Source: Patellaria atrata CBS 101060 (lineage: Eukaryota > Ascomycota > Dothideomycetes > Patellariales > Patellariaceae). Taken from it: 64,000 bases of DNA. The DNA lies in assembly GCA_010093705.1 (NCBI GenBank), contig MU006104.1, forward strand, positions 1-64,000. Reading direction: 5' to 3'. The translations under genes and the position numbers were made by a program. Below the pieces are notes generated by a model. It worked only from the letters and a program-made list of their open reading frames with translations. It searched no databases and was not told the origin of the DNA. Every line of letters starts with the position of its first letter. Position 1 is the stretch's first letter. Below are positions 1-64,000 of the stretch, piece by piece.

Positions 1-3000
1 GCAGATATTGATAAAGCCTTAAAACCACGTCAGAGGTTAGACCCTAAGACAAAATTACCACCTCAATATTTTCCTTGGCTGAAGGTATTCGACCATTTCC
101 TAGCAGAGAAGCTACCTCCTTGTCGGAAAGGTGTTGATTTGCATATTGAGATTGAAAAGGATCAGGATGGTAATGAGAAGGCGGTCCCGTGGGGCCCACT
201 TTATGGCATGGGTCGAGAAGAATTACTTGTTTTAAGGAAGACTCTTACTGAATTGTTAGGGAAGGACTTTATTAGAGCCAGCAACTCACCCGCTACGGCA
301 CCAGTGCTAATGGTAAAGAAGCCTAATAGAGGTATCCGATTCTGTGTTGATTATCGTGGACTGAATAACATTACAAAGAAAGATCGCTATCCCTTACCAT
401 TATTCAGCGAAACCCTAAGGAACGTTGCAAAGGCTCGATGGTTTACTAAACTCGACGTTATTGCCGCTTTTCATAAGATACGAATAGCCGAAGGGGAAGA
501 ATGGAAAACCGCTTTCCGGACAAGATATGGACTTTTCGAGTGGAAAGTTGTTCCCTTTAGATTAACTAGAGCACCTGCGGCATTTCAAAGATACCTGAAT
601 AGCATTCTTCAAGATTATCTAGACGATTTTGTCTCAGCATATGTAGATGATATTCTTATCTACTCATCAGGAACCCTTAAAGACCACCGAAATAAAGTTG
701 GAAAGATTCTTCAACGGCTAATGGACGCCGGACTACAGATCGATATTGAAAAGTGCGAATTTGAGACTAAAAGGGTCAAATATCTTGGGTTTATTATTGA
801 AGCTGAAACTGGGATCCGCGTTGACCCTGAAAAGATTGTTGCAATACGGGAGTGGGCCACACCGTCATCCGTCAAGACAGTTCGAGGGTTTATAGGGTTT
901 GCAAACTTCTATCGGACTTTTATACCTGAGTTCTCGGATATTGCAAGGCCTCTTACAGATCTTACAAAGAGGGACGTCCCCTTTCGATGGGATAAGCCTT
1001 GTGATGAAGCATTTGAAAAGATAAAGGAGTTACTTATCACCGCACCTATCTTAGCTCACTTTGACCCAGATATGGAGACACTAATAGAAGCCGACTCGTC
1101 TGGTTATGCTACTGGTGGTTTACTTTTGCAGAAAGATAAGGCAGGTATCTGGAAACCCGTTGCGTATCATTCAAAAAAGCATTCTTCTACTGAAGCCAAT
1201 TACCCAATTCATGATAAGGAATTACTTGCTATTATAAGGTGCTTAGAAGCCTGGGAACCGGAGCTACATATGGTTAAGCACTTCACCATTTTGACTGATC
1301 ATAAGAATTTAAGGTACTTCTACACAGAGAAGCAGCTATCCGAGAGACAAGTACGATGGTCAGAGTTTCTTGCAAGATTTAATTTCACTCTGGAATGGAA
1401 ACCAGGAACAAGTATGGGTAAACCTGATGCGCTATCACGTCGTGAACAGGACCTTCCAAATAACTATAACGACGAAAGGCTACGATCACGTTTTATACAA
1501 CTCTTCCAGAACAAACATCTTAAGAGCACTAGAGTCCTAAATATAAATGCTCTATCAGCTAAAGTTGACTTCTCTAAAGAAGTACCACTCTTTGAGAACG
1601 AAGAGATGCAACAGCTCTGGCACCAAAGCCGACAGGAAGACCAGCTCTACCAGGAGTTGACAGTTCTAGTGGCAAATGAAGGACGAGACCTACCAACAAC
1701 GCTTCAAAAGGAGAAGTCTGTAAGTATTACCGAGTGTACTTTAGAGGATAGAGGCTTGCTACAATTTCGTGGAAGAATCTGGATTCCTGGTAGTGAACCA
1801 TTGCGTACTCGTATAATCCAAAACATTCACGACTCTCACATTACTGGACACCCTGGAAGAGACCTTACTTATACCATTCTATCAAGGCAATTCTTCTGGC
1901 CAGGTGCTGCAAGCAATGTTCGACAGTTCGTCCGGAATTGTGAAGTATGTGGAAGAAACACCATTTGGAGAGAGTCGAAGAAAGGGCTCCTCAAGCCACT
2001 ACCGATACCAGAACGCATTTGGGGAGAGATCTCAATTGATTTTATCACCGACTTACCACCGTCTGGACGGGACAATGCTACAAACTGCATGGTAGTCACT
2101 GATCGACTAACGAAAGGAGTTGAGTTAGAAAGTATGCACGATATCTCCTCTGAAAAGGTTGCACAAAGACTCTTTGAACGCCACTACCCTGTTCATGGTA
2201 TCCCCAACGCAATCACAAGCGATAGAGGCCCACAGTTCGTTAGTGACCTATGGAGACATTTCTGCACGCTTTTGAAGATTAAGCAGCGCTTATCAACTGC
2301 ATATCATCCTCAGACGGATGGCGCAACAGAACGAATGAACCAAGAGATTGAGAAGATGATTCGCATTTGGGCAACTTACATGCAGGAGAATTGGTCGGAA
2401 CTACTACCGATTGTCATGGGAGGAATCAATAATCGAGAGTCTTCATCGACTGGACTGAGCCCCTTCTTCTTCATGCATGGATATCATAATGAGCCAATCC
2501 AACTTGTAGAAGAACGCACTATCCGGGATCGAACAAGGAAAGATGGTGAGGTGCTAGCAGAAGACTTTATTAAAAGACTTCAAGATGCAACAGAATGGGC
2601 TCAAGCTGCCATAGCGATGGCACAAGAAAAGCAACAACACTATGCTAATAAAACTAGAATAGCTTCCCCGAGATATAAAGAAGGCGATTGGGTGTTTTTG
2701 AACTTGAAGAATGTCAAAACCCCAAGACCGTCAAAGAAGCTGGATTGGTTGCACTCGAAGTATCAAGTTGTTAAGCAGGTGAATTCTCACTCATACCAAC
2801 TCAACGTCCCTGGAAAGATCCACCCAGTATTCCATGTAGACCTACTACATCCAGTACCAAGTGATCCCCTACCATCACAACAAGTTAGTGATTCTCAGCC
2901 GGGCCCACTATTGATAGATGGGGAACAGGTATGGCTGGTAGAACGAATTATAGATGAAAGACTTACAAGAGCTGGAAGGAAAAATATCAAGGAAGCTAAG

Positions 3001-3535
3001 GTGAAATGGGTTGACTACGTAGAGCCAACTTGGGAACCAGTTGAAAATGTCCGCAAGACAGATGCCTGGAAGCTATGGGTCAAAATTCAAAAACGTCAAA
3101 AGGCCAGGAATATAGACAAATCTTAGAGAGAGAGAGGAGGGGGGTAATGTAACAGGCTAGAGCCTAGTGGTATGAGCGCGCCCTGCATCCGAAGATCAGC
3201 CAGTAATATTTTCCTCAAACCTGCCTTCAGACTCTTCTCTTCTTCTTTATCTTGATTGTAGATAGCATCTGGACTAGATAGTTGGAACACAATTACTAGA
3301 GGCCGCTCACATATAGGGAGTTGCGCTATAGCTGGAATGCTGTATGCGCAGTATTGTAATAATACAATACAATGGAATAAAAAAAAAGGGTAGACCACTA
3401 CCAGGAGCATCAACCCCCAACAGCCCGTCGCGATAGAAGATACCATACTACTGATCTCCACGATAGGAGGCCTCTCTCCCTACCTATGGTACAACTGGAC
3501 GTACTAAAGGACCTGCTAGCCTACCTACTACATCA
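1..3535 (+). mobile_element. Ty3/gypsy chromovirus-type LTR retrotransposon, 3' half
   Basis: The reading frame is already open at base 1 and runs to the stop at 3124-3126. In order it encodes the end of the protease/RT linker, reverse transcriptase (YVDD box near 640), RNase H (TDHKN motif near 1300), an integrase with an HHCC zinc finger (about 1830-1960) and DDE core (about 2035-2450), and a C-terminal chromodomain (about 2930-3060). That order and the chromodomain place it in the fungal chromovirus branch of Ty3/gypsy. A polypurine tract follows the stop directly and precedes the 3' LTR. Gag, protease and the 5' LTR lie outside the window, so age by LTR divergence cannot be judged. The visible pol part looks whole; treated here as a fossil copy. 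Confidence 0.95.
3148..3535 (+). repeat. 3' LTR of the gypsy element (right edge approximate)
   Basis: It begins TGTAACAG directly after a purine-only tract (about 3126-3144), the expected plus-strand primer and LTR start. The right edge is not certain because the partner LTR is outside the window. Ends at TACA near 3492 or at CTACTACATCA near 3535 are both possible. Confidence 0.6.
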
Positions 3536-4050
3536 CCAACCGTACTGTATAGAGAGACCTGATCTCATTGAACGTTGCGTCGGTTGCTTAGCCCAAAAAC
3601 TGCCAGCAAGCATTGTCTCATAGCTGGATACAAAACCCCATCCCCTTTAGTAGTTGTTCGGCAAGCATACAAGCCAACCGTAATCGTGGCGCAGATAGAA
3701 CAACAAGCGAAAGTTGAGGCGCGAGACATCAAAGCCTATTGCACCGCCACTCCTTCATGTAACAAAAGCACTCTACATTAGTACAAGATCTACGATGTAA
3801 CAAACCGAAACAGGAAATACATTTCCCAACCAGAAGCTCACCAGACCGATGTCAATTGAAACATGTCACAACACCATTATAAAGCAATTGGCCTTCGATC
3901 GGGAGACAAATGACGGCATCCGAAGGTACCGCCTCGTACGGGTAGCCGCATGGATAGAAAAGCAGGTAGCCGTGACCGAAAACGCCTCGCCGCTGAATAA
4001 GGCATACTCTGAGACCCGAATAGGAGAGACTCGCCTTGACCGCTTTAAAG
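3536..4050. other. Intergenic, no feature seen
   Basis: Short open frames exist on both strands (for example 3849-4097 and 3852-4112), but none has a recognisable domain or a credible splice partner. Confidence 0.5.
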
Positions 4051-4389
4051 TCACCAACGTGCAATTGTGCCAGTATCTGTACAGATGTTGGCTGTGATGA
4101 TCTCTTTATCACCGGCCAGTTGTGGGATTACGACGAGTCTACGTGGGAATAGAATCGTGTCATACTTTCCTAGGAATTGTGCCGACGGGCCTGGGATGGG
4201 CCCATGACATTTACCTGTGCCTGTGTCCGAATGTTTCAGGCATAAGAAGGGAGTTGTTTTGTGTGGGGGTTGAGTACTTTTCTTAATGTATTTGCGTGAA
4301 AGATCCATATGGTACGTACATACATATAAGAAGTTGCCGTAGGAAAACGTGGACAAGAGGAGTCCAACCATCAAGAACAAAGATGTCAT
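4051..4389 (-). CDS. Possible small secreted cysteine-containing protein
   Basis: A single-exon frame of 112 residues starting at a true ATG. Residues 1-18 (MTSLFLMVGLLLSTFSYG) look like a signal peptide. It is followed by Y22-V-C24, a YxC motif of the kind common just after the signal peptide in RNase-like small secreted fungal proteins. Cysteines lie at 24, 50, 61 and 103, the last near the C-terminus. The segment around residues 93-111 (GDKEIITANICTDTGTIAR) loosely resembles the conserved core near the end of guanyl-specific-RNase-like secreted proteins, but no catalytic set is evident and I do not assign a function. It sits in gene-poor DNA less than 1 kb from a retrotransposon. It could be a chance frame. 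Confidence 0.35.
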   Translation of the reverse strand: MTSLFLMVGLLLSTFSYGNFLYVCTYHMDLSRKYIKKSTQPPHKTTPFLCLKHSDTGTGKCHGPIPGPSAQFLGKYDTILFPRRLVVIPQLAGDKEIITANICTDTGTIARW

Positions 4390-6267
4390 TTTTCGGTCAG
4401 CAACAATAAGATATCGCGGTGTGATGTGTGGGGGATTCTGAATTCATGTCGGCTGAGACTAGTATACAGTAGAGGTAAGGTCACTGACAGACTTGGCAGA
4501 AACCAGACTAGCGGGTAGAAATATCGGACAGGGGTACGTTTCCATTATCGGAGACAGATATAGAAGCGTGAAGCAAGATATTGGTGATATTCTCAGGAAG
4601 AGTGATACGGAAGACGCCGGTTATCCTGAGAAGAGACATATGACACAGTTCTGTTAAATGTGTTGCAGCCGTAAAGGGATGGGAAAATGCCAATCATAAC
4701 GAGTAAAACCTTATCGTACTTTTAGACCAAAGGAAAGACGTTACACTCAAAAACGTGAAAGGTGCTGCAAGGCTTCGCTTTAAGAGTGTTACACAGCCAT
4801 CCCACTGTTTATAAGTGGGAGATATCCAAAAAAAATTAATTGTCAAATTGAATTAAATAACGATACCAACTAGATTGGCCGAAGAAGGCTGAAGGATTGA
4901 AAGTGGGTCTTTCCGGTGTGCCGTAGAAAGAGGAATTTCAAGATTCTGCAGTTGGAACTTGCAGTTAAAAAATTCAGACGGGATCGCCGCTGCACGAAAC
5001 GTCAAGTACCTTTTCATGCATATGCGAACTGGCAGTTGCGGTGCTTGTGGTGGTAAATCGGATGTTGTGGTAAATCGAATGATAGACGTGAAGGATTTCA
5101 GATCCGTCTCCACTCGCTGCGAGTAATAGAGTTATTGTTTGAGATGCGCGGACAAACAAAATCAGGGCGACCAATTACACTAATTGTTCCCTCAGGAACA
5201 GTATGACGTTTAACAGTAGCGCGCAGGCCATGATGCACAGTGTAGCTTGAACCTGAAGTGGATGCAGCGTGGAGGTCGAAATACTGGAGCTAATAGCAGC
5301 TGAGCTCCCGCTTGGGATTCTGCGCTGAGCGATTTAGGGCCAATTGCCAAAGCTATATGTAGCTTAAGTACATATGCATCTGTAGAAAAGGGTATGCTCC
5401 TCTCATGTTCGATTGAGGTTATTGTTTCAGAGTGACGCTGCTTCCGTCCAGCGAAGGCTTGGAGTTTGGGTAGAGCTGTCGCTGTGGTCGGTTACATTCG
5501 GTATTATGTCCCACTGCGTCGGCAGTTTGAGAGAAGTCGAGCTGAAGGAAACCCGCAACCAGTCCTATAAGGTAACCGTCAGAGTACGCTAAACCGGTGT
5601 TCCCCATCCGATGTAGTTGGATTTGACAGAGTTGGACTAAAAAGATCACTTGGAAAAGTGAAACCGGGATGCCAGGATAGCATTTTGACCGGTTGTTATT
5701 CACTTACACCCTCATCGGAACAGTCCCACGTCCCCGTGAAGCTTAACCATCTCATTAAGGCGGTCACTGTTAGAATTGACACAGGGAGCTTCGCCTTACC
5801 TTTGTAAGGGGTTGTGACACGTCGTCCTGGAAGCTGTGACGTGGTTTGAATGCGGTGAGTTGCTGCTACTAGTAATGAGAGGATTCGTAAGTCATGGGGT
5901 GAGATGCTGGAGAAAGACATATACTCGGTGTTGTTGTATAGATGGGTTGACACAAGATATAAAACAGTGTTTGCTTCATCCATTGACCTACTTTCATCTT
6001 GAATCTTTTGATCAGATACCATCAATTGTATCATCCTTGTCTAGTGTAACTGGAGCTTTGAACAGCCTTACACTCTCAGACTAGCATCGTACACCCTACT
6101 GCAATTACACAATCTTCAAAGTCATATCCGGTAAAAGGTGTGTTGTCTCTCGGTGTTCTCAATACACTATCCTTGCTCTTGATCTAGTACCCTCTTCTAA
6201 CAAGTAAATCTTTCTAGGATTGAGATAGTTTGTTGAGAGCTTAGACCGTGTAAATCTTCGGCCCGAT
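4390..6267. other. Intergenic, no convincing gene
   Basis: Several 80-110 codon frames on the minus strand (5419-5703, 5696-6034) were considered. They could be joined by a GT-AG intron, but show no start with context and no family I recognise. The last 130 bases before 6268 are CT-rich, consistent with a promoter or 5' leader for the next ORF. Confidence 0.4.
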
Positions 6268-6990
6268 ATGTCACGTTTCGAGAACAACATTCCCTATGTT
6301 CCAGAGGCGAGCTCTAGCCCACAGCTGCCCACAGACCCTCGTCCTCCCCAGCGGAACGAAACAATTTGTGGATGCCGGTGCAGGTACAACGTCAGTCAAG
6401 GTGAAGGTGATGGCTTGTCCGAAGTGCAAGGTGCTCCGAGTCGCATGCTCAACAAGGAGCATAACGATGGAGGTACCTTCATCGATCAAGACTACCAACG
6501 GGGCGAACAAGGCGCAAATGGGGTACCAGGTGCGACTAAGTTAAGCACTGAAGTAGGCTTAAGCTTCCAAGAAGGAAATTTCGAGGAAGATGAGGATATA
6601 AACTATGATGTGGGCTCTTTGGATGACGGCGGTTATCGTCGTTATCTTGAAGAATTCGATCCAGAGCGTACATACTTCACACGGTTTGCGTTTGTAGCGC
6701 AGGACCGCTCCGATAGTCCCGATTCGATGACAGTGGAGGTCAGCGGGAGTGGTTCCAACACCCTGGCTAATTCGGAACTGTTCAGCAACGACAGCGAGTC
6801 CCCTTGGAGCTCTTGCCACTTACTACACTGCATCGGTGGAGGGTTCGAGGCATCCTTGCCAGCAGGATTCACAAGTCCTCCTCTTTGTCTAGTCCCACAG
6901 GTTCGGTCCCACACAGGACTCTTGTTCAACGAGACGCCGATGTTCCCGGAAGATATTGATAACGAGGACTATGATAAATTGGTAATTTGA
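6268..6990 (+). CDS. Hypothetical acidic protein
   Basis: Single-exon frame of 240 residues from an ATG. I do not recognise it. It is rich in Asp, Glu, Ser and Gly with a short CGCRCR cluster near residue 35 and an acidic stretch around residues 105-120. No signal peptide, membrane segment or known domain is visible. The upstream 130 bases are pyrimidine-rich, which fits a fungal promoter/leader. A competing 82-codon frame (6296-6544) overlaps it, so the coding frame is not secure; it may be lineage-specific or spurious. Confidence 0.35.
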   Translation: MSRFENNIPYVPEASSSPQLPTDPRPPQRNETICGCRCRYNVSQGEGDGLSEVQGAPSRMLNKEHNDGGTFIDQDYQRGEQGANGVPGATKLSTEVGLSFQEGNFEEDEDINYDVGSLDDGGYRRYLEEFDPERTYFTRFAFVAQDRSDSPDSMTVEVSGSGSNTLANSELFSNDSESPWSSCHLLHCIGGGFEASLPAGFTSPPLCLVPQVRSHTGLLFNETPMFPEDIDNEDYDKLVI

Positions 6991-8964
6991 TGGATTTAAA
7001 GGGGTGACAACGGAGTACAGACTATTCAGCAAAGCAACAAATGATTGACTGGGTTTAGTGTATGGGTGTATTGCGATATCCCAAAATCCCAACTTTCCTT
7101 CCTGTAGGCATATATTTTCATGTACTCTGGGGTCATAGGAGTTTCCGGAGCATTTGTAGTGACAGGTGATTGGGAGGACTCTTTCTTTTGCGCGATTTTC
7201 ACTGTTCCTTCATGTCTTATGAACAATGTCATGATAGTCTAGGGTTGATATGAATGAAGTTTATATCGGAGAGTTCCTTGAGAAATGACGATTAACTTAC
7301 TCTTGAATGAGATATCGTAGCACACTGTTTAGTTGAATGACAATATAAGCTTCTGCAATATCTTGTACTCATCAATATTTTGATGAATAGACGTAGAAAG
7401 TCAGCAGCGCGTCTTCCATACTTCTAGCACGAGTTGCAGGGAAAACATGATGAATCTGGGGAATAAGCAATCAATCATATCGAGCTCAAAGCTTATGAGC
7501 AAGGTAAATTGGCGATCTTGCAATTGACTTGGAATCGGAAGTATGAGCGATTAATATGATGAAGGAGTTGGAAAAGACGGAAGAGTTCAAATGGCAAAAC
7601 AATTGAAAAGTGCAGCATGTGGCCCCGGTCAGCCGTAAATACCAGGGGGCTGACACTTCACTCTCAGGCATTGCCAGCTACGGTAAGGCGGGTAAGCCAA
7701 ATTTCGCAGCCACCACCGGGTGACACCGCGACGATCAGCTCCCGTCTGCTCTCATTCCTTGACCCTCTGCCCGTAAATGCTCGTAACCCCAATAAATAGA
7801 AAAAAAACTTCTCACGATACAAGAACCTGTTCCCCTTCTGACCTTCCATCTATTGTGATAAAACTATGCAGCAATTACTCTCTGGATTCCACGCCACTCT
7901 TAAGTTTGAAGACTTACCTACTCGTTCGTGTTATCTGACGCGACCAAGAGATTCTCGTCATCGTCCAAGGGGACTCCGGTGCATGGTACGTCTGCTACAA
8001 CCTTCCTAATTGCGTGCCTGATTCACCAGCTGCATTTCAGATGCTGGAGCTGATGGGTCACTGCGAAGCCGAAACCGTGCTTACACACTCTAAATGATAT
8101 CTTGGTCGTCTAACTTCTTAGTATAGGTCCCTTAAACTGCCTTCGCTCTCCTGTACACGTGTAATTCCTTCGCCCGTTTTCGTACCGTTGCCAGAAACAA
8201 CACTTTGTACGACATAGAAACGTTGCTCCAATAGCAAGATATCTAGCTTCTGTATCCGTTAGTTTGGATCCCTCGGACGTACTTGACTACCCGTAATCCT
8301 CGAACATTTTCTGCAACTCATCACAAGCTCTCTGTGTGCATCAATCGACTCACTGAACGCTTTGTGGGTTTCCTGGAGTGTATACCTTTTAGGTTCCGAA
8401 CAGTAGCGCCCGTAGCTCACCAGTCCGGCTCTGTAGCTAACTCCACAGTCACGTCACACGGGTGCAGTCGACTTAAGCGCAATTCGTATAAGGAATACTG
8501 GTCACTCACATGCAAAACCAAACGCTGTCACAAGCACATGCGGTAATTCTGAATTCGGTTTCATTATCTGTGGGGAAGATAGTCTGTTGAGATCCGCAAA
8601 CTCAACATATCATGTATGTACATATTGACCCTTAGAATAGTAAATATCCGACCGTTACTAAAGTATATTAGTCAATAAAGTGATTCAACCCTCTCAGTCT
8701 ATGTCCTTAGGAGTAAAGTCTTACTCTTACCGCCTCTGGTAAATATACTGCGTTCCGATTCTCTCCGTAAAATCTACACTGTGCGTAGCTTGGGTCTCTG
8801 CTTAAAGAAAGAGCTGTCCCGGATATTATACGTACACGCCGTGGTTTGGCAGAACGTAACGATTACCGAAGTCGAAAACATAGTAACCAGATTTGTACGC
8901 ATGTGAACTTGTAGAGTTCAGTAACGAAAGATCCAAGCAGAGCGTCATCGAATCTCAACCTATA
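6991..8964. other. Intergenic, about 2 kb, no feature seen
   Basis: No frame over 90 codons and no recognisable domain on either strand. The last part must hold the promoter of the next gene and possibly a 5' exon: a possible splice acceptor (GTAACCAG) ends at 8890, just inside the opening of the next gene's frame. Confidence 0.45.
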
Positions 8965-11022
8965 ATGCAAGCTTCAACTACGCAAGAGATGGGGAATGAC
9001 TCTTTTCAGCAACCTACTACGCATTCGAACCCTGAAGCCATCGAAACAATGAGCAAGTCATCTTGTCCATCGGAAACAGAAGTGATAAATACTCCACTGA
9101 TTAGTACCCAACCATTTGTCTCAGAACCAATAGAATCTTCAGTGAAGAGAAGTAGGAGATTTATCCCGGAACCAGTGGGGATGACGATCAAAAGTACTCC
9201 GGGAATAATGGTGGAAACGATGGAAGTCACGGCAAAGAGTAGTCAGGGTAAGGAGGAAGATATTTCCACTACAAGGATACGTCGAAGGTTCGCTCCTGAA
9301 CCACTAGAGATTACTGTGCGCAGTAACCGAGTGAAAGGGGAGGGTAAAGACAGTTCAGCACCTGCTAAAGGGGAGGTGTCAGATGCAAGCTCAAAACCGA
9401 GAAGGAAATTTGCTCCTCAATTGATAGAAACGGCAAAACGTACGCGGAAGAGCGGTGACCGGATTCCGGCCGTATTGCCCACTGATAAGACGGAGGTCAC
9501 ACCCGGAACTGCGACCTCGCGAAGGGAAAGACTGCAACCGATACCGGAACGGCGAGGGCAGAATCCCACACAGAGTTCCCTTCAGCTTTTGGATCCAGCA
9601 TTACTTGAAGCAAGGAGACTCGGTTCATGTCCCTCCGCTAACCGCAGTTCCTCGCGTGCAAGCATACGGACGCCTTCATTTCGAGTTCCCGATTTAGAAC
9701 CAATCGAGTCATCAGAATCTGAAGAGTCTGCCCCTACTTCACCTGCAACGACACCACCATCTCGAGTATCCTCTTTCTTGAAGAAACAACCCGGTCAAGC
9801 CAAGGATGGAGCCGATAAACAGGTATCTGGATATCTATTAGAACTTGCGGCTAAAGCGGCGGAAGTGGAACTGAGGGAACAAGCAATGGCTGCATTCCCC
9901 AATGACGACTTCCATGAGCCAATCAATCATTTCGTCGACAGAGACTCAGAAGATGTTAGTGCGCGCACGTCAATGCATGACGAGGAGATATTCAAACTAG
10001 CCAGAAGATATTCAACTGCTGAAGCCAATACCATAAATTGGGAATTACGAGAGATGCTCAAGCATCAAGAGCAATTAGCAGAACAACGGAGAAAAGAGCA
10101 GGAAAGTAGTATAACCGGCGAACTCGATATCAGGAATTCCCCAGGACCCTGGAAACATCCAGGAGCACTATTTGCTCATGAAGGCGCCTCCGAGATATTG
10201 AGAAAACTCACTGGTGGTCCACAAGAAGACTCAGAGATCAACCAGATGCGTAAAGGTGCAAGACCGCCCATGTTAGGAGGTGACATTAAGTTTCCACGAT
10301 GTGCTTCGCCGGATCGAGCCAGGTTCGATGTCACTCAAGGCTGTGCTACCCTCCGTGCTCAGATGTGTTATCTGAGCGAACAATCAGCTCCACCATCACC
10401 AGAAGGTCTGTGGAACGGTAGTCAGCCGAGTCGTCCCCCGTCACTATGGTCTCAGGCCGGTAGTCGCGCTCCAAGTAACGGTGGTCTTTGGGGCGGTTGT
10501 TGTGCACCGGGTGAATCACCATTGCGGGGTCCAACAGGCCTAATGACTCCGCGGAGTGAACATGGAAATTCAATAGAAACAGGACGGTCTACGCCAGGAC
10601 TATTCCTTGCGCCTCTATCCCCACCTCAATCCCTTCATGATATATCGAGTCTGGAGGCAAGGTTACAGAAGGAGCAAGCTGTTGAGGACGAATTCGGTGA
10701 TTCCTTTATCACACAGGTGTACAACTATCTATCATTAGGTTATCCATCGATAGCCCGCGCATTTGACCACGAGCTTAGTAAGATCTCGCACTACTCTATC
10801 CGAGAGCTGCGACAGGACGATCATCTAGCGGAATCAAGAGGATACATTCGCTTAGGCGAAGCTGAATGCTCCCATTATTCCGATATCTCGGAGGAAACAT
10901 GCATGAGATGGAAAGCGTTGCGTCTCTATATTCGTGAATGGGCAAGGCAGCAACCGAGGATGGTGCCTGAACACGAGCCTGCGTGGGGAATGGCTGTCCG
11001 TAAGGGGAGCTGGGTGGCTTAG
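8965..11022 (+). CDS. Conserved fungal protein of unknown function with RRFxPEP motifs
   Basis: The first in-frame ATG gives 685 residues in one exon. The frame stays open 78 bases further upstream without another ATG, so a 5' exon is possible. The N-terminal half is low complexity and repeats a basic-proline motif: RRFIPEP (about 9151), RRRFAPEP (about 9280), RRKFAPQ (about 9400), and a weaker copy near 9520. The C-terminal 110 residues (about 10690-11010) form a folded-looking block (DSFITQVYNYLSLGYPSIARAF followed by SKISHYSIRELRQDD and LRLYIREWARQQP). I remember this block as conserved across Pezizomycotina without a known role. Function not assigned. Confidence 0.8.
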   Translation: MQASTTQEMGNDSFQQPTTHSNPEAIETMSKSSCPSETEVINTPLISTQPFVSEPIESSVKRSRRFIPEPVGMTIKSTPGIMVETMEVTAKSSQGKEEDISTTRIRRRFAPEPLEITVRSNRVKGEGKDSSAPAKGEVSDASSKPRRKFAPQLIETAKRTRKSGDRIPAVLPTDKTEVTPGTATSRRERLQPIPERRGQNPTQSSLQLLDPALLEARRLGSCPSANRSSSRASIRTPSFRVPDLEPIESSESEESAPTSPATTPPSRVSSFLKKQPGQAKDGADKQVSGYLLELAAKAAEVELREQAMAAFPNDDFHEPINHFVDRDSEDVSARTSMHDEEIFKLARRYSTAEANTINWELREMLKHQEQLAEQRRKEQESSITGELDIRNSPGPWKHPGALFAHEGASEILRKLTGGPQEDSEINQMRKGARPPMLGGDIKFPRCASPDRARFDVTQGCATLRAQMCYLSEQSAPPSPEGLWNGSQPSRPPSLWSQAGSRAPSNGGLWGGCCAPGESPLRGPTGLMTPRSEHGNSIETGRSTPGLFLAPLSPPQSLHDISSLEARLQKEQAVEDEFGDSFITQVYNYLSLGYPSIARAFDHELSKISHYSIRELRQDDHLAESRGYIRLGEAECSHYSDISEETCMRWKALRLYIREWARQQPRMVPEHEPAWGMAVRKGSWVA

Positions 11023-11947
11023 TACTTTCATGTATTACCCGTCCCTTTCGAGCCTAATTAGTATTCAGGAGTTTTTCCCATTACGGTTCTGGGAACCTTG
11101 GGTGTGAATATACAATTTATTTTCATTAGTAAAAAATTCTTTTTGCGGTAACATTGGAGGACCCTATATTTCTTGACTGGAGTCAATGGTAGCGAAGAGC
11201 ATGACTCTTATCGAATTCACATTCTAGTTTTTATTAGCATAGTCCCAACTGCTATATCCATTGGTAGCAATTTATTCCGTATTAGAGAGAGAAATAGATA
11301 CCTAGTCACATACGAAGCAGAAAGCTCGTCTTCTCCAGAGCGTCAACCATTCAGATCTCAATGATATAATTGACTCAATTACAACAATTGTTGAATAACA
11401 CGTAAAAACCTCTCACTGTGTCATGTAGCACAATATTGTTCTATTTAGTCCTGCTGTGCTATTGTACTTTTCTATTGTGGTTGGGTGTGGCTGGGACAAT
11501 AGGGCACAAGGGGCAGCTGACAGCCTTACGGTAAGGAAATTCTCGCTTCACTTTGCTTCACTGCATAGCCGAAGTCATGCCGGTTCATCGTCATTGTTAA
11601 CTTCTACCTACAACTCTCCTGACTTCTTACTTACAACACAGCACCTCCTACGGTCACTCTGTTGAACTCACTGATACATCATCATCTATTTGCGATAGGA
11701 ATCTGCTCCTCGCTCGGCCATTGTCAAGCGGGCGCAGGTTACTAATCTCGGACGACTTCTAGCAAAGACTTCACGGTAGTCTTGTTCACAACGCTTTGTC
11801 ACATTGTTCACACAATCTCTTCTTCCAAAATTCTTTATTAAGCATACTTTATTCTAGACCGACTACGACCCTCGTTTATTTCATCTTACACTTCAACCTC
11901 CATTTATTCTCTGCCATCTCCAACAATTCAACCCTCCTTATCCAACC
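11023..11947. other. Intergenic region with MEX67 promoter
   Basis: No gene seen. It holds three copies of CTATTGT/ACAATAG (listed separately) and a long CT-rich run in the last 150 bases before the ATG, typical of filamentous-fungal core promoters. Confidence 0.5.
11459..11502. promoter_or_regulatory. Cluster of three CTATTGT motifs upstream of MEX67
   Basis: CTATTGT at 11459-11465 and 11472-11478 and the reverse complement ACAATAG at 11496-11502, 446-490 bases before the MEX67 start. The same heptamer clusters upstream of the BAH-PHD gene and around TOP1/ATP3. The ATTGT core is of the type bound by HMG-box proteins; the role is inferred only. Confidence 0.3.
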
Positions 11948-13936
11948 ATGTCTTCCCGTACCGAAACGAAGAATCGCGGTGGGCGCGATCCTCATCAACA
12001 GCCGCAGCGATCAGGTGTGAATAAGAATCGTACCAACCTCCGCGTTGATCGCGATGGGGATTTGGTCATGGGCGCACCAAAAGCAAAACGTGGTGGAATT
12101 AGCAAGAACAAGAACCGAGGTGGAGCGCGCGATCAGCCAGAACGTATGAGAATTGACAAGCCCGGAATGGCAGCTGCCATAGCGAAACACATAGCCCAAA
12201 ATAATACACAAGGATCGCGATCAAGTACACCTGTCTCTTTCTCTACCCAACGAAAGGATATCAAAGTCACGGGATGGAAAAAGAGTAAGGCTTCGTCGAA
12301 CGCTGATGGTGGGATTTCTTCACTTATTGCCTTCCTCGAAAAACGTATGGGTATCCAAATGAGCAAACGTGTCACAGCTGGGTCTTCCACCGCTCAACAT
12401 GTTGTCAAGATCACCGACTATCGCGTCGATGGTGATGCCGTTGTCATCAATCTTCCAGCAGCCGATGCTTCTGCGCTACTTCGTCTCAATGGTTACCAGT
12501 TCGCTGCCGCAAACATCAAAGTGGAACAGCTTCGTGATCGCTCTGGATCACCTCAAAACAAGAGCACCTCACAAACCACTGAAGAATTGAAAACCATTCT
12601 CACAAATCTTCTTACTCGTCGTTATAATGCTGAGCAGAAGCTTCTTGACCTCAGTGCCTTAGGCCAAGATACTGAGTTGAATGCTCTAGGTATGTTCGAC
12701 TCGCCCACCACACAGGCAAAATTGTTCCCCGCCTTAATGAAGGTTTGTGATGAACAATTCAAGACCGCTCAGGAAAAGCAGGAGACCATCCTTGGTGTTA
12801 GCATCGCCAACAATGAGCTTACTTCAGTCCAAATTGTGGCGTCACTCGCGCCCACACTTCCACAGCTCAAGAATCTTGATATCTCCAACAACAAATTTGC
12901 AAATTTATCCGCTATCCAGGCATGGAAACACAAGTTCCGGCATCTTGATCACATTGTCACCACCGGAAACCCATTCGAACAAATGCCTGAGCATCAGACT
13001 GAACTGTTGAAGTGGTATCCTACTTTACGTTTCCTCAACGGTGTTCAAGTCCGTTCCGATGAAGAAGCTCTCCATGGTTCGAAAGGTGCTAAACATTATG
13101 GAAAACCAATCTTAGGACCTTTGTTTCAGGATGAGAATCAGATCGCGGAAAATTTTATCAAGACTTTCTTCCAAGCATACGATCAGGACCGCGCCTGGCT
13201 CGTCAACAACTATTACGATGCTACCAGCACGTTTTCCTTGGCCGTCAACACCCATGCCAAGCGTGATCCTTCTCAACAGGAGACTATGCAACCTCAGGAG
13301 TGGGATCAATACATCAAGAAGAGTAGGAACCTCAAACACCTCAACCACCTTCAGGCCCGTATCAAGCGCAGCTTCACTGGCCAAGTAGACATTCTCAATG
13401 TCCTCACCAGCCTTCCTCTCACCCAGCATCCTAATCTCCTGACAAACGGTTCGAAGTGGTCTGTCGAATGCGTCGCACAACCAGGTGTGCCCGATCCAAC
13501 CGGCCAATCACCCACTGGTGTCGGTGGATTCCTCATCACAATTCATGGCGAGTTCAACGAACTTGACCGCGAGACGAAAGAAGTTCAGAAGCACCGCAGT
13601 TTCGATCGCACCTTTATCCTTGGTCCTGGTGGCGCAACTGGTGTTCGTGTTGTCAGCGACTTGTTGACTGTCAGAGCTTATGGCGGCTACGAAGCCTGGG
13701 TTCCTACTGAGCCCACCGTTCCCACCATGCCTGTCGCGCCTGCTGCACCCAATGCCGCAGAGCAGGATATGATCATCATGGAATTTTGCAAGGCCTCCGG
13801 CATGAAGTACGAATTTTCAAAGCAGTGCCTCGATGAGAATTTCTGGAACGTCCCTCAGGCTATGGAGCAGTTTCTCGCTGTCAAAGACACTCTCCCCGCC
13901 GGTGCATTCATTCAAACCGAGGAGGTTATCGGTTAG
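11948..13936 (+). CDS. mex67: mRNA export receptor Mex67 (NXF1/TAP family)
   Basis: Exports mRNP through the nuclear pore as a heterodimer with Mtr2/p15. The 662-residue frame has no introns and shows the whole family architecture: a basic Arg/Gly-rich N-terminus (about 1-60); an RRM-like RNA-binding fold (about 95-200, KVTGWKKSK to VEQLRDRSG); a leucine-rich-repeat block (about 270-370, with LPQLKNLDISNNKF); an NTF2-like domain (about 395-575, starting ENFIKTFFQAYDQDRAWLVNNYY) that should bind Mtr2; and a C-terminal TAP-C/UBA-like domain (about 600-655, MIIMEFCKASGMKYEFSKQC with a downstream NFW) that binds FG nucleoporins. Length and order are normal for fungi. The promoter carries the CTATTGT cluster. 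Confidence 0.97.
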   Translation: MSSRTETKNRGGRDPHQQPQRSGVNKNRTNLRVDRDGDLVMGAPKAKRGGISKNKNRGGARDQPERMRIDKPGMAAAIAKHIAQNNTQGSRSSTPVSFSTQRKDIKVTGWKKSKASSNADGGISSLIAFLEKRMGIQMSKRVTAGSSTAQHVVKITDYRVDGDAVVINLPAADASALLRLNGYQFAAANIKVEQLRDRSGSPQNKSTSQTTEELKTILTNLLTRRYNAEQKLLDLSALGQDTELNALGMFDSPTTQAKLFPALMKVCDEQFKTAQEKQETILGVSIANNELTSVQIVASLAPTLPQLKNLDISNNKFANLSAIQAWKHKFRHLDHIVTTGNPFEQMPEHQTELLKWYPTLRFLNGVQVRSDEEALHGSKGAKHYGKPILGPLFQDENQIAENFIKTFFQAYDQDRAWLVNNYYDATSTFSLAVNTHAKRDPSQQETMQPQEWDQYIKKSRNLKHLNHLQARIKRSFTGQVDILNVLTSLPLTQHPNLLTNGSKWSVECVAQPGVPDPTGQSPTGVGGFLITIHGEFNELDRETKEVQKHRSFDRTFILGPGGATGVRVVSDLLTVRAYGGYEAWVPTEPTVPTMPVAPAAPNAAEQDMIIMEFCKASGMKYEFSKQCLDENFWNVPQAMEQFLAVKDTLPAGAFIQTEEVIG

Positions 13937-14769
13937 TGAATTACAAGATCTCAATGCTGAGAGATGACGAATAGAAATAGCTAGGATTAATGAGAGAATT
14001 AACAATGCATGGAAGGTTAAGAATTTGTTCAAGAGCGACGGATAGGTACCATCGGGTGGATCATCACATGGTCTGCATCAGACCTTATCAACTCAACAGA
14101 ATCATTTTTTCAAGGCGCAGCAAAAGTTTATTATATAAGAAAGGCAAGGCGAATCGAATTCGGCGTTTCATGTCCATAACTGCATCATCGGGCGGGTCTC
14201 TGGTTTTGGGTTTGGCGGATTCTAGACGGATATATCATCGGCGTTTTCTGGGCATCGGACTGGATGAATGGGCATGCATCGGTGTTTGGATCGGATCTGA
14301 GCGCTTCGAGAGCCCGAGTAGGCTGAGGGCGTTTATCATATTGTGTGTGAGGGTTGACATCATTCTGCCTTAACGGCTTCTAAGTAGCTGGATCAACGGC
14401 TTCTTAGCTTGATTCTGTGCTGTGGGTTTTGTGATGTGATCTTGATCTTCGTGCTGTGAGTCCCTTTGTGTGGTGGTCCATATCTTGCTAACTAGCATTG
14501 ACTACGACACCTCCCACCTTGCGCGCAATACAGCTATATGTAATGTTGTCCTGGGTTATGTCGCAGTCTTATAATAGCACTCCTCAACACTTACACACCG
14601 CTTCATAGGCGCCGTTTCATATACACCATTTCATAGGCACCGTTTCATTAACGCCATTTCATGGACGGGAGCAAGCTCATGATGGGTCGGATTTCATTAT
14701 CGCTTAGTATATCTACTCATACAGCATACATCATCATCCGGATACAAACTCTCAATATCTCCACAGAAT
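13937..14769. other. Convergent intergenic region between MEX67 and RPP1
   Basis: Holds both 3' ends and a 14-bp minisatellite (listed separately). No gene recognised. Confidence 0.5.
14600..14669 (+). repeat. Minisatellite, five 14-bp units
   Basis: Five head-to-tail units with the consensus (A/G)TTTCATAGGCACC: 14600-14613, 14614-14627, 14628-14641, 14642-14655 and 14656-14669. They differ from each other at a few positions, mostly the three bases after TTTCAT. Confidence 0.85.
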
Positions 14770-15755
14770 CTACGCCTTCCCAGCCTCCCCAGCCCGTTTC
14801 TCAAACTCCAGTCTCTCTAACGCCGCCTGCTTCTTCCTCGCGCGCTTACTAAGCACCATCCCCTCCTCTCCACCCTTCACAGCAGCAAGCGTCCCACCAA
14901 GCATATCCGCTTTCCTCTTCTGCGCGTTCTCCCCCCCGGCCTTCCCTTTCCCCTTCGCGCCCGGCTCTCCCTTCGGTTTCTCCCCAGCATACACGACGTC
15001 CACGACGGCTCTGAAACTCGTCCTCTTCAGCCTCGCGCCGACGACCACACGTCGCGCCTCCTCCACCACAGCTTCCCTGGCCCGCTCCTCAGAGAGGCCC
15101 CACACGACGGCGAGGTTCATCGCATCCCAGGGTCCCCTACAGCACAGCGCGGTCCCGGCCTCGGAGCTAAGAACCAACCCCCGTCCACGCGTCGCGCGGA
15201 TCAGACTCGCGGCGTTGGAGATGAGATTGCGTTTTGCCGCGGCGTCTTTGCTCAGCGCGGCGGCGTAGCAGAGCTCGATTTTGACGCCGCGAGCGATGGC
15301 GGCGTTGAGGGGTTTGCTTTTGAAGGGGTACGGGTGTCGCTGGGTCAGGTCGAGGGAGATGAGGTCGCAGTCGAGGGTTAGGCAGGCATGTTGGAAGGTT
15401 TGTTCGGTTGTTGGGCGTAGGGCTAGGAGGTCGTAGTGTGGGTGGGTTGAGGGGAGGCGGAGGTTGAGAGATGTGCTTGTTAGGGGGATTGTGAGGCGGC
15501 GGAGGATGCGGAGGTTCGGGGGAGTCGGGATTGGGAGGGGGGTTGGGATTGCGCTGATGAGAGGGGAGGGGAGTGTGGGTGTCGGGAGGGTGTGGGTTAG
15601 GGCTATGGTTGCGTAGCCAACTGGAATGTGTTAGAGGGATACATTGATACATTTTGTAACTGGTGGTGGGACATACGTTCTGCGAGGAAGGAGAGAGTTC
15701 GTGGGAGCTCGGGGTCGTTGGGTGTCCAGGTGACGTTTAGATCGTGGAATGACAT
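14770..15755 (-). CDS. rpp1: RNase P/MRP protein subunit Rpp1 (human RPP30)
   Basis: Subunit of nuclear RNase P and RNase MRP, which process pre-tRNA 5' ends and pre-rRNA. Exons: 15677-15755 and 14770-15620; the intron 15621-15676 starts GTATGT and ends CATTCCAG. The joined product is 309 residues. It starts MSFHDLNV and continues LAELGYATIALTHTLP, then DLLALRPTTEQTFQHACLTLDCDLISLDL, the PHP/TIM-barrel core of the RPP30 family. Next come GVKIELCYAAAL and the conserved SSEAGTALCCRGPWDAMNLAVVWGL. The C-terminal 80 residues are Lys/Ala-rich, as in other fungal forms. Divergent from CK2 alpha. Confidence 0.95.
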
Positions 15756-16466
15756 TGTGGTTGTGAAGGAGGTTGTTTGTTCTTAAAGGTCTTCTATATT
15801 GGCCTTCACTGCTCCCGTCCTTGTGTCTCCAGGTTCCGTCTGTTGACCTCGCTTGCCTTTCTCTTTCTTGCTTGACAGGTATGTATTCAGGTGGTAACGA
15901 GTGGAGCAATTATGGGCTTTCTGAGAGCACACCTTCCCTAATCAAAACCCACACTCTGTCCTTCCAATTCTCCTTCTGTATCATAGCGAAGTTGAAAATA
16001 TGACCAGGATGGAGATCAAACGGGTCAATGTACGAAGCCGAGGTGAGTTCCTGTTCGATTGATGAGGCTCAAACTTTCGTCACTTGTCGTCTCGAGTCGG
16101 ATCGCTTACGGTCTTGGCCTTTGCCTGGTTACCCAGCACGATTGGGCTCAAGCCTCCAGCAACACCAAGCAACAACCGCTAACATCCACTTCATCACACC
16201 CAGTCAGCACAGGCGACCATAGCGATACAAGCCCATCATCCGCACCCGCACCCACTCCCACAACTGCCCCGCCGTCTACCCAGCCCGCAGAGGCCTCCTC
16301 CCCCTCTACCACACACCCGGTATCTAGGAAGCAAAAGTTCCTCAGCGCCCTCAATTTGACTTGCATCCCGCTCTTGATCCTCCTCGCCGCGGCACTCCTT
16401 GCCCACTGCTTTCACCCTTCAGACTCAGTTGGTATAAGGACTGTCCCAGGCCGTGGGCCCGTAAAC
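15756..16466. other. Divergent promoter RPP1/CK2 alpha, with an open frame running into CK2 alpha
   Basis: The upper part is the shared promoter. From 16062 a frame with its own ATG stays open and in phase with the CK2 alpha ATG at 16467. It encodes a Ser/Pro/Thr-rich stretch and then a hydrophobic segment ([20 protein letters not shown], about 16357-16416). A strong donor at 16043 (GAG|GTGAGT) and a phase-0 acceptor at 16136 would fuse a short upstream exon, ATG at 16028, into the same frame. This may be a real N-terminal extension or an unusually open 5' leader with a leader intron. Confidence 0.45.
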
Positions 16467-17716
<1,250 letters not shown>

Positions 17717-18346
17717 AAGCTGGATATCATTCATTCTATAGCAACTAACCGTGTATCATTCCTCTCTTAGCGAGGCACACGTAATGGAACAAATGAATTC
17801 AAACAAGGAATGAGTCCGTAATTCATACAAGTCTGGTCTTGATTGCAGACCGCACACTTAATTCGGCGGAATTTGGGTATTATTCATTCCTATCCTTTTG
17901 ATGCTTTCCTGGCATTCTCGACGGAGGCGGAATTCTGATGTTATGCATGTTATGTCGCTACGAAAACCTGGGGTTTGTAGGAGAGGGAGAGCAGGGCGTC
18001 TAATGCGGGTGGCGATTGTAGATTTTTAGCTGAGAAGTGCAGTACCTTTGGGTTTACCCACCTCACTCATACTGTCTGCTTCACCTTCTTATAATGGGAG
18101 TGTACCATTGAGTGACCGTACTGTCCGGCTATGATCTACTGATAAGATAAACAGATCGGTAGACCGAACAGTCGGCTATACCGGCTCTACATTACCCTCG
18201 GCTCAGGAGCTTGAGCCCTCATCTCCCACCACCTCCCATACTCTACCCGCCGCCCATAAAACATGAATAGCTGACTCCGGCCCCAATATGGGTCATCCCG
18301 GCCTCCTACACCATCACTGCACTCACGGTTCCCGAGAACGCCACCA
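17717..18346. other. Intergenic, no feature seen
   Basis: Holds the 3' end of CK2 alpha and the promoter of the Nudix gene. A loose direct repeat (ACCGTACTGTCCGGCTAT near 18115 and ACCGAACAGTCGGCTAT near 18161) is the only structure noticed. Confidence 0.4.
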
Positions 18347-19425
18347 ATGGCAACCATGAGCGCCGCCTCCGCGGCCGCAATAGCCCGCCTCAGAGCATAC
18401 AAACCCCCGCCGACTTCATACGGCAGCTTGCCTCTGTCCCGCCGTGCCGCGGTGCTTATACTCTTGTTTGTGGGCAGGGAGGGCGAGTTGAGGGTCGTGC
18501 TCACGATGCGAAGTCGGAGTCTGAGCAGCTATGCGGGTCAGGCTGCGCTGCCGGGGGGTAGGTCTTTATCGTTCATAACTGTAGGGTGGTATTGGGATAT
18601 TTGAGGTGTTCTCGGTATAGAGTAAGTTGTTAATGCCATGTAGGAAAAGCAGACACCCCTTCCGAAACCCCCCTCCAAACCTCCCGCCGCGAAGCCTTCG
18701 AGGAAATCGGTCTCCCGCTCTCCGACGCCGGATTACCGCCCCCGTTTATCGTCGAGCATTTATGTCTGCTACCGATGCATCTCGCGAAGACGGAGTTGGG
18801 CGTCATGCCGTGTGTTGCGTTTTTGAACCCGTCTGCCTCTCCCTCCTCATTATCAGAAGCTAGCACTAGAACCGCGGCAATCCCAGACGTAGAAACGACA
18901 CTGATCCCCCGTCTGGACGCGAAGGAAGTCGCTGCCGTGTTCACCGCGCCCTTTGCTTCATTCTTGGAGTCCTCTCTCCCCCCCTCGTCGTCTTCGTCGG
19001 CTGCAAACCCGACCCCGGCGCCCGAGGCACACAAGTGGTACCACGGCCTCTGGACCGAATGGCACGAAACACGATGGCGCATGCATAATTTCTACGTCCC
19101 CTATTCTTCGTCTAATCCCGTGCTTTCCTCCCCTTCATCCTCTTCACCTTTCAAACCCTCCTCTTCCCCCGACGTGAGCACGGTGTCCGACACTAGGACA
19201 CCTACAGATATCAGGAACCCAACGCACTTCCGCGTCTTCGGCATGACGGCGCGCATCCTCGTCGATGCGGCGAGGGTCGCGTACGCGAGGGAGCCGGAGT
19301 TCGAGCATAATGGACATTTCGGGGATGAGGGGTTGATTGCGCGGTTGCTTGGGTGTGGGCTGTTGCAGAGCGAGAGACGGAGGGGGGAGGAGGTGGAGAG
19401 GGGTTTAGGTGGGGGGAAGCTTTAG
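18347..19425 (+). CDS. pcd1: Nudix hydrolase, coenzyme A diphosphatase (Pcd1 type)
   Basis: Cleaves CoA, and likely oxidised CoA, to acyl-phosphopantetheine and 3',5'-ADP. Exons: 18347-18557 and 18644-19425; 330 residues. The intron splits the Nudix box: GG before it, then KADTPSETPLQTSRREAFEEIGL, giving the GX5EX7REUXEEXGU pattern with the metal-binding RREAFEEIG. Upstream RRAAVLILLFVG and MRSRSLSSYAGQAALPGG match the CoA-pyrophosphatase subfamily (LSYHGGQVSFPGG in bacteria). The protein ends GGGKL; GKL resembles a weak peroxisomal PTS1, in keeping with peroxisomal yeast Pcd1. A long Ser/Pro-rich insertion lies around residues 225-260. Confidence 0.92.
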
Positions 19426-19790
19426 GGATTGAGGGGAGGTTTGGGGGGGAGGTTTTAGAGTTTGGGGCTTTAAGGGGGTCACTTTGAAGGATGAACTGCG
19501 GTTCAGAAAAACTGGATATAGATCAAAAATACCGAATCAAGTATCGGGTAACTAGCTAAGTTGTGACACTAAAACCGATAGACAAGTAATCCAGGTAGTG
19601 TGTCAAGTCGAAATATCATAAATGCCACCATGATCATCCTCGGTGTCTCAAGTGTACCGACACGGACACAGCGATATGAAAGCCAACCTAATCAAGTATG
19701 CCATCCATCCCAACCCATAAAACCAAACCATAACACCAGAAACACTTTCAATCGATCAACGTCTCGCACTTCCGGTTCGAAAATAATCAA
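19426..19790. other. Convergent intergenic region
   Basis: Holds the two 3' ends only. A plus-strand frame crossing it (19600-20064) is the shadow of the neighbouring minus-strand gene. Confidence 0.5.
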
Positions 19791-21197
19791 TCACTCGATC
19801 AAACTCTCGCACTTCAAACACTGGACTTCTTCATCCCAAGCGCTCTTCTCAACACCATCGAAAACCTCAACAATCTTAATCTTCGTCTTCTCTTTCCGCG
19901 CACCGCTGCTATCCTTATCCACGTCCTTATCCACCTGCTCACTGCCATCTTTATCCACATCCGTAGCAACACCACTATCAACACGCTCATCACCCTTCAT
20001 GTCCAACCTCGCCGTGAACGCAACACCACTCTCATCCTTGCCCAACTTACCAACAGCCAAATAATCGTACAAAGCGGGAGCGGAGTGGCGTTTCTTGGAG
20101 CGCTTGTTGAAATGAGGAGATGGAGAGGCAATGCGGGCGGGGAGGGCCAGAGAGCGGGAGGTGTAAATGCGGCGGAGGGAAAAGCGGAGGAGGCAAGTTG
20201 CGTGGAGCCAGGTTGCGCACGTGGAGCAGCGGAGGAGGGGGTGTTCGGGCTTGTGGGGGGTGGCGCAAGTGCAGTGGGTGCGGGGGTTCTATATTCCAAC
20301 ATCAATCAGCATGTTGATTCAGGGGTCAGGAGATGAGTTTTTTTCGGGACTTACAGAGAGTTGACCAGACAGCTTATCGTAGTACTGGCGCCAATAGAGC
20401 GGTTCATCGTCCGCCATCCAGGCGTCATCGTCGTCGTTCGATTCGTCCCAGCGCACGACGTTGGCGCGGCCTTGAACCGATTTCGCGTCGATGATTTGCA
20501 TGTCATTGCTCGCGATGACTTCGCGCCTGCCGTGGTAGGGTTGGCGGCCGGCGGGGAGGTCTTCGGGGCGGTACATCCAGTAGACGCGGAGGTAAACGTG
20601 AGCGGTGTCGCCGCCGCGGATCTCCAAGACGCGAGCCACCCAGTCGGTCAGACGGTCGGGTGGGTCTGCGCCACCGTTGGTGGTGGAGGGTGCGCTGGTG
20701 TCTTCTTCCTGCTTAACGTACACGTAGCACTGCGTTTCGAACTCTTCGCGCTCGATTGTGAATTTCTTGTACTTCCTAGCTTTCTCCCAGTATGTGGCTG
20801 GGGATATGGTGTATTTGCTTGTGACGCCGGAATTGAAGTGATCCGGCTCTTCTAGTACCTCGGTCGCGTCGGTGTCGTCGTGTTTGCGCTTTTTGGAGGT
20901 CTTGGTGGTGGGATTGGGTTTCGGGGTCGAGAGAGGCTGCTGCACCAGCTTGAATTCGAAGTCTTGTGGGACGGTGTCCCAGTCGACTTGGGCGGGACTG
21001 TGTGGGTGTCCCTTTATGTTGCATACTTTGGTACGCTTTGTGGAAGATTGAGAGGCGGGAGGAGGGTTCCGAGGAGGTGGAGAGGCGCCTTTTGCCTCGG
21101 ATTGAGGTACGGGTCGAGACTGGAGCTGTTTGTCCAGTACGGATTGATTTGGGGTTGAGGGAGTCTGGGGAGCGGGATTTTTGACGGAGTTAGTCAT
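19791..21197 (-). CDS. BAH-PHD chromatin reader (EPR-1-like)
   Basis: Exons: 20355-21197 and 19791-20288; 446 residues. The intron 20289-20354 starts GTAAGT and ends ATATAG. After a basic, Pro-rich N-terminus (1-100) comes a BAH domain at about 140-265 (KYKKFTIEREEFETQCYVYV ... LTDWVARVLEIRGG ... LRVYWMYRPEDLPAGRQPYHGRREVIASNDMQIID). The second exon opens with a PHD-type zinc finger: HCTCATPHKPEHPLLRCSTC then ATWLHATC, giving C-x-C-x12-C-x2-C-x4-H-x2-C. A further CLKC pair lies five residues before the end. BAH-PHD is the architecture of Neurospora EPR-1, a reader of H3K27me3 in polycomb-type silencing; orthology is inferred. The next gene on this strand is far away. Confidence 0.9.
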
Positions 21198-22517
21198 GAT
21201 GAAGGGGATTGGGATGGATAGAGCAGATGATTGGAGAGATATGGTGATAGAAACGTGGTTGGCCAGCAACGAGAAGACTGTAGAATTGAGAGGTATCTAG
21301 TATCGCTACGAAGTGATGGGGTTACTATGGTATGCGATACGTGGGAAAGATCTTCAAGAACTGAGAGACTGAGATGCGAGAGAGTTATATTGAAGTAAGA
21401 TGTTAGAGACAGCATAAGCGAGGAGAGCGTCAATAGAAAGAACAATAGTGAGCGCAACAATTGCGCATCAATTGTGTGAAGAATAGGAAGCTATTGTGCT
21501 GGAGAGCTCGTGAGCAGGAGGTTTGAAGAGTATAGCCAGACGCGTCCCCGATTGGCTAGATTGGTATCCGCGTGTTGGGGCACAGACCATCTCGCAGTAC
21601 AATAGCTAAATAGAATATTTGCTGCTATTGTCTATTGAGAATGTCAATTGAGAGTCAAGGTTTTAGGAGAGAAGTCCTCGTAGTAAAGATCAGATTCGTG
21701 ATTGTAGGATACTTATGACGTTATCAATTGTGTTGCAACTTGTAGAAATCCTCTCAGATTCTCATGGTCCAAAAAGGGCATAGCGGTAACAGTATAGATT
21801 CTGTCATTACCGTATTTCCTCCCTCATCGCCACATCTCTAAATGATATTGTACGGCTGCTATACTCACGATGCTAGACTGTACGGTACATGTCCTCATAA
21901 TCTGTATGACGCCTTTACCTTTGAAAGAGTTACTGATACTCCATACACAGGTCAAAGTGTACTTGTCCAGCGAGCGTACAGCAGGGCAATCGTATGGAGA
22001 CCAGGATTTGTCAACCCCGACGATAGATAAAACTGAGTCTCTATCATTATATAGTTTGATAATGTAAGTGCTGAATCCAAGATATACCGTCGGGTGGGCT
22101 TTACCCAGTATGAGATACCTAGCAGGATAATTTTTTACAATAGTGGAAGATAGGGATCCTTGACACAGTATACGGCGTGAACGCTTCTTCTCAAAGCGCA
22201 TAATCTTTTTTTGGTCATTAGCTTAACGGCTAGAAATGGAACGAATCCATATAGTTCTCTATAATCCTGAAAATATTTTGATTCGTGCGCGATACGAGTT
22301 TTCAGTTGAGGTTAGTGAAAGTTCAGTTTCGCGTTGGATGTCTTTCTACATGCACGTTACCTTCCAAAGGGTACCACTATCCAAAATCTTTAGCATACCA
22401 AAAGTTATTTCCAAAAGGTCGTGGATTTTTTTGGTCTTTTGCCTAGTACTTTGAAAACGAGTAATCCATATAGTTTTTGAAATCTCTAGAAAAAATCTCG
22501 ACGATCAATATGCGATA
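21198..22517. other. Promoter of the BAH-PHD gene and AT-rich intergenic DNA
   Basis: 21442-21631 carries four CTATTGT/ACAATAG motifs. From about 22200 the DNA is AT-rich and contains loose internal repeats (AATCCATATAGTT near 22248 and 22463). No coding frame is supported. Confidence 0.45.
21442..21631. promoter_or_regulatory. Cluster of four CTATTGT motifs upstream of the BAH-PHD gene
   Basis: ACAATAG at 21442-21448, CTATTGT at 21491-21497, ACAATAG at 21599-21605, CTATTGT at 21625-21631, 245-434 bases upstream of the ATG. Between them lies the palindrome GCGCAACAATTGCGC (about 21453). Confidence 0.3.
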
Positions 22518-22542
22518 ACGTAGGTTATAAGCGAGTCGCCAG
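22518..22542 (+). repeat. Left terminal inverted repeat of the pogo-like element
   Basis: 25 bases identical to the reverse complement of 23940-23964. Beyond this the left arm continues with CCCAACAACTTTCT, which matches the right arm after a 17-base interruption. Confidence 0.9.
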
Positions 22543-23586
22543 CCCAACAACTTTCTACACCATCCTCACTATTAACATCAATAGCTCAACCATGTATTAC
22601 TCAATCAAGCTATCAAGAAGCAGATATTATTCTTGCTATCTCCTCTATTAAGAACAAATAGATTAAGAGCGCTAACTGTGCTGCTTCAACGTACAATGTC
22701 CCTCGATCAACACTCCGTGACCGACGCGCTGGGAAGCTAATAAGACGTGATTGCCAGCCGAACTCTAAGAAGCTCACCCAGCTAGAGGAGGAGGTAGTAG
22801 TCAAGCATATACTACAGTTGGATACGCATGGATTTTCGCCTACATACAATGCTGTACGAGATATGGCTAATCTACTACTCGCTCGGCGTGGTGGCTCTCC
22901 TATTGGCATCCCTGGCCACGCAACTTTGTGAAGTGGACAGACAGTCTTAAGACGCGTTTCAACCGGCCTTATGATAGGCAGAGAGCCTTATGTGAGGATC
23001 CAGGGTTTATCAGCAGCTGGTTTGAGCTTGTACAGCACACAAAAGCTACGTACGGTATCTGCGATGAGGATATCTACAACTTTGACGAAGCTGGCTTCTT
23101 GATGGGCAAGATCATGACTCAGCTTGTTATGACTGGGTCAGAGAGGCGAGGCCGGCCAAAGGCTATTCAGCCAGGCAATCGCGAGTGGGTGACAGTGATC
23201 CAAGGAATCAACGCTGCTGGATGGGGTATCCCACCATTTATCATCTTTGCTGGTCAGCACCACCTGTCTGCCTGGTACGAGGAGGAGGATATACCACAAG
23301 ACTGGGCTATCGCAGTCAGCGACAATGGCTGAACTACCAACGAGCTTGGAGTTGCCTGGCTAAAGCACTTCATTAAGCATACAGAGACCCAGGTGGTAGG
23401 CGCACGTCGGCTGCTTATTCTTGATGGCCATGAGAGCCACCACTCACTTGAGTTTCAAGCCCTCTGCAAGGAGAACAATATCTATACGCTCTGCATGCCA
23501 CCTCATTCATCCCACCTGCTGCAACCACTTGATGTTGGCTGCTTCTCGCCATTGAAGCGCGCATATAGCCGTCAGGTTGAAGCCTT

Positions 23587-23836
23587 NNNNNNNNNNNNNN
23601 NNNNNNNNNNNNNNNNNNNNNNNNNNNNNNNNNNNNNNNNNNNNNNNNNNNNNNNNNNNNNNNNNNNNNNNNNNNNNNNNNNNNNNNNNNNNNNNNNNNN
23701 NNNNNNNNNNNNNNNNNNNNNNNNNNNNNNNNNNNNNNNNNNNNNNNNNNNNNNNNNNNNNNNNNNNNNNNNNNNNNNNNNNNNNNNNNNNNNNNNNNNN
23801 NNNNNNNNNNNNNNNNNNNNNNNNNNNNNNNNNNNN
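23587..23836. other. Assembly gap (250 N)
   Basis: A run of exactly 250 N inside the transposon. The round number suggests an estimated or placeholder size, so the true element length is unknown. Confidence 1.
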
Positions 23837-23939
23837 TACTTAATCTATAACAGTAATATATATACAATACTTTAATGGGTTGTTGAGTTATACGCTTGTG
23901 GAGGTGCAGAAAGTTGCTGGGGCTGGCGTCTAGCTTGTA

Positions 23940-23964
23940 CTGGCGACTCGCTTATAACCTACGT
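23940..23964 (-). repeat. Right terminal inverted repeat of the pogo-like element
   Basis: 25-base perfect partner of the left arm. Internally it is followed by 17 extra bases (about 23923-23939) bounded by CGCCAG repeats, then by a second block matching the left arm. Confidence 0.9.
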
Positions 23965-26441
23965 TACGAGTTTTTAGAAAGTTCAGTTTTCCCTCTTCAT
24001 AGGCGAACAAATCTAGAAATGGAAGTCACAATAACGCACGGACCATGATAAAATCTTGGCATATGAAAGGTCTACTCGTACGTGCCTCTCCCACAAAGGT
24101 GCAGTTCTTACTATGAATCCTGGTATCTTGCACAATATGTAGAGTATAGTAAAGACGTAGTGTAACTGCAATACGAAGTATGATAGCGTCCCTCGGGCGT
24201 AATCTCTTTGACTTGATTTCAACCAAACTCTCATTCTGTATCTCTTCTATTATCTTGACTCTCCTAGGTACTGTGTCGCTTCTAATCATGACTTCAATTC
24301 AATTTTGCACAAGTCAGTCATTTGTACCATAAGGCAGTCGTATTGTATAGTACAGTCATATCGTACAGTATAGTCATATTGTATAGGAGAAAAGAAACCC
24401 GTACCAACAGTCAATGCGTACTTTATATCAGTCATTTCGTGCGATGATCCATCCGTCGTGTTCCAGTCGGGTTATGGAAGTAGTTCAGTTTATGAGGACT
24501 TGCTACTAATGTCTACATACCTATCACTTTGTAAGGGGCAATCTTGTGCAAGTCGAGCATATCCAGTAAGCCCGAGATGCCATGACAGGGGACAGAATTG
24601 ACATAGACACTGATATAGAATGCGACATGTTTTGTGCCCAGAGCAACGATAGAGGTGTGGGCTCTTTCAGGACTCTGGGTATGTGTTGTGCGAGGTCGAT
24701 CTTTTTAGGTATTATGATGATGGAAGGAGAACTGAGGTCCTTGGTTTATCGAACGGTCTGATAGTTGAGTTTGAATTTTGGCATATCGGTGGCTTCTGCT
24801 GAGGGGTATCTTTTGAGATGATCTTCAGGTACGCGTCACGTGTTTCAAATGCGGTACTGGGGACAGACTCCCTTTAACTACAAGCTCTTCTGTTTTGTTA
24901 GTGCTATCCGAGCTCTCTTATTCCTTTATTGGTTATAAAGGGTTGGACTTTAGGTTCCCTGTTGCAATTGAGTGTACCCTACAACAGGTTTCACCTGTGA
25001 ATATACAATCGATCTGTGGAATTGGGGAGAGTCACTCCCAACAAGGGAAGAAATAATACCGTAGTATACACTATACAAATTCTCCTATAGTGGCGCAGAA
25101 CCTTGAACTGCCAGTCTCACCATGATGGTCTCGTACTCGAGCGAATGGATTACCGATCGCCCCTCTACTTTTCTCAGTTCATCATCTCGATTAAGTAGGA
25201 GATACAGACTTACAGTCAATAGTCGATAAGCAAAGGATGATGCTTGGTATAATAACTGGTAGCTCTATGAAGAGGCTGCTCCAGCGGCTAGTTGAGAATT
25301 TATTATAGATCGGTGTATAGGTGGTGACGTTGATAAGTGACCTTTTACGCCCACACTATTTTGAGGATGCGTCCTACTTGGGATGACTAGAACCAAAACA
25401 CGAAAGCACGGGTAACGGGAGAGCGCATAGCAGGGCTAAGATAGGCCGCTGGTCCTTGGAACTTGCGCATTCGTCGTCAGCCCCAAGGAAGCCATTCTTC
25501 ATGATTCTTGGCCGATGAAAAGGTTCATAAGAAAGCAAGTGAGATCTTTTGATGCTAAGTTCCAGGTTTGCGGCGAGATGAGTGTTGAGTGTTGCATATT
25601 GCGTAGTTGATATATGTAACCATCTCTTGCGCCTGTCTTGACCTGTCACACCTTCTCATACCTCTTCTCCTTTCCCCATCGCTTTCGATACGTTGCAGCA
25701 GGGCCAAGCTTGAAACATCAAACATTTATCGGAGAAAGAATTGGAGAACGAGGGTTAGACTCTTACGCCAAGGGCTAATCCTCAAGCATCTTTGCGGAAC
25801 TTGCGGTCTAGGATCACCATTCGCTTGAATCGTTCGTCATCAACCGAAGGTCCCTGGCGGCAGCACGGCAAAGACGACGGTCACGACCTCACGGTCCCCG
25901 ATACGCGGTCATTTTGTAAAAGGGAATGCGGGAGACGATCATCACACTCCAAGAATAACTACTGCACTGTGGCCCTTCATTGTTGATATTCTCTCCTTGA
26001 ATATTATTATTCGAAACCTCTTTCATACTCCAGCATCCAGTCCCTCGTTTTTGCTCATTCCATTTCCGTCTCGACATTTTTCTCAACACCTGCCCGGCCT
26101 TATAGCGGGCGCCACATTACGCACAACTGCAATCCGCCTCTTTCCGGGCTACGACGCATAGCAACAAGCGACATCGAATTCAATAATCGGAAGTCGCGAA
26201 GAGTTTAACTATTCGATATCACTTTTACCAATCTTGTCGAGAGAGGAACCTGGAATTATCCGGTCTTCTTGCTCATATTAAGATTAAGCTTGAGCGTTAT
26301 TGCTCACACCAGCCGGACGCAGCTTCCTTAGGTTTCGTTTCCCCGAAGATTATTCGCAAGGAAGGCTCGGTGTGGACACGCCATCTTCTTGTACATATTA
26401 ATATCTCACCCTATTCGATAGAGGTACCTACCTTATTCGAT
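23965..26441. other. Gene-poor region, 2.5 kb
   Basis: No frame over 92 codons and no recognisable protein. It holds an 18-bp triplicate repeat at 24335-24388. The final 800 bases are presumably the promoter and leader of the Caf120-like gene. Confidence 0.45.
24335..24388 (+). repeat. Three tandem 18-bp units
   Basis: Units CAGTCGTATTGTATAGTA, CAGTCATATCGTACAGTA and TAGTCATATTGTATAGGA run head to tail. Confidence 0.8.
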
Positions 26442-29400
26442 ATGCCTCGCAATCGGGGTAAGTACTACCTTACAAAGATCCTCCCGCATCTGCACCTGCG
26501 TCTTACCACTGTTCTGGGCCTTCTGGCACCACACTTGTATCAGTACCTTAGTCCCTTCTTCAGCCTCGCATCATAGGTACTAATCTTTGCTCTTGTAACC
26601 CTTTAGTCCTCTCGTTTATCTCCACTTGGGGTACTGGCTCACCTGTCGAACTTCCTCCTTCACCTACAACGGCTCAGCCTCAAGGGCACCGTCAATCCGA
26701 AAAGCAACAGTCCACGCACGCGTTCGCTACCCCAATAACTCCCTCTGGCTCTACTATCAACCTCGAAAGCCTTGCTCGAGCTTCACCACCTATTACTGCA
26801 CAGCATCAGAGGTCAGATTCGCGCCCACCCTCAAGGCCTCTCTCAATGTTACAAACCTACCAACCCCCAATAATGGATGTCGCTCAGGATACGCTCCCTG
26901 AGTTGATGCCTATCTTTACCTACTTGAACAGTCATTCCAATAAACTGTACCAGGAGGGATACTTTCTGAAATTGCATGATCTCGATACCCGTAGGTAGTC
27001 CGAAGGTCAACTCGTGAAAATGTGTGCTTATTTAGTTAGGCGGACGACCCAGTCCAGACAGGACATGGACGGAATGCTTTGCACAATTGGTGGGCACAGT
27101 GTTGTCATTGTGGGATGCAAGCGCACTAGACGTCGCCGGGGAAGACGGAGAAGTGGTTCCTACATTCATCAATTTGGCAGATGCGTCAATCAAGATGGTT
27201 AGTCCTGACGCTTTCCCTACATATACAGAATCTTAACAGTAATTCAGATTGAATCCTTACCAATGAACGATGCGGGTGGACATAGTTTGCAGAACGTACT
27301 AAGCGTATCCACCGCGGCTAACAACCGTTACCTATTCCACTTTAACTCCCTCAATTCACTCACTCAATGGACAGCAGGTATACGACTGGCCATGTATGAG
27401 CATTCTACACTCCAGGAAGCATATACTGGCTCGCTCATTGCAGGCAAGGGCAAGTCACTAAATAATATCAAGACTATCATGGAGAGGACACGGTTCAAAT
27501 ATGAGGACTGGTGCCGTGTTCGTTTTGGAGCCGGAACACCATGGAGACGATGTTGGTGCGTCATTTCACCTCCCGACGAGAAAGAATATCAGAAGCTCCA
27601 GAAGACACTCAAAAAACGGCCGGTGTATGACCGATCTCCACTCATTCTAAAGGGTGATATGAAATTCTATGAAACGAGGAAGATCACGAAGAAAACAAGG
27701 CCCATCGCTACAATTTCGGATGCTTATTCTGCCTATGCGATATACCCCCAGTCAAAACCACTTATCGACCAATCTACCCTGGTTAAAGTTGAAGCAAGGA
27801 TTACCATCCACTCCTCTCCTGAATCTAGCACTGAAGGCTTTGTCTTCGTAATGCCAGAAAGTCACGCCGCAGTGACCGGCTTTGAGATCATGCTGCGGTT
27901 CCTATTCCCTGTATGGGATGTGTTCAACCTTTACGGTCGACCAAATAGGCTGATTGCAGAGGTCTTGGACACCCGAAGTCTGATGTTTGCTATGCCGAGA
28001 GAGCGGAGATATGGATACCTTGACGTCCTCGATGTTGCCAGTCTAATCCACTCGGATGGTGCAAGAACCTGGACCGAGAGAGAATGGAGAAAGGCAATGA
28101 AAGACCTCACAGCTAAACGTATGCTCGCAGCTCCTTCTAGAAATGGAAGTAGAAACGCGAGCCGCCGTAATACCATGAGCAGAACTAGCCTTCCTCCTTC
28201 TCGTGGTACTATGGTAAGAATTCACGAGTCTGAATCTGCAAGGTCGCAACCCTCCTCTCGACGGACATCTCCAGTTCGACAACCTGATATGCATAGCCCG
28301 CGTCGTGTTGATTCTGCGCCTCCTAATGTAATGGGTCATCCACTCCCAAAGCATCGCAGATCAGTATCTGAAGCGAACGGTTACAAGCTGTATCAAGCTG
28401 AAACACCGTCTAGACTCGCATATGGTGAGTCTACGGATGATTTTTCGAATGAGCCACCACCTCCTCCAGCACATGGTATTCCCTACGCAGGAAATGGATA
28501 TACTTCGAGTCCAGTTCGTGGAAGTTTCGACGTTGGCTCAGATAACGAGCGCATCACTCCAGAAGGCGAGCTGAGATCTCCACCGCCTATGCCACAAGTA
28601 GGAGCGGCAGCGGCATCAGCTCCTATGGTGGCTCCTGTTATATCGCCTCCTGCTTTCCAACATGCCCCTAGTCAACGACCACCTAATCAACCTTACCAAG
28701 CTCCAGAGCTGCGACGTGCTAATTCTCAGATGGATGCCGCCACCTTGAAACAACTCGCAGATGCCACCCATGCTCAGGTTCCCCCTAATATCGCAATCGC
28801 AGGTGCCGCTGCCGCCGCAGCTTGGAGGGCTAGCCCAGATGGCATGAGAAGCAATGGAGAGTATGATAGACAGTGGGAGGAAAGAGGACAGAGAGGAGTA
28901 ATTAATGACACAAATGACGCCACTGCGAGGGGCATGCATGCTGACGATTTTGCTTATCAACAAGGCATGGTAAATCCTCGATATGGGCACTCCCAGACTC
29001 GACAGTCCCAATCACGATTACCGACCATCCCCGCATCTCCCTATGTCAACCAATCCGAATATTCCCCTAACCGTCCCTCATTTCAGCCCTCCGCTGCACC
29101 TCTTTTTGAAGCATCTCAGCATCCACCACCCATCATAGCCGCGACGTCATTCAACACTCCTCCAACTTCTCCTATGCGAAAAGATCAGCGCAATCATCCA
29201 TCCCCAACTTTTAGTGTTCACCGTAAGCCCCTTCCTCCACGTATGTCTGTTGATTCTGTTTCCAATCCGAGTCTTGGTAGTCTACCGTATGTAGACCCAG
29301 ATGAACTTGATAAGTTGCCTCGTCATTCTCTTAAGAAAGCTCCGAGTCAGTCCAGCAGCGTTTATGATGATGAAAGTGTTGCGACACCAGATTATGCCAG

Positions 29401-30416
29401 TACGAAAAGTTCTGGAACGAAGAAATCAGTTGAAAGACCGCGCGCAGGTGTCTTGAAAACCGTAGGGATATCAGAACCTCAGCTTCCACCGGATGTGGTA
29501 GTCGGTGATGCTACCTATGGAATTAAGCCAGCCCAAGAAGTCTCACCTGATTTGCCTACTGTCGATTTTGGGCCTACCTATTCCTTGGCACCTGATCGGC
29601 CTCGTCCAAGTACCAGTGGTACCATCACACAGACTTCTCATGATAATAGGCACTCTTACGTTGCGCACGAACGGAGAAATTCTAGAAATAGTGAACGTGG
29701 CTCTCCTCGTCCAAACACACCTGGTACACCCGGCCGTGAAGAGCGTCGTTCTATGCTATGGCAACCTGGTCTTGCTATGACCTCTAATATAGCTATAAAT
29801 AGACGTTCATTCAATGCCGAGGAATGGGTGCAGCAACGCGCTGCCGCTGCTTCACAACCGCGTCTATCACCAACACCTAACCACCTTCGTAACATGTCTC
29901 AAGGGAATCCTATTTCTCGTACACCTTCAGGCGACTGGTCCCATTCCCGTAGTCCGAGTCGCACACCACCCAGCAGACCGCACTCCCGTGGCGCATCTCA
30001 AGTTCTTTTACAGCACTCTCCAGGCCTAGTTGAAAATCATAGTCCGAAACTAAGCGCACGGGAGCAGGAATACGTCTCCCGAGTCACCGGTTCTCCTCTC
30101 ATCCAACTCGAGCACGACGCAAAGAACACCCCCCAACGTCCCAAATCCGCCGGTTTGATCGGTGCCCTCGAACAACGTCAACACGAGAAAGAGCAAGCGA
30201 TGAGAGGCAGTCGTACCTCGGTCGTACAAGACGCCATCCAACGCCAGCAACAACAAATGCAGATGGAGCAGCTCCAAGCTCGAGCTCACGCGATGAGGTA
30301 TCAGCAGCAGCAGAACTATGTTCTCGCGCCGGGCGTCTCGCCGTATGGAATGCCGAATCCGTATGCTGCGCAGCAGGGGAGCTATTTCCCGAATCCGGCG
30401 TTACAACAGCAGCAGC

Positions 30417-30450
<34 letters not shown>

Positions 30451-30598
30451 GATCGCCATGATGCAACAGCAGCAGCAGGAGCATCAACATGGGAGGGCAC
30501 AGAGTCAACCGGGACTTTGGCAGCAGCAGGCTGGTGAGGCGCCGAGGCAAGCGTACGGCGCGAGTTATTTTGCGAATCAGGGACAGAGTCGGGAGTGA
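26442..30598 (+). CDS. PH-domain protein, Caf120/Skg3 family
   Basis: Exons: 26442-26457, 26607-26990, 27040-27197, 27248-30598; 1302 residues. Exon 1 encodes only MPRNR plus one base, but ends in a strong donor (G|GTAAGT) and joins in phase to exon 2, so the start is probable rather than proven. The PH region begins near residue 115 (NSHSNKLYQEGYFLKLHDLDTRGRPSPDRTWTECFAQLVGTVL). A second conserved block follows (NNRYLFHFNSLNSLTQWTAGIRLAMYEHSTLQEAYTGSLIAGKGKSLNNIKTIMERTRFKYEDWCRVRFG and TLVKVEARITIHSSPES). The last 800 residues are disordered, rich in Ser, Pro and Arg, with a 16-residue polyglutamine. In yeast Caf120 associates with CCR4-NOT and Skg3 with the bud neck; the filamentous role is inferred. 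Confidence 0.9.
30404..30451 (+). repeat. Polyglutamine-coding CAA/CAG repeat
   Basis: Sixteen consecutive Gln codons, mostly CAA in the middle and CAG at the edges, in the C-terminus of the Caf120-like protein. A second run of five lies at about 30464-30478. Confidence 0.95.
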
Positions 30599-31371
30599 TG
30601 GGCTAGTGAGACTAGATTCGATGAGCGTCAGGCTCTTCGTAATCACCTCTTGACGTTAGACTCCCGAGGCATTATCTCGTAATTTGAGTTTTTTTTTTTT
30701 CCTTTTTCTGCTTGATAGAGGGATATGTGCATTTCCGGCGTTTTATGAGGTTTCATTGAGGTTGGGAAGGATGCATAGTTTATTTGTATTATAGGAATAG
30801 GAATATGAATGTTTAATGGTCTATGAACCCCTTCTTAAGCTACCTTGTGCGATTCACGATGAGTGAAAAGTGGGAAAATCGATATCGTCTGGTAGAGTGG
30901 GGAGACGCTGATACTGTACTGGACTGTACAATAGCCATTGCGGATACGCCAAGATGGAAACCTTATCTATTGTGCACGACGGGAAGACTCGTCATCTAGA
31001 ACGGCGGGGAGAAACGAAGACATTCTGCGAATGCAAAAACATAACATGCAAGAAGCGATATAAGTAACCCGTTCCTCGGGTGTCCGAGAGACGGAAGATA
31101 TGCAGAAGAGGTATAACGAAGCCTTCAGTTCAACGGACAACAAAGGACCGATGCAAAACGGGGGGAAGAAAAAAAAAAGAAAAAGAAAAAACGGTATAAG
31201 TGCTCAAAAGCACAGAAGAGAAGAGGAAAAGAAGTAGGAGGGAAGAAGCAAGACGCCGACTGAATGCGTAAAGACAAAACCCCATAAATGCTACCATATA
31301 TCCGACTTTGAACAAAGAGCAAAAAGGACCCATCCAAGAAAAACGTGCAGAGGTGTAAGAAGGGGGGATTA
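30599..31371. other. Convergent intergenic region
   Basis: Holds the 3' ends of the Caf120-like and SDR genes. ACAATAG (30928) and CTATTGT (30967) occur here. 31166-31192 is an almost pure A tract. No gene seen. Confidence 0.45.
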
Positions 31372-32854
31372 TCAGGGCCACCATCCGACGCGCTTATAAC
31401 TCTCTATTATATCCTCGATCTCCTCTTTCGTCAGTGTGAGATGCTTATACCTATACACCACAATTAGCTCAAACCCTTCCTCCTTCTCTCCACACACCTC
31501 CTCCCAACTGCAGGATTGGACTCACTTGAACCCAGTCTCACGCTCGAATAACCCCCCGTCCAGACTCAAATCCGTATCCTTCAACAGCTCCTTCTCCAGA
31601 AACGGACTCAGGGGCGTCGCCGCCGATATGCCCGCCGCTTGGTTAAGCTCGGCCCAGGGGTCCAAGGTCTCGTCGTTGACGTCGTCGACGACGTGGTCGA
31701 GGTTCATGCGCGCGAAGGTCGAGATCAGGGTTCCCTGGAAGCCCGTGGGGATGTTGAAGGTGGCGTGGATGAGATCGGCCATTGTGCCTTGGGCTGATAT
31801 GCGGGTCGTTGGTTAGTCACGTGCTGTGTGTGTCTAAATAGGAGGTGTATCATTTCTGAGGGGCAGGGAAGGATGGGAACGCACAAGTATTCCCATGATC
31901 GACTATATTGAAAACGGGCGTCTGCTTCCTCGGTCCGACTTTCCTGTACCACTCCGCCGCCGTCCACAGCGCGCTGGCCACGTCCTCCACGTGCACGGTG
32001 TTAGTCCGCAAATCGCGGTCCCAGAGCCACTTCATCTCTTCGCCGAGGCTCTGGTACACGCGCGCCATGCACAGCGCCGTGGCGACGTACTTCCGCGTAT
32101 ACGGGCCATACACGTGCGCCATCCTCAGCACGACGAGGTTGAGCCCCTCCATTTTGCCCAGGTCCTCCTCGGCCTGGAGTTTCCACTTCGCGAGCTTCAT
32201 CCACGGCTTCAGCTTGTCGGTTTCCCGCCGCGGCTGGCTGTCCGGCTTGTACACCATACCGGTGCTGCATTCGACGAAGGCTTTGACCCCGCGGCGGGCG
32301 GCTTCGGCGCCGACGGCGAGGGAGAGCGCGTGCGAGCGCGCTTTGTAGACTTCGTCTTCTTGCGAGTAGCGCGTTTCGCCGCCGCAGTTGAAGACGTAGT
32401 CGAATTCTCTGCCCGACGCGCGGTCGAAGATGCGGGAGAGGGATTCTGCTCTGAGGTTCAGTATGAAGACGGCATGCGTGTGTGAATCGGGCTTTGGAGA
32501 AGAGGCATACGCTGTCTAGAGGCATCGGCCTGCATGAACTTGTCCTTCGAGCATGCCTCCGCGAACTCTGGCGCCAGCCATGCCAGGTCCGGTAGTTGCT
32601 TGTCTACCAACCTCACCTCGGACGCGAGACTGTTCTGGTGGATGTGGAGGGCGAGGAAGCGACCGACGTAGCCTACGGTATGGCGAATGGGTTTGCGTCA
32701 GTATGGATTTTTGGCGGGATATGGGAGTCCGTTTTAGGTTCTTCCTTAGGGCTCGGGACTCAGGTAGGGCTTTGGACTTACCCAGACCTCCAATTACCAG
32801 TACAGCCGGCTTCTCACTACCAGCCGACGCGGGGTCACCGGCAGTGTCGCCCAT
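31372..32854 (-). CDS. NAD-dependent epimerase/dehydratase family protein (extended SDR)
   Basis: Five exons: 32782-32854, 32511-32672, 31885-32445, 31526-31793, 31372-31450; 380 residues. The intron 2 acceptor could also be three bases earlier. A Rossmann motif GGLGYVG (residues 23-29) directly after PAVLVI defines the NAD(P) site. NCGGETRYSQEDEVYKARSHALSLAVGAEAA, VECSTGMVY, and LRMAHVYGPYTRKYVATAL are typical of extended SDRs. The usual catalytic Tyr of YxxxK appears replaced (KLAKWKLQAEE), with MVYKP as the only nearby tyrosine. The exon 3/4 junction reads NIVDHGNTSQGTMADLI and the C-terminus ESYKRVGWWP. Substrate unknown. Confidence 0.9.
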
Positions 32855-34766
32855 GCTCAATTAAGGCGGGAAGCGGCTTGGGGAAGTTGCAAGGACTCGG
32901 CTGTATGTAAGACCAAGGGTGTGTATAGTCTATTTGATCGTCTATCGTCTTTTCGTTGTCAAGGAGTTGAAAGTCGAGAAAGGGGACGGTAGCAGTATTT
33001 ATCGAAAAGATTCCTATATAAAAGTAATCTGTGAGGTTAATGTCATGTATGATGTGACGGGGTCGCGGGAAGGAGACTGTGCAGAGCGGAAAGGATCCCT
33101 TTAACCAGGACAAGGGGCGCAAAAGTGGGAAAAATCCAAAAGAATGGCAGGCTTTATATATAAAATAGGAAATTGAAATTCCCCGGCGTACGTTCTGGTG
33201 GCTTGCGATCATGGGTGTAGACCAAGAAAGCTTAAAAGGGGGAACTGACCAGTGCAGTTCCGGAGGTAACAATACCTTACAGATTGTATACAAGTACCTT
33301 ACTTTGCCCTGTATTTGTCTGTTGAACCCGCGGGGGGGGGAAGTGAGTACCTGGCTATGTAGGAATCCTTATTGGGTTGCAGACAAGGTTCCTTAAAGCC
33401 TCTATGTAATGGTGATAAGATTGTATGGGGACGTGCATGGCTTGGAAGAAATACAGCAACACTTGGTATTTGTACTGTACTTTTGTACTGTACTTTTGTA
33501 CTGTACTTTTGTACCATGACTCTCACCATCTTAGTGATGATCCCATCCCATCCCCTTCCTCACAAACATCGTCGTATTCAACTCCACCTAAAGCAACTCT
33601 CCCATCCAAAAAACGCCCCTGAACTCTCTACACCAAGTCCACAACCCCCTAATTGGTCTCCCCTCTTCACTTAACGGGCACAACTTCAGCGGGGAACGGG
33701 AGCGGCGTAAGAAGAAGGCAACAAGCCCCAGCTACCCAATCTGAACAACACCCAGATCACATGAGATCCATACCTGCCAAAATCCTTTCCCACCTTCCCC
33801 CTCGAACTCGTGGCGGAAAATTCGCAGTGACACCAATCCCATCTCCGTGGCTCACTTGCTCCCATACACCAGAAAGTTGTGGACACTCGTTGCACAAACG
33901 CTCTGCTTCTCATTTCCCCTTCGTCTGTTGCGGATCCTGAAGTATCAAGCATCTCTGTCTGCAAAGCCATTCATAACATTCAGACTTAGTAGTGCCGGTA
34001 GTACCATCCACCCCCCACCAAAACTCGCAGAACTTCAACGGGGGTAAAGATGAAAAAAAAAAAGCGCGGGATATTCCCGATTATGGGAAATGAGGCTTAC
34101 GACCCCTACACCTATGACCAGGCTACCACAACTCAACGGATTTCACTCGGACGGGTTTCTCCCAAGCGGCAAACCCTGCTCAGACACACCCATTCGGTAA
34201 TCCTCAAGTCCAGATAGTCCCAAAAGGGTCATAGAGAGCGTGACACAAGGCATAATCAAACATCTTTTGTTGCATATGACAAGGCAAGCAAGATCACCAA
34301 CGGATACTTGCAGAGAAACCGCCCCTCGCGAATCTCTTACGACATTGAAAGGACAGCCATGCAATAGTTGATCTATCCTAATGCTATATGCCAAGCTCGA
34401 GCCACCGCTGCGAACTGTATGCAATCCCTGGGGGGCTAATGGACCGTCCCGCCTGCAAGCCGACCACTTGAGCAGAAGCTTAGACCTAGTTTGGACCTGG
34501 TTTGGATCTAGTTTGGACTGCAGAAGAAATCTCTAGAGAGTTAACATGTGTCATTTCCAAACTTGACCTAACCGCCCAGTTCAAGACCATCTTTCCCCTC
34601 ACCGCTAACTGCCATGGAACACAGCAAAGCCCAGGAATTAAAACGCCCCGGGCAAAACATATGCACAAGAATGTTTTGGGTGAAGGGTTGAGAAATCGGA
34701 TGTAGACGCAGAGATGCATTTGAAGTGGTATATCGGACGTCGTAGATGATCAATGAGGTAAGCTGC
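32855..34766. other. Intergenic, 1.9 kb
   Basis: No supported gene. It contains the SDR promoter, a 13-bp tandem repeat (33468-33515), a G tract at 33332-33339 and a short A tract at 34053-34062. Confidence 0.45.
33468..33515 (+). repeat. Tandem 13-bp repeat TTTTGTACTGTAC
   Basis: Three full units and one partial. Each contains GTACTGTAC, itself two overlapping GTAC half-sites. Confidence 0.9.
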
Positions 34767-37700
34767 CTAGAACTCCCAATCTTCGTCGACGGATTTCATC
34801 GCCCAGTCGAATTTCTCGCGAAGAGTCTTTGAGAAGAATCTCTCAATCGGAACGTTGAATTTCTTGGAGAAGACGACGGTGAGACGAGGATCAATGTAGT
34901 TCTATCTATATTAGTATCAACACTCTCGGAGTAGTGTATGAGGTAACTCACAATCTTGGAAGTGCCTAAGGCTACTTCCTTGTTGTTATCCTTATCTTCG
35001 ACCTTGATCTTGTCATTCTCAATCCGTTGCTGTAGCTTCACGATGGCAGCCTCGAGCTTTTCAATAGAAGGGCCCTTGCCCTCGGCTTCGATTTTGCCAG
35101 TCTTGTTCTCTTTCTTGAACTTCTTCTCCAATTCGTCGACAGTCTCAAGACGCTCCTCAAGCTCCTTGGCCTTCATTTCTTTCTCCCCGTTCGCCTTTCG
35201 AATTTCATTTTCCTTTTCGAATTTTTTCGTGATTTTGACTTTTAGTGTTTCAATCTCGGAAGCTTGGTATTCCCGTATCCATTCTTGGGTGATGCCTTCG
35301 GGCAACTCGAAATACTCTGCGCCCTTTTTCTTCTTCAATTTAGGATCCAGATTGAGCATCTGTTGCTTGCACCTCCATTGGTTGTAACGATGACCATCGA
35401 TCTAAGGGATGTAAGTTAAGGACTTTTCAAAGGACATCGGAGAATTACCTGTCTCTGCATTTTCTCAATCTGTGCACCATGGCTTGCGGCGACAGTACGT
35501 TTGTGGTTACAGAGAATTGCGACTTGGCGATTTGCTGCGTTATATTCGGCCACCTTCTCATTGATATTGGGATTGGGTTTCATCTCTTTGAGGAGCCTAG
35601 ACATGGTCCATGAAGCGTTGTAGGTACGAAACACTTTTGCAGTAAGACCTTTCATGTAGCTGGTTAGGTGATTGTTGAGCCGGGAGGTCTGGAGTTGTTA
35701 GTGTGATTCTAAAAGTTCTCGAATCGCTACTCACGGTAAGTCGATCGAAAATCTCGTCGCCCTCAGTCTTAGGTGCCTTCTTGAAGATTTTGAGATTTTT
35801 AAATACCTGTGGATCAACTTCCACTTCATCATAGAACCGAATACTATCTTTACCGAGAAAGTCAAAGATGACCTTGTTCGGAGGTTTCAACGTGACGTGC
35901 TCATACTTCAATGAGCAACAACCAACTGTATCAGCTTCATCTTTGTCCTTTTCATTACCAGCACGAAGAGCGAATTGATCGATGAGATAGATAGCAGTTG
36001 CACGTTGGCGATCAGCCATAACTTCCGACTTTAGATCTCTTCGATAATCTTTTCGAATCCGATCAATGTGTTTCTTTAGCTCCCTAGCTTTTTCAAACTT
36101 GTTGTAGTCGCTTTGACCCTTGATGTCGGAATTGGCTGCTAACATGACATATTTGTAAGCGTTGTTGATATTTTCTTGCCACATTGCAAGCCAAGTTCCT
36201 TCCTGATCATGCTTGATTTCTTTCCACTTATGACCAGGTGGCGGAGGTGGAACGTTTGCCTCCTTGCCAATGTTGATGGTAATCTGTTCTGGTAAGACTC
36301 TCTGCTTGACCTTGCCGGTTTTGGGGTGCTCTCCACGACCTCTGAAGAGACCTGGAGGTTCCACCCGGAAGTTTCCAACCTTTTGCTTGCGGCCATCCCA
36401 TGTGCAATACATGTAAGGTGCTTCGGCTGCATCCTTTGCTGCCTTGATAGCTTTCTTCTCAGCAGCTGGAATTGCCTTTTTCGCCGCACGTTCCGCTTCG
36501 TAGTGTTCGAAAATGGGTCTGAAATCACATTTCTCAAACGAAGTGATCTTGACCTTATTTCCATCCCTATCCTTTGCATGACCAGTCTTGTCTAGAATAG
36601 CCCTGAAATCAGTGAAGAAATTCTGGTTGAAGGTCGGGTTCTCGACGTTGTGAGTGGAATTGAGCATGGATCCGTAGAATGTGGAAACTTCTTCTGCATC
36701 TTTATGCATGAATACGGGCTTTCCATCATAGAGCATCTTGGCGTTGTTGGGAAGTGGAGTGAATTCAGGTGGAAATGTGACTCCGTTATGCTCTAGAGTT
36801 GTCCACTTCTTCGTACCATCACCCTTCGTTGGATCTTCCCACCATCGGTACTGATCTTCTTCAGCCTCGGCCTCGAGATCCTGCTCTGTTTGCTCTTCCT
36901 GTTTGATACCTTTCTTGGCCTTTTTCGCAGGGGTACTTGGCTCAGCTTTTGCTTTGATCTTTTTCGCGGGTGCTGCTTTACGGCTGAGGGGAACATCGTC
37001 ATCGTCTGATTCCTCTTCCTTCACACCATTTGTAGCCTTCTTGCGAGCAGGGGTAGCTTTTGACTTTCTCGAAAGTGGAACATCATCATCATCACTCTCG
37101 GATTCTACCTTTTTCGCCTTTCGCTTTGCGGGAGCAGCCTTCTTCTCCTCTAAACGAATAGCCTTAGCTTGTTTTTCAGCTGTCTTTTCAATCTGCTGCT
37201 TCTTTTTTTGCAATTTTTCTCCGATTGGAACGTCCGAGTCTTCCGATTCTCCAATCTGCGCCGCAGTTACTTTAGGTGGCTTTTTGGCGTGAATGAGGGG
37301 TTCGTCGCTCATTTCAGAGTCAGATCCCGATAAGACTTTCGCCTCTTTTGAAATCTTTTGCCGCTTGCTCTAATGAGGAGTCAGTGGTCCACATTTCGTA
37401 ACATATCCTACGGGTAACGAACCAAAGGGATATCATCATCTTCCTCTGAAGTAGTTGCTTCCTTATAACTCTTGCCATTCGTAATGCTAGAACGAGACTT
37501 GCGCTTCCCATTCGTGATTGCCTTGCCATTTGGAGCTTCATCTACCTCCATTTCCTCTACTGGTCCATTCCGTATTGAGACACCTGGCTCCACTTCGCCA
37601 TTCGAGGGAGCCACTTTGTCCATAGCTTTGTCTACTGCCTTGGTAATGCGGTTATTCGATTTTGAAACTATGCAGAGCGCCAGGTATCAGTCGGTTGCTC

Positions 37701-37955
37701 ACTGAAATGGATGGTAGATGAACAAGAGAACGATAGCGGGATGGAGATTAAAATGGTTGGTAAGGTAGAGAAGATGGGAGCTGAAGTGACAATAGGTGAC
37801 AATTGATTCAAAAGCTATTCAGGTGCTATTGTCGTGCGGGCAAACTAGCGCAATGCCGAAGTTTGACCCTAAGGGCGTGTCAGAGCAGGTGAGGGAAACG
37901 TACCACCATTCGGTTTGCGCTTGACCAACGGTCTATCATCATCTGAGGAATCCAT
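34767..37955 (-). CDS. top1: DNA topoisomerase I
   Basis: Type IB enzyme that relaxes supercoils ahead of replication and transcription. Six exons: 37904-37955, 37423-37667, 35735-37369, 35449-35688, 34952-35401, 34767-34901; 918 residues. The charged, disordered N-terminus (1-250) has repeated [11 protein letters not shown] blocks. The core begins [54 protein letters not shown] holds the first catalytic Arg; NHKRTVA lies in exon 4. A coiled-coil linker (about 760-850, [21 protein letters not shown]) precedes the C-terminal SKI-NYIDPR, where Tyr876 is the nucleophile. The product ends DEDWEF. Divergent from ATP3, with about 600 bases between. Confidence 0.97.
37789..37832. promoter_or_regulatory. 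Two CTATTGT motifs in TOP1 intron 1
   Basis: ACAATAG at 37789-37795 and CTATTGT at 37826-37832 lie inside the 236-nt first intron of TOP1, unusually long for this window. Confidence 0.25.
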
Positions 37956-38563
37956 TATGCGTGTGGTTCGCCACGACAGGCGTGTTGAAGTTGGTAGAGA
38001 TGGTCTGAGATCGAACTCGGGCGTGATATTTGGCTCAGTTGAGGCTCGAGGTAAGGAAACGCAGGAACGAAGAGAAGTGTAGAAAGCACGGCGGAGATGG
38101 ACTCAACGCAAGCAGCACTGACGCCGCGCTAGCGAGCTGAAGGAGATGATGATCTTGAAAAGGAATATAGTCGTAAATGACGGTGGTTCGAAGTGACTAG
38201 TTAGTTATGTTGCTGAAGAGGGTTGAGAAACTTGGGAAAGAAGAATGCAAAGTGTCCGGGAGAATAAATGAGCGGAACTCCTGGATTCTTGTCTTGTTGA
38301 CCTAGAACGCTTTCTACCTAACCAAGTCACGGGGAATGGAGACTGGTAAGAGCCTCTTATTTGTCTATTGTGCCCTATTGTTCCTCCGAAACCCACGATT
38401 CCCATTAGCCGGCCTTGGCAAAAACCTCAACCTCTCCCGGCTATCCTACCCTTTGATCAAAGCTATTAGCAGTCCATCAATCCGAATCTACCATAGCTGT
38501 CACCATAGTGTCGACAGCTGCTCTCATCTCCTCTCTACCAATTGATCGTTTGGGAGCGACGGG
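37956..38563. promoter_or_regulatory. Divergent promoter TOP1/ATP3
   Basis: 608 bases between two divergent starts. Two CTATTGT copies sit at 38365-38371 and 38375-38381, spaced 10 bases apart (one helical turn), about 185-200 bases upstream of the ATP3 ATG. Confidence 0.45.
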
Positions 38564-39723
38564 ATGATGCTATCACGAGCAGCCCGTCCGGCGCTGAAGG
38601 CTGGTTCCGCAGCAGCTGTCCGGTATGCCCTTCATCCTCCATTTCAAGCAAAGCTATCTATCGAAGATTAAATCACCCGGATCATAATGATTATACTAAC
38701 AAGATTCTACTATTTCCCAGTCCATCGACGGTCAATGCTACAGCAGCCGCTAACTATGCCACATTACGTGAAATCGAGGGTCGTCTCAAGTCCATTCGCA
38801 ATATCGAGAAAATCACCAAAACCATGAAGATTGTCGCCTCCACAAAGCTTACCCGTGCCCAAAAAGCTATGACCGAGTCCCGAACATACGGTCAGACCTC
38901 GAATACTGTCTTCGAGAAGGCCGAAACCAAGCCGATGGAGGCCGAAGGGAAGAAAGACCTGATCATCGTTTGCAGCTCCGACAAGGGTCTCTGTGGTGGT
39001 ATTCATTCCGGGTTGTCTCGCAAAGTCAGAAAGACGCTAGCAGAATCACCGGACACCGAATTGGTCATTTTGGGCGAAAAGTGCAAGGCTCAATTGGGCA
39101 GATCCAACAGCAGGAATACGGTTCTTAGCTTTGCTGGCATCGGAAAGGACGTACCGACATTCTCTGATGCTATAGCTATCGCAGATCAAATCTCATTGCT
39201 TCCGGGAGATTATAGCAGCGTCAAAATCCTATACAATAAGTTCCTTAATGCTCAAACTTACGAACCTACCTTTGTCGAGGCCTATTCAGAGGAGGCTATT
39301 GCTAATTCTCGTGAGTTTAGTGTAAACTCCAAGCAGAATTCTGCTAACTGCTCTCAGCCAACTACGCTTCTTTCGAAATCGATGACGAGGTTCTAGCGAA
39401 CTTGAGGGAATACGCTCTCGCTAATTCACTCTTCTGGGTATGTTATAAATGCACATAACGTGACTAGTACTAACGTATCTTAGGCACTTGCTGAAGGGCA
39501 CGCTTGCGAACAGTCAGCCCGTAGAAACGCCATGGACGTAAGTCAAGCAACACAAATCATTATATTAGAGAACAGCCCTAACCTCTGATCTTAGAACGCC
39601 TCGAAGAACGCTGGTGACATGATCAACAAATTCCAGATTCTGTTCAACAGAACCCGTCAAGCTGTCATCACAGGCGAGTTGGTGGAAATCATTACTGGTG
39701 CTGCCGCCTCAGAGGAGGGTTAA
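38564..39723 (+). CDS. atp3: Mitochondrial F1-ATP synthase gamma subunit
   Basis: Central rotating shaft of F1 in the mitochondrial matrix. Exons: 38564-38622, 38721-39310, 39358-39437, 39484-39537, 39595-39723; 303 residues. The N-terminus [24 protein letters not shown] is Arg/Ala-rich without acids, a mitochondrial presequence. Mature start [37 protein letters not shown], then the core [17 protein letters not shown]. The conserved C-terminal helix is [46 protein letters not shown]. All junctions are GT-AG and phase-consistent. Confidence 0.97.
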
Positions 39724-40337
39724 AGAGTTTGTACAACAAATTCCTTTTGTTTAGACTAGTCAAAGCAGATTTCCCTCCCAATTGTATGTAGAAATAGGGC
39801 TGCTGCTCATCCTTGCATCTATATTCTTCCTTAACTTGTTTGAGCATCTTGCTTTTTAAATATGGCCCAGGGCACTAAGGTCCCTGTGTGTCACTCCGGA
39901 TACGTGAATCACATGATTTTGTGTCAACATGCCCAGGCAACTTCCGCCCTTTCTCTTAATTTCCTCACAACTCTCTCATCAGCTCTGTGACGTCCTTTCC
40001 TCGGCTATTCTGGTAGCTCTTGAAAAGGTATCTAAGCGTATCACCTTTAAAATTTCTTCCCTCGCAACCTAACAGGATCAATCAAGAACATCAACATCGT
40101 TGACAGAAGTGTCGAGTCAAAAAATTCCTTTCAGCGCTACTTACTTCAGTTTATTACTCAGTGACTTGTGTCTATGTGATTGTATGCTCATAGTAATACA
40201 TATCAATTAGACAAAACCGTTTTCTATCAACTGTGCATGTTATTGAAGAGTAATGTGCTTAACGCTCATTGTGATTCGTTTGAGATTTGAGAGATCCTGA
40301 TTGTGGAAGGAAATATGTCTTCCCTAACGAATAATAG
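39724..40337. other. Intergenic, no feature seen
   Basis: 3' flank of ATP3 and upstream of a decayed gene. Several ATGs near 40230-40317 were tested as starts for the next frame; none joins in phase. Confidence 0.4.
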
Positions 40338-41270
40338 ATATCCTCTCCGGAAACAGTTTCCAGTGCGCCAACTCCTCGCTTTCACCCGCCATCGCTTTTA
40401 CACAACAGCCTTAACGAGGTCAAGGACTTGTACTTTCAAAGGCAATATAAGCAATGGACATCCTATTGTATCAATCTACTAGATGATAGTACTCTCGAGG
40501 TAAGCTACTTCTATAGCAAACACTGGTCATCATAGGATAATCTAACAATCTGCGCTCGTCCTGCTAGGAACATCCGGTCCACGTAACCTATCTCAATTTC
40601 TATGCTGCTCTGTGCTACAAGACGCAAGTGCGCAATATGTATGTCAACTCACCAGCCAGATCGTTAACGCTGGGACTTGCTGAAAAACACTACATGGCCG
40701 CAGCGTACGCTCAGTAGGCCCTTCGCCTACCGATCCACCCTAACAGATACACCATTTCCACTCCGAATCAGGAGAGATCCTGCCACAATCTCCCCAATTC
40801 CAACCTTACCTTCTCTCCCCTCACCGACAATTACCAGGGTGCATCACAATCAGCTACCACGCTCCCATACTCCAACACCAAACCTCCCGACCCAACTCCG
40901 CCGCGCTCACCTTCGCGCGTACAACAACCATCTCACAGAATTCTCCCACCAGCTGCACGACCATATCGTTGCATTCAAGCTGCTTCTAAAAACAGCGTTG
41001 ACTCCTAACCGTGTACCACCCCGTCGGTCTTCTGTTCACATACTAACCATGCCAGCAATCGCCGAGATACCGTACGAGGAGGAAGAGGGGTTGGCGGAGG
41101 GGTTGCGCCTACCACCAATCCCGCTTCCCAAGGCGGGAAGCCGCATGAGCGACGTGGAGAAGGCGGAGAGGATCAATAGGGGAAGAGCAAGGGGATGGGA
41201 GGTGAAGCGATGGGACGGAAGGAGGTACGAGGAGGTTAGGGAAAGGGCCGTGATGGACTTGGAGACTTGA
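40338..41270 (+). pseudogene. Decayed conserved fungal gene (unknown function)
   Basis: Three coding blocks that belong together sit in inconsistent frames. Block 1 (40338-40499) reads ISSPETVSSAPTPRFHPPSL, then LNEVKDLYFQRQYKQWTSYCINLLDDSTLE. It splices in phase (intron 40500-40567, GTAAGC...CTGCTAG) to block 2, EHPVHVTYLNFYAALCYKTQ ... LGLAEKHYMAAAYAQ, which stops at TAG 40715-40717 where related proteins, as I recall them, continue with Gln-Ala-Leu (the same frame goes on ALRLPIHPNRYTISTP). Block 3 lies in another frame (about 40910-41270): AYNNHLTEFSHQLHDHIVAFKLL and RINRGRARGWEVKRWDGRRYEEVRERA, like the usual C-terminus. Block 1 also lacks a start in frame. So at least one stop, one frameshift and a lost start. 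Confidence 0.65.
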
Positions 41271-41900
41271 GCCGATTTGAGGGTGGCCTTGAGATTTGAG
41301 CGGTACGGAGTGGGGAGTTCGAATTCTAGTGTCATCTTCATTTGTCCTAGCTACGTTGCTAACCATGGATGACCGTAACAGTATTATAACAACCGAGCAT
41401 CAATCAAACGCAATGCGCAGAATCCGGATCTCAATGTTGATCCAGCTAAGTCTGTGAATGTTTCAACAATATCCTTTTTCTTGCCTCTTTCCTTTCGTGG
41501 TCTTTCCCCTTCTTGTTTCTCTTAATTGGTCTTTTGACTTTTGGCAGGTTCATCCTGAGGTTTCTCTGTCAAACCAATAAATGGACATTTCCTTACTGAT
41601 ATAAACAAACGAAGATAAATTAGGAAACCTTTACCTTAGGACTCACCTACCACGCTTACCTATAATAATCAAGCAGTCTGCTCAGCTGGAAGCTGTGCAG
41701 CCTGAGTCAAATAGCTTCTACCTTACTTGTCAAGAGAAGAAGAAAGGGAAAAGATGGTACAGAAGGTTCTTACTGTACGGGAACGGTACGTGGTTTTCTC
41801 CTTCGATACAGTTCTTAAGTCTCCACTCTGTGAATCCTCTTCATCGAACAATATTATCACTCAATCTTCAAGTCCTTGCTATCTAGTATTGCTCTAAGCC
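41271..41900. other. Intergenic, Dabb gene promoter
   Basis: No gene recognised. The 60 bases before the ATG are CT-rich. Confidence 0.45.
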
Positions 41901-42623
41901 ATGTCTTTCTCAACTTTTAGTGTTCAGGTCCCTACACCAGGCACTCCTACAATAACAGAGGCTTTGAATAGGTTCCGCGTTCCTTCAGCCGCACCATCGA
42001 TAACGAAAACTGTCACTCTCGTGATCCTCTTTGATTTCAAAGAACATGTCAGCGCTGAGCAGATGATTGCTGTACGTCCCCTACCTCATATCAATGAACT
42101 CAAGCTGACAAACCTGACGGCTAAAGGTCTCTCGCCATATGTTTAACTTGAAGAACACTTGCATCAACCCAATGACCAAAGCGCCGTATATCCAGTCTGT
42201 TCGTGGAGGTGCAAACTCCTCTCCTAGGGACAAAGTGGTAAACCCAAAGTCTCCTCCAATATCCTGAAGAACCCATGAGATAGGGGCTAACTGGAGGCAC
42301 AACAGAACGGTATGACACACATTTTCATCTTAGAGTTCGAAATCGAAGAGGAGAAGGACTACTTCGTTGATGAGGAACCTGTCTATGACAGGTTGAAGGT
42401 CGCATGCAACAGGTTCATTCAGAGAGTACAAGTTCTGGGTTTCACTAATGGTGTATTTTCGTTGGAGGAATGGTTCATGGGACTTGCAGACAACCCGATC
42501 TACGGGAACACTCGCATCAACGAGGACATTCACATCAACGAGGAAAATCACACTCACGAGGACATTCAGATCAACGATGCCAACCCGATCAACGAGGAAA
42601 ACGCGGCGAATGGGGTAGAATAG
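41901..42623 (+). CDS. Dabb-type (stress-responsive alpha/beta barrel) protein
   Basis: Exons: 41901-42071, 42127-42237, 42306-42623; 199 residues. After a 33-residue leader the Dabb fold begins KTVTLVILFDFKEHVSAEQMIA, continues over the 111-nt middle exon (VSRHMFNLKNTCINPMTKAPYIQSVRGGANSSPRDKV) and ends NGMTHIFILEFEIEEEKDYFVDEEPVYDRLKVACNRFIQRVQVLGFTNGVF. Dabb proteins form small dimeric barrels, some of them cyclases or decarboxylases; no specific role can be assigned. The C-terminal 40 residues are an Asn/Glu/Ile-rich repeat (INEDIHINEENHTHEDIQIN), probably a recent expansion. A broken paralogue with the same middle-exon length lies 1.4 kb downstream. Confidence 0.8.
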
Positions 42624-42932
42624 TACTCTTGTTGTAAGCTGGGAAGAATGTCGATTGGAAGTCTCCAACACCAACAACAAAGATCTGATAGACTCTGTGG
42701 GAAAAGTAGGATATCGTCTCTCTAGGTGAAAGATTCCGCATGAAACAGTTCTGATGGATTAGATCGGTTTGAAGTTTAGAATAAAAGCATAGCATAGAGG
42801 AACCTTGAAGAACTGCTTATTCGTATCCATCTCCTCTGTAACGTCAGAGAAACTCCTCAAAAAAATGTCTCGTTGCCGTTTTTATCATTACGTCTGGTTT
42901 TTTTTTTTTTTTTCTTTTTTTTCCGCAAAATC
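42624..42932. other. Intergenic with a T-rich tract
   Basis: 42898-42922 is nearly pure T. No gene seen. Confidence 0.5.
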
Positions 42933-43374
42933 TTACCATAGCATCCACTCTACCAAGTTCATGAATGCTTCATTAGTGCCCTCATTCCGTGATTCTTTCT
43001 CTTTAACCTTGGCCCTTTCCTCTTTCGCAATCTTTCTTAACCTCTCGGCTTCGGTAGGGTTCCTGAATATCTCGTAGAACTGGAGTCGGAACTTGCAAGC
43101 CCTGAATATGATTACACGAATACCACTACTTTTACGGGCCGTTCTTGGTGTTGTTTTGTCAACAACATTCCTTCCACATTCATGTTTTCAAGGGTCCTCG
43201 ACCAGTGAGTGCAATTTGATATCCGTTGGATGACTCCAGCTGGTATATCCTTTCTCCGTGGCCACGTTGCGAATATATCACCTTTGGTTCAACCCCTAGG
43301 GGTGGGGGATAAGAAACACTTCTCGAGAACAAGGTGTTCGATTGAGTTTTCGACGTGGTAGCCACATTAGCTTG
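42933..43374 (-). pseudogene. Decayed coding fragment, unknown family
   Basis: Two protein-like stretches run on from each other but in different frames. The first covers 43374 down to about 43185 (SKTQSNTLFSRSVSYPPPLG, KVIYSQRGHGERIYQLESSNG, YQIALTGRGPLK). The second covers about 43180 down to the stop at 42933-42935 (ECGRNVVDKTTPRTARKSSG, IRVIIFRACKFRLQFYEIFR, NPTEAERLRKIAKEERAKVK, MNLVEWMLW). A one-base frame change near 43180 separates them and no credible intron reconciles them. I do not recognise the family. Confidence 0.4.
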
Positions 43375-44018
43375 AAAATAATGAAGCGGTCAGTATCAAT
43401 GATATAGTTGAAAACCTTCGAAGATCGCAAAAATGGAAGATACTCGAGAGAAGACCAATACGCAAAGGATGCTCGTATTTGCTAGTCTATACTTCCAGTC
43501 TACTCTCTATTGACTATCCTTCAATATCTGCTCTCTGAACCATTTTTCAGGGCATGATCAGTCAAACTTCACTATAGTATTCGACACTTATGAAGAGGCG
43601 GCCGATCTTACGGATCATTCCCTCTCCATTTTTTAAAGGGGTTCGGAAAACGTGTCTCTGTTGATTCAATTAGTCAGCGAGAACAGTTAAATCAGAAGTG
43701 ATTTAGTTAGATCCTACGGAAACAAATGCACATCTTCTGCTCACTCTACTCTACGTTGAGAACTGTTGAGTAGACTACTTAGCGTTGCACTTAGTAACTT
43801 AGATTACAATATGTCATGTAGAACCCATCGAACATCGGACTGATACTAGATGCTATGGAGGATACTACTGTTTGTATCTAGTCAGCTCAGCCTAGGGCCA
43901 TAGGGTTATGTTGTAGATTACACAGCATGGTGGGTGAAACGAAGCTAGGTAATGTCTATTTCTTTATTTGCCAGCGAAGTACCCCTATCTTGGAACATCT
44001 CTGAATAGAGGTCTGGAA
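43375..44018. other. Intergenic, no feature seen
   Basis: AT-rich, no open frame of note. It contains the upstream flank of both neighbouring decayed genes. Confidence 0.4.
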
Positions 44019-44592
44019 ATGAGGTCCAATCCCTCCCAATCTCTCAGTCCTCTAAGGAAACTCGCGCTAGTTGCACTCATTCTTACCCTCGTTCTGTTAT
44101 TCATCCAGTTCCTAAGTCATAGCGGTCATAAAACACTGGACACGAAAATGGGCGTGACTCACATCGTTCTCTTTCAATTGAAATCCTCTACTAGCCCGAA
44201 AGCCATCAACGATGTATGTCCCCCGGAACAACAAAAGTTGACTAACTTCTAAGTCTTAAGATATCCCAACGCATGCCTGCGCTAAAGGATGGTTGTATCC
44301 ATCCAACGTCTAAGAACTCATACATCAAATCAGCATCTGGAGGGACTGATAATTCGCCTGAGGGAATTCAGGTACCTTCCTAAATTCACTTCTAAAACCT
44401 TCAAGTAGAAGCCAATCTGTTTCGTATAGAATGGGATCACGCACGCGTTTACCGTAGAGTTCGAAAACGCTGAGAATAGGGATTACTATGTCAACAATGA
44501 CCCTGTCCCACGATGCGTTCAAGAAGCTCACTGGTGAGGTCCTAGAGAAGGCACAAGTGGTAGATTTTACAGATGGGGTTTTCAAGTTGTAA
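44019..44592 (+). pseudogene. Frameshifted membrane-anchored Dabb paralogue
   Basis: Exons: 44019-44213, 44261-44371, 44430-end. The N-terminus has one hydrophobic helix (KLALVALILTLVLLFIQFL) followed by the Dabb start MGVTHIVLFQLKSSTSPKAIND. The 111-nt middle exon reads ISQRMPALKDGCIHPTSKNS and SASGGTDNSPEGIQ, and exon 3 NGITHAFTVEFENAENRDYYVNNDPV. Here one extra C in the run at 44507-44509 shifts the frame, giving a stop at 44535-44537. Without it the frame reads HDAFKKLTGEVLEKAQVVDF and TDGVFKL to TAA at 44590-44592. That is exactly the expected Dabb ending, so this is a very young break or a sequencing error. Intron phases match the intact neighbour. Confidence 0.75.
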
Positions 44593-46136
44593 AGGACTGG
44601 ACACTCTTTTTTGCTCAAGCGTCGAGAATTATTTCTCTCGTGATGGGGTTGCATACTTTATTTTTGAGATAAAGAGCATCCTCGAGTCTGAAAGAATAAA
44701 CTTTGCGTGGATAAGACTTGAGAAATTTCTGAATATGAAAGACTAAGAAAACGCTCAGCCGTACTGCAAACAACTCCCTACCGTTCTTGTACATTCCAAT
44801 CAACTATGAAGATTTAAATGCAGTTCTGCTACCTATCGAGTTCGTATTCCATAATAAAGCGTAAATTACAGTTGAACGATTTCCCCGTTGATCCATTATT
44901 CTCTCCCCTGGTCTGGCGACCACAATTAAAAAGAAATAACAATGGACATTCTCGCCAACGACTTCATCTTCCTTCCCATCTTCATGTCTCCGGCAACTTA
45001 CTTAGCGCTGTGTCCTCCTTTGAGCCCACAGCCCTTTTGTCTGATTGACTCCCAGCGATGGGAAGGTTTGAATACAGGTGCGGGATTCCAGCCTTTTGAT
45101 TCCTTGAAACAGATAGCTAAGGGATTTGTGCATAGAATCGAGTATCCGTGAAGATGGCGATGGCGTTGTGATTCTTGGGTCTGGCGAGGAGGAAGATACC
45201 AGAAGGGAGTGGGAGTGGAGGTTGTTAGTAAGGAGTTGGATTGGGGTGTTGGGGGAATGAGAATGGACTGTGGAGGGAATGGTAGGAGTTGGTATGGGGG
45301 TGAAGTAGTGTGCGAGAGAGGAAATTTGAAATTAACAGGTGTGGGTCTTGCTTAGGGAAGTCAAGGAAGGGATTCAGAGCTACTCGAGGCAGTGATCATG
45401 CAACAAGGAAAGGTCTCCAAAATAATAGAAGTAGAGATAATAGCCTTCCCAGTAAATACACCTGACTGAAGCTGAAGAGTAGAGGTGGTTGTGAACTTGC
45501 TATCGCCTATACAGCGGGCGTCGAAGATACACTATGCAGATCTGGGCTCAATTCTACGTTTACGAGTTTCCTGTACAATCAGGCAGCGCTTAAAACCCTT
45601 TGAGAGTGAGCGTACGTCACGTGAAATATTACAGTGAGAGTCTGCTCATTTCTTGGACTTAAACGGGCATGTTAGTCATTTTGGCCATGATACTGAGGAT
45701 TGATTTGCAGGATACGAAAGTCAAACCGAAAATACACGTAGGAATACAGTTAGGAAGTTCGAGGAATTTGGCTGGGTAAGACGTTCCTGGGACGGGCATG
45801 GTTAAGCGTAAGGTTGGATTGAGGAAGCGTATAGGAAAAGCGTGTGGAGGTTTACAAGTTTTGTTCAATATACGGTGCATGTTGGTTGAGCATTCATGTC
45901 AGGGGAGCATTGAAGTTGGCTGATTATTGTCTTTCTCTGATATGTATGGACTAATTGGGTTTCTTTCAGTGACGGAGGTATATGGGAAACACTAATGAAT
46001 GCTATAGTAGGCAAGCGGAAATGGTATAGAACGTATAGTGTATACTGTAGGACTTATCTTTGAGCACTATGGCATCGAACTTTTATAGGGCTGTATAATG
46101 TGTACAGGAAAAGGGAAGCTCGCAACTCCCATTCTA
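44593..46136. other. Intergenic, 1.5 kb, no feature seen
   Basis: Only short shadow-like frames on both strands. The final part carries the 3' end of the minus-strand gene that follows. Confidence 0.45.
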
Positions 46137-46926
46137 TCACCAAGACTCTACTCCTTCCGCGGACGGTACCCAAATATCGGCTTGACTTACGGGCTGATCA
46201 CCTTCATTCAACACCATTGCTTCTCTCCTACGTCTCCTACGCGCTCGCTCTTCAGGATTTCCTTCACTCTGCCTTGTCCCACTGCTGTAATTTTCTATGC
46301 CCTCATTTAGGATGCGCCGTCTCGCCGCTATTACCCGTCCTTGTTCAATAGTTGTCGTTTGTGGCGCCTCATTGGTAGTACCACTCGTATTGCTCTCTCC
46401 ACTCTGACTAGCAGCATCTGCCTGATATTGTTGTGGGTGCGGGCGCCACCCGGATTCCGCGTGTTGGTCTATAAGGCGCATGGCAAGGGCTGCGGAAGCG
46501 CGACGGGAGGGATACGGTCCGAAGAAGTCTGTTACGACTGCTAGTCGGGCTGTAGGGTTGTGAATGAAGCGGTCCACTAAGATGCGCCGCGCTGCTTTGC
46601 GAATATCTGGGTTTTCAGAACATGCGAGGGCTTGCAGGGCGCTAAGCTTAATCCCCTCGGACGACAGCGTCTCGACGTCGGCCTTGATAGAGGTAGGCTC
46701 TTCGGGTTTAGGGTTGGAATGTTCGAGCAATATGTTATCTCTGGGGTTTTGAAGGGAATCTGGGGAGATCTTGTTGACCTGTGCGGTCAACAAACCTCCT
46801 TTGATTATGCCTTTGAGAATAACAAGAGCGGAGATGCCTGCATCGATTAGAAAGATGAGGAGAGGCTGGATTAGGGGTTGTACCTAAACCGAACCATAGC
46901 CAACGTTCACTTATCTTTGATGCCAT
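46137..46926 (-). CDS. Conserved small fungal membrane-anchored protein, unknown function
   Basis: Exons: 46884-46926 and 46137-46837; the 46-nt intron starts GTACAA and ends ATGCAG. 247 residues. MASKISERWLWFGLG joins in phase to ISALVILKGIIKGGLL, forming one N-terminal hydrophobic helix (about 8-31). A helical block follows (GIKLSALQALACSENPDIRKAARRIL and IHNPTARLAVVTDFFGPYPSRRASAALAMRLI) that looks HEAT/armadillo-like but is too short to assign. The C-terminus is charged, with an RARRRRRREA run. I do not recognise a named family. Divergent from the CBS gene with only 290 bases between the starts. Confidence 0.75.
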
Positions 46927-47216
46927 GGTGGCTTTGTGACGGTGGGAGGAATATTGTGGAGTAGCATCGCTCACAACATATATAGAAAAGTTGAAGTTCA
47001 GGTGATTTCCAGTCTGATATAATATGAAGAGTCTCCTGTCAGTCGGAAAGACGTGAATTTATAGATCTGCCACGTGCGGGATGATCCGCTTCTGACGCCA
47101 GAGCTTCAGGAGATGACAGGGAGCTACAAAAACTTTAATACTCCTCCTACGGCCTCAACTATTAATTGAGAATCGGTTCCAAACCCTTCGAGCATTCGAT
47201 TCTTCTGCTAGCGATC

Positions 47217-47776
47217 ATGGCGGAAGCGAACGTAATGTCTACTCCAGCAACGAATGGTGCAGTTCCCACCAAATCTCCGTGGGCAGACAAGTATCGTGGT
47301 GTACGTATTCAATGTGGCCTTGTCTCAATTTCTGGATATCTAGCTAATGCCGCGAATAGGCCACTGTAGAAGACCTAGATCCTCCTCCCGCACTCTCTAC
47401 ATCTCCACACGACCCCATATCGCATGCGCTCATGGCTGCATTCGAGCGCGACTACACCCATCTTACGGTCGTATCGCAGGAGAATCGGGCGCTGCTGGGC
47501 TATCTATCAATACCGCGCTTAAAGGCGCTACTAAAAGAAGGAACTGTCAAAGAGAACGAGAACGTCCAAGCTGCCATGTTGAAGTTTAGGAGGGGCAAGG
47601 TGTATAAGGTCATTACAATGGATACACCGCTGGAGGAGTTGGAAGAGTTCTTTAATGGTGGTGTTAGTGGGAAGGAGCCGCAGGACTTCGCAGTAGTGAC
47701 TGATATAGGAAGAAGGTTCGTCCTCGGCGTGGTCACGAAGGGCGACCTGGAAGAATTTGTGAAAAGGAGGCCATAG
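47217..47776 (+). CDS. CBS-domain protein
   Basis: Exons: 47217-47300 and 47360-47776; 166 residues. After a short N-terminus (WADKYRG-ATVEDLDPPPALS) a single CBS-like pair fills the protein: HALMAAFERDYTHLTVVSQENRALLGYLSIPRLKALL, then VYKVITMDTPLEELEEFF and DFAVVTDIGRRFVLGVVTKGDLEEFVKRRP. CBS pairs bind adenosyl ligands and usually regulate a partner protein. There is no catalytic domain, so it probably acts as a regulator; partner unknown. Confidence 0.85.
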
Positions 47777-48258
47777 GAGGGGGCTAGTGTTGAGGGGTAT
47801 TCAGGTGGAAGGCATGTCCTGGTGTTCTGGAGTCAGGAGGTAAGCTGACGGCTATTTATTCAAAAAGTCCTTTGATAAGGTTTGTATTCTGCAGAGTTCT
47901 TCAGTGTGAGCACTGGATAGTGAATTGGTGCCGAAACACTTTAATAGAGGGATTATCTGATATTTTAAGATTGAACTTGGATCAGATAAGATCAGATTGG
48001 GATCACGTCACGTGCCGAGAATCCATCGCGGGTTTTCGCGGGTCGTCTCTCGTCTCAACCAACCGGCGGCTGCAAACCTGAACTCACGGCATCATGGCAC
48101 ACCCTTGCGTAACAACCTCCACCTCGCATCAACACCCAACACGAGAGATAGAGCGTGTATACGCTTCTCAAAGACCATCTTACCGGGGCGCAATACTGTA
48201 GACTGCCTTCGCATTGGTGGTTCTTGTGCTATAACCTTCTTGATTGTTATACCTGGCT
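47777..48258. other. Intergenic, upstream of the PP2C gene
   Basis: A short frame from ATG 48094 (MAHPCVTTSTSHQHPTREIE) ends at a stop within 37 codons. It could be an upstream ORF or a 5' exon but does not join convincingly. Confidence 0.4.
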
Positions 48259-49576
48259 ATGCCGATCTTGCAAGTCCGATTACCGCTTTCAACAAAAAGT
48301 CCATTTCTTCCCTCTATATTCATACATTCAACTAGAATATGCCTACTATCTCGTAGCACCATATGTCACACTATTCCTAGGCGATGGGACTCATTAAGGT
48401 CCGGTAAGTCGCAAAGCAGGGAGCCGACCGCGGGGACAACAACGCCAATTCCTGACGAGTCCAATCCACCGCGGTCAAAGTCTCCCTTTTACTTCGAGGC
48501 TGGTTATGCGCTGTTTGCAAAGCGTGCGTCTCGACCATTTCCTCCGCCCTTTCTATCGAAACCGAACAGCTCGTTCTCGGACCCGCTAAGCAGCCATCAT
48601 AAGAGTGTGGACAAGAGGCCTCATGTGTTTGGCGAAATGATACGGGGGATAACCAATGGCGACGATGCTGTTTTGGTAAGCGAGAACTTCATAGGCGCCA
48701 ATGATGGGGTTGGAGCATGGGCAACTAAGGAACACGGTCATGCTGCGTAGGTCACCTCATATCGCATCTGGAGATTCAAGGTTCTTATATTGATATGTTG
48801 TAGACTGTGGTCTAGACTCATCCTCCACTTTTGGGCTCTAGCAGCTGAGCAGGATGCTTACGGGGCAAAATCTGTACCTGACCCTGTAAAATGGCTTCAA
48901 AAAGCGTTCGAAAAAACTAAGGAGGCGACTTCAAACCCAAATGAGTGGCTTGGGACGACAACAGCTTGTGGTGCACTGCTTGCTTCCGACTCTGAAAACC
49001 CACCACATCCTGTTCTCTACATCACCCAACTTGGTGATTCGCAGATACTAGTTATCCGACCCCGTGAAAAGAGAACTATATTCAAGACCACAGAGCAATG
49101 GCACTGGTTTGACTGTCCCCGACAGCTTGGTACTAACAGTCCCGACACACCCAATGATAATGCAGTTTTAGATAAGATAGAGATCGAGGAAGACGATGTT
49201 GTTCTCGCCATGTCAGATGGCGTTGTTGACAATCTTTGGGAACATGAAGTTGTGGAAAATGTGGTTGAAAGTATGAATAGATGGGAAGAGGACGACGTTA
49301 AAAAGCTCTCCGGTAAAGAACCTGGTGAAGCGACTTATGCTGACGGTATGAGATTTGTGGCACAAGAACTTGTAAAAGCTGCAAGAAAGATCGCAGAGGA
49401 TCCGTTTGCAGAGAGTCCGTATATGGAGAAAGCTGTCGATGAGGGCTTGTCGATTGAAGGAGGTTAGTAAAATTGCTTTCCGTTGGTATGTCTAAGATTA
49501 CTGACCGAATCTATCAGGAAAATTGGACGATATCAGCGTTGTCGCCGCGCAGTGCAAACGAAGAGCGATTCCTTGA
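48259..49576 (+). CDS. PP2C-type protein phosphatase, Azr1/Ptc7-like
   Basis: Exons: 48259-48746, 48804-49462, 49518-49576; 401 residues. Metal-dependent Ser/Thr phosphatase. The N-terminus (MPILQVRLPLSTKSPFLPSI, RICLLSRST) is basic and hydroxylated like a mitochondrial presequence, in line with mitochondrial Ptc7; an upstream exon cannot be excluded. Motifs: NGDDAVLVSENFIGANDGVGAWATKEHGHAALWSRL (first metal Asp), TTACGALLAS, ITQLGDSQILVIR, DDVVLAMSDGVVDNLWEHEV (second metal Asp) and the C-terminal KLDDISVVAAQC. The GYALFAKRASRPFPPPFL segment is, as I remember it, typical of fungal Azr1 homologues. Confidence 0.9.
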
Positions 49577-50808
49577 ATGCACTTGAATCAATATATTTAA
49601 CTCGGAGCTATTCTTGAGCGCCAGGGTTAGATGGTATGAGCATTCTACTCAATAATTGGGCCTTCTAGGTCTAATAATTGGTATCCCAAATATTTCTGCG
49701 CCCACCAACCCCTCAATCCCCGTGGACTATCTTGGAATGTTCATTCCAAAGCACCCTATACCGTTAGTAGAACCATATCTCAGTGCCGATAATTTCTTAC
49801 GCTGCTCGGGGGATATGTCCGCTGGGGCCTTCCGCATGGTCTGCAAAGATGTCCACCGACTCGTCTAAAATATAAAGCTACAGAGAGATAAATCCGCGCG
49901 GGTTGCTCGACGCGCCAAGCAAGTTAGGATGTAGCCAATTTCCAATGATTCGGAATCGAGGACTCATCTTCATTGGACTCAAGGTCTCTAGAGCTAAATT
50001 CTCATCGCCTAGTTGGAACTTAGATTCGGCGTATGATAACTAAGTGGCGACCAACCGGATAGCCAATAGGTGTTATTGACTATTCGGTTGCTACCACTCT
50101 TCCAGCACATCGCGGATCTCGATTCCAACCAGGCGATGAATATTTGGCTCTTGGGACGTGAAAGTTCAAGGAGAACGAGTTTTACAAGAGAAAACCGAAC
50201 CGTACCCAGATGATGCGCACATCAAGCGATAATCTCTTGTTTCTGAGATTCTCGACAGGATTCGTTAGAAGAACATCAGCAGAAACATCAAGCGTAGAAG
50301 GATCTGCATTTAAGTGGATCACTCACAAAAAGACTGGGAGACGTCTTTCAAGGAACGGTTAGCGTCCTGTTGTTCGGCTTGGTTTTACCACCTTGTGTAT
50401 GCATATACAGAATTGTGTGAGCATAGTAACGTATTGGCGAGCTGTGCCTTTTCTTTCACCCAGTCTGCGACTGGTATATAACTCTTATCTTTCTGCAGTA
50501 GAGATTTTTTTGGATTTTTTTTCCCTGCAGGATCTGCCCTACGCATAGTGCGCTTTTCCACATAAGAGAATCCTGCAGAGATCCTGGATATCGAAGATAA
50601 AAGTCGTTCAAGGTTAGGTTGGCCACGGTGGCTATTGTATGTACGTATGGTACAGCAATTTTCTGTGATGATTCATAGCACGATGCTGGCGGTGTGTAAC
50701 ATAAGCAATGAAGTCTCCGTTATATACTCTTAAGATACCAGAGATTGAACAAAACCTCTATTCATAACCTCGTCTCAAGTCCGCACTCTCAGATTCTACA
50801 GACAAACA
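49577..50808. other. Intergenic, 1.2 kb, no feature seen
   Basis: Between convergent genes. One CTATTGT at 50632. A CCTGCAG-rich patch around 50520-50580. No gene. Confidence 0.45.
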
Positions 50809-53800
50809 CTACTCCACCTTAATAAAGAAAGGCCTCTCACCCTCCTTCCTCTCCACCCTTGCCATCTCGCTCAACCTATCCCCAACATTACATCTCAAAA
50901 CCTCCACCGTGGCCGGACTATCCATACACCACCCCTCCTCGAACCTCCCATTCATCTTCCTCGCCGCCCTCACCGCCTCCCTCAGCGCAAAGAACACCGT
51001 AGCGCCCAAAAACAGCGGCGGCTCTCCAATTCCCTTGCTGCTCTGAATGGAGCGGAGGTGCTTCCACGTCAACTGCTGCCCGTCGCCGTCGTGCCGCAGC
51101 ATGCACACGTTGAACTGCTGCGGGATGTCCGCGAAGCCGGGGATCTTGTAGGTACCTGGACCTTGGGTCGCGAGGGCGCCATCGCGGGTCCAGAGGGTCT
51201 CTTCGAGGGTGAAGAGGCCCTGGCCTTGGACGAAGGCGCCTTCGATCTGGCCATAGTCGAGGGCTGGGTTGATGGACTGCCCGACGTCCATCATGATGTC
51301 TGTGCGGAGGACGGTGTGGTCACCGGTCAGGAGGTCAAGCTCGACTTCTGAGATGCCGACGCCCTGGTTTTGTTAGATAGGGGTTGGGAGTAAAAAGAGG
51401 AGGGGGGAAGTACCTGGGTGAAGTAGTAGTACATTGGCTTCTGCGTGGCGATGTCGAAGTTGCCCCATTTGTAGCCGATCTTGGGCATTTTCCAGAAGCC
51501 GTTGGCGGCGAGGTTGACGCGGTCGAGGTAGGCGGCGTGGGCTAACGTTTTCATGGGGGCGTCGGGACCGTATTTTTCTCTGTAGGGTTGGAGTCGTGCG
51601 TTTAGTTGATCACATGCGTGTTTGACTGCCATGCCGTTGAGGTCGCTCCCGGAGGATGCGGCGGTAGGGGATGCGTTTGCTGTCTGGTATGTTTGGCTGT
51701 CTTGTGTGAATATGGCGTCGACTGGGACACCTAGTTCTTGTGCGGCTACCTGGCACATTTTTGTATACAGCCCTTGACCCATTTCTGTACCACCGTGATG
51801 GAGGAGAATAGAGCCGTCGGCATAGATTTTAACATAAGCAGCGGCCTGGTTGAGATGAAGAGCAGTGGCAAAGCTGAGACCAAACTTGGTTGGAATCATA
51901 CAAATACCACGCTTCTTCCACTTGTTTGTTTTGTTGAACTTGGAAATAGCGGCTTTCCTGGCATCGTAGTTTGTTGATGCACGGAGTTGGCTTAGCATTG
52001 TTGGAATGTGCCAGTCTTCATCAATCTCCTGTAGGAAAGGGGTCCGATCTCCTTCTTTGTAAAGATTTTTTGTCCTCAGCTCATCGATGTCCATATTCAG
52101 TCCTTCAGCAATAGCTGACATGAATGTTTCGGTAATGTACATGGCCTGTGGACCACCGAACCCTCTAAAAGCAGTGTTACTATGAGTGTTTGTTCTGCAC
52201 ACATGTCCACGGATATGGACATTGGGAATCTCGTAACAGTTGTCTATGTGGGTACAGCAACGGTCCATAACAGCACCACTCATATCTTGAGAGAAGCCTG
52301 CATTATCGTAAACGTCTGCGTCAAGGGCTAAGAGTTTACCATCATTCGATACACCGACCTTCCACCTGGCTTGGACCGGATGTCTCTGACCACTCGTAGC
52401 CATGTCTTCGTCTCTATTTAGCATAATACGTACGGGACGCTTCTCCTTTTTGGCCGCAATAGCTAGAAGACATGCTATTGGGACACTTCGTGACTCTTTC
52501 CCTCCGAAAGCACCGCCCATGCGTTTGACTCTGGCGTTGATGCGGTTGCTAGGGACACCGAGAACATGGCTAACGAATTCTTGAGTCTCCATGGCGTTCT
52601 GAGTCGACGACCAAATCTCCATGGAACCATCCTCGCTGTGTGGTATAGCTAAGGATGCATTTGTTTCGAGATAGAAGTGCTCTTGACCACCGCATCTAGT
52701 AACCCCTTCGAAAACCCGATCGCACTCACTGAAAGCATCACGCATGGACCCATCAATAGCTTTCCCCTTCTTTAGTTCCTTTCCATGGGCAAAAAAGCTG
52801 TTCGCCTCGATAGCTTCGTCTATGGTAAGAATTACCGGGAGGTCTTCATATACAATCTTGACTGCTTTCGCCCCCGCTTGAGCTTGTAGGGCTGTCTCCG
52901 CATATATCATTCCAATGATTTGGCCATGCGAGAACACTTCTCCATCAGCAAAGAAAGGCTCGTCCTTCTTAATGGAACCCCATACATTGTGTTCCTTGGG
53001 GATGCTGTTCTTGTCGATGTAGCCAACGACTCCAGGTAATTCTAGAGCGGGTTTCCAATCAATCTCAACCAGTTTCGCATGCGCCTTTAAAGATAGAACA
53101 AGACCGCCGAATAGTTCCCTGTTCATCCGTGGAATGTCGTCAACATACTCTGCTTCTCCGGTACATTGCTTGAGAGAAGAAAGGTGCGGAATTTGCTTGC
53201 CAATGACTCGTTGCCCGTTTGGGTTGAGATCATCTCTTGAGCCTGAAGAAATATCTCTGTGAATCTCGGAAATAATCTCCTTATCGACTTGACCCAGTCC
53301 AAACTCGGCAATCACTTCATGCCAAAAACGGAAGAATAGTGACAGAGCGAGAGTTCTCCTATAATGGGCCATGCCTCCTGGTACGCTGAAGCTGAGTTGG
53401 AAGTCATGCAAGAGAGCTTCCAGTCCTGCTTCTAGTGTTGTGCTATCGAACCATCGTCTCCCCAATAGCGTATCTCTTGCTCCTTTAGCTTCAATCGTCT
53501 TTGGAGCCATGCCCCCATATGCTAATGTTATATCTTCGACAATTCCGTCGTCATTGAGTCTTACCCTGAAGCCAGTCGTCACAATGGCGATATCGTCATC
53601 CTTTCGCTTTGCCTGCTTGTAAGACTTCGTGATTTCTTTGACTCCATGTGTTGGCAAAGGGATTTCTATGCGAGTAATAACACTGTCAGGGGGTAAAGAG
53701 GTGGTACGGTATGCAATAAAGAACTCAGACAGAGGTAACGGAAACGATCCTTTAGCCTTGCTTTGGGCGTGAACAACAGCTCCAGCTGCGAAGAGTACCG

Positions 53801-55340
53801 GGTTGGCGTCAGATATTGGAGATGCCGTTGCTATGTTGCCCGCGAGCGAAGCGACATTACGGATCTGCCTACCTGCGAAATACCTGAGCTGCTTCCGCAG
53901 TGCCTCTACTGCAGATGCTCGTTGACCAAGTTTCGCATATACACTCTTACATATTGTTTCTAATTCTGAAAGTGGTGTATTGGCGCCGATTGTGAATGTG
54001 TTCATGGACTTTGCCGCTCTTTCAGATTCTGGTGCGGACATGGTTTTCAACTCTTCAATGTCTGATACGTAAACAGCTATGGCAAAATCGGAATTCTTGA
54101 ATCGAACCTCTACCTGCACTTCGCTGGCTCCTCCTACAAGTTTAGCAGATGGATATGCGTCTTTAATCTCTACGAGCTGCTGAAGATTGACAGGTCTAAA
54201 CCATAGCTTCTTGTCGTTACCGAAGCAGAGAGCTCTGCTTTCATGTTTCCATAACGCGGGAGGGAATATGAGCTCCGTATTCGGGATGTAGGGAGCGAAC
54301 TGGAACTGTGGAATTCCATTCGCTGGTATGGCAACTGGTGCATCTAATGATGTTCCTGTCTTAGAACCTGGACCCGGACCGTTCTCTTCTGGCTTGTTCT
54401 CCTTGGATTTGATTGGGGCTGCGTAAGTTGCACCACTGGTATTGGTGTCTTCAAGTTTAGTGTCTGCTATTACTGCCTTCGCCGTAGGATAATCGGAGGG
54501 ACTGATGGACGTGGCATCAGTAGATGATGTATCTTCAGCTGAAACACTGTCCGAATCATTGGAACAATTCGATCCTGGTGTATCTCTACAGCAGCCTCCT
54601 GGACGTCCACATGACTGCTTTGAAGCTGATTTACCATCATTTATTTTAAGTCCTGAAATGTCTAGCTCCAAGGTATCATTATTAGGATCCGAGTCTTCGT
54701 TTAGTTGACCTTTCAAGTCCTCGGTAACGAAGGTTTTGGCTGCTTGCAGAATTGGTTTGTAGCCGGTACATCGACAAAGATTGCCGTCTAAAGCACCCTC
54801 TAGCTCAACATCTCTTGCTGAAAGCCTGAAGACCCGCTTCTCGACATCGTAAGAATTCCGGACAAGTGCATATAGCGACATGACGATGCCCGGGGTGCAA
54901 AATCCACATTGAGATCCATGGAGCTTCGCAATTCGTTCTTGTAAGGGGTGTGGTTTCTCCACACTCCCGATTCCTTCAACGGTGATTACATGCTTTCCAT
55001 CCGCTCCTACTAACGGGAACAGACATGCGTTGACAGCATGATGGGCTATCTTGCCCTTCTTTAAAGGATCTTTAACCTGTAATACAACGGTACAGGCACC
55101 ACAACCTCCTTCACCACATCCAAGCTTTGTACCTTTAAGACCATGTTGTGCTCTGATGAAGTCTAAAAGTGTCCAATGCGGGTTTGGGTTTGAGAGGCTG
55201 ATTTTCCTACCGTTCACGTAGAAGTTGAGGTCGGAATGAGTATAGGTACTTTCAATAAGCGGGTTTAGGGAATCTTGAACCGAAACAGGGGAGGATGCCG
55301 GTTCCACGGAGGCAGATGGGGGACGAGGAAGAACAGCCAT
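50809..55340 (-). CDS. Molybdenum hydroxylase of the xanthine dehydrogenase family; candidate nicotinate hydroxylase HxnS (or HxA)
   Basis: Exons: 51414-55340 and 50809-51363; 1493 residues. Domain order: N-terminal 2Fe-2S with Cys75, 80, 83 and 105; second 2Fe-2S with Cys145, 148, 189 and 191; FAD-binding domain (KLVGGASEVQVEVRFK, YFAGRQIRNVASLAGNIATASPISD); then the Mo-cofactor domains (GGQEHFYLETN, MGGAFGGKESRS, NTAFRGFGGPQAM, GTEMGQGLYTKMCQVAAQELG, SSKGIGEPPLFLGATVFFALREA). The Glu of GGKE, the Arg of AFRGFGG and the catalytic Glu of GIGEPP are present. About 130 residues longer than typical because of a Cys/Ser-rich insert after the second iron-sulphur domain. Context (OYE, C2H2 regulator and FAD monooxygenase next door) favours HxnS of nicotinate catabolism over purine-pathway HxA; sequence alone does not decide. 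Confidence 0.93.
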
Positions 55341-55925
55341 AGCGTTGTTGATATCTTGGAACTACTTTTCAGAAATAACAACGGAATGATGCTGCTCAAA
55401 AGAAAGTATTTTTCAAGTGCTTATGGATAAATTTCATTATGCATTACCCCCGACCTATCATCACACTCTCAGATTGCTTTGCTGACAACAATACCACATG
55501 GGGGGTGTTGTCTGAGGTGTGGTGGTTGTAAGGCGGGACAAAACAGCTTTGCGCCACCCACCTTCCCCTTACGTTGTGCCTGAGATGCCCGTCCATATCC
55601 GCAAGTTACAACCTCCATCCTGCACCACCTTCCGTTAATCCCTCTATCCCCCACTTTCGCTGGTTTAATACGGAGCATATGGGTGAGATCCACTGTGCAG
55701 ACTGAGAGGAGCTAACCTAAGGTATGAGACGGTCATGTCTCGTGCTTCCGTTGTACTGTACAGTACTGCATGCACTCGAGACTAGAACTAAGGTAGTGAT
55801 CCCCCTTACGCAATGTTCGAGCTCCGAAGTAGAAAGTACGGAGAATCCTTCAATGTCATATCCTCTCTTCCACCCTGACAATCTCTTGAACCTTTACTCG
55901 CTCTCTGTCAAATCCGTATCGCAGC
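55341..55925. promoter_or_regulatory. Divergent promoter, Mo-hydroxylase / flavin oxidoreductase
   Basis: 585 bases shared by two divergent genes, so co-regulation is plausible. One HGATAR site (TGATAG, seen as CTATCA near 55456) of the type bound by AreA nitrogen regulators, and a GTACTGTACAGTAC palindrome-like run near 55753-55766. Confidence 0.45.
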
Positions 55926-57200
55926 ATGTCTAAATTCACACCATTGAAGGATACCGCTCTGTTCAAGCCCCTCCAATTGGGTGCATTGCAGCTTGAGCAC
56001 CGTGTGTTTCAGGCTCCGTTGACTCGTATGCGTGGGCAGAAAGAGGGTGATGGTATCTTTGTTCCAGTCGATAGAGCGGTAGAATACTATAGCCAGCGAG
56101 CAACAAAAGGCGGATTGCAGTTGACAGAGGCCACTGATATCTGTCAATATGTTAGTTTTCCCTTAAACATAGGGAATCAATGGTCTAATATGTTGTAGGC
56201 GAGCGGCTATCCAGGTGTTCCAGGCATTTTCACAGCTTCTCAAATCGCAGGATGGAAGCGAGTAACAGATGCAGTTCACGCCAAAGGTGGCAATATCTTC
56301 CTCCAGATGTGGCACACTGGGCGAGCTTCCCCAGCATCTTTCGTAGGAGGTTCACAGCCACTTAGTTCGAGCGACATCCCCATCGCTGGAAAAGCACTTG
56401 ACGGAACATTGTATTCTGACACGCCTCCGAGACCTGCAACCGTTGAGGAGATCAAGAATATCACTCAAGAATTTGCGGCTGCTGCGAAACGAGCCCGAGA
56501 GGCTGGCTTTGACGGGGTTGAAATCCACGGTGCTAACGGTTATTTGCTGGACCAATTTCTCCACGATAATGTCAACAGACGTACTGACCAATATGGAGGC
56601 TCAATGGAGAACCGCTGCAGATTCCCTCTAGAAGTTATCAAAGCTGTCTGCGATTCAATTGGCAGTGACCGTGTTGGTATTCGGTTAACGCCTTACAATT
56701 ACTTTCAGGATACCAAAGACAGCAATCCGGTCAAGCATTGGTCGTATCTCTGCGAGCAAATCGTTAGACTCCCACGCGAGCGAAGACCTGCGTATGTGCA
56801 CATGGTTGAACCTCGATTCGATGAAGTCTTGGACGAGAAAGCCAAGTTGGATGCTCTATCTGCATTTACTTCCAATGAAGGTGTCGAAGCTGAAGCTACT
56901 ATGAAAGGTGCAATCAGTCTTAAACCTTTTCGAGGCATTCTAGCCCAAGGCGAGGTGAAGTTTGTTGCTGCCGGCGGATTCAATAGAGACAACGCAGCAC
57001 CAAAGCTTGAATCCGGTGATGCAGACGCCATTATATTCGGGAGATGGTTTATCGCCAACCCAGATCTTCCGAAGAGGTTAGCTGAAGGTCTTCCTCTGAA
57101 TGAATACGATCGCTCGACTTTCTATGGAGCCGATCCGCCAGAAAAAGGATATACCGATTATCCGTTCTATGAAGCTAGTACCGTCAATGGAACATCATAG
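55926..57200 (+). CDS. Old Yellow Enzyme-type flavin oxidoreductase; candidate HxnT
   Basis: FMN-dependent NAD(P)H oxidoreductase reducing activated C=C bonds. Exons: 55926-56150 and 56199-57200 (intron GTTAGT...TTGTAG, phase 0); 408 residues. TIM-barrel markers: start TALFKPLQLGALQLEHRVFQAPLTRMRG; TEATDICQYASGYPGVPGIF; LQMWHTGRAS; catalytic/substrate-binding His185 and Asn188 in EIHGANGYLLDQFLHDNVN followed by RRTDQYGGSMENR; FMN-phosphate region VAAGGFNRDN and DADAIIFGRWFIANPDLP. Lies head-to-head with the Mo-hydroxylase. In A. nidulans the flavin oxidoreductase HxnT is part of the nicotinate regulon; identity is inferred from the neighbourhood. Confidence 0.93.
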
Positions 57201-57893
57201 AGCCTTCGCAGAGAGGATTTATTATTATTACTTTTCGGACGCAGGTACCCAATTGACCGTGTACTAGCATATATCATCATTTTTTCGGCATCTAGTTCTG
57301 GTTACATATGCTTCTACAAACGCATGCATATGGATTAAAGTTATAGCACGATAGACAGCAACAAATAGCATATTCTTCCCGGTTAATCCTCTGTTATCCC
57401 TTCAGGTAGTCCACGCTGGCTTTACATATTTACCAGTGCGTTTATGGTAAAGTATCTTGGACCCTGGAATATTTCTATGCAAGTTCCCCACTATAGCCCA
57501 CTCTTGATGAGTCGTGTATCAACCTTCCGTTACAATCCTTACTCTTCAATTGGAACAAGGCAATTTTCATGTTATTAAGCATGGGAAAAGCGAGGGAATT
57601 TACATCTCGGGAGTCTTCTTATCCTCGTCTTCTCCACCACGCTACAAAGGTACGACACTAATTTGACTCAGTCACCTTATTTCCAGAGCGCGCTATCTCA
57701 GACTACCAAGCGCGAATGTTACGAACTCTGAGCTAAGCATATCCTAGAAAAGCTCTTAGATTAGTCATTTGAGATAGCAAACCCCAAAAGTTTGGTTCAA
57801 TTCCATATAGTTCTTATTATTGAACTTTTGACTCCTCCACTCTTTCTTCAAGCATCCAGAAGACCGGGAAAGGCATTGAAGGTGGATGGAACT
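57201..57893. other. Intergenic, promoter of the C2H2 regulator
   Basis: No gene seen. The regulator's frame stays open back to about 57780, but the first well-placed ATG is 57894. Confidence 0.45.
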
Positions 57894-60800
57894 ATGGCGG
57901 CTAACCAAAGAACAGCCCGAAGAGCTGGGACTACGACTAGCGAAGGTGTTCCTATCAAGAAATTCCAATGCAGATTCGAAGGGTGCGAGAGAAGTTTCAC
58001 TCGAAGTGAACACCTTCAACGCCATTTACTGAACCACACTGCTGGGGAGAGCACCTGTGAAAGATGTAGGGCGCATTTCAAACGTCGGGATCTATTAGGC
58101 AAGTGGTGGGGAGCTTGTAGATTGATCCCCCCATTTTCGGATACTGACATCCTTCGATACAGAGAGACACATGGCACGCCATCGTCAAAAAGATGAAGAA
58201 GCTGGTGGTGAGGGAAATGGTGTACTCAACACCCGAAAACGCATGTGGAGGGACGCCGATGGTAATATCGTTACGAAAAAACCAACATTGGGACATACGA
58301 ACTCTAGTCCCCTAAGCCAAGGTGTCCCTTCCACTGTAGACGGGGATCGTTCGAGTCGTCAGGGCCAGCAAGCTGGTGCTCCAATATCTCCTCCCATTTC
58401 TACAATCAATTCGGATCAGTATCTACTAAGGCCAACATCCCAAGAGAGTATCGACGCTACGGAAGATCCTTGGGTCTTCGTGCCGGTAGGAGTAGACCAC
58501 CCACAACAGTCTTACGTCCCGACTGAGTCGGATCCGTTCTGGTCTGCACAGTCCAGACCACAGGGCGGCATTAGGAGTTTGCCTGATGATGTACCATATG
58601 ATGATGTTTTCAATCCAGATACTGGTAGGTACTGTTCCTCTCGTAGTTCTATAGTCTCAATGCTCACGATCTATAATCTATGATTTCTCTTCTTTCTCTT
58701 GTATGTATGTCTTCTAATCTCACGCGGGTTGTCCAATCCCGCTTTGTAAATGAGCAATCTGTTATGAATAGGATATAGCCACTAGTGCATATCAAATCAT
58801 GGTTTATACTTCCTAACTTGCCTACATTCTATGAAACCCTTTGGTATTTTCGATCTCTAGCGATTTAGGTATACGGTCATACTTTTTCGATTTGTGCACT
58901 TAGCCAGCATTCTTTTGAAGACTACACAGATTCTTCAAACAAACAGTATGCTTGTACATGCTGGGCATGGATACCTCAATTGGGGTGTATGACCTTCCTT
59001 ACTTCTCATTTTACATAGAATAGCTCTTTTAACGTGCAACAATTAATCATCGGAATTTATGTCTTCTATAGGTATCGTTGACGTCAATGCTGACATTTAC
59101 TTTAGCAAGCTCATTCAATATGCCGTTCACCACCATGTCAAATTATACATGGTTATTCGATCTGAATACTGCACAGACGCAACAATTTCAGCAGAACCCT
59201 ACCGTGAACGTGGGGAACGGATCGTTTCCAACTGCAAATATGGATAACTATCAGATAAACTCTCCTTCCTTCGGAGTTTCAACCTATGATGTACGTGACT
59301 TTGATTCGCCAATGGCACGGCGATGCTAACTGATTGATGATGTAGTCTTCAGTCAGCATGCCAGTTCCATATGATTCCAATGATACCAATTTGTCAGATA
59401 ACATGCTTCCAACAGCAAATATTCCATCTCCATCTTCACTGAATACACAACAACAAGAGAGTCATGGTGTGACGACTTCTCATATCTCTAAACCAGTGGC
59501 AACGTTTTCTCACCCATCGATTACAGAGTCCGGTTATAGTAGCTCGAGTGATCGGATTCTGAAAGAAAGATCAGAAGATCAACAGGTTACAACCGCCCCC
59601 GTTCTAAGTTCATCGCCTAGAGAGCGCCCCTTATCTATGTTGAATGGCTCAAGACATCTTCCAGATATTGACGAGATCGCCAGGTCAGAGTTGTTGGACC
59701 TGATAGATGCGGCAAAGCCAATGACTCCCGATGGGACCTATATTACAAGGGATCATCCTTTACTCTCACTGTCCGCACTACAGACGTACTGTGATCAGTA
59801 CTTTATCTGTTTTAATACATCATACCCCCTAATGCATCAAGCAACATTCGAAGCTTCTCATGTTCCTACATTGTTACTAATATCGGTTCTGCTTCTCGGT
59901 GCAACCTATTGCGACAAAGATGCGCACCAATTAGCGGTGAGTAAACCTTCAACTGTATGATAATCCATTACTGATAATCGAAGGTTTGCATACACGACGT
60001 GATTCGCCCGCAGATCTTTGCAGATGCTGGCTTCAATGCCCGACCTGAGCTATGGGTCTTACAGACTATCCTGCTCGTGGAATGCTTTGGCAAATCTCGT
60101 GCGGGGCAGAAACAGCACGATATGAGCCATCTTTTCCACGGCCTCCTTATCAACTTGATTCGGCGAAGTGATTGCCAGACCATTCGACCCCCTGGAGTTT
60201 ATGATGTGACCGAGGACCTCGAGGATGACTGGAAAACCTGGGCCGAAGCAGAACAAAAGAAGAGACTTGCATTTCTATGTTTTATGTGGGATGTTCAACA
60301 TGCAGTTTTATTCTGCCAATCCCTCTGTATGTCTGCTTTCGAACTCCGCTCAACTCTGCCTTGCGATCAAGCAGTATGGGAAGCAGACTCTGCAGAATCA
60401 TGGCAACAGTTACGCAGACAACAGAAACCTCCCCCTCTATTTCTGACAATTCTCAAAATATACCTCGCACCTGCCGCTCTACCTCCCCCTAAAAATCTTA
60501 ACGCACTATCACGTCTTCTACTCCTTCACGGCCTAATGTCCATATCCTGGGACATGAAACGCCGCGACCAGACATCACTAGGCCTCGTTGCCACGGATCC
60601 TCATGTCGGGGACTGGAAACACCGCCTGGCAACTAGTTACGACGCATGGAAATCCGACTTCGACTCCTTCTGCAAGGAACATTCTTCACACCTAAACTCA
60701 TCTACCTCGACCGACCTCAAGCGCGAATTCGCATGCTACGCAACCGCCTACAACGCAATCTACCACGCCGCCCACATCATCCTCAACGCCGAGTTCCTCG

Positions 60801-61339
60801 ACCTCCAGATCTATGCCGGCGCCCGCCACATCCTCGGCCGTCCCGTCGGCCGCCCGGATTACGCTCGCAGCCAACGCGTAGTCAAGAAATGGGTTGCCGA
60901 TGCCCCCAAATCGGCTGCGAAATCAGCATGGCACGGCGCGCACATCCTCCGCGACGGCATTACCAACCTCGACGACTTTGACGCCATGGGTCTGTTTCAC
61001 TATCCCTGGTGTCTCTACCTCGCTACCATAACCTGCTGGGCCTTCCACCACGCCCGGCCCTCTTCATCCGCTGTTCTCGAAGACGATCGTGGGCCTGAGG
61101 ATGACGATGAGATGGTCTGGGATGCCCGCGCGGAGATGGAGGCTGTGGTGCTTGAGATGGCGGAAGCGGGGCCGGAGGCGCTGGCGAGAGGGGCGGGGAA
61201 GAGGAGGACGGGTGGGCTGACGGCTGTCGTGGCGAAGTGTTTGAGTAGGGTTCGGTGGGCTGTCGTGCATGATGGGATGATGGTGCTTAGGGGATTGGTG
61301 CCGGGGAGGTTGATTTGCCAGTATGATAGTTTGGCCTAG
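57894..61339 (+). CDS. C2H2 zinc-finger / fungal-specific domain transcription factor; candidate HxnR
   Basis: Exons: 57894-58098, 58163-58624, 59106-59290, 59346-59936, 59984-61339; 932 residues. Two adjacent N-terminal fingers: Cys26-Cys31-His44-His48 and Cys55-Cys58-His71-His75. The second is completed only by splicing a GC-AG intron (RRDLLE-RHMARHRQK). A disordered middle (about 80-400) leads to a fungal-specific regulatory domain (about 420-800): DHPLLSLSALQTYCDQYFICFNTSYPLMHQATFE, then ARPELWVLQTILLVECFGKSRAGQKQHDMSHLFHGLLINLIRRSDC. Intron 2 is 481 nt and could hide a small exon. HxnR of A. nidulans has this same combination, so with its neighbours it is a good candidate for a pathway-specific activator of the cluster. 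Confidence 0.9.
58099..58162 (+). other. GC-AG intron in the C2H2 regulator
   Basis: The donor G|GCAAGT matches the optimal GC-donor consensus; the acceptor is GATACAG with a CTGAC branch near 58144. It restores His71 and His75 of finger two. No GT donor in phase does so. Confidence 0.85.
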
Positions 61340-62110
61340 AGCGTCGCATTCAGAAGTTAGGGAGTTAATTGGAAATGGCTTTGAGGGAGGGTGGAGTATT
61401 GGGTGGAGAAACTGGTGTTGCCCGGGATCATGGAGTTGGGAAATGCTTTCTAGGATTTGAGCGTATCGATGACAGGGTTTATAAGCTATCACGAGCAAAG
61501 AAGGAATTATTAACTCTAAAGTTCAAGAATGATAAAATCCCTTTACCTTGAGTTACCGTTCCTTGAACTTCTGTCTGCAACGAGCTTGCCAAAATTTAGA
61601 GTACCATATAGTCTCAAACCATGAACAGCTCCCTCCTTCACTAATACAATCCCTTTCATTCTAACAAATATCCTTTAACAAGAAGAGTAGACAAAGGTTT
61701 ACTCAAGTCCAGCCTAAACTACTGTAAAAACCAAACGAAAGAAAAAAATAAAATAAAAATAAGATAGAGACGAAAGTCGAACTAGACCTAGGGATAAGTT
61801 GAAAAAAAAAATTTAAAACAAGTTAGAACAGAACTTGTTCTATGAAATAACCACTGACTGCTTGGACAAATGGCCTATTTTAGCTCTATGAATATTATTC
61901 CAATTATAGTGTTTGCATGTATATATCCCTTTAGTTTTACGAAACTCAAATTTCCCTTTTTTAAAGCTCAAAGCTATCTAGCCCTTTCACCACCACACCC
62001 GCCATCACCTTCCTATTTCAACAATAGCTTTTTCCTTTTCAACTCTAGATACCTTTACTTTCACAGAATCAATTTTCAATTTTCTAAAGCTAAGGCTATC
62101 TCGAGTAACC
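61340..62110. other. Convergent intergenic region with imperfect duplication
   Basis: Holds both 3' ends. A 61870-62121 frame is low complexity and not supported as a gene. An imperfect duplication overlaps the 3' end of the monooxygenase gene (listed next). Confidence 0.45.
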
Positions 62111-62155
62111 TTACAGATTAGCCCTCTCACTCACCACCCCCTTCATCGCCTTCCC
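61917..62155. repeat. Imperfect tandem duplication, about 120 bp
   Basis: 61917-62032 resembles 62048-62155. Shared landmarks in order: an A/T-rich start, TAAAGCTCAAAGCTATCT versus TAAAGCTAAGGCTATCT, and CACCACACCCGCCATCACCTTCC-like versus CACCACCCCCTTCATCGCCTTCC-like segments. The second copy includes the stop codon and last codons of the monooxygenase. Confidence 0.5.
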
Positions 62156-63684
62156 ATCTCCCTTGCTCTCCCCCGCCCGCTCCTCCTCACCCGCAACGGC
62201 CTTCGCCCAAACACCTTCCACATGCGGCTCACACCTATACCTGAGCAACCACTCCCCACAGCCGCCCCAACGCCACGGAAACGGATCATCCCCCTCCTCG
62301 AACCCCATCTCCCGCGCACGCTTCCCTCCCTGCTGAAAAGCAGCATACGCGACATCCCTCCTTTGCTGCTCCTCCCCATCGTGCAGATGATATAGCGTCT
62401 GCTGACGATTACCCGCCTCGACGACCCTCTCCGTCCTCGTGCGCCTGCACTCCTCGTAAACCCTGAGCGCGCGCCTCTTCCCCGCGACTTCCTTCCTCTC
62501 CACGCGCGCGAGACACAGACCGAGCACCTCGGCGTCCTCGAGACTCATGCCCGCGCCGGACGCGAGGTACGGCAGCGTGGCGTGGACGGCGTCGCCAAGG
62601 AGGGTGAAAGCACCGCTGGGATGGGACCAGGAGGGCTCGAGCGCGGGCCGGATGCACAGACGCCACTTGTGCACGCTTTCGCAGAGCGCGAGGAGTTTCG
62701 GGATGCGAGGATCCCAGTCCGCGAAGAGGGCGCGCATTTCGTCGACGTTGCCGGCGAGGGTCGAGGGACCGTCTGGGGGGATGTCGTCCGGGACCAGAAG
62801 GACCATGTTGAACAGCTTGCCGCCGCGGAGGACGTAATTAACGGCGTGGGCGGAGGGGCCGACCCAGTAGTTTACCTGGGGGTCTGTGACGAGGGGGGCG
62901 AGCTCGGGGTCTTGCAGCATGGCCGAGGTGGAGAGGAGGAGACGGTAGGCGAGGTCACCTGTTTCGAGGGGGGCTTCGGGGTGGCCGAGGAGGATTTCCC
63001 GGCAGCGGGAGTTTATGCCGTCGGCGCCAATGATGAGGTCCGCGGTGAGCTTATCGCCTGTTACTAGTATCGCTGTTGCTGCTGCCTCGTCTTGGGATAC
63101 GATTACGTTTTGGACGCGCGCGTTAACCCGAACCTCGGCGCCTAGCTCGACCGCGCGGTCTAGGAGACACTTGTGCAGATTTGCGCGGTGGAAGTCCCAG
63201 AAGGGGGTTCCGCACTCCTGTTGGTAGTCGTGGAAGTCCATGTGGGCGAGGTGCTTGCCCTTCCAGCTGAGCATGTTGCACCGACGTGGACGGGTTGCGT
63301 GCGCGGAAAGGATCTCCTCCATTCCCCAGGAGAAGAGGATTCGCGAACTGTTAGGCAGACATTGTATGCCTGCGCCGATTTCTCCAATCTGTGGTGCGGA
63401 TTCAAGCACTTGTACTTTATGCCCGGCGAGCAGAATAGATATGGCGGCTCCGAGGCCGCCGAGGCCGGCGCCGATGATGAGGGTCTGGGGTTGTTAGGAG
63501 GGGGTAATGAAGGGATATATATAGAATGAGGATGGTGATAAGGGGAGCATAGATATGTACGAAATGGTAGAATAGATCTATAGGGAGAGTAGGTACGGGG
63601 TCAAAATTAACCCGCATGACTTACATTCAGCCTATCCTCTTCCTTCCTCTCAATCTTTTGCCTGATTTTCGGTGGTGAAGCCAT
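62111..63684 (-). CDS. FAD-dependent monooxygenase (salicylate hydroxylase/NicC-like); candidate HxnX
   Basis: Class A flavoprotein hydroxylase, usually acting on phenolic or pyridine rings with NAD(P)H and O2. Exons: 63625-63684 and 62111-63484; the 140-nt intron starts GTAAGT. 477 residues. Exon 1 encodes only a basic leader (MASPPKIRQKIERKEEDRLN). The joined product reads TLIIGAGLGGLGAAISILLAGHKVQVLE (GxGxxG FAD motif), EIGAGIQCLPNSSRIL, LIIGADGINSRCREILLG (DG motif) and FTLLGDAVHATLPYLASGAGMSLEDAEVLG (GD motif). The C-terminus ERANL resembles the KANL peroxisomal signal of human catalase. In the A. nidulans nicotinate pathway HxnX is the NicC-like 6-hydroxynicotinate monooxygenase; assignment here is by class and context. 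Confidence 0.92.
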
Positions 63685-64000
63685 ACCTGTGATTTTTCTG
63701 TAACTCTCAAGCTCCAGGTTGTACTGGAATCAACGATTGAAGCATTCAATCAATAGCACAAAATCGGTTGCGGAGTTTTACAAGAATCATTCGGCCACAA
63801 GCAAGCAAGTAGGTCCTTGTACAGTATAATTCTCCTCAGCCTAATTCAAGGTTTGAGGTAGCGTCACTGCTCATGATAAACAGCGCAGCTCAAGCTCTAG
63901 TGTACAACAGACAGCTGTGGTGTCTTGTTGTACAGAAGGACAAACACAGCTTCACCGGACATAGTGAGCAGTTCTAGCTCTCCCATGACGAAAAAGACCT
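63685..64000. other. Promoter of the monooxygenase, window edge
   Basis: No coding frame seen. Contains one clear inverted repeat (63901-63934). Confidence 0.45.
63901..63934. repeat. Inverted repeat TGTACAACA...TGTTGTACA
   Basis: Nine-base perfect arms (63901-63909 and 63926-63934) around a 16-base spacer containing CAGCTG, 217-250 bases upstream of the monooxygenase start. Could be a dimeric regulator site. Confidence 0.6.

What the first reader, a model, noticed from the sequence alone, without database searches (positions are those of the whole stretch)
50809..63684. Candidate compact nicotinate-catabolic (hxn) gene cluster
Four adjacent genes form a coherent set: a xanthine-dehydrogenase-family Mo hydroxylase, an Old Yellow Enzyme, a regulator with two C2H2 fingers plus fungal-specific domain, and a NicC/salicylate-hydroxylase-like monooxygenase. 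Known in A. nidulans: HxnS (nicotinate hydroxylase), HxnT (flavin oxidoreductase), HxnR (C2H2 activator) and HxnX (6-hydroxynicotinate monooxygenase) belong to one nicotinate-inducible regulon. Finding these four classes side by side within 13 kb is unlikely by chance. I infer cluster function; more members could lie beyond base 64000.
Basis: partly seen in the sequence, partly recalled or inferred. Interest (0 to 1): 0.75.

Follow-up and report, generated by a model that had tools for sequence, protein, structure and literature searches.

The report
Fungal gene cluster for degrading nicotinate
Eight neighbouring genes in a fungus look like the regulator and the seven pathway enzymes of the known fungal route that breaks down nicotinate (vitamin B3) for nitrogen; the find is real but belongs to an already described kind of cluster.

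Summary
The genes at 50,809-63,684 are intact relatives of hxnS, hxnT, hxnR and hxnX. Exact protein matches point to Patellaria atrata CBS 101060 (Dothideomycetes). The Mo enzyme has the HxnS state at all five tested sites that separate nicotinate hydroxylase HxnS from xanthine dehydrogenase HxA; the only other XDH-type gene found, on another contig, has the HxA state. Past base 64,000 hxnM, hxnW, hxnN and hxnV follow: eight genes in 21.3 kb (50,809-72,063), between PP2C and VPS8 genes. The order X-M-W-N-V and the divergent pairs S-T, M-W and N-V match published descriptions. All seven enzymes of the A. nidulans pathway are represented. HxnP, HxnZ and HxnY are not in the cluster; whether they exist elsewhere is open. 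In 19 of 20 taxa found in all three lists (this one included), hxnS, hxnX and hxnR relatives share a contig length. So this is a new member of a known kind. Side lead: HxnX ends in RANL, not SRL. No expression or enzyme data, and no A. nidulans sequences, were at hand.

The parts
50809..55340 (-). hxnS, nicotinate hydroxylase (XDH family), 1493 aa, one intron 51364-51413
   Evidence: Model; 100% match to P0001; domains; HxnS-type residues
55341..55925 (.). shared hxnS-hxnT divergent promoter region; one GHGGGG (55649) and seven GNGGDG motifs
55926..57200 (+). hxnT, Old Yellow Enzyme type reductase, 408 aa, intron 56151-56198; catalytic His-Asn in EIHGANGY (by eye)
   Evidence: Model; Pfam; PDB comparison; model not checked against an annotated protein
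57201..57893 (.). hxnT-hxnR gap (hxnR promoter region); one GHGGGG (57486) and five GNGGDG motifs
57894..61339 (+). hxnR, regulator with two C2H2 fingers and Fungal_trans domain, 932 aa; introns 58099-58162 (GC-AG), 58625-59105 (481 nt), 59291-59345, 59937-59983
   Evidence: 100% match over 932 aa to P0241; domains
62111..63684 (-). hxnX, 6-hydroxynicotinate monooxygenase type, 477 aa, intron 63485-63624; ends in RANL
   Evidence: Model; 100% match to P0121; PDB comparison; C-termini
63685..64000 (.). hxnX upstream region up to the window end; the cluster goes on past it with hxnM, hxnW, hxnN and hxnV (contig coordinates in the Full report section)
48751..49467 (+). left neighbour: PP2C-type phosphatase gene, not part of the cluster

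Best explanation
The locus is the hxn nicotinate-catabolic gene cluster of Patellaria atrata: eight genes, hxnS-T-R-X-M-W-N-V, in 21.3 kb. By analogy with the pathway worked out in A. [quoted passage not shown] HxnV adds a hydroxyl to give 2,3,6-trihydroxypyridine, HxnT reduces the ring, and HxnW oxidises the product to a cyclic imide. HxnM opens the ring and HxnN releases ammonium. HxnR would bind GNGGDG-type sites in the promoters and switch the set on with a late pathway metabolite. Shown here: gene content, open frames, HxnS-type residues, order, divergent pairs, shared contig lengths in relatives, motif excess. Inferred: substrates, induction, nitrogen use.
For: HxnS residues: Ala inserted in FATAL, His after it, SG at the Mo-cofactor site, Pro for His954, Ile for Phe417 (criteria; sequence). 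The C6 paralogue has the HxA state at these sites (the Phe417 site by eye). HxnS is 62-73% identical to the other 119 listed relatives; the C6 paralogue is a median 53.5% identical to all 120. In a 30-row tree HxnS lies in a supported group of 17 Dothideomycete and Sordariomycete rows (100/99), with the C6 paralogue outside. Downstream genes: HxnM (442 bits to 3qbu, the published closest structure), SDR HxnW, amidase HxnN, phenol-hydroxylase-type HxnV. Nearest paralogues found in the genome for HxnX, HxnR and HxnV are 45%, 33% and 36% identical. Pooled promoter gaps: GNGGDG 26 against 14.1 expected, 0 of 500 shuffles; GHGGGG 7 against 3.0, P 0.034.
Against: No HxnP, HxnZ or HxnY at the locus, and none of six dioxygenase loci elsewhere has a divergent MFS neighbour among the frames read. 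Four solved structures score above NicC (155 bits) against HxnX: 336, 291, 286 and 186 bits, and the His-x3-Tyr pair is shared by the three aligned, so it does not prove the substrate. HxnX lacks the canonical SRL ending. AreA-type HGATAR sites show no excess (10 against 11.2). Taken one by one, only one promoter gap shows a GHGGGG excess (P 0.03) and none a GNGGDG excess (P 0.10-0.34); three motifs were tried. OYE1, the published closest structure to HxnT, is not among the 60 best shown of 138. No A. nidulans sequence was in any comparison. No expression or growth data.
Confidence: 0.93

Rival explanations
1. The set is an hxn-derived cluster with a changed substrate range, for example starting from a different hydroxylated pyridine or a hydroxybenzoate, with HxnX acting as a 4-hydroxybenzoate or vanillate hydroxylase.
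For: The best-scoring solved structures against HxnX are a 4-hydroxybenzoate enzyme (336 bits) and a decarboxylative vanillate 1-hydroxylase (291 bits), ahead of NicC (155 bits). HxnP and HxnZ are not at the locus.
Against: HxnM (ring-opening imide hydrolase type), amidase HxnN and HxnS fit a nitrogen heterocycle better than a benzoate (inference). HxnX relatives (57-71% identical) share contig lengths with HxnR and HxnS relatives, while a distinct 45% paralogue sits on C4. A. nidulans HxnX is itself in this monooxygenase family.
Confidence: 0.05
2. The Mo enzyme is the ordinary purine xanthine dehydrogenase and the neighbours are unrelated oxidoreductases gathered by chance.
For: The XDH family domains and the names given by sources.
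Against: HxnS state at all five tested sites and a separate HxA-type gene on C6; eight hxn classes side by side, with the published divergent pairs; co-location estimate about 1e-6 for three families alone; shared contig lengths in relatives.
Confidence: 0.01
3. The cluster is a decaying relic: genes present but pathway broken, as reported for early diverging Aspergillus section Flavi species.
For: Three of the eleven regulon genes are not at the locus; clusters with pseudogenes are on record.
Against: All eight genes give open models of about the published length, three of them identical to annotated proteins; the hxnN model is tentative. In A. nidulans, deletions of hxnP, hxnZ or hxnY weaken growth without abolishing it.
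Confidence: 0.02

Closest known systems
hxn regulon of Aspergillus nidulans (11 genes in three clusters; PMC5746545, PMC8478523, PMC9304392)
   Same: Classes S, T, R, X, M, W, N and V; divergent hxnS-hxnT pair; HxnS residues; two-finger HxnR with Fungal_trans domain and a similar NLS; excess of the predicted HxnR motif
   Different: Here the eight genes are in one cluster; A. nidulans has them in three, with hxnM-hxnN on another chromosome. No hxnP, hxnY or hxnZ at the locus. HxnX ends in RANL, not SRL.
11-gene hxn cluster of Cyphellophora europaea (PMC8478523, as described in the text; figure 1 not seen)
   Same: Order X-M-W-N-V with M-W and N-V as divergent pairs, and the divergent hxnS-hxnT pair
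   Different: In C. europaea hxnP, hxnY and hxnZ belong to the same cluster; here VPS8 follows hxnV after about 3 kb in which no gene was recognised (3 of 22 frames scanned). The text read does not say which end of the X-to-V block faces hxnR, so that point was not compared.
HxA, purine xanthine dehydrogenase
   Same: Same enzyme family and domains
   Different: The HxA-type gene of this genome is on contig C6; the window gene has the HxnS-type residues.
NicC, bacterial 6-hydroxynicotinate 3-monooxygenase (5eow, 8uiq), and the 4-hydroxybenzoate and vanillate enzymes 8gsm and 8x38
   Same: Same FAD monooxygenase family; the His-x3-Tyr pair is in the 8gsm and 8x38 alignments and, by the A. nidulans paper, in NicC
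   Different: HxnX scores higher against 8gsm and 8x38 than against NicC; its assignment rests on linkage, not on similarity to NicC.

Membership tests
HxnS (nicotinate hydroxylase) | Ala inserted between the conserved Phe and Thr (FATAL, against FTAL in HxA) and His in place of Phe1013 | tested here: met
   FATALH in the window protein, FTALF in the C6 paralogue. 103 of the 120 listed relatives have FATALH; of the other 17, five have FATAVH or FATAIH and twelve gave no match to my pattern. Criterion from PMC5746545 section 2.2.
HxnS (nicotinate hydroxylase) | Ser-Gly at the Mo-cofactor positions that are Ala-Ser in HxA | tested here: met
   TAASSGSDL in the window protein, TAASASSDL in the C6 paralogue; TAASSG in 115 of 120 relatives
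HxnS (nicotinate hydroxylase) | Pro in place of bovine His954, and an aliphatic residue in place of bovine Phe417 | tested here: met
   GDRTPF against EITHF in the C6 paralogue; Ile opposite Phe417 in the alignment to bovine XDH, counted by eye, Tyr in the C6 protein, by eye
HxnS (nicotinate hydroxylase) | A separate HxA orthologue in the same genome (true of nearly all species with HxnS) | tested here: met
   Two MoCoBD_1 loci in the genome, C16 and C6; criterion
HxnR | Two C2H2 fingers plus Fungal_trans, and the reported NLS | tested here: met
   (second finger by eye). VLNTRKRMWRD here, 8 of 11 positions as in the published VLETRKRMRRA, counted by eye
HxnT | Old Yellow Enzyme with His183 and Asn186 as in OYE1, and Tyr372 | tested here: inconclusive
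   Family met, His-Asn pair present in the aligned OPR1 match; Tyr372 and orthology to A. nidulans HxnT not tested
hxn cluster | Divergent pairs hxnS-hxnT, hxnM-hxnW, hxnN-hxnV | tested here: met
   Strands; criterion in PMC8478523
hxn cluster | hxnP and hxnZ (MFS transporters) and hxnY (dioxygenase) | tested here: not met
   Not at the locus: 6 of the 11 frames of 180 aa or more between 22,000 and 50,700 and the neighbours up to VPS8 were scanned without one; C16:83,001-93,000 was fetched but its genes were not examined. Absence from the genome is not shown: 8 of 256 MFS candidates were scored. The published clusters often lack members, so this does not decide membership.
HxnX | His and Tyr that bind 6-hydroxynicotinate in NicC | tested here: inconclusive
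   His-x3-Tyr present but also in the three aligned non-NicC structures, so not specific
HxnX | Canonical PTS-1 at the C-terminus (SRL in A. nidulans, said to be conserved in other Pezizomycotina) | tested here: not met
   Ends in RANL. 4 of 120 listed relatives end in [SAC][KRH][LM]; 97 of 120 end in [RK][ASP]-x-[LIM], three of the four canonical ones included. KANL is an atypical PTS1 of mammalian catalase (one passage of PMC7498260), so import is still possible.
hxn regulon | Induction by a nicotinate derivative through HxnR, ammonium repression through AreA | not testable with these tools
   No expression data. Motif counts: HxnR-type sites in excess when pooled, AreA-type sites not

The most novel reading that the evidence does not exclude
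In this lineage the regulon has been cut down to one block holding the seven pathway enzymes and the regulator, without dedicated transporters or HxnY; and the peroxisomal step uses an atypical targeting end (R-A-x-L type) that is kept across many HxnX proteins of Dothideomycetes and Sordariomycetes instead of the canonical SRL.
Probability: 0.35. Interest if true: 0.35.

Novelty: new member of a known kind. Interest (0 to 1): 0.25.

Why it matters
It adds a Patellariales genome to a well-described fungal primary-metabolism cluster and gives a compact arrangement in which every enzyme step assigned in A. nidulans is represented in one block. Two points are testable: how nicotinate gets in without HxnP or HxnZ at the locus, and whether HxnX is still peroxisomal with a RANL ending. 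It does not change what is known about the pathway itself.

Tried and rejected
Chance clustering of an ordinary xanthine dehydrogenase with unrelated oxidoreductases was rejected.

HxnY elsewhere: six 2-oxoglutarate dioxygenase loci were found and 10 kb around each was read as frames of 110 aa or more with a hydropathy count, not with Pfam. None has a membrane-protein frame as divergent neighbour; one (L017) has an MFS-like frame (by eye) about 4 kb away on the same strand. Three of the six were compared with solved structures. The C35 gene (one exon used) is the closest of these to Neurospora thymine-7-hydroxylase (248 bits), the structure the A. nidulans paper gives as nearest to HxnY. It lies beside an Amidohydro_2 gene, which by my recall of thymidine salvage fits thymine-7-hydroxylase next to isoorotate decarboxylase, so I read it as the salvage enzyme; HxnY is not excluded. 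The other three were not compared with structures.

HxnP and HxnZ elsewhere: the MFS search scored 8 of 256 candidates, so it says nothing about absence. In the 3 kb between hxnV and VPS8, three of 22 frames of 70 aa or more were scanned and gave no domain.

AreA sites: no excess. The four other gaps tested (two convergent, after hxnV, before hxnS) showed no excess of HxnR-type sites.

HGT of hxnM from Xylonomycetes to Dothideomycetes, reported in PMC8478523, was not tested: the three protein searches had gone to HxnS, HxnX and HxnR. The word 'Patellaria' does not occur in the main texts of PMC8478523 and PMC5746545; PMC9304392 was not searched for it. A search for 'Patellaria atrata' with 'nicotinate' found 0 papers, and 'hxn cluster' with 'Dothideomycetes' found only PMC8478523.

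First gene models for hxnR, hxnM, hxnW and hxnV were incomplete and were replaced by models anchored on expected peptides; hxnN is the computed model. A second model for the hxnX end was dropped because the annotated P0121 and 12 of 120 listed proteins end in ANL. NCBIfam gave no model over its cut-off for HxnS or, among the 25 of 67 shown, for HxnX, and none at all for HxnR.
Full report
What is there. The window is bases 1-64,000 of a 635,264-base contig (C16) of a 28.3 Mb genome in 46 contigs. Three proteins of the locus match records of Patellaria atrata CBS 101060 at 100% identity and equal length; this is a Dothideomycete of the order Patellariales. Gene models are hxnS 55,340-50,809 (-), hxnT 55,926-57,200 (+), hxnR 57,894-61,339 (+) and hxnX 63,684-62,111 (-). 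The hxnR model has a GC-AG first intron and a 481-base second intron and gives the annotated 932-residue protein.

The cluster does not stop at the window's end. Further along the same contig come a polysaccharide-deacetylase-type hydrolase, a short-chain dehydrogenase, an amidase and a phenol-2-monooxygenase-like protein. These are the classes published for hxnM, hxnW, hxnN and hxnV (table 1 of PMC8478523). In contig C16 numbering, which continues that of the window, the models are hxnM 65,623-64,585 (-), hxnW 66,103-67,033 (+), hxnN 69,396-67,319 (-) and hxnV 69,971-72,063 (+); the divergent gaps are 65,624-66,102 (M-W, three GHGGGG motifs) and 69,397-69,970 (N-V). The spliced models have 312, 253, 517 and about 628 residues (619-631 in the four hxnV models printed), against 307, 254, 543 and 620 in A. 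nidulans. These four models and that of hxnT were not checked against annotated proteins, and hxnN is the least certain. HxnM scores 442 bits against 3qbu, the structure named as closest in the A. nidulans work. HxnV scores 271 and 246 bits against 1pn0 and 2dkh, named there too, with 8r2u first at 296. HxnW scores 117 bits against 3awd, named there, below other dehydrogenases (up to 162 bits). HxnN matches amidase-signature enzymes. Left of hxnS lies a PP2C-type gene, and right of hxnV, after about 3 kb, VPS8 (79,015-75,020, -). The cluster is thus eight genes in 50,809-72,063.

Which XDH is it? PMC5746545 (section 2.2, read) lists residues that separate HxnS from HxA. The window protein has FATALH, SG, TP and Ile at the Phe417 site; the C6 protein has FTALF, AS, TH and Tyr. 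The Phe417 site was read by eye from the alignment to bovine XDH and from the C6 frame. FATALH is in 103 of the 120 listed relatives and TAASSG in 115 of 120. The window protein is 62-73% identical to the other 119; the C6 protein is a median 53.5% (maximum 55.7%) identical to all 120. In a tree of 29 of those 120 rows, picked by me for spread, plus the C6 protein, HxnS groups with Dothideomycete and Sordariomycete rows (17 rows, 100/99). Its exact place in that group is unresolved, and the one HxA row is on a long branch. This fits vertical descent; it does not test it closely.

Are the neighbours the hxn genes? In the rows typed, the length is the same in 24 of 26 taxa for S-X, 28 of 35 for S-R and 51 of 53 for X-R (51 of 54 with Sporothrix epigloea, which I had left out); all three agree in 19 of 20, P. 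atrata itself included. Some of the differing pairs are different strains or fragmented assemblies. Equal contig length does not show adjacency, but locus tags are close where visible: Coniothyrium glycines has 010260, 010261 and 010263 for R, S and X. One listed record is an OYE domain joined to a Fungal_trans domain (P0348), which looks like adjacent hxnT and hxnR merged by annotation. Within the genome the nearest paralogues found are 45% identical for HxnX, 33% for HxnR and 36% for HxnV. Four solved structures score above NicC against HxnX, the first two a 4-hydroxybenzoate enzyme and a decarboxylative vanillate 1-hydroxylase, and the His-x3-Tyr pair does not tell them apart, so the substrate of HxnX rests on linkage. 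HxnT is an Old Yellow Enzyme with the catalytic His-Asn pair; its best matches are 12-oxophytodienoate reductases, and OYE1 is not among the 60 best shown.

Order and regulation. The text of PMC8478523 (figure not seen) places hxnV, W, X, M and N between hxnP and hxnR in C. europaea, with hxnN and hxnM between hxnX and hxnV, separated by hxnW, and with V-N, W-M, S-T and P-Y as divergent pairs. The order X-M-W-N-V and the pairs S-T, M-W and N-V here fit that; hxnP, hxnY and hxnZ are missing from the locus. The five promoter-bearing gaps, pooled, hold 26 GNGGDG motifs against 14.1 expected (0 of 500 shuffles) and 7 GHGGGG against 3.0 (P 0.034), the forms predicted for HxnR in PMC8478523. One by one, only the hxnM-hxnW gap stands out (GHGGGG, P 0.03). 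Four other gaps show no excess. My recall of zinc-finger recognition rules fits a GNGGGG-type site for the two fingers here. AreA-type sites show no excess (10 against 11.2).

What is missing. HxnP, HxnZ and HxnY are not at the locus. Six dioxygenase loci were found elsewhere, none beside a divergent membrane-protein frame. The one closest to thymine-7-hydroxylase among three compared lies beside an Amidohydro_2 gene and is more likely a thymidine-salvage enzyme (recalled). In A. nidulans, loss of any one of these three genes weakens but does not abolish the use of pathway compounds, and the seven enzyme classes here cover the enzyme steps assigned there.

A side lead. A. nidulans HxnX ends in the peroxisomal signal SRL, said to be conserved in other Pezizomycotina. 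The protein here ends in RANL. Of 120 listed proteins (this one included), 4 end in a canonical [SAC][KRH][LM] and 97 in [RK][ASP]-x-[LIM], most often RAVL (27) and RANL (12); some rows are truncated models. KANL is described as an atypical PTS1 of mammalian catalase (PMC7498260, one passage). Either this end works as an atypical signal or the step is not peroxisomal in these fungi.

Verdict. It is a new member of a known kind. Papers: PMC8478523, outline and results sections 2.1-2.10 read plus passages; PMC5746545, abstract and sections 2.2-2.4 plus a passage; PMC9304392, abstract, results parts 1-3 of 4 and the HxnY section; PMC7498260, one passage; the others only as search listings. No supplement was read.

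Noticed in passing
62111-62125, and the HxnX listing P0121-P0240: HxnX ends in RANL; 97 of 120 listed proteins end in [RK][ASP]-x-[LIM] and 4 in a canonical PTS1, although PTS-1 is said to be conserved in HxnX.
   Followed up: partly
58099-58162 and 58625-59105: hxnR has a GC-AG first intron (GCAAGT donor) and a long, 481-base second intron; the model with both gives the annotated protein. The published A. nidulans hxnR has a single 75-base intron.
   Followed up: partly
L013 (contig C35, 81201-91200): A dioxygenase close to Neurospora thymine-7-hydroxylase (248 bits, one exon) lies next to an Amidohydro_2 gene, possibly a thymidine-salvage pair.
   Followed up: partly
P0348 (Aureobasidium melanogenum): A listed protein carries an OYE domain joined to Fungal_trans, probably adjacent hxnT and hxnR merged in annotation.
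   Followed up: no
23333-23875: A frame with a DDE-transposase-like start (by eye) runs into a stretch of N.
   Followed up: no
L035 (contig C4, 917756-918781): A 45% paralogue of HxnX, possibly a 4-hydroxybenzoate-type hydroxylase of this fungus.
   Followed up: no
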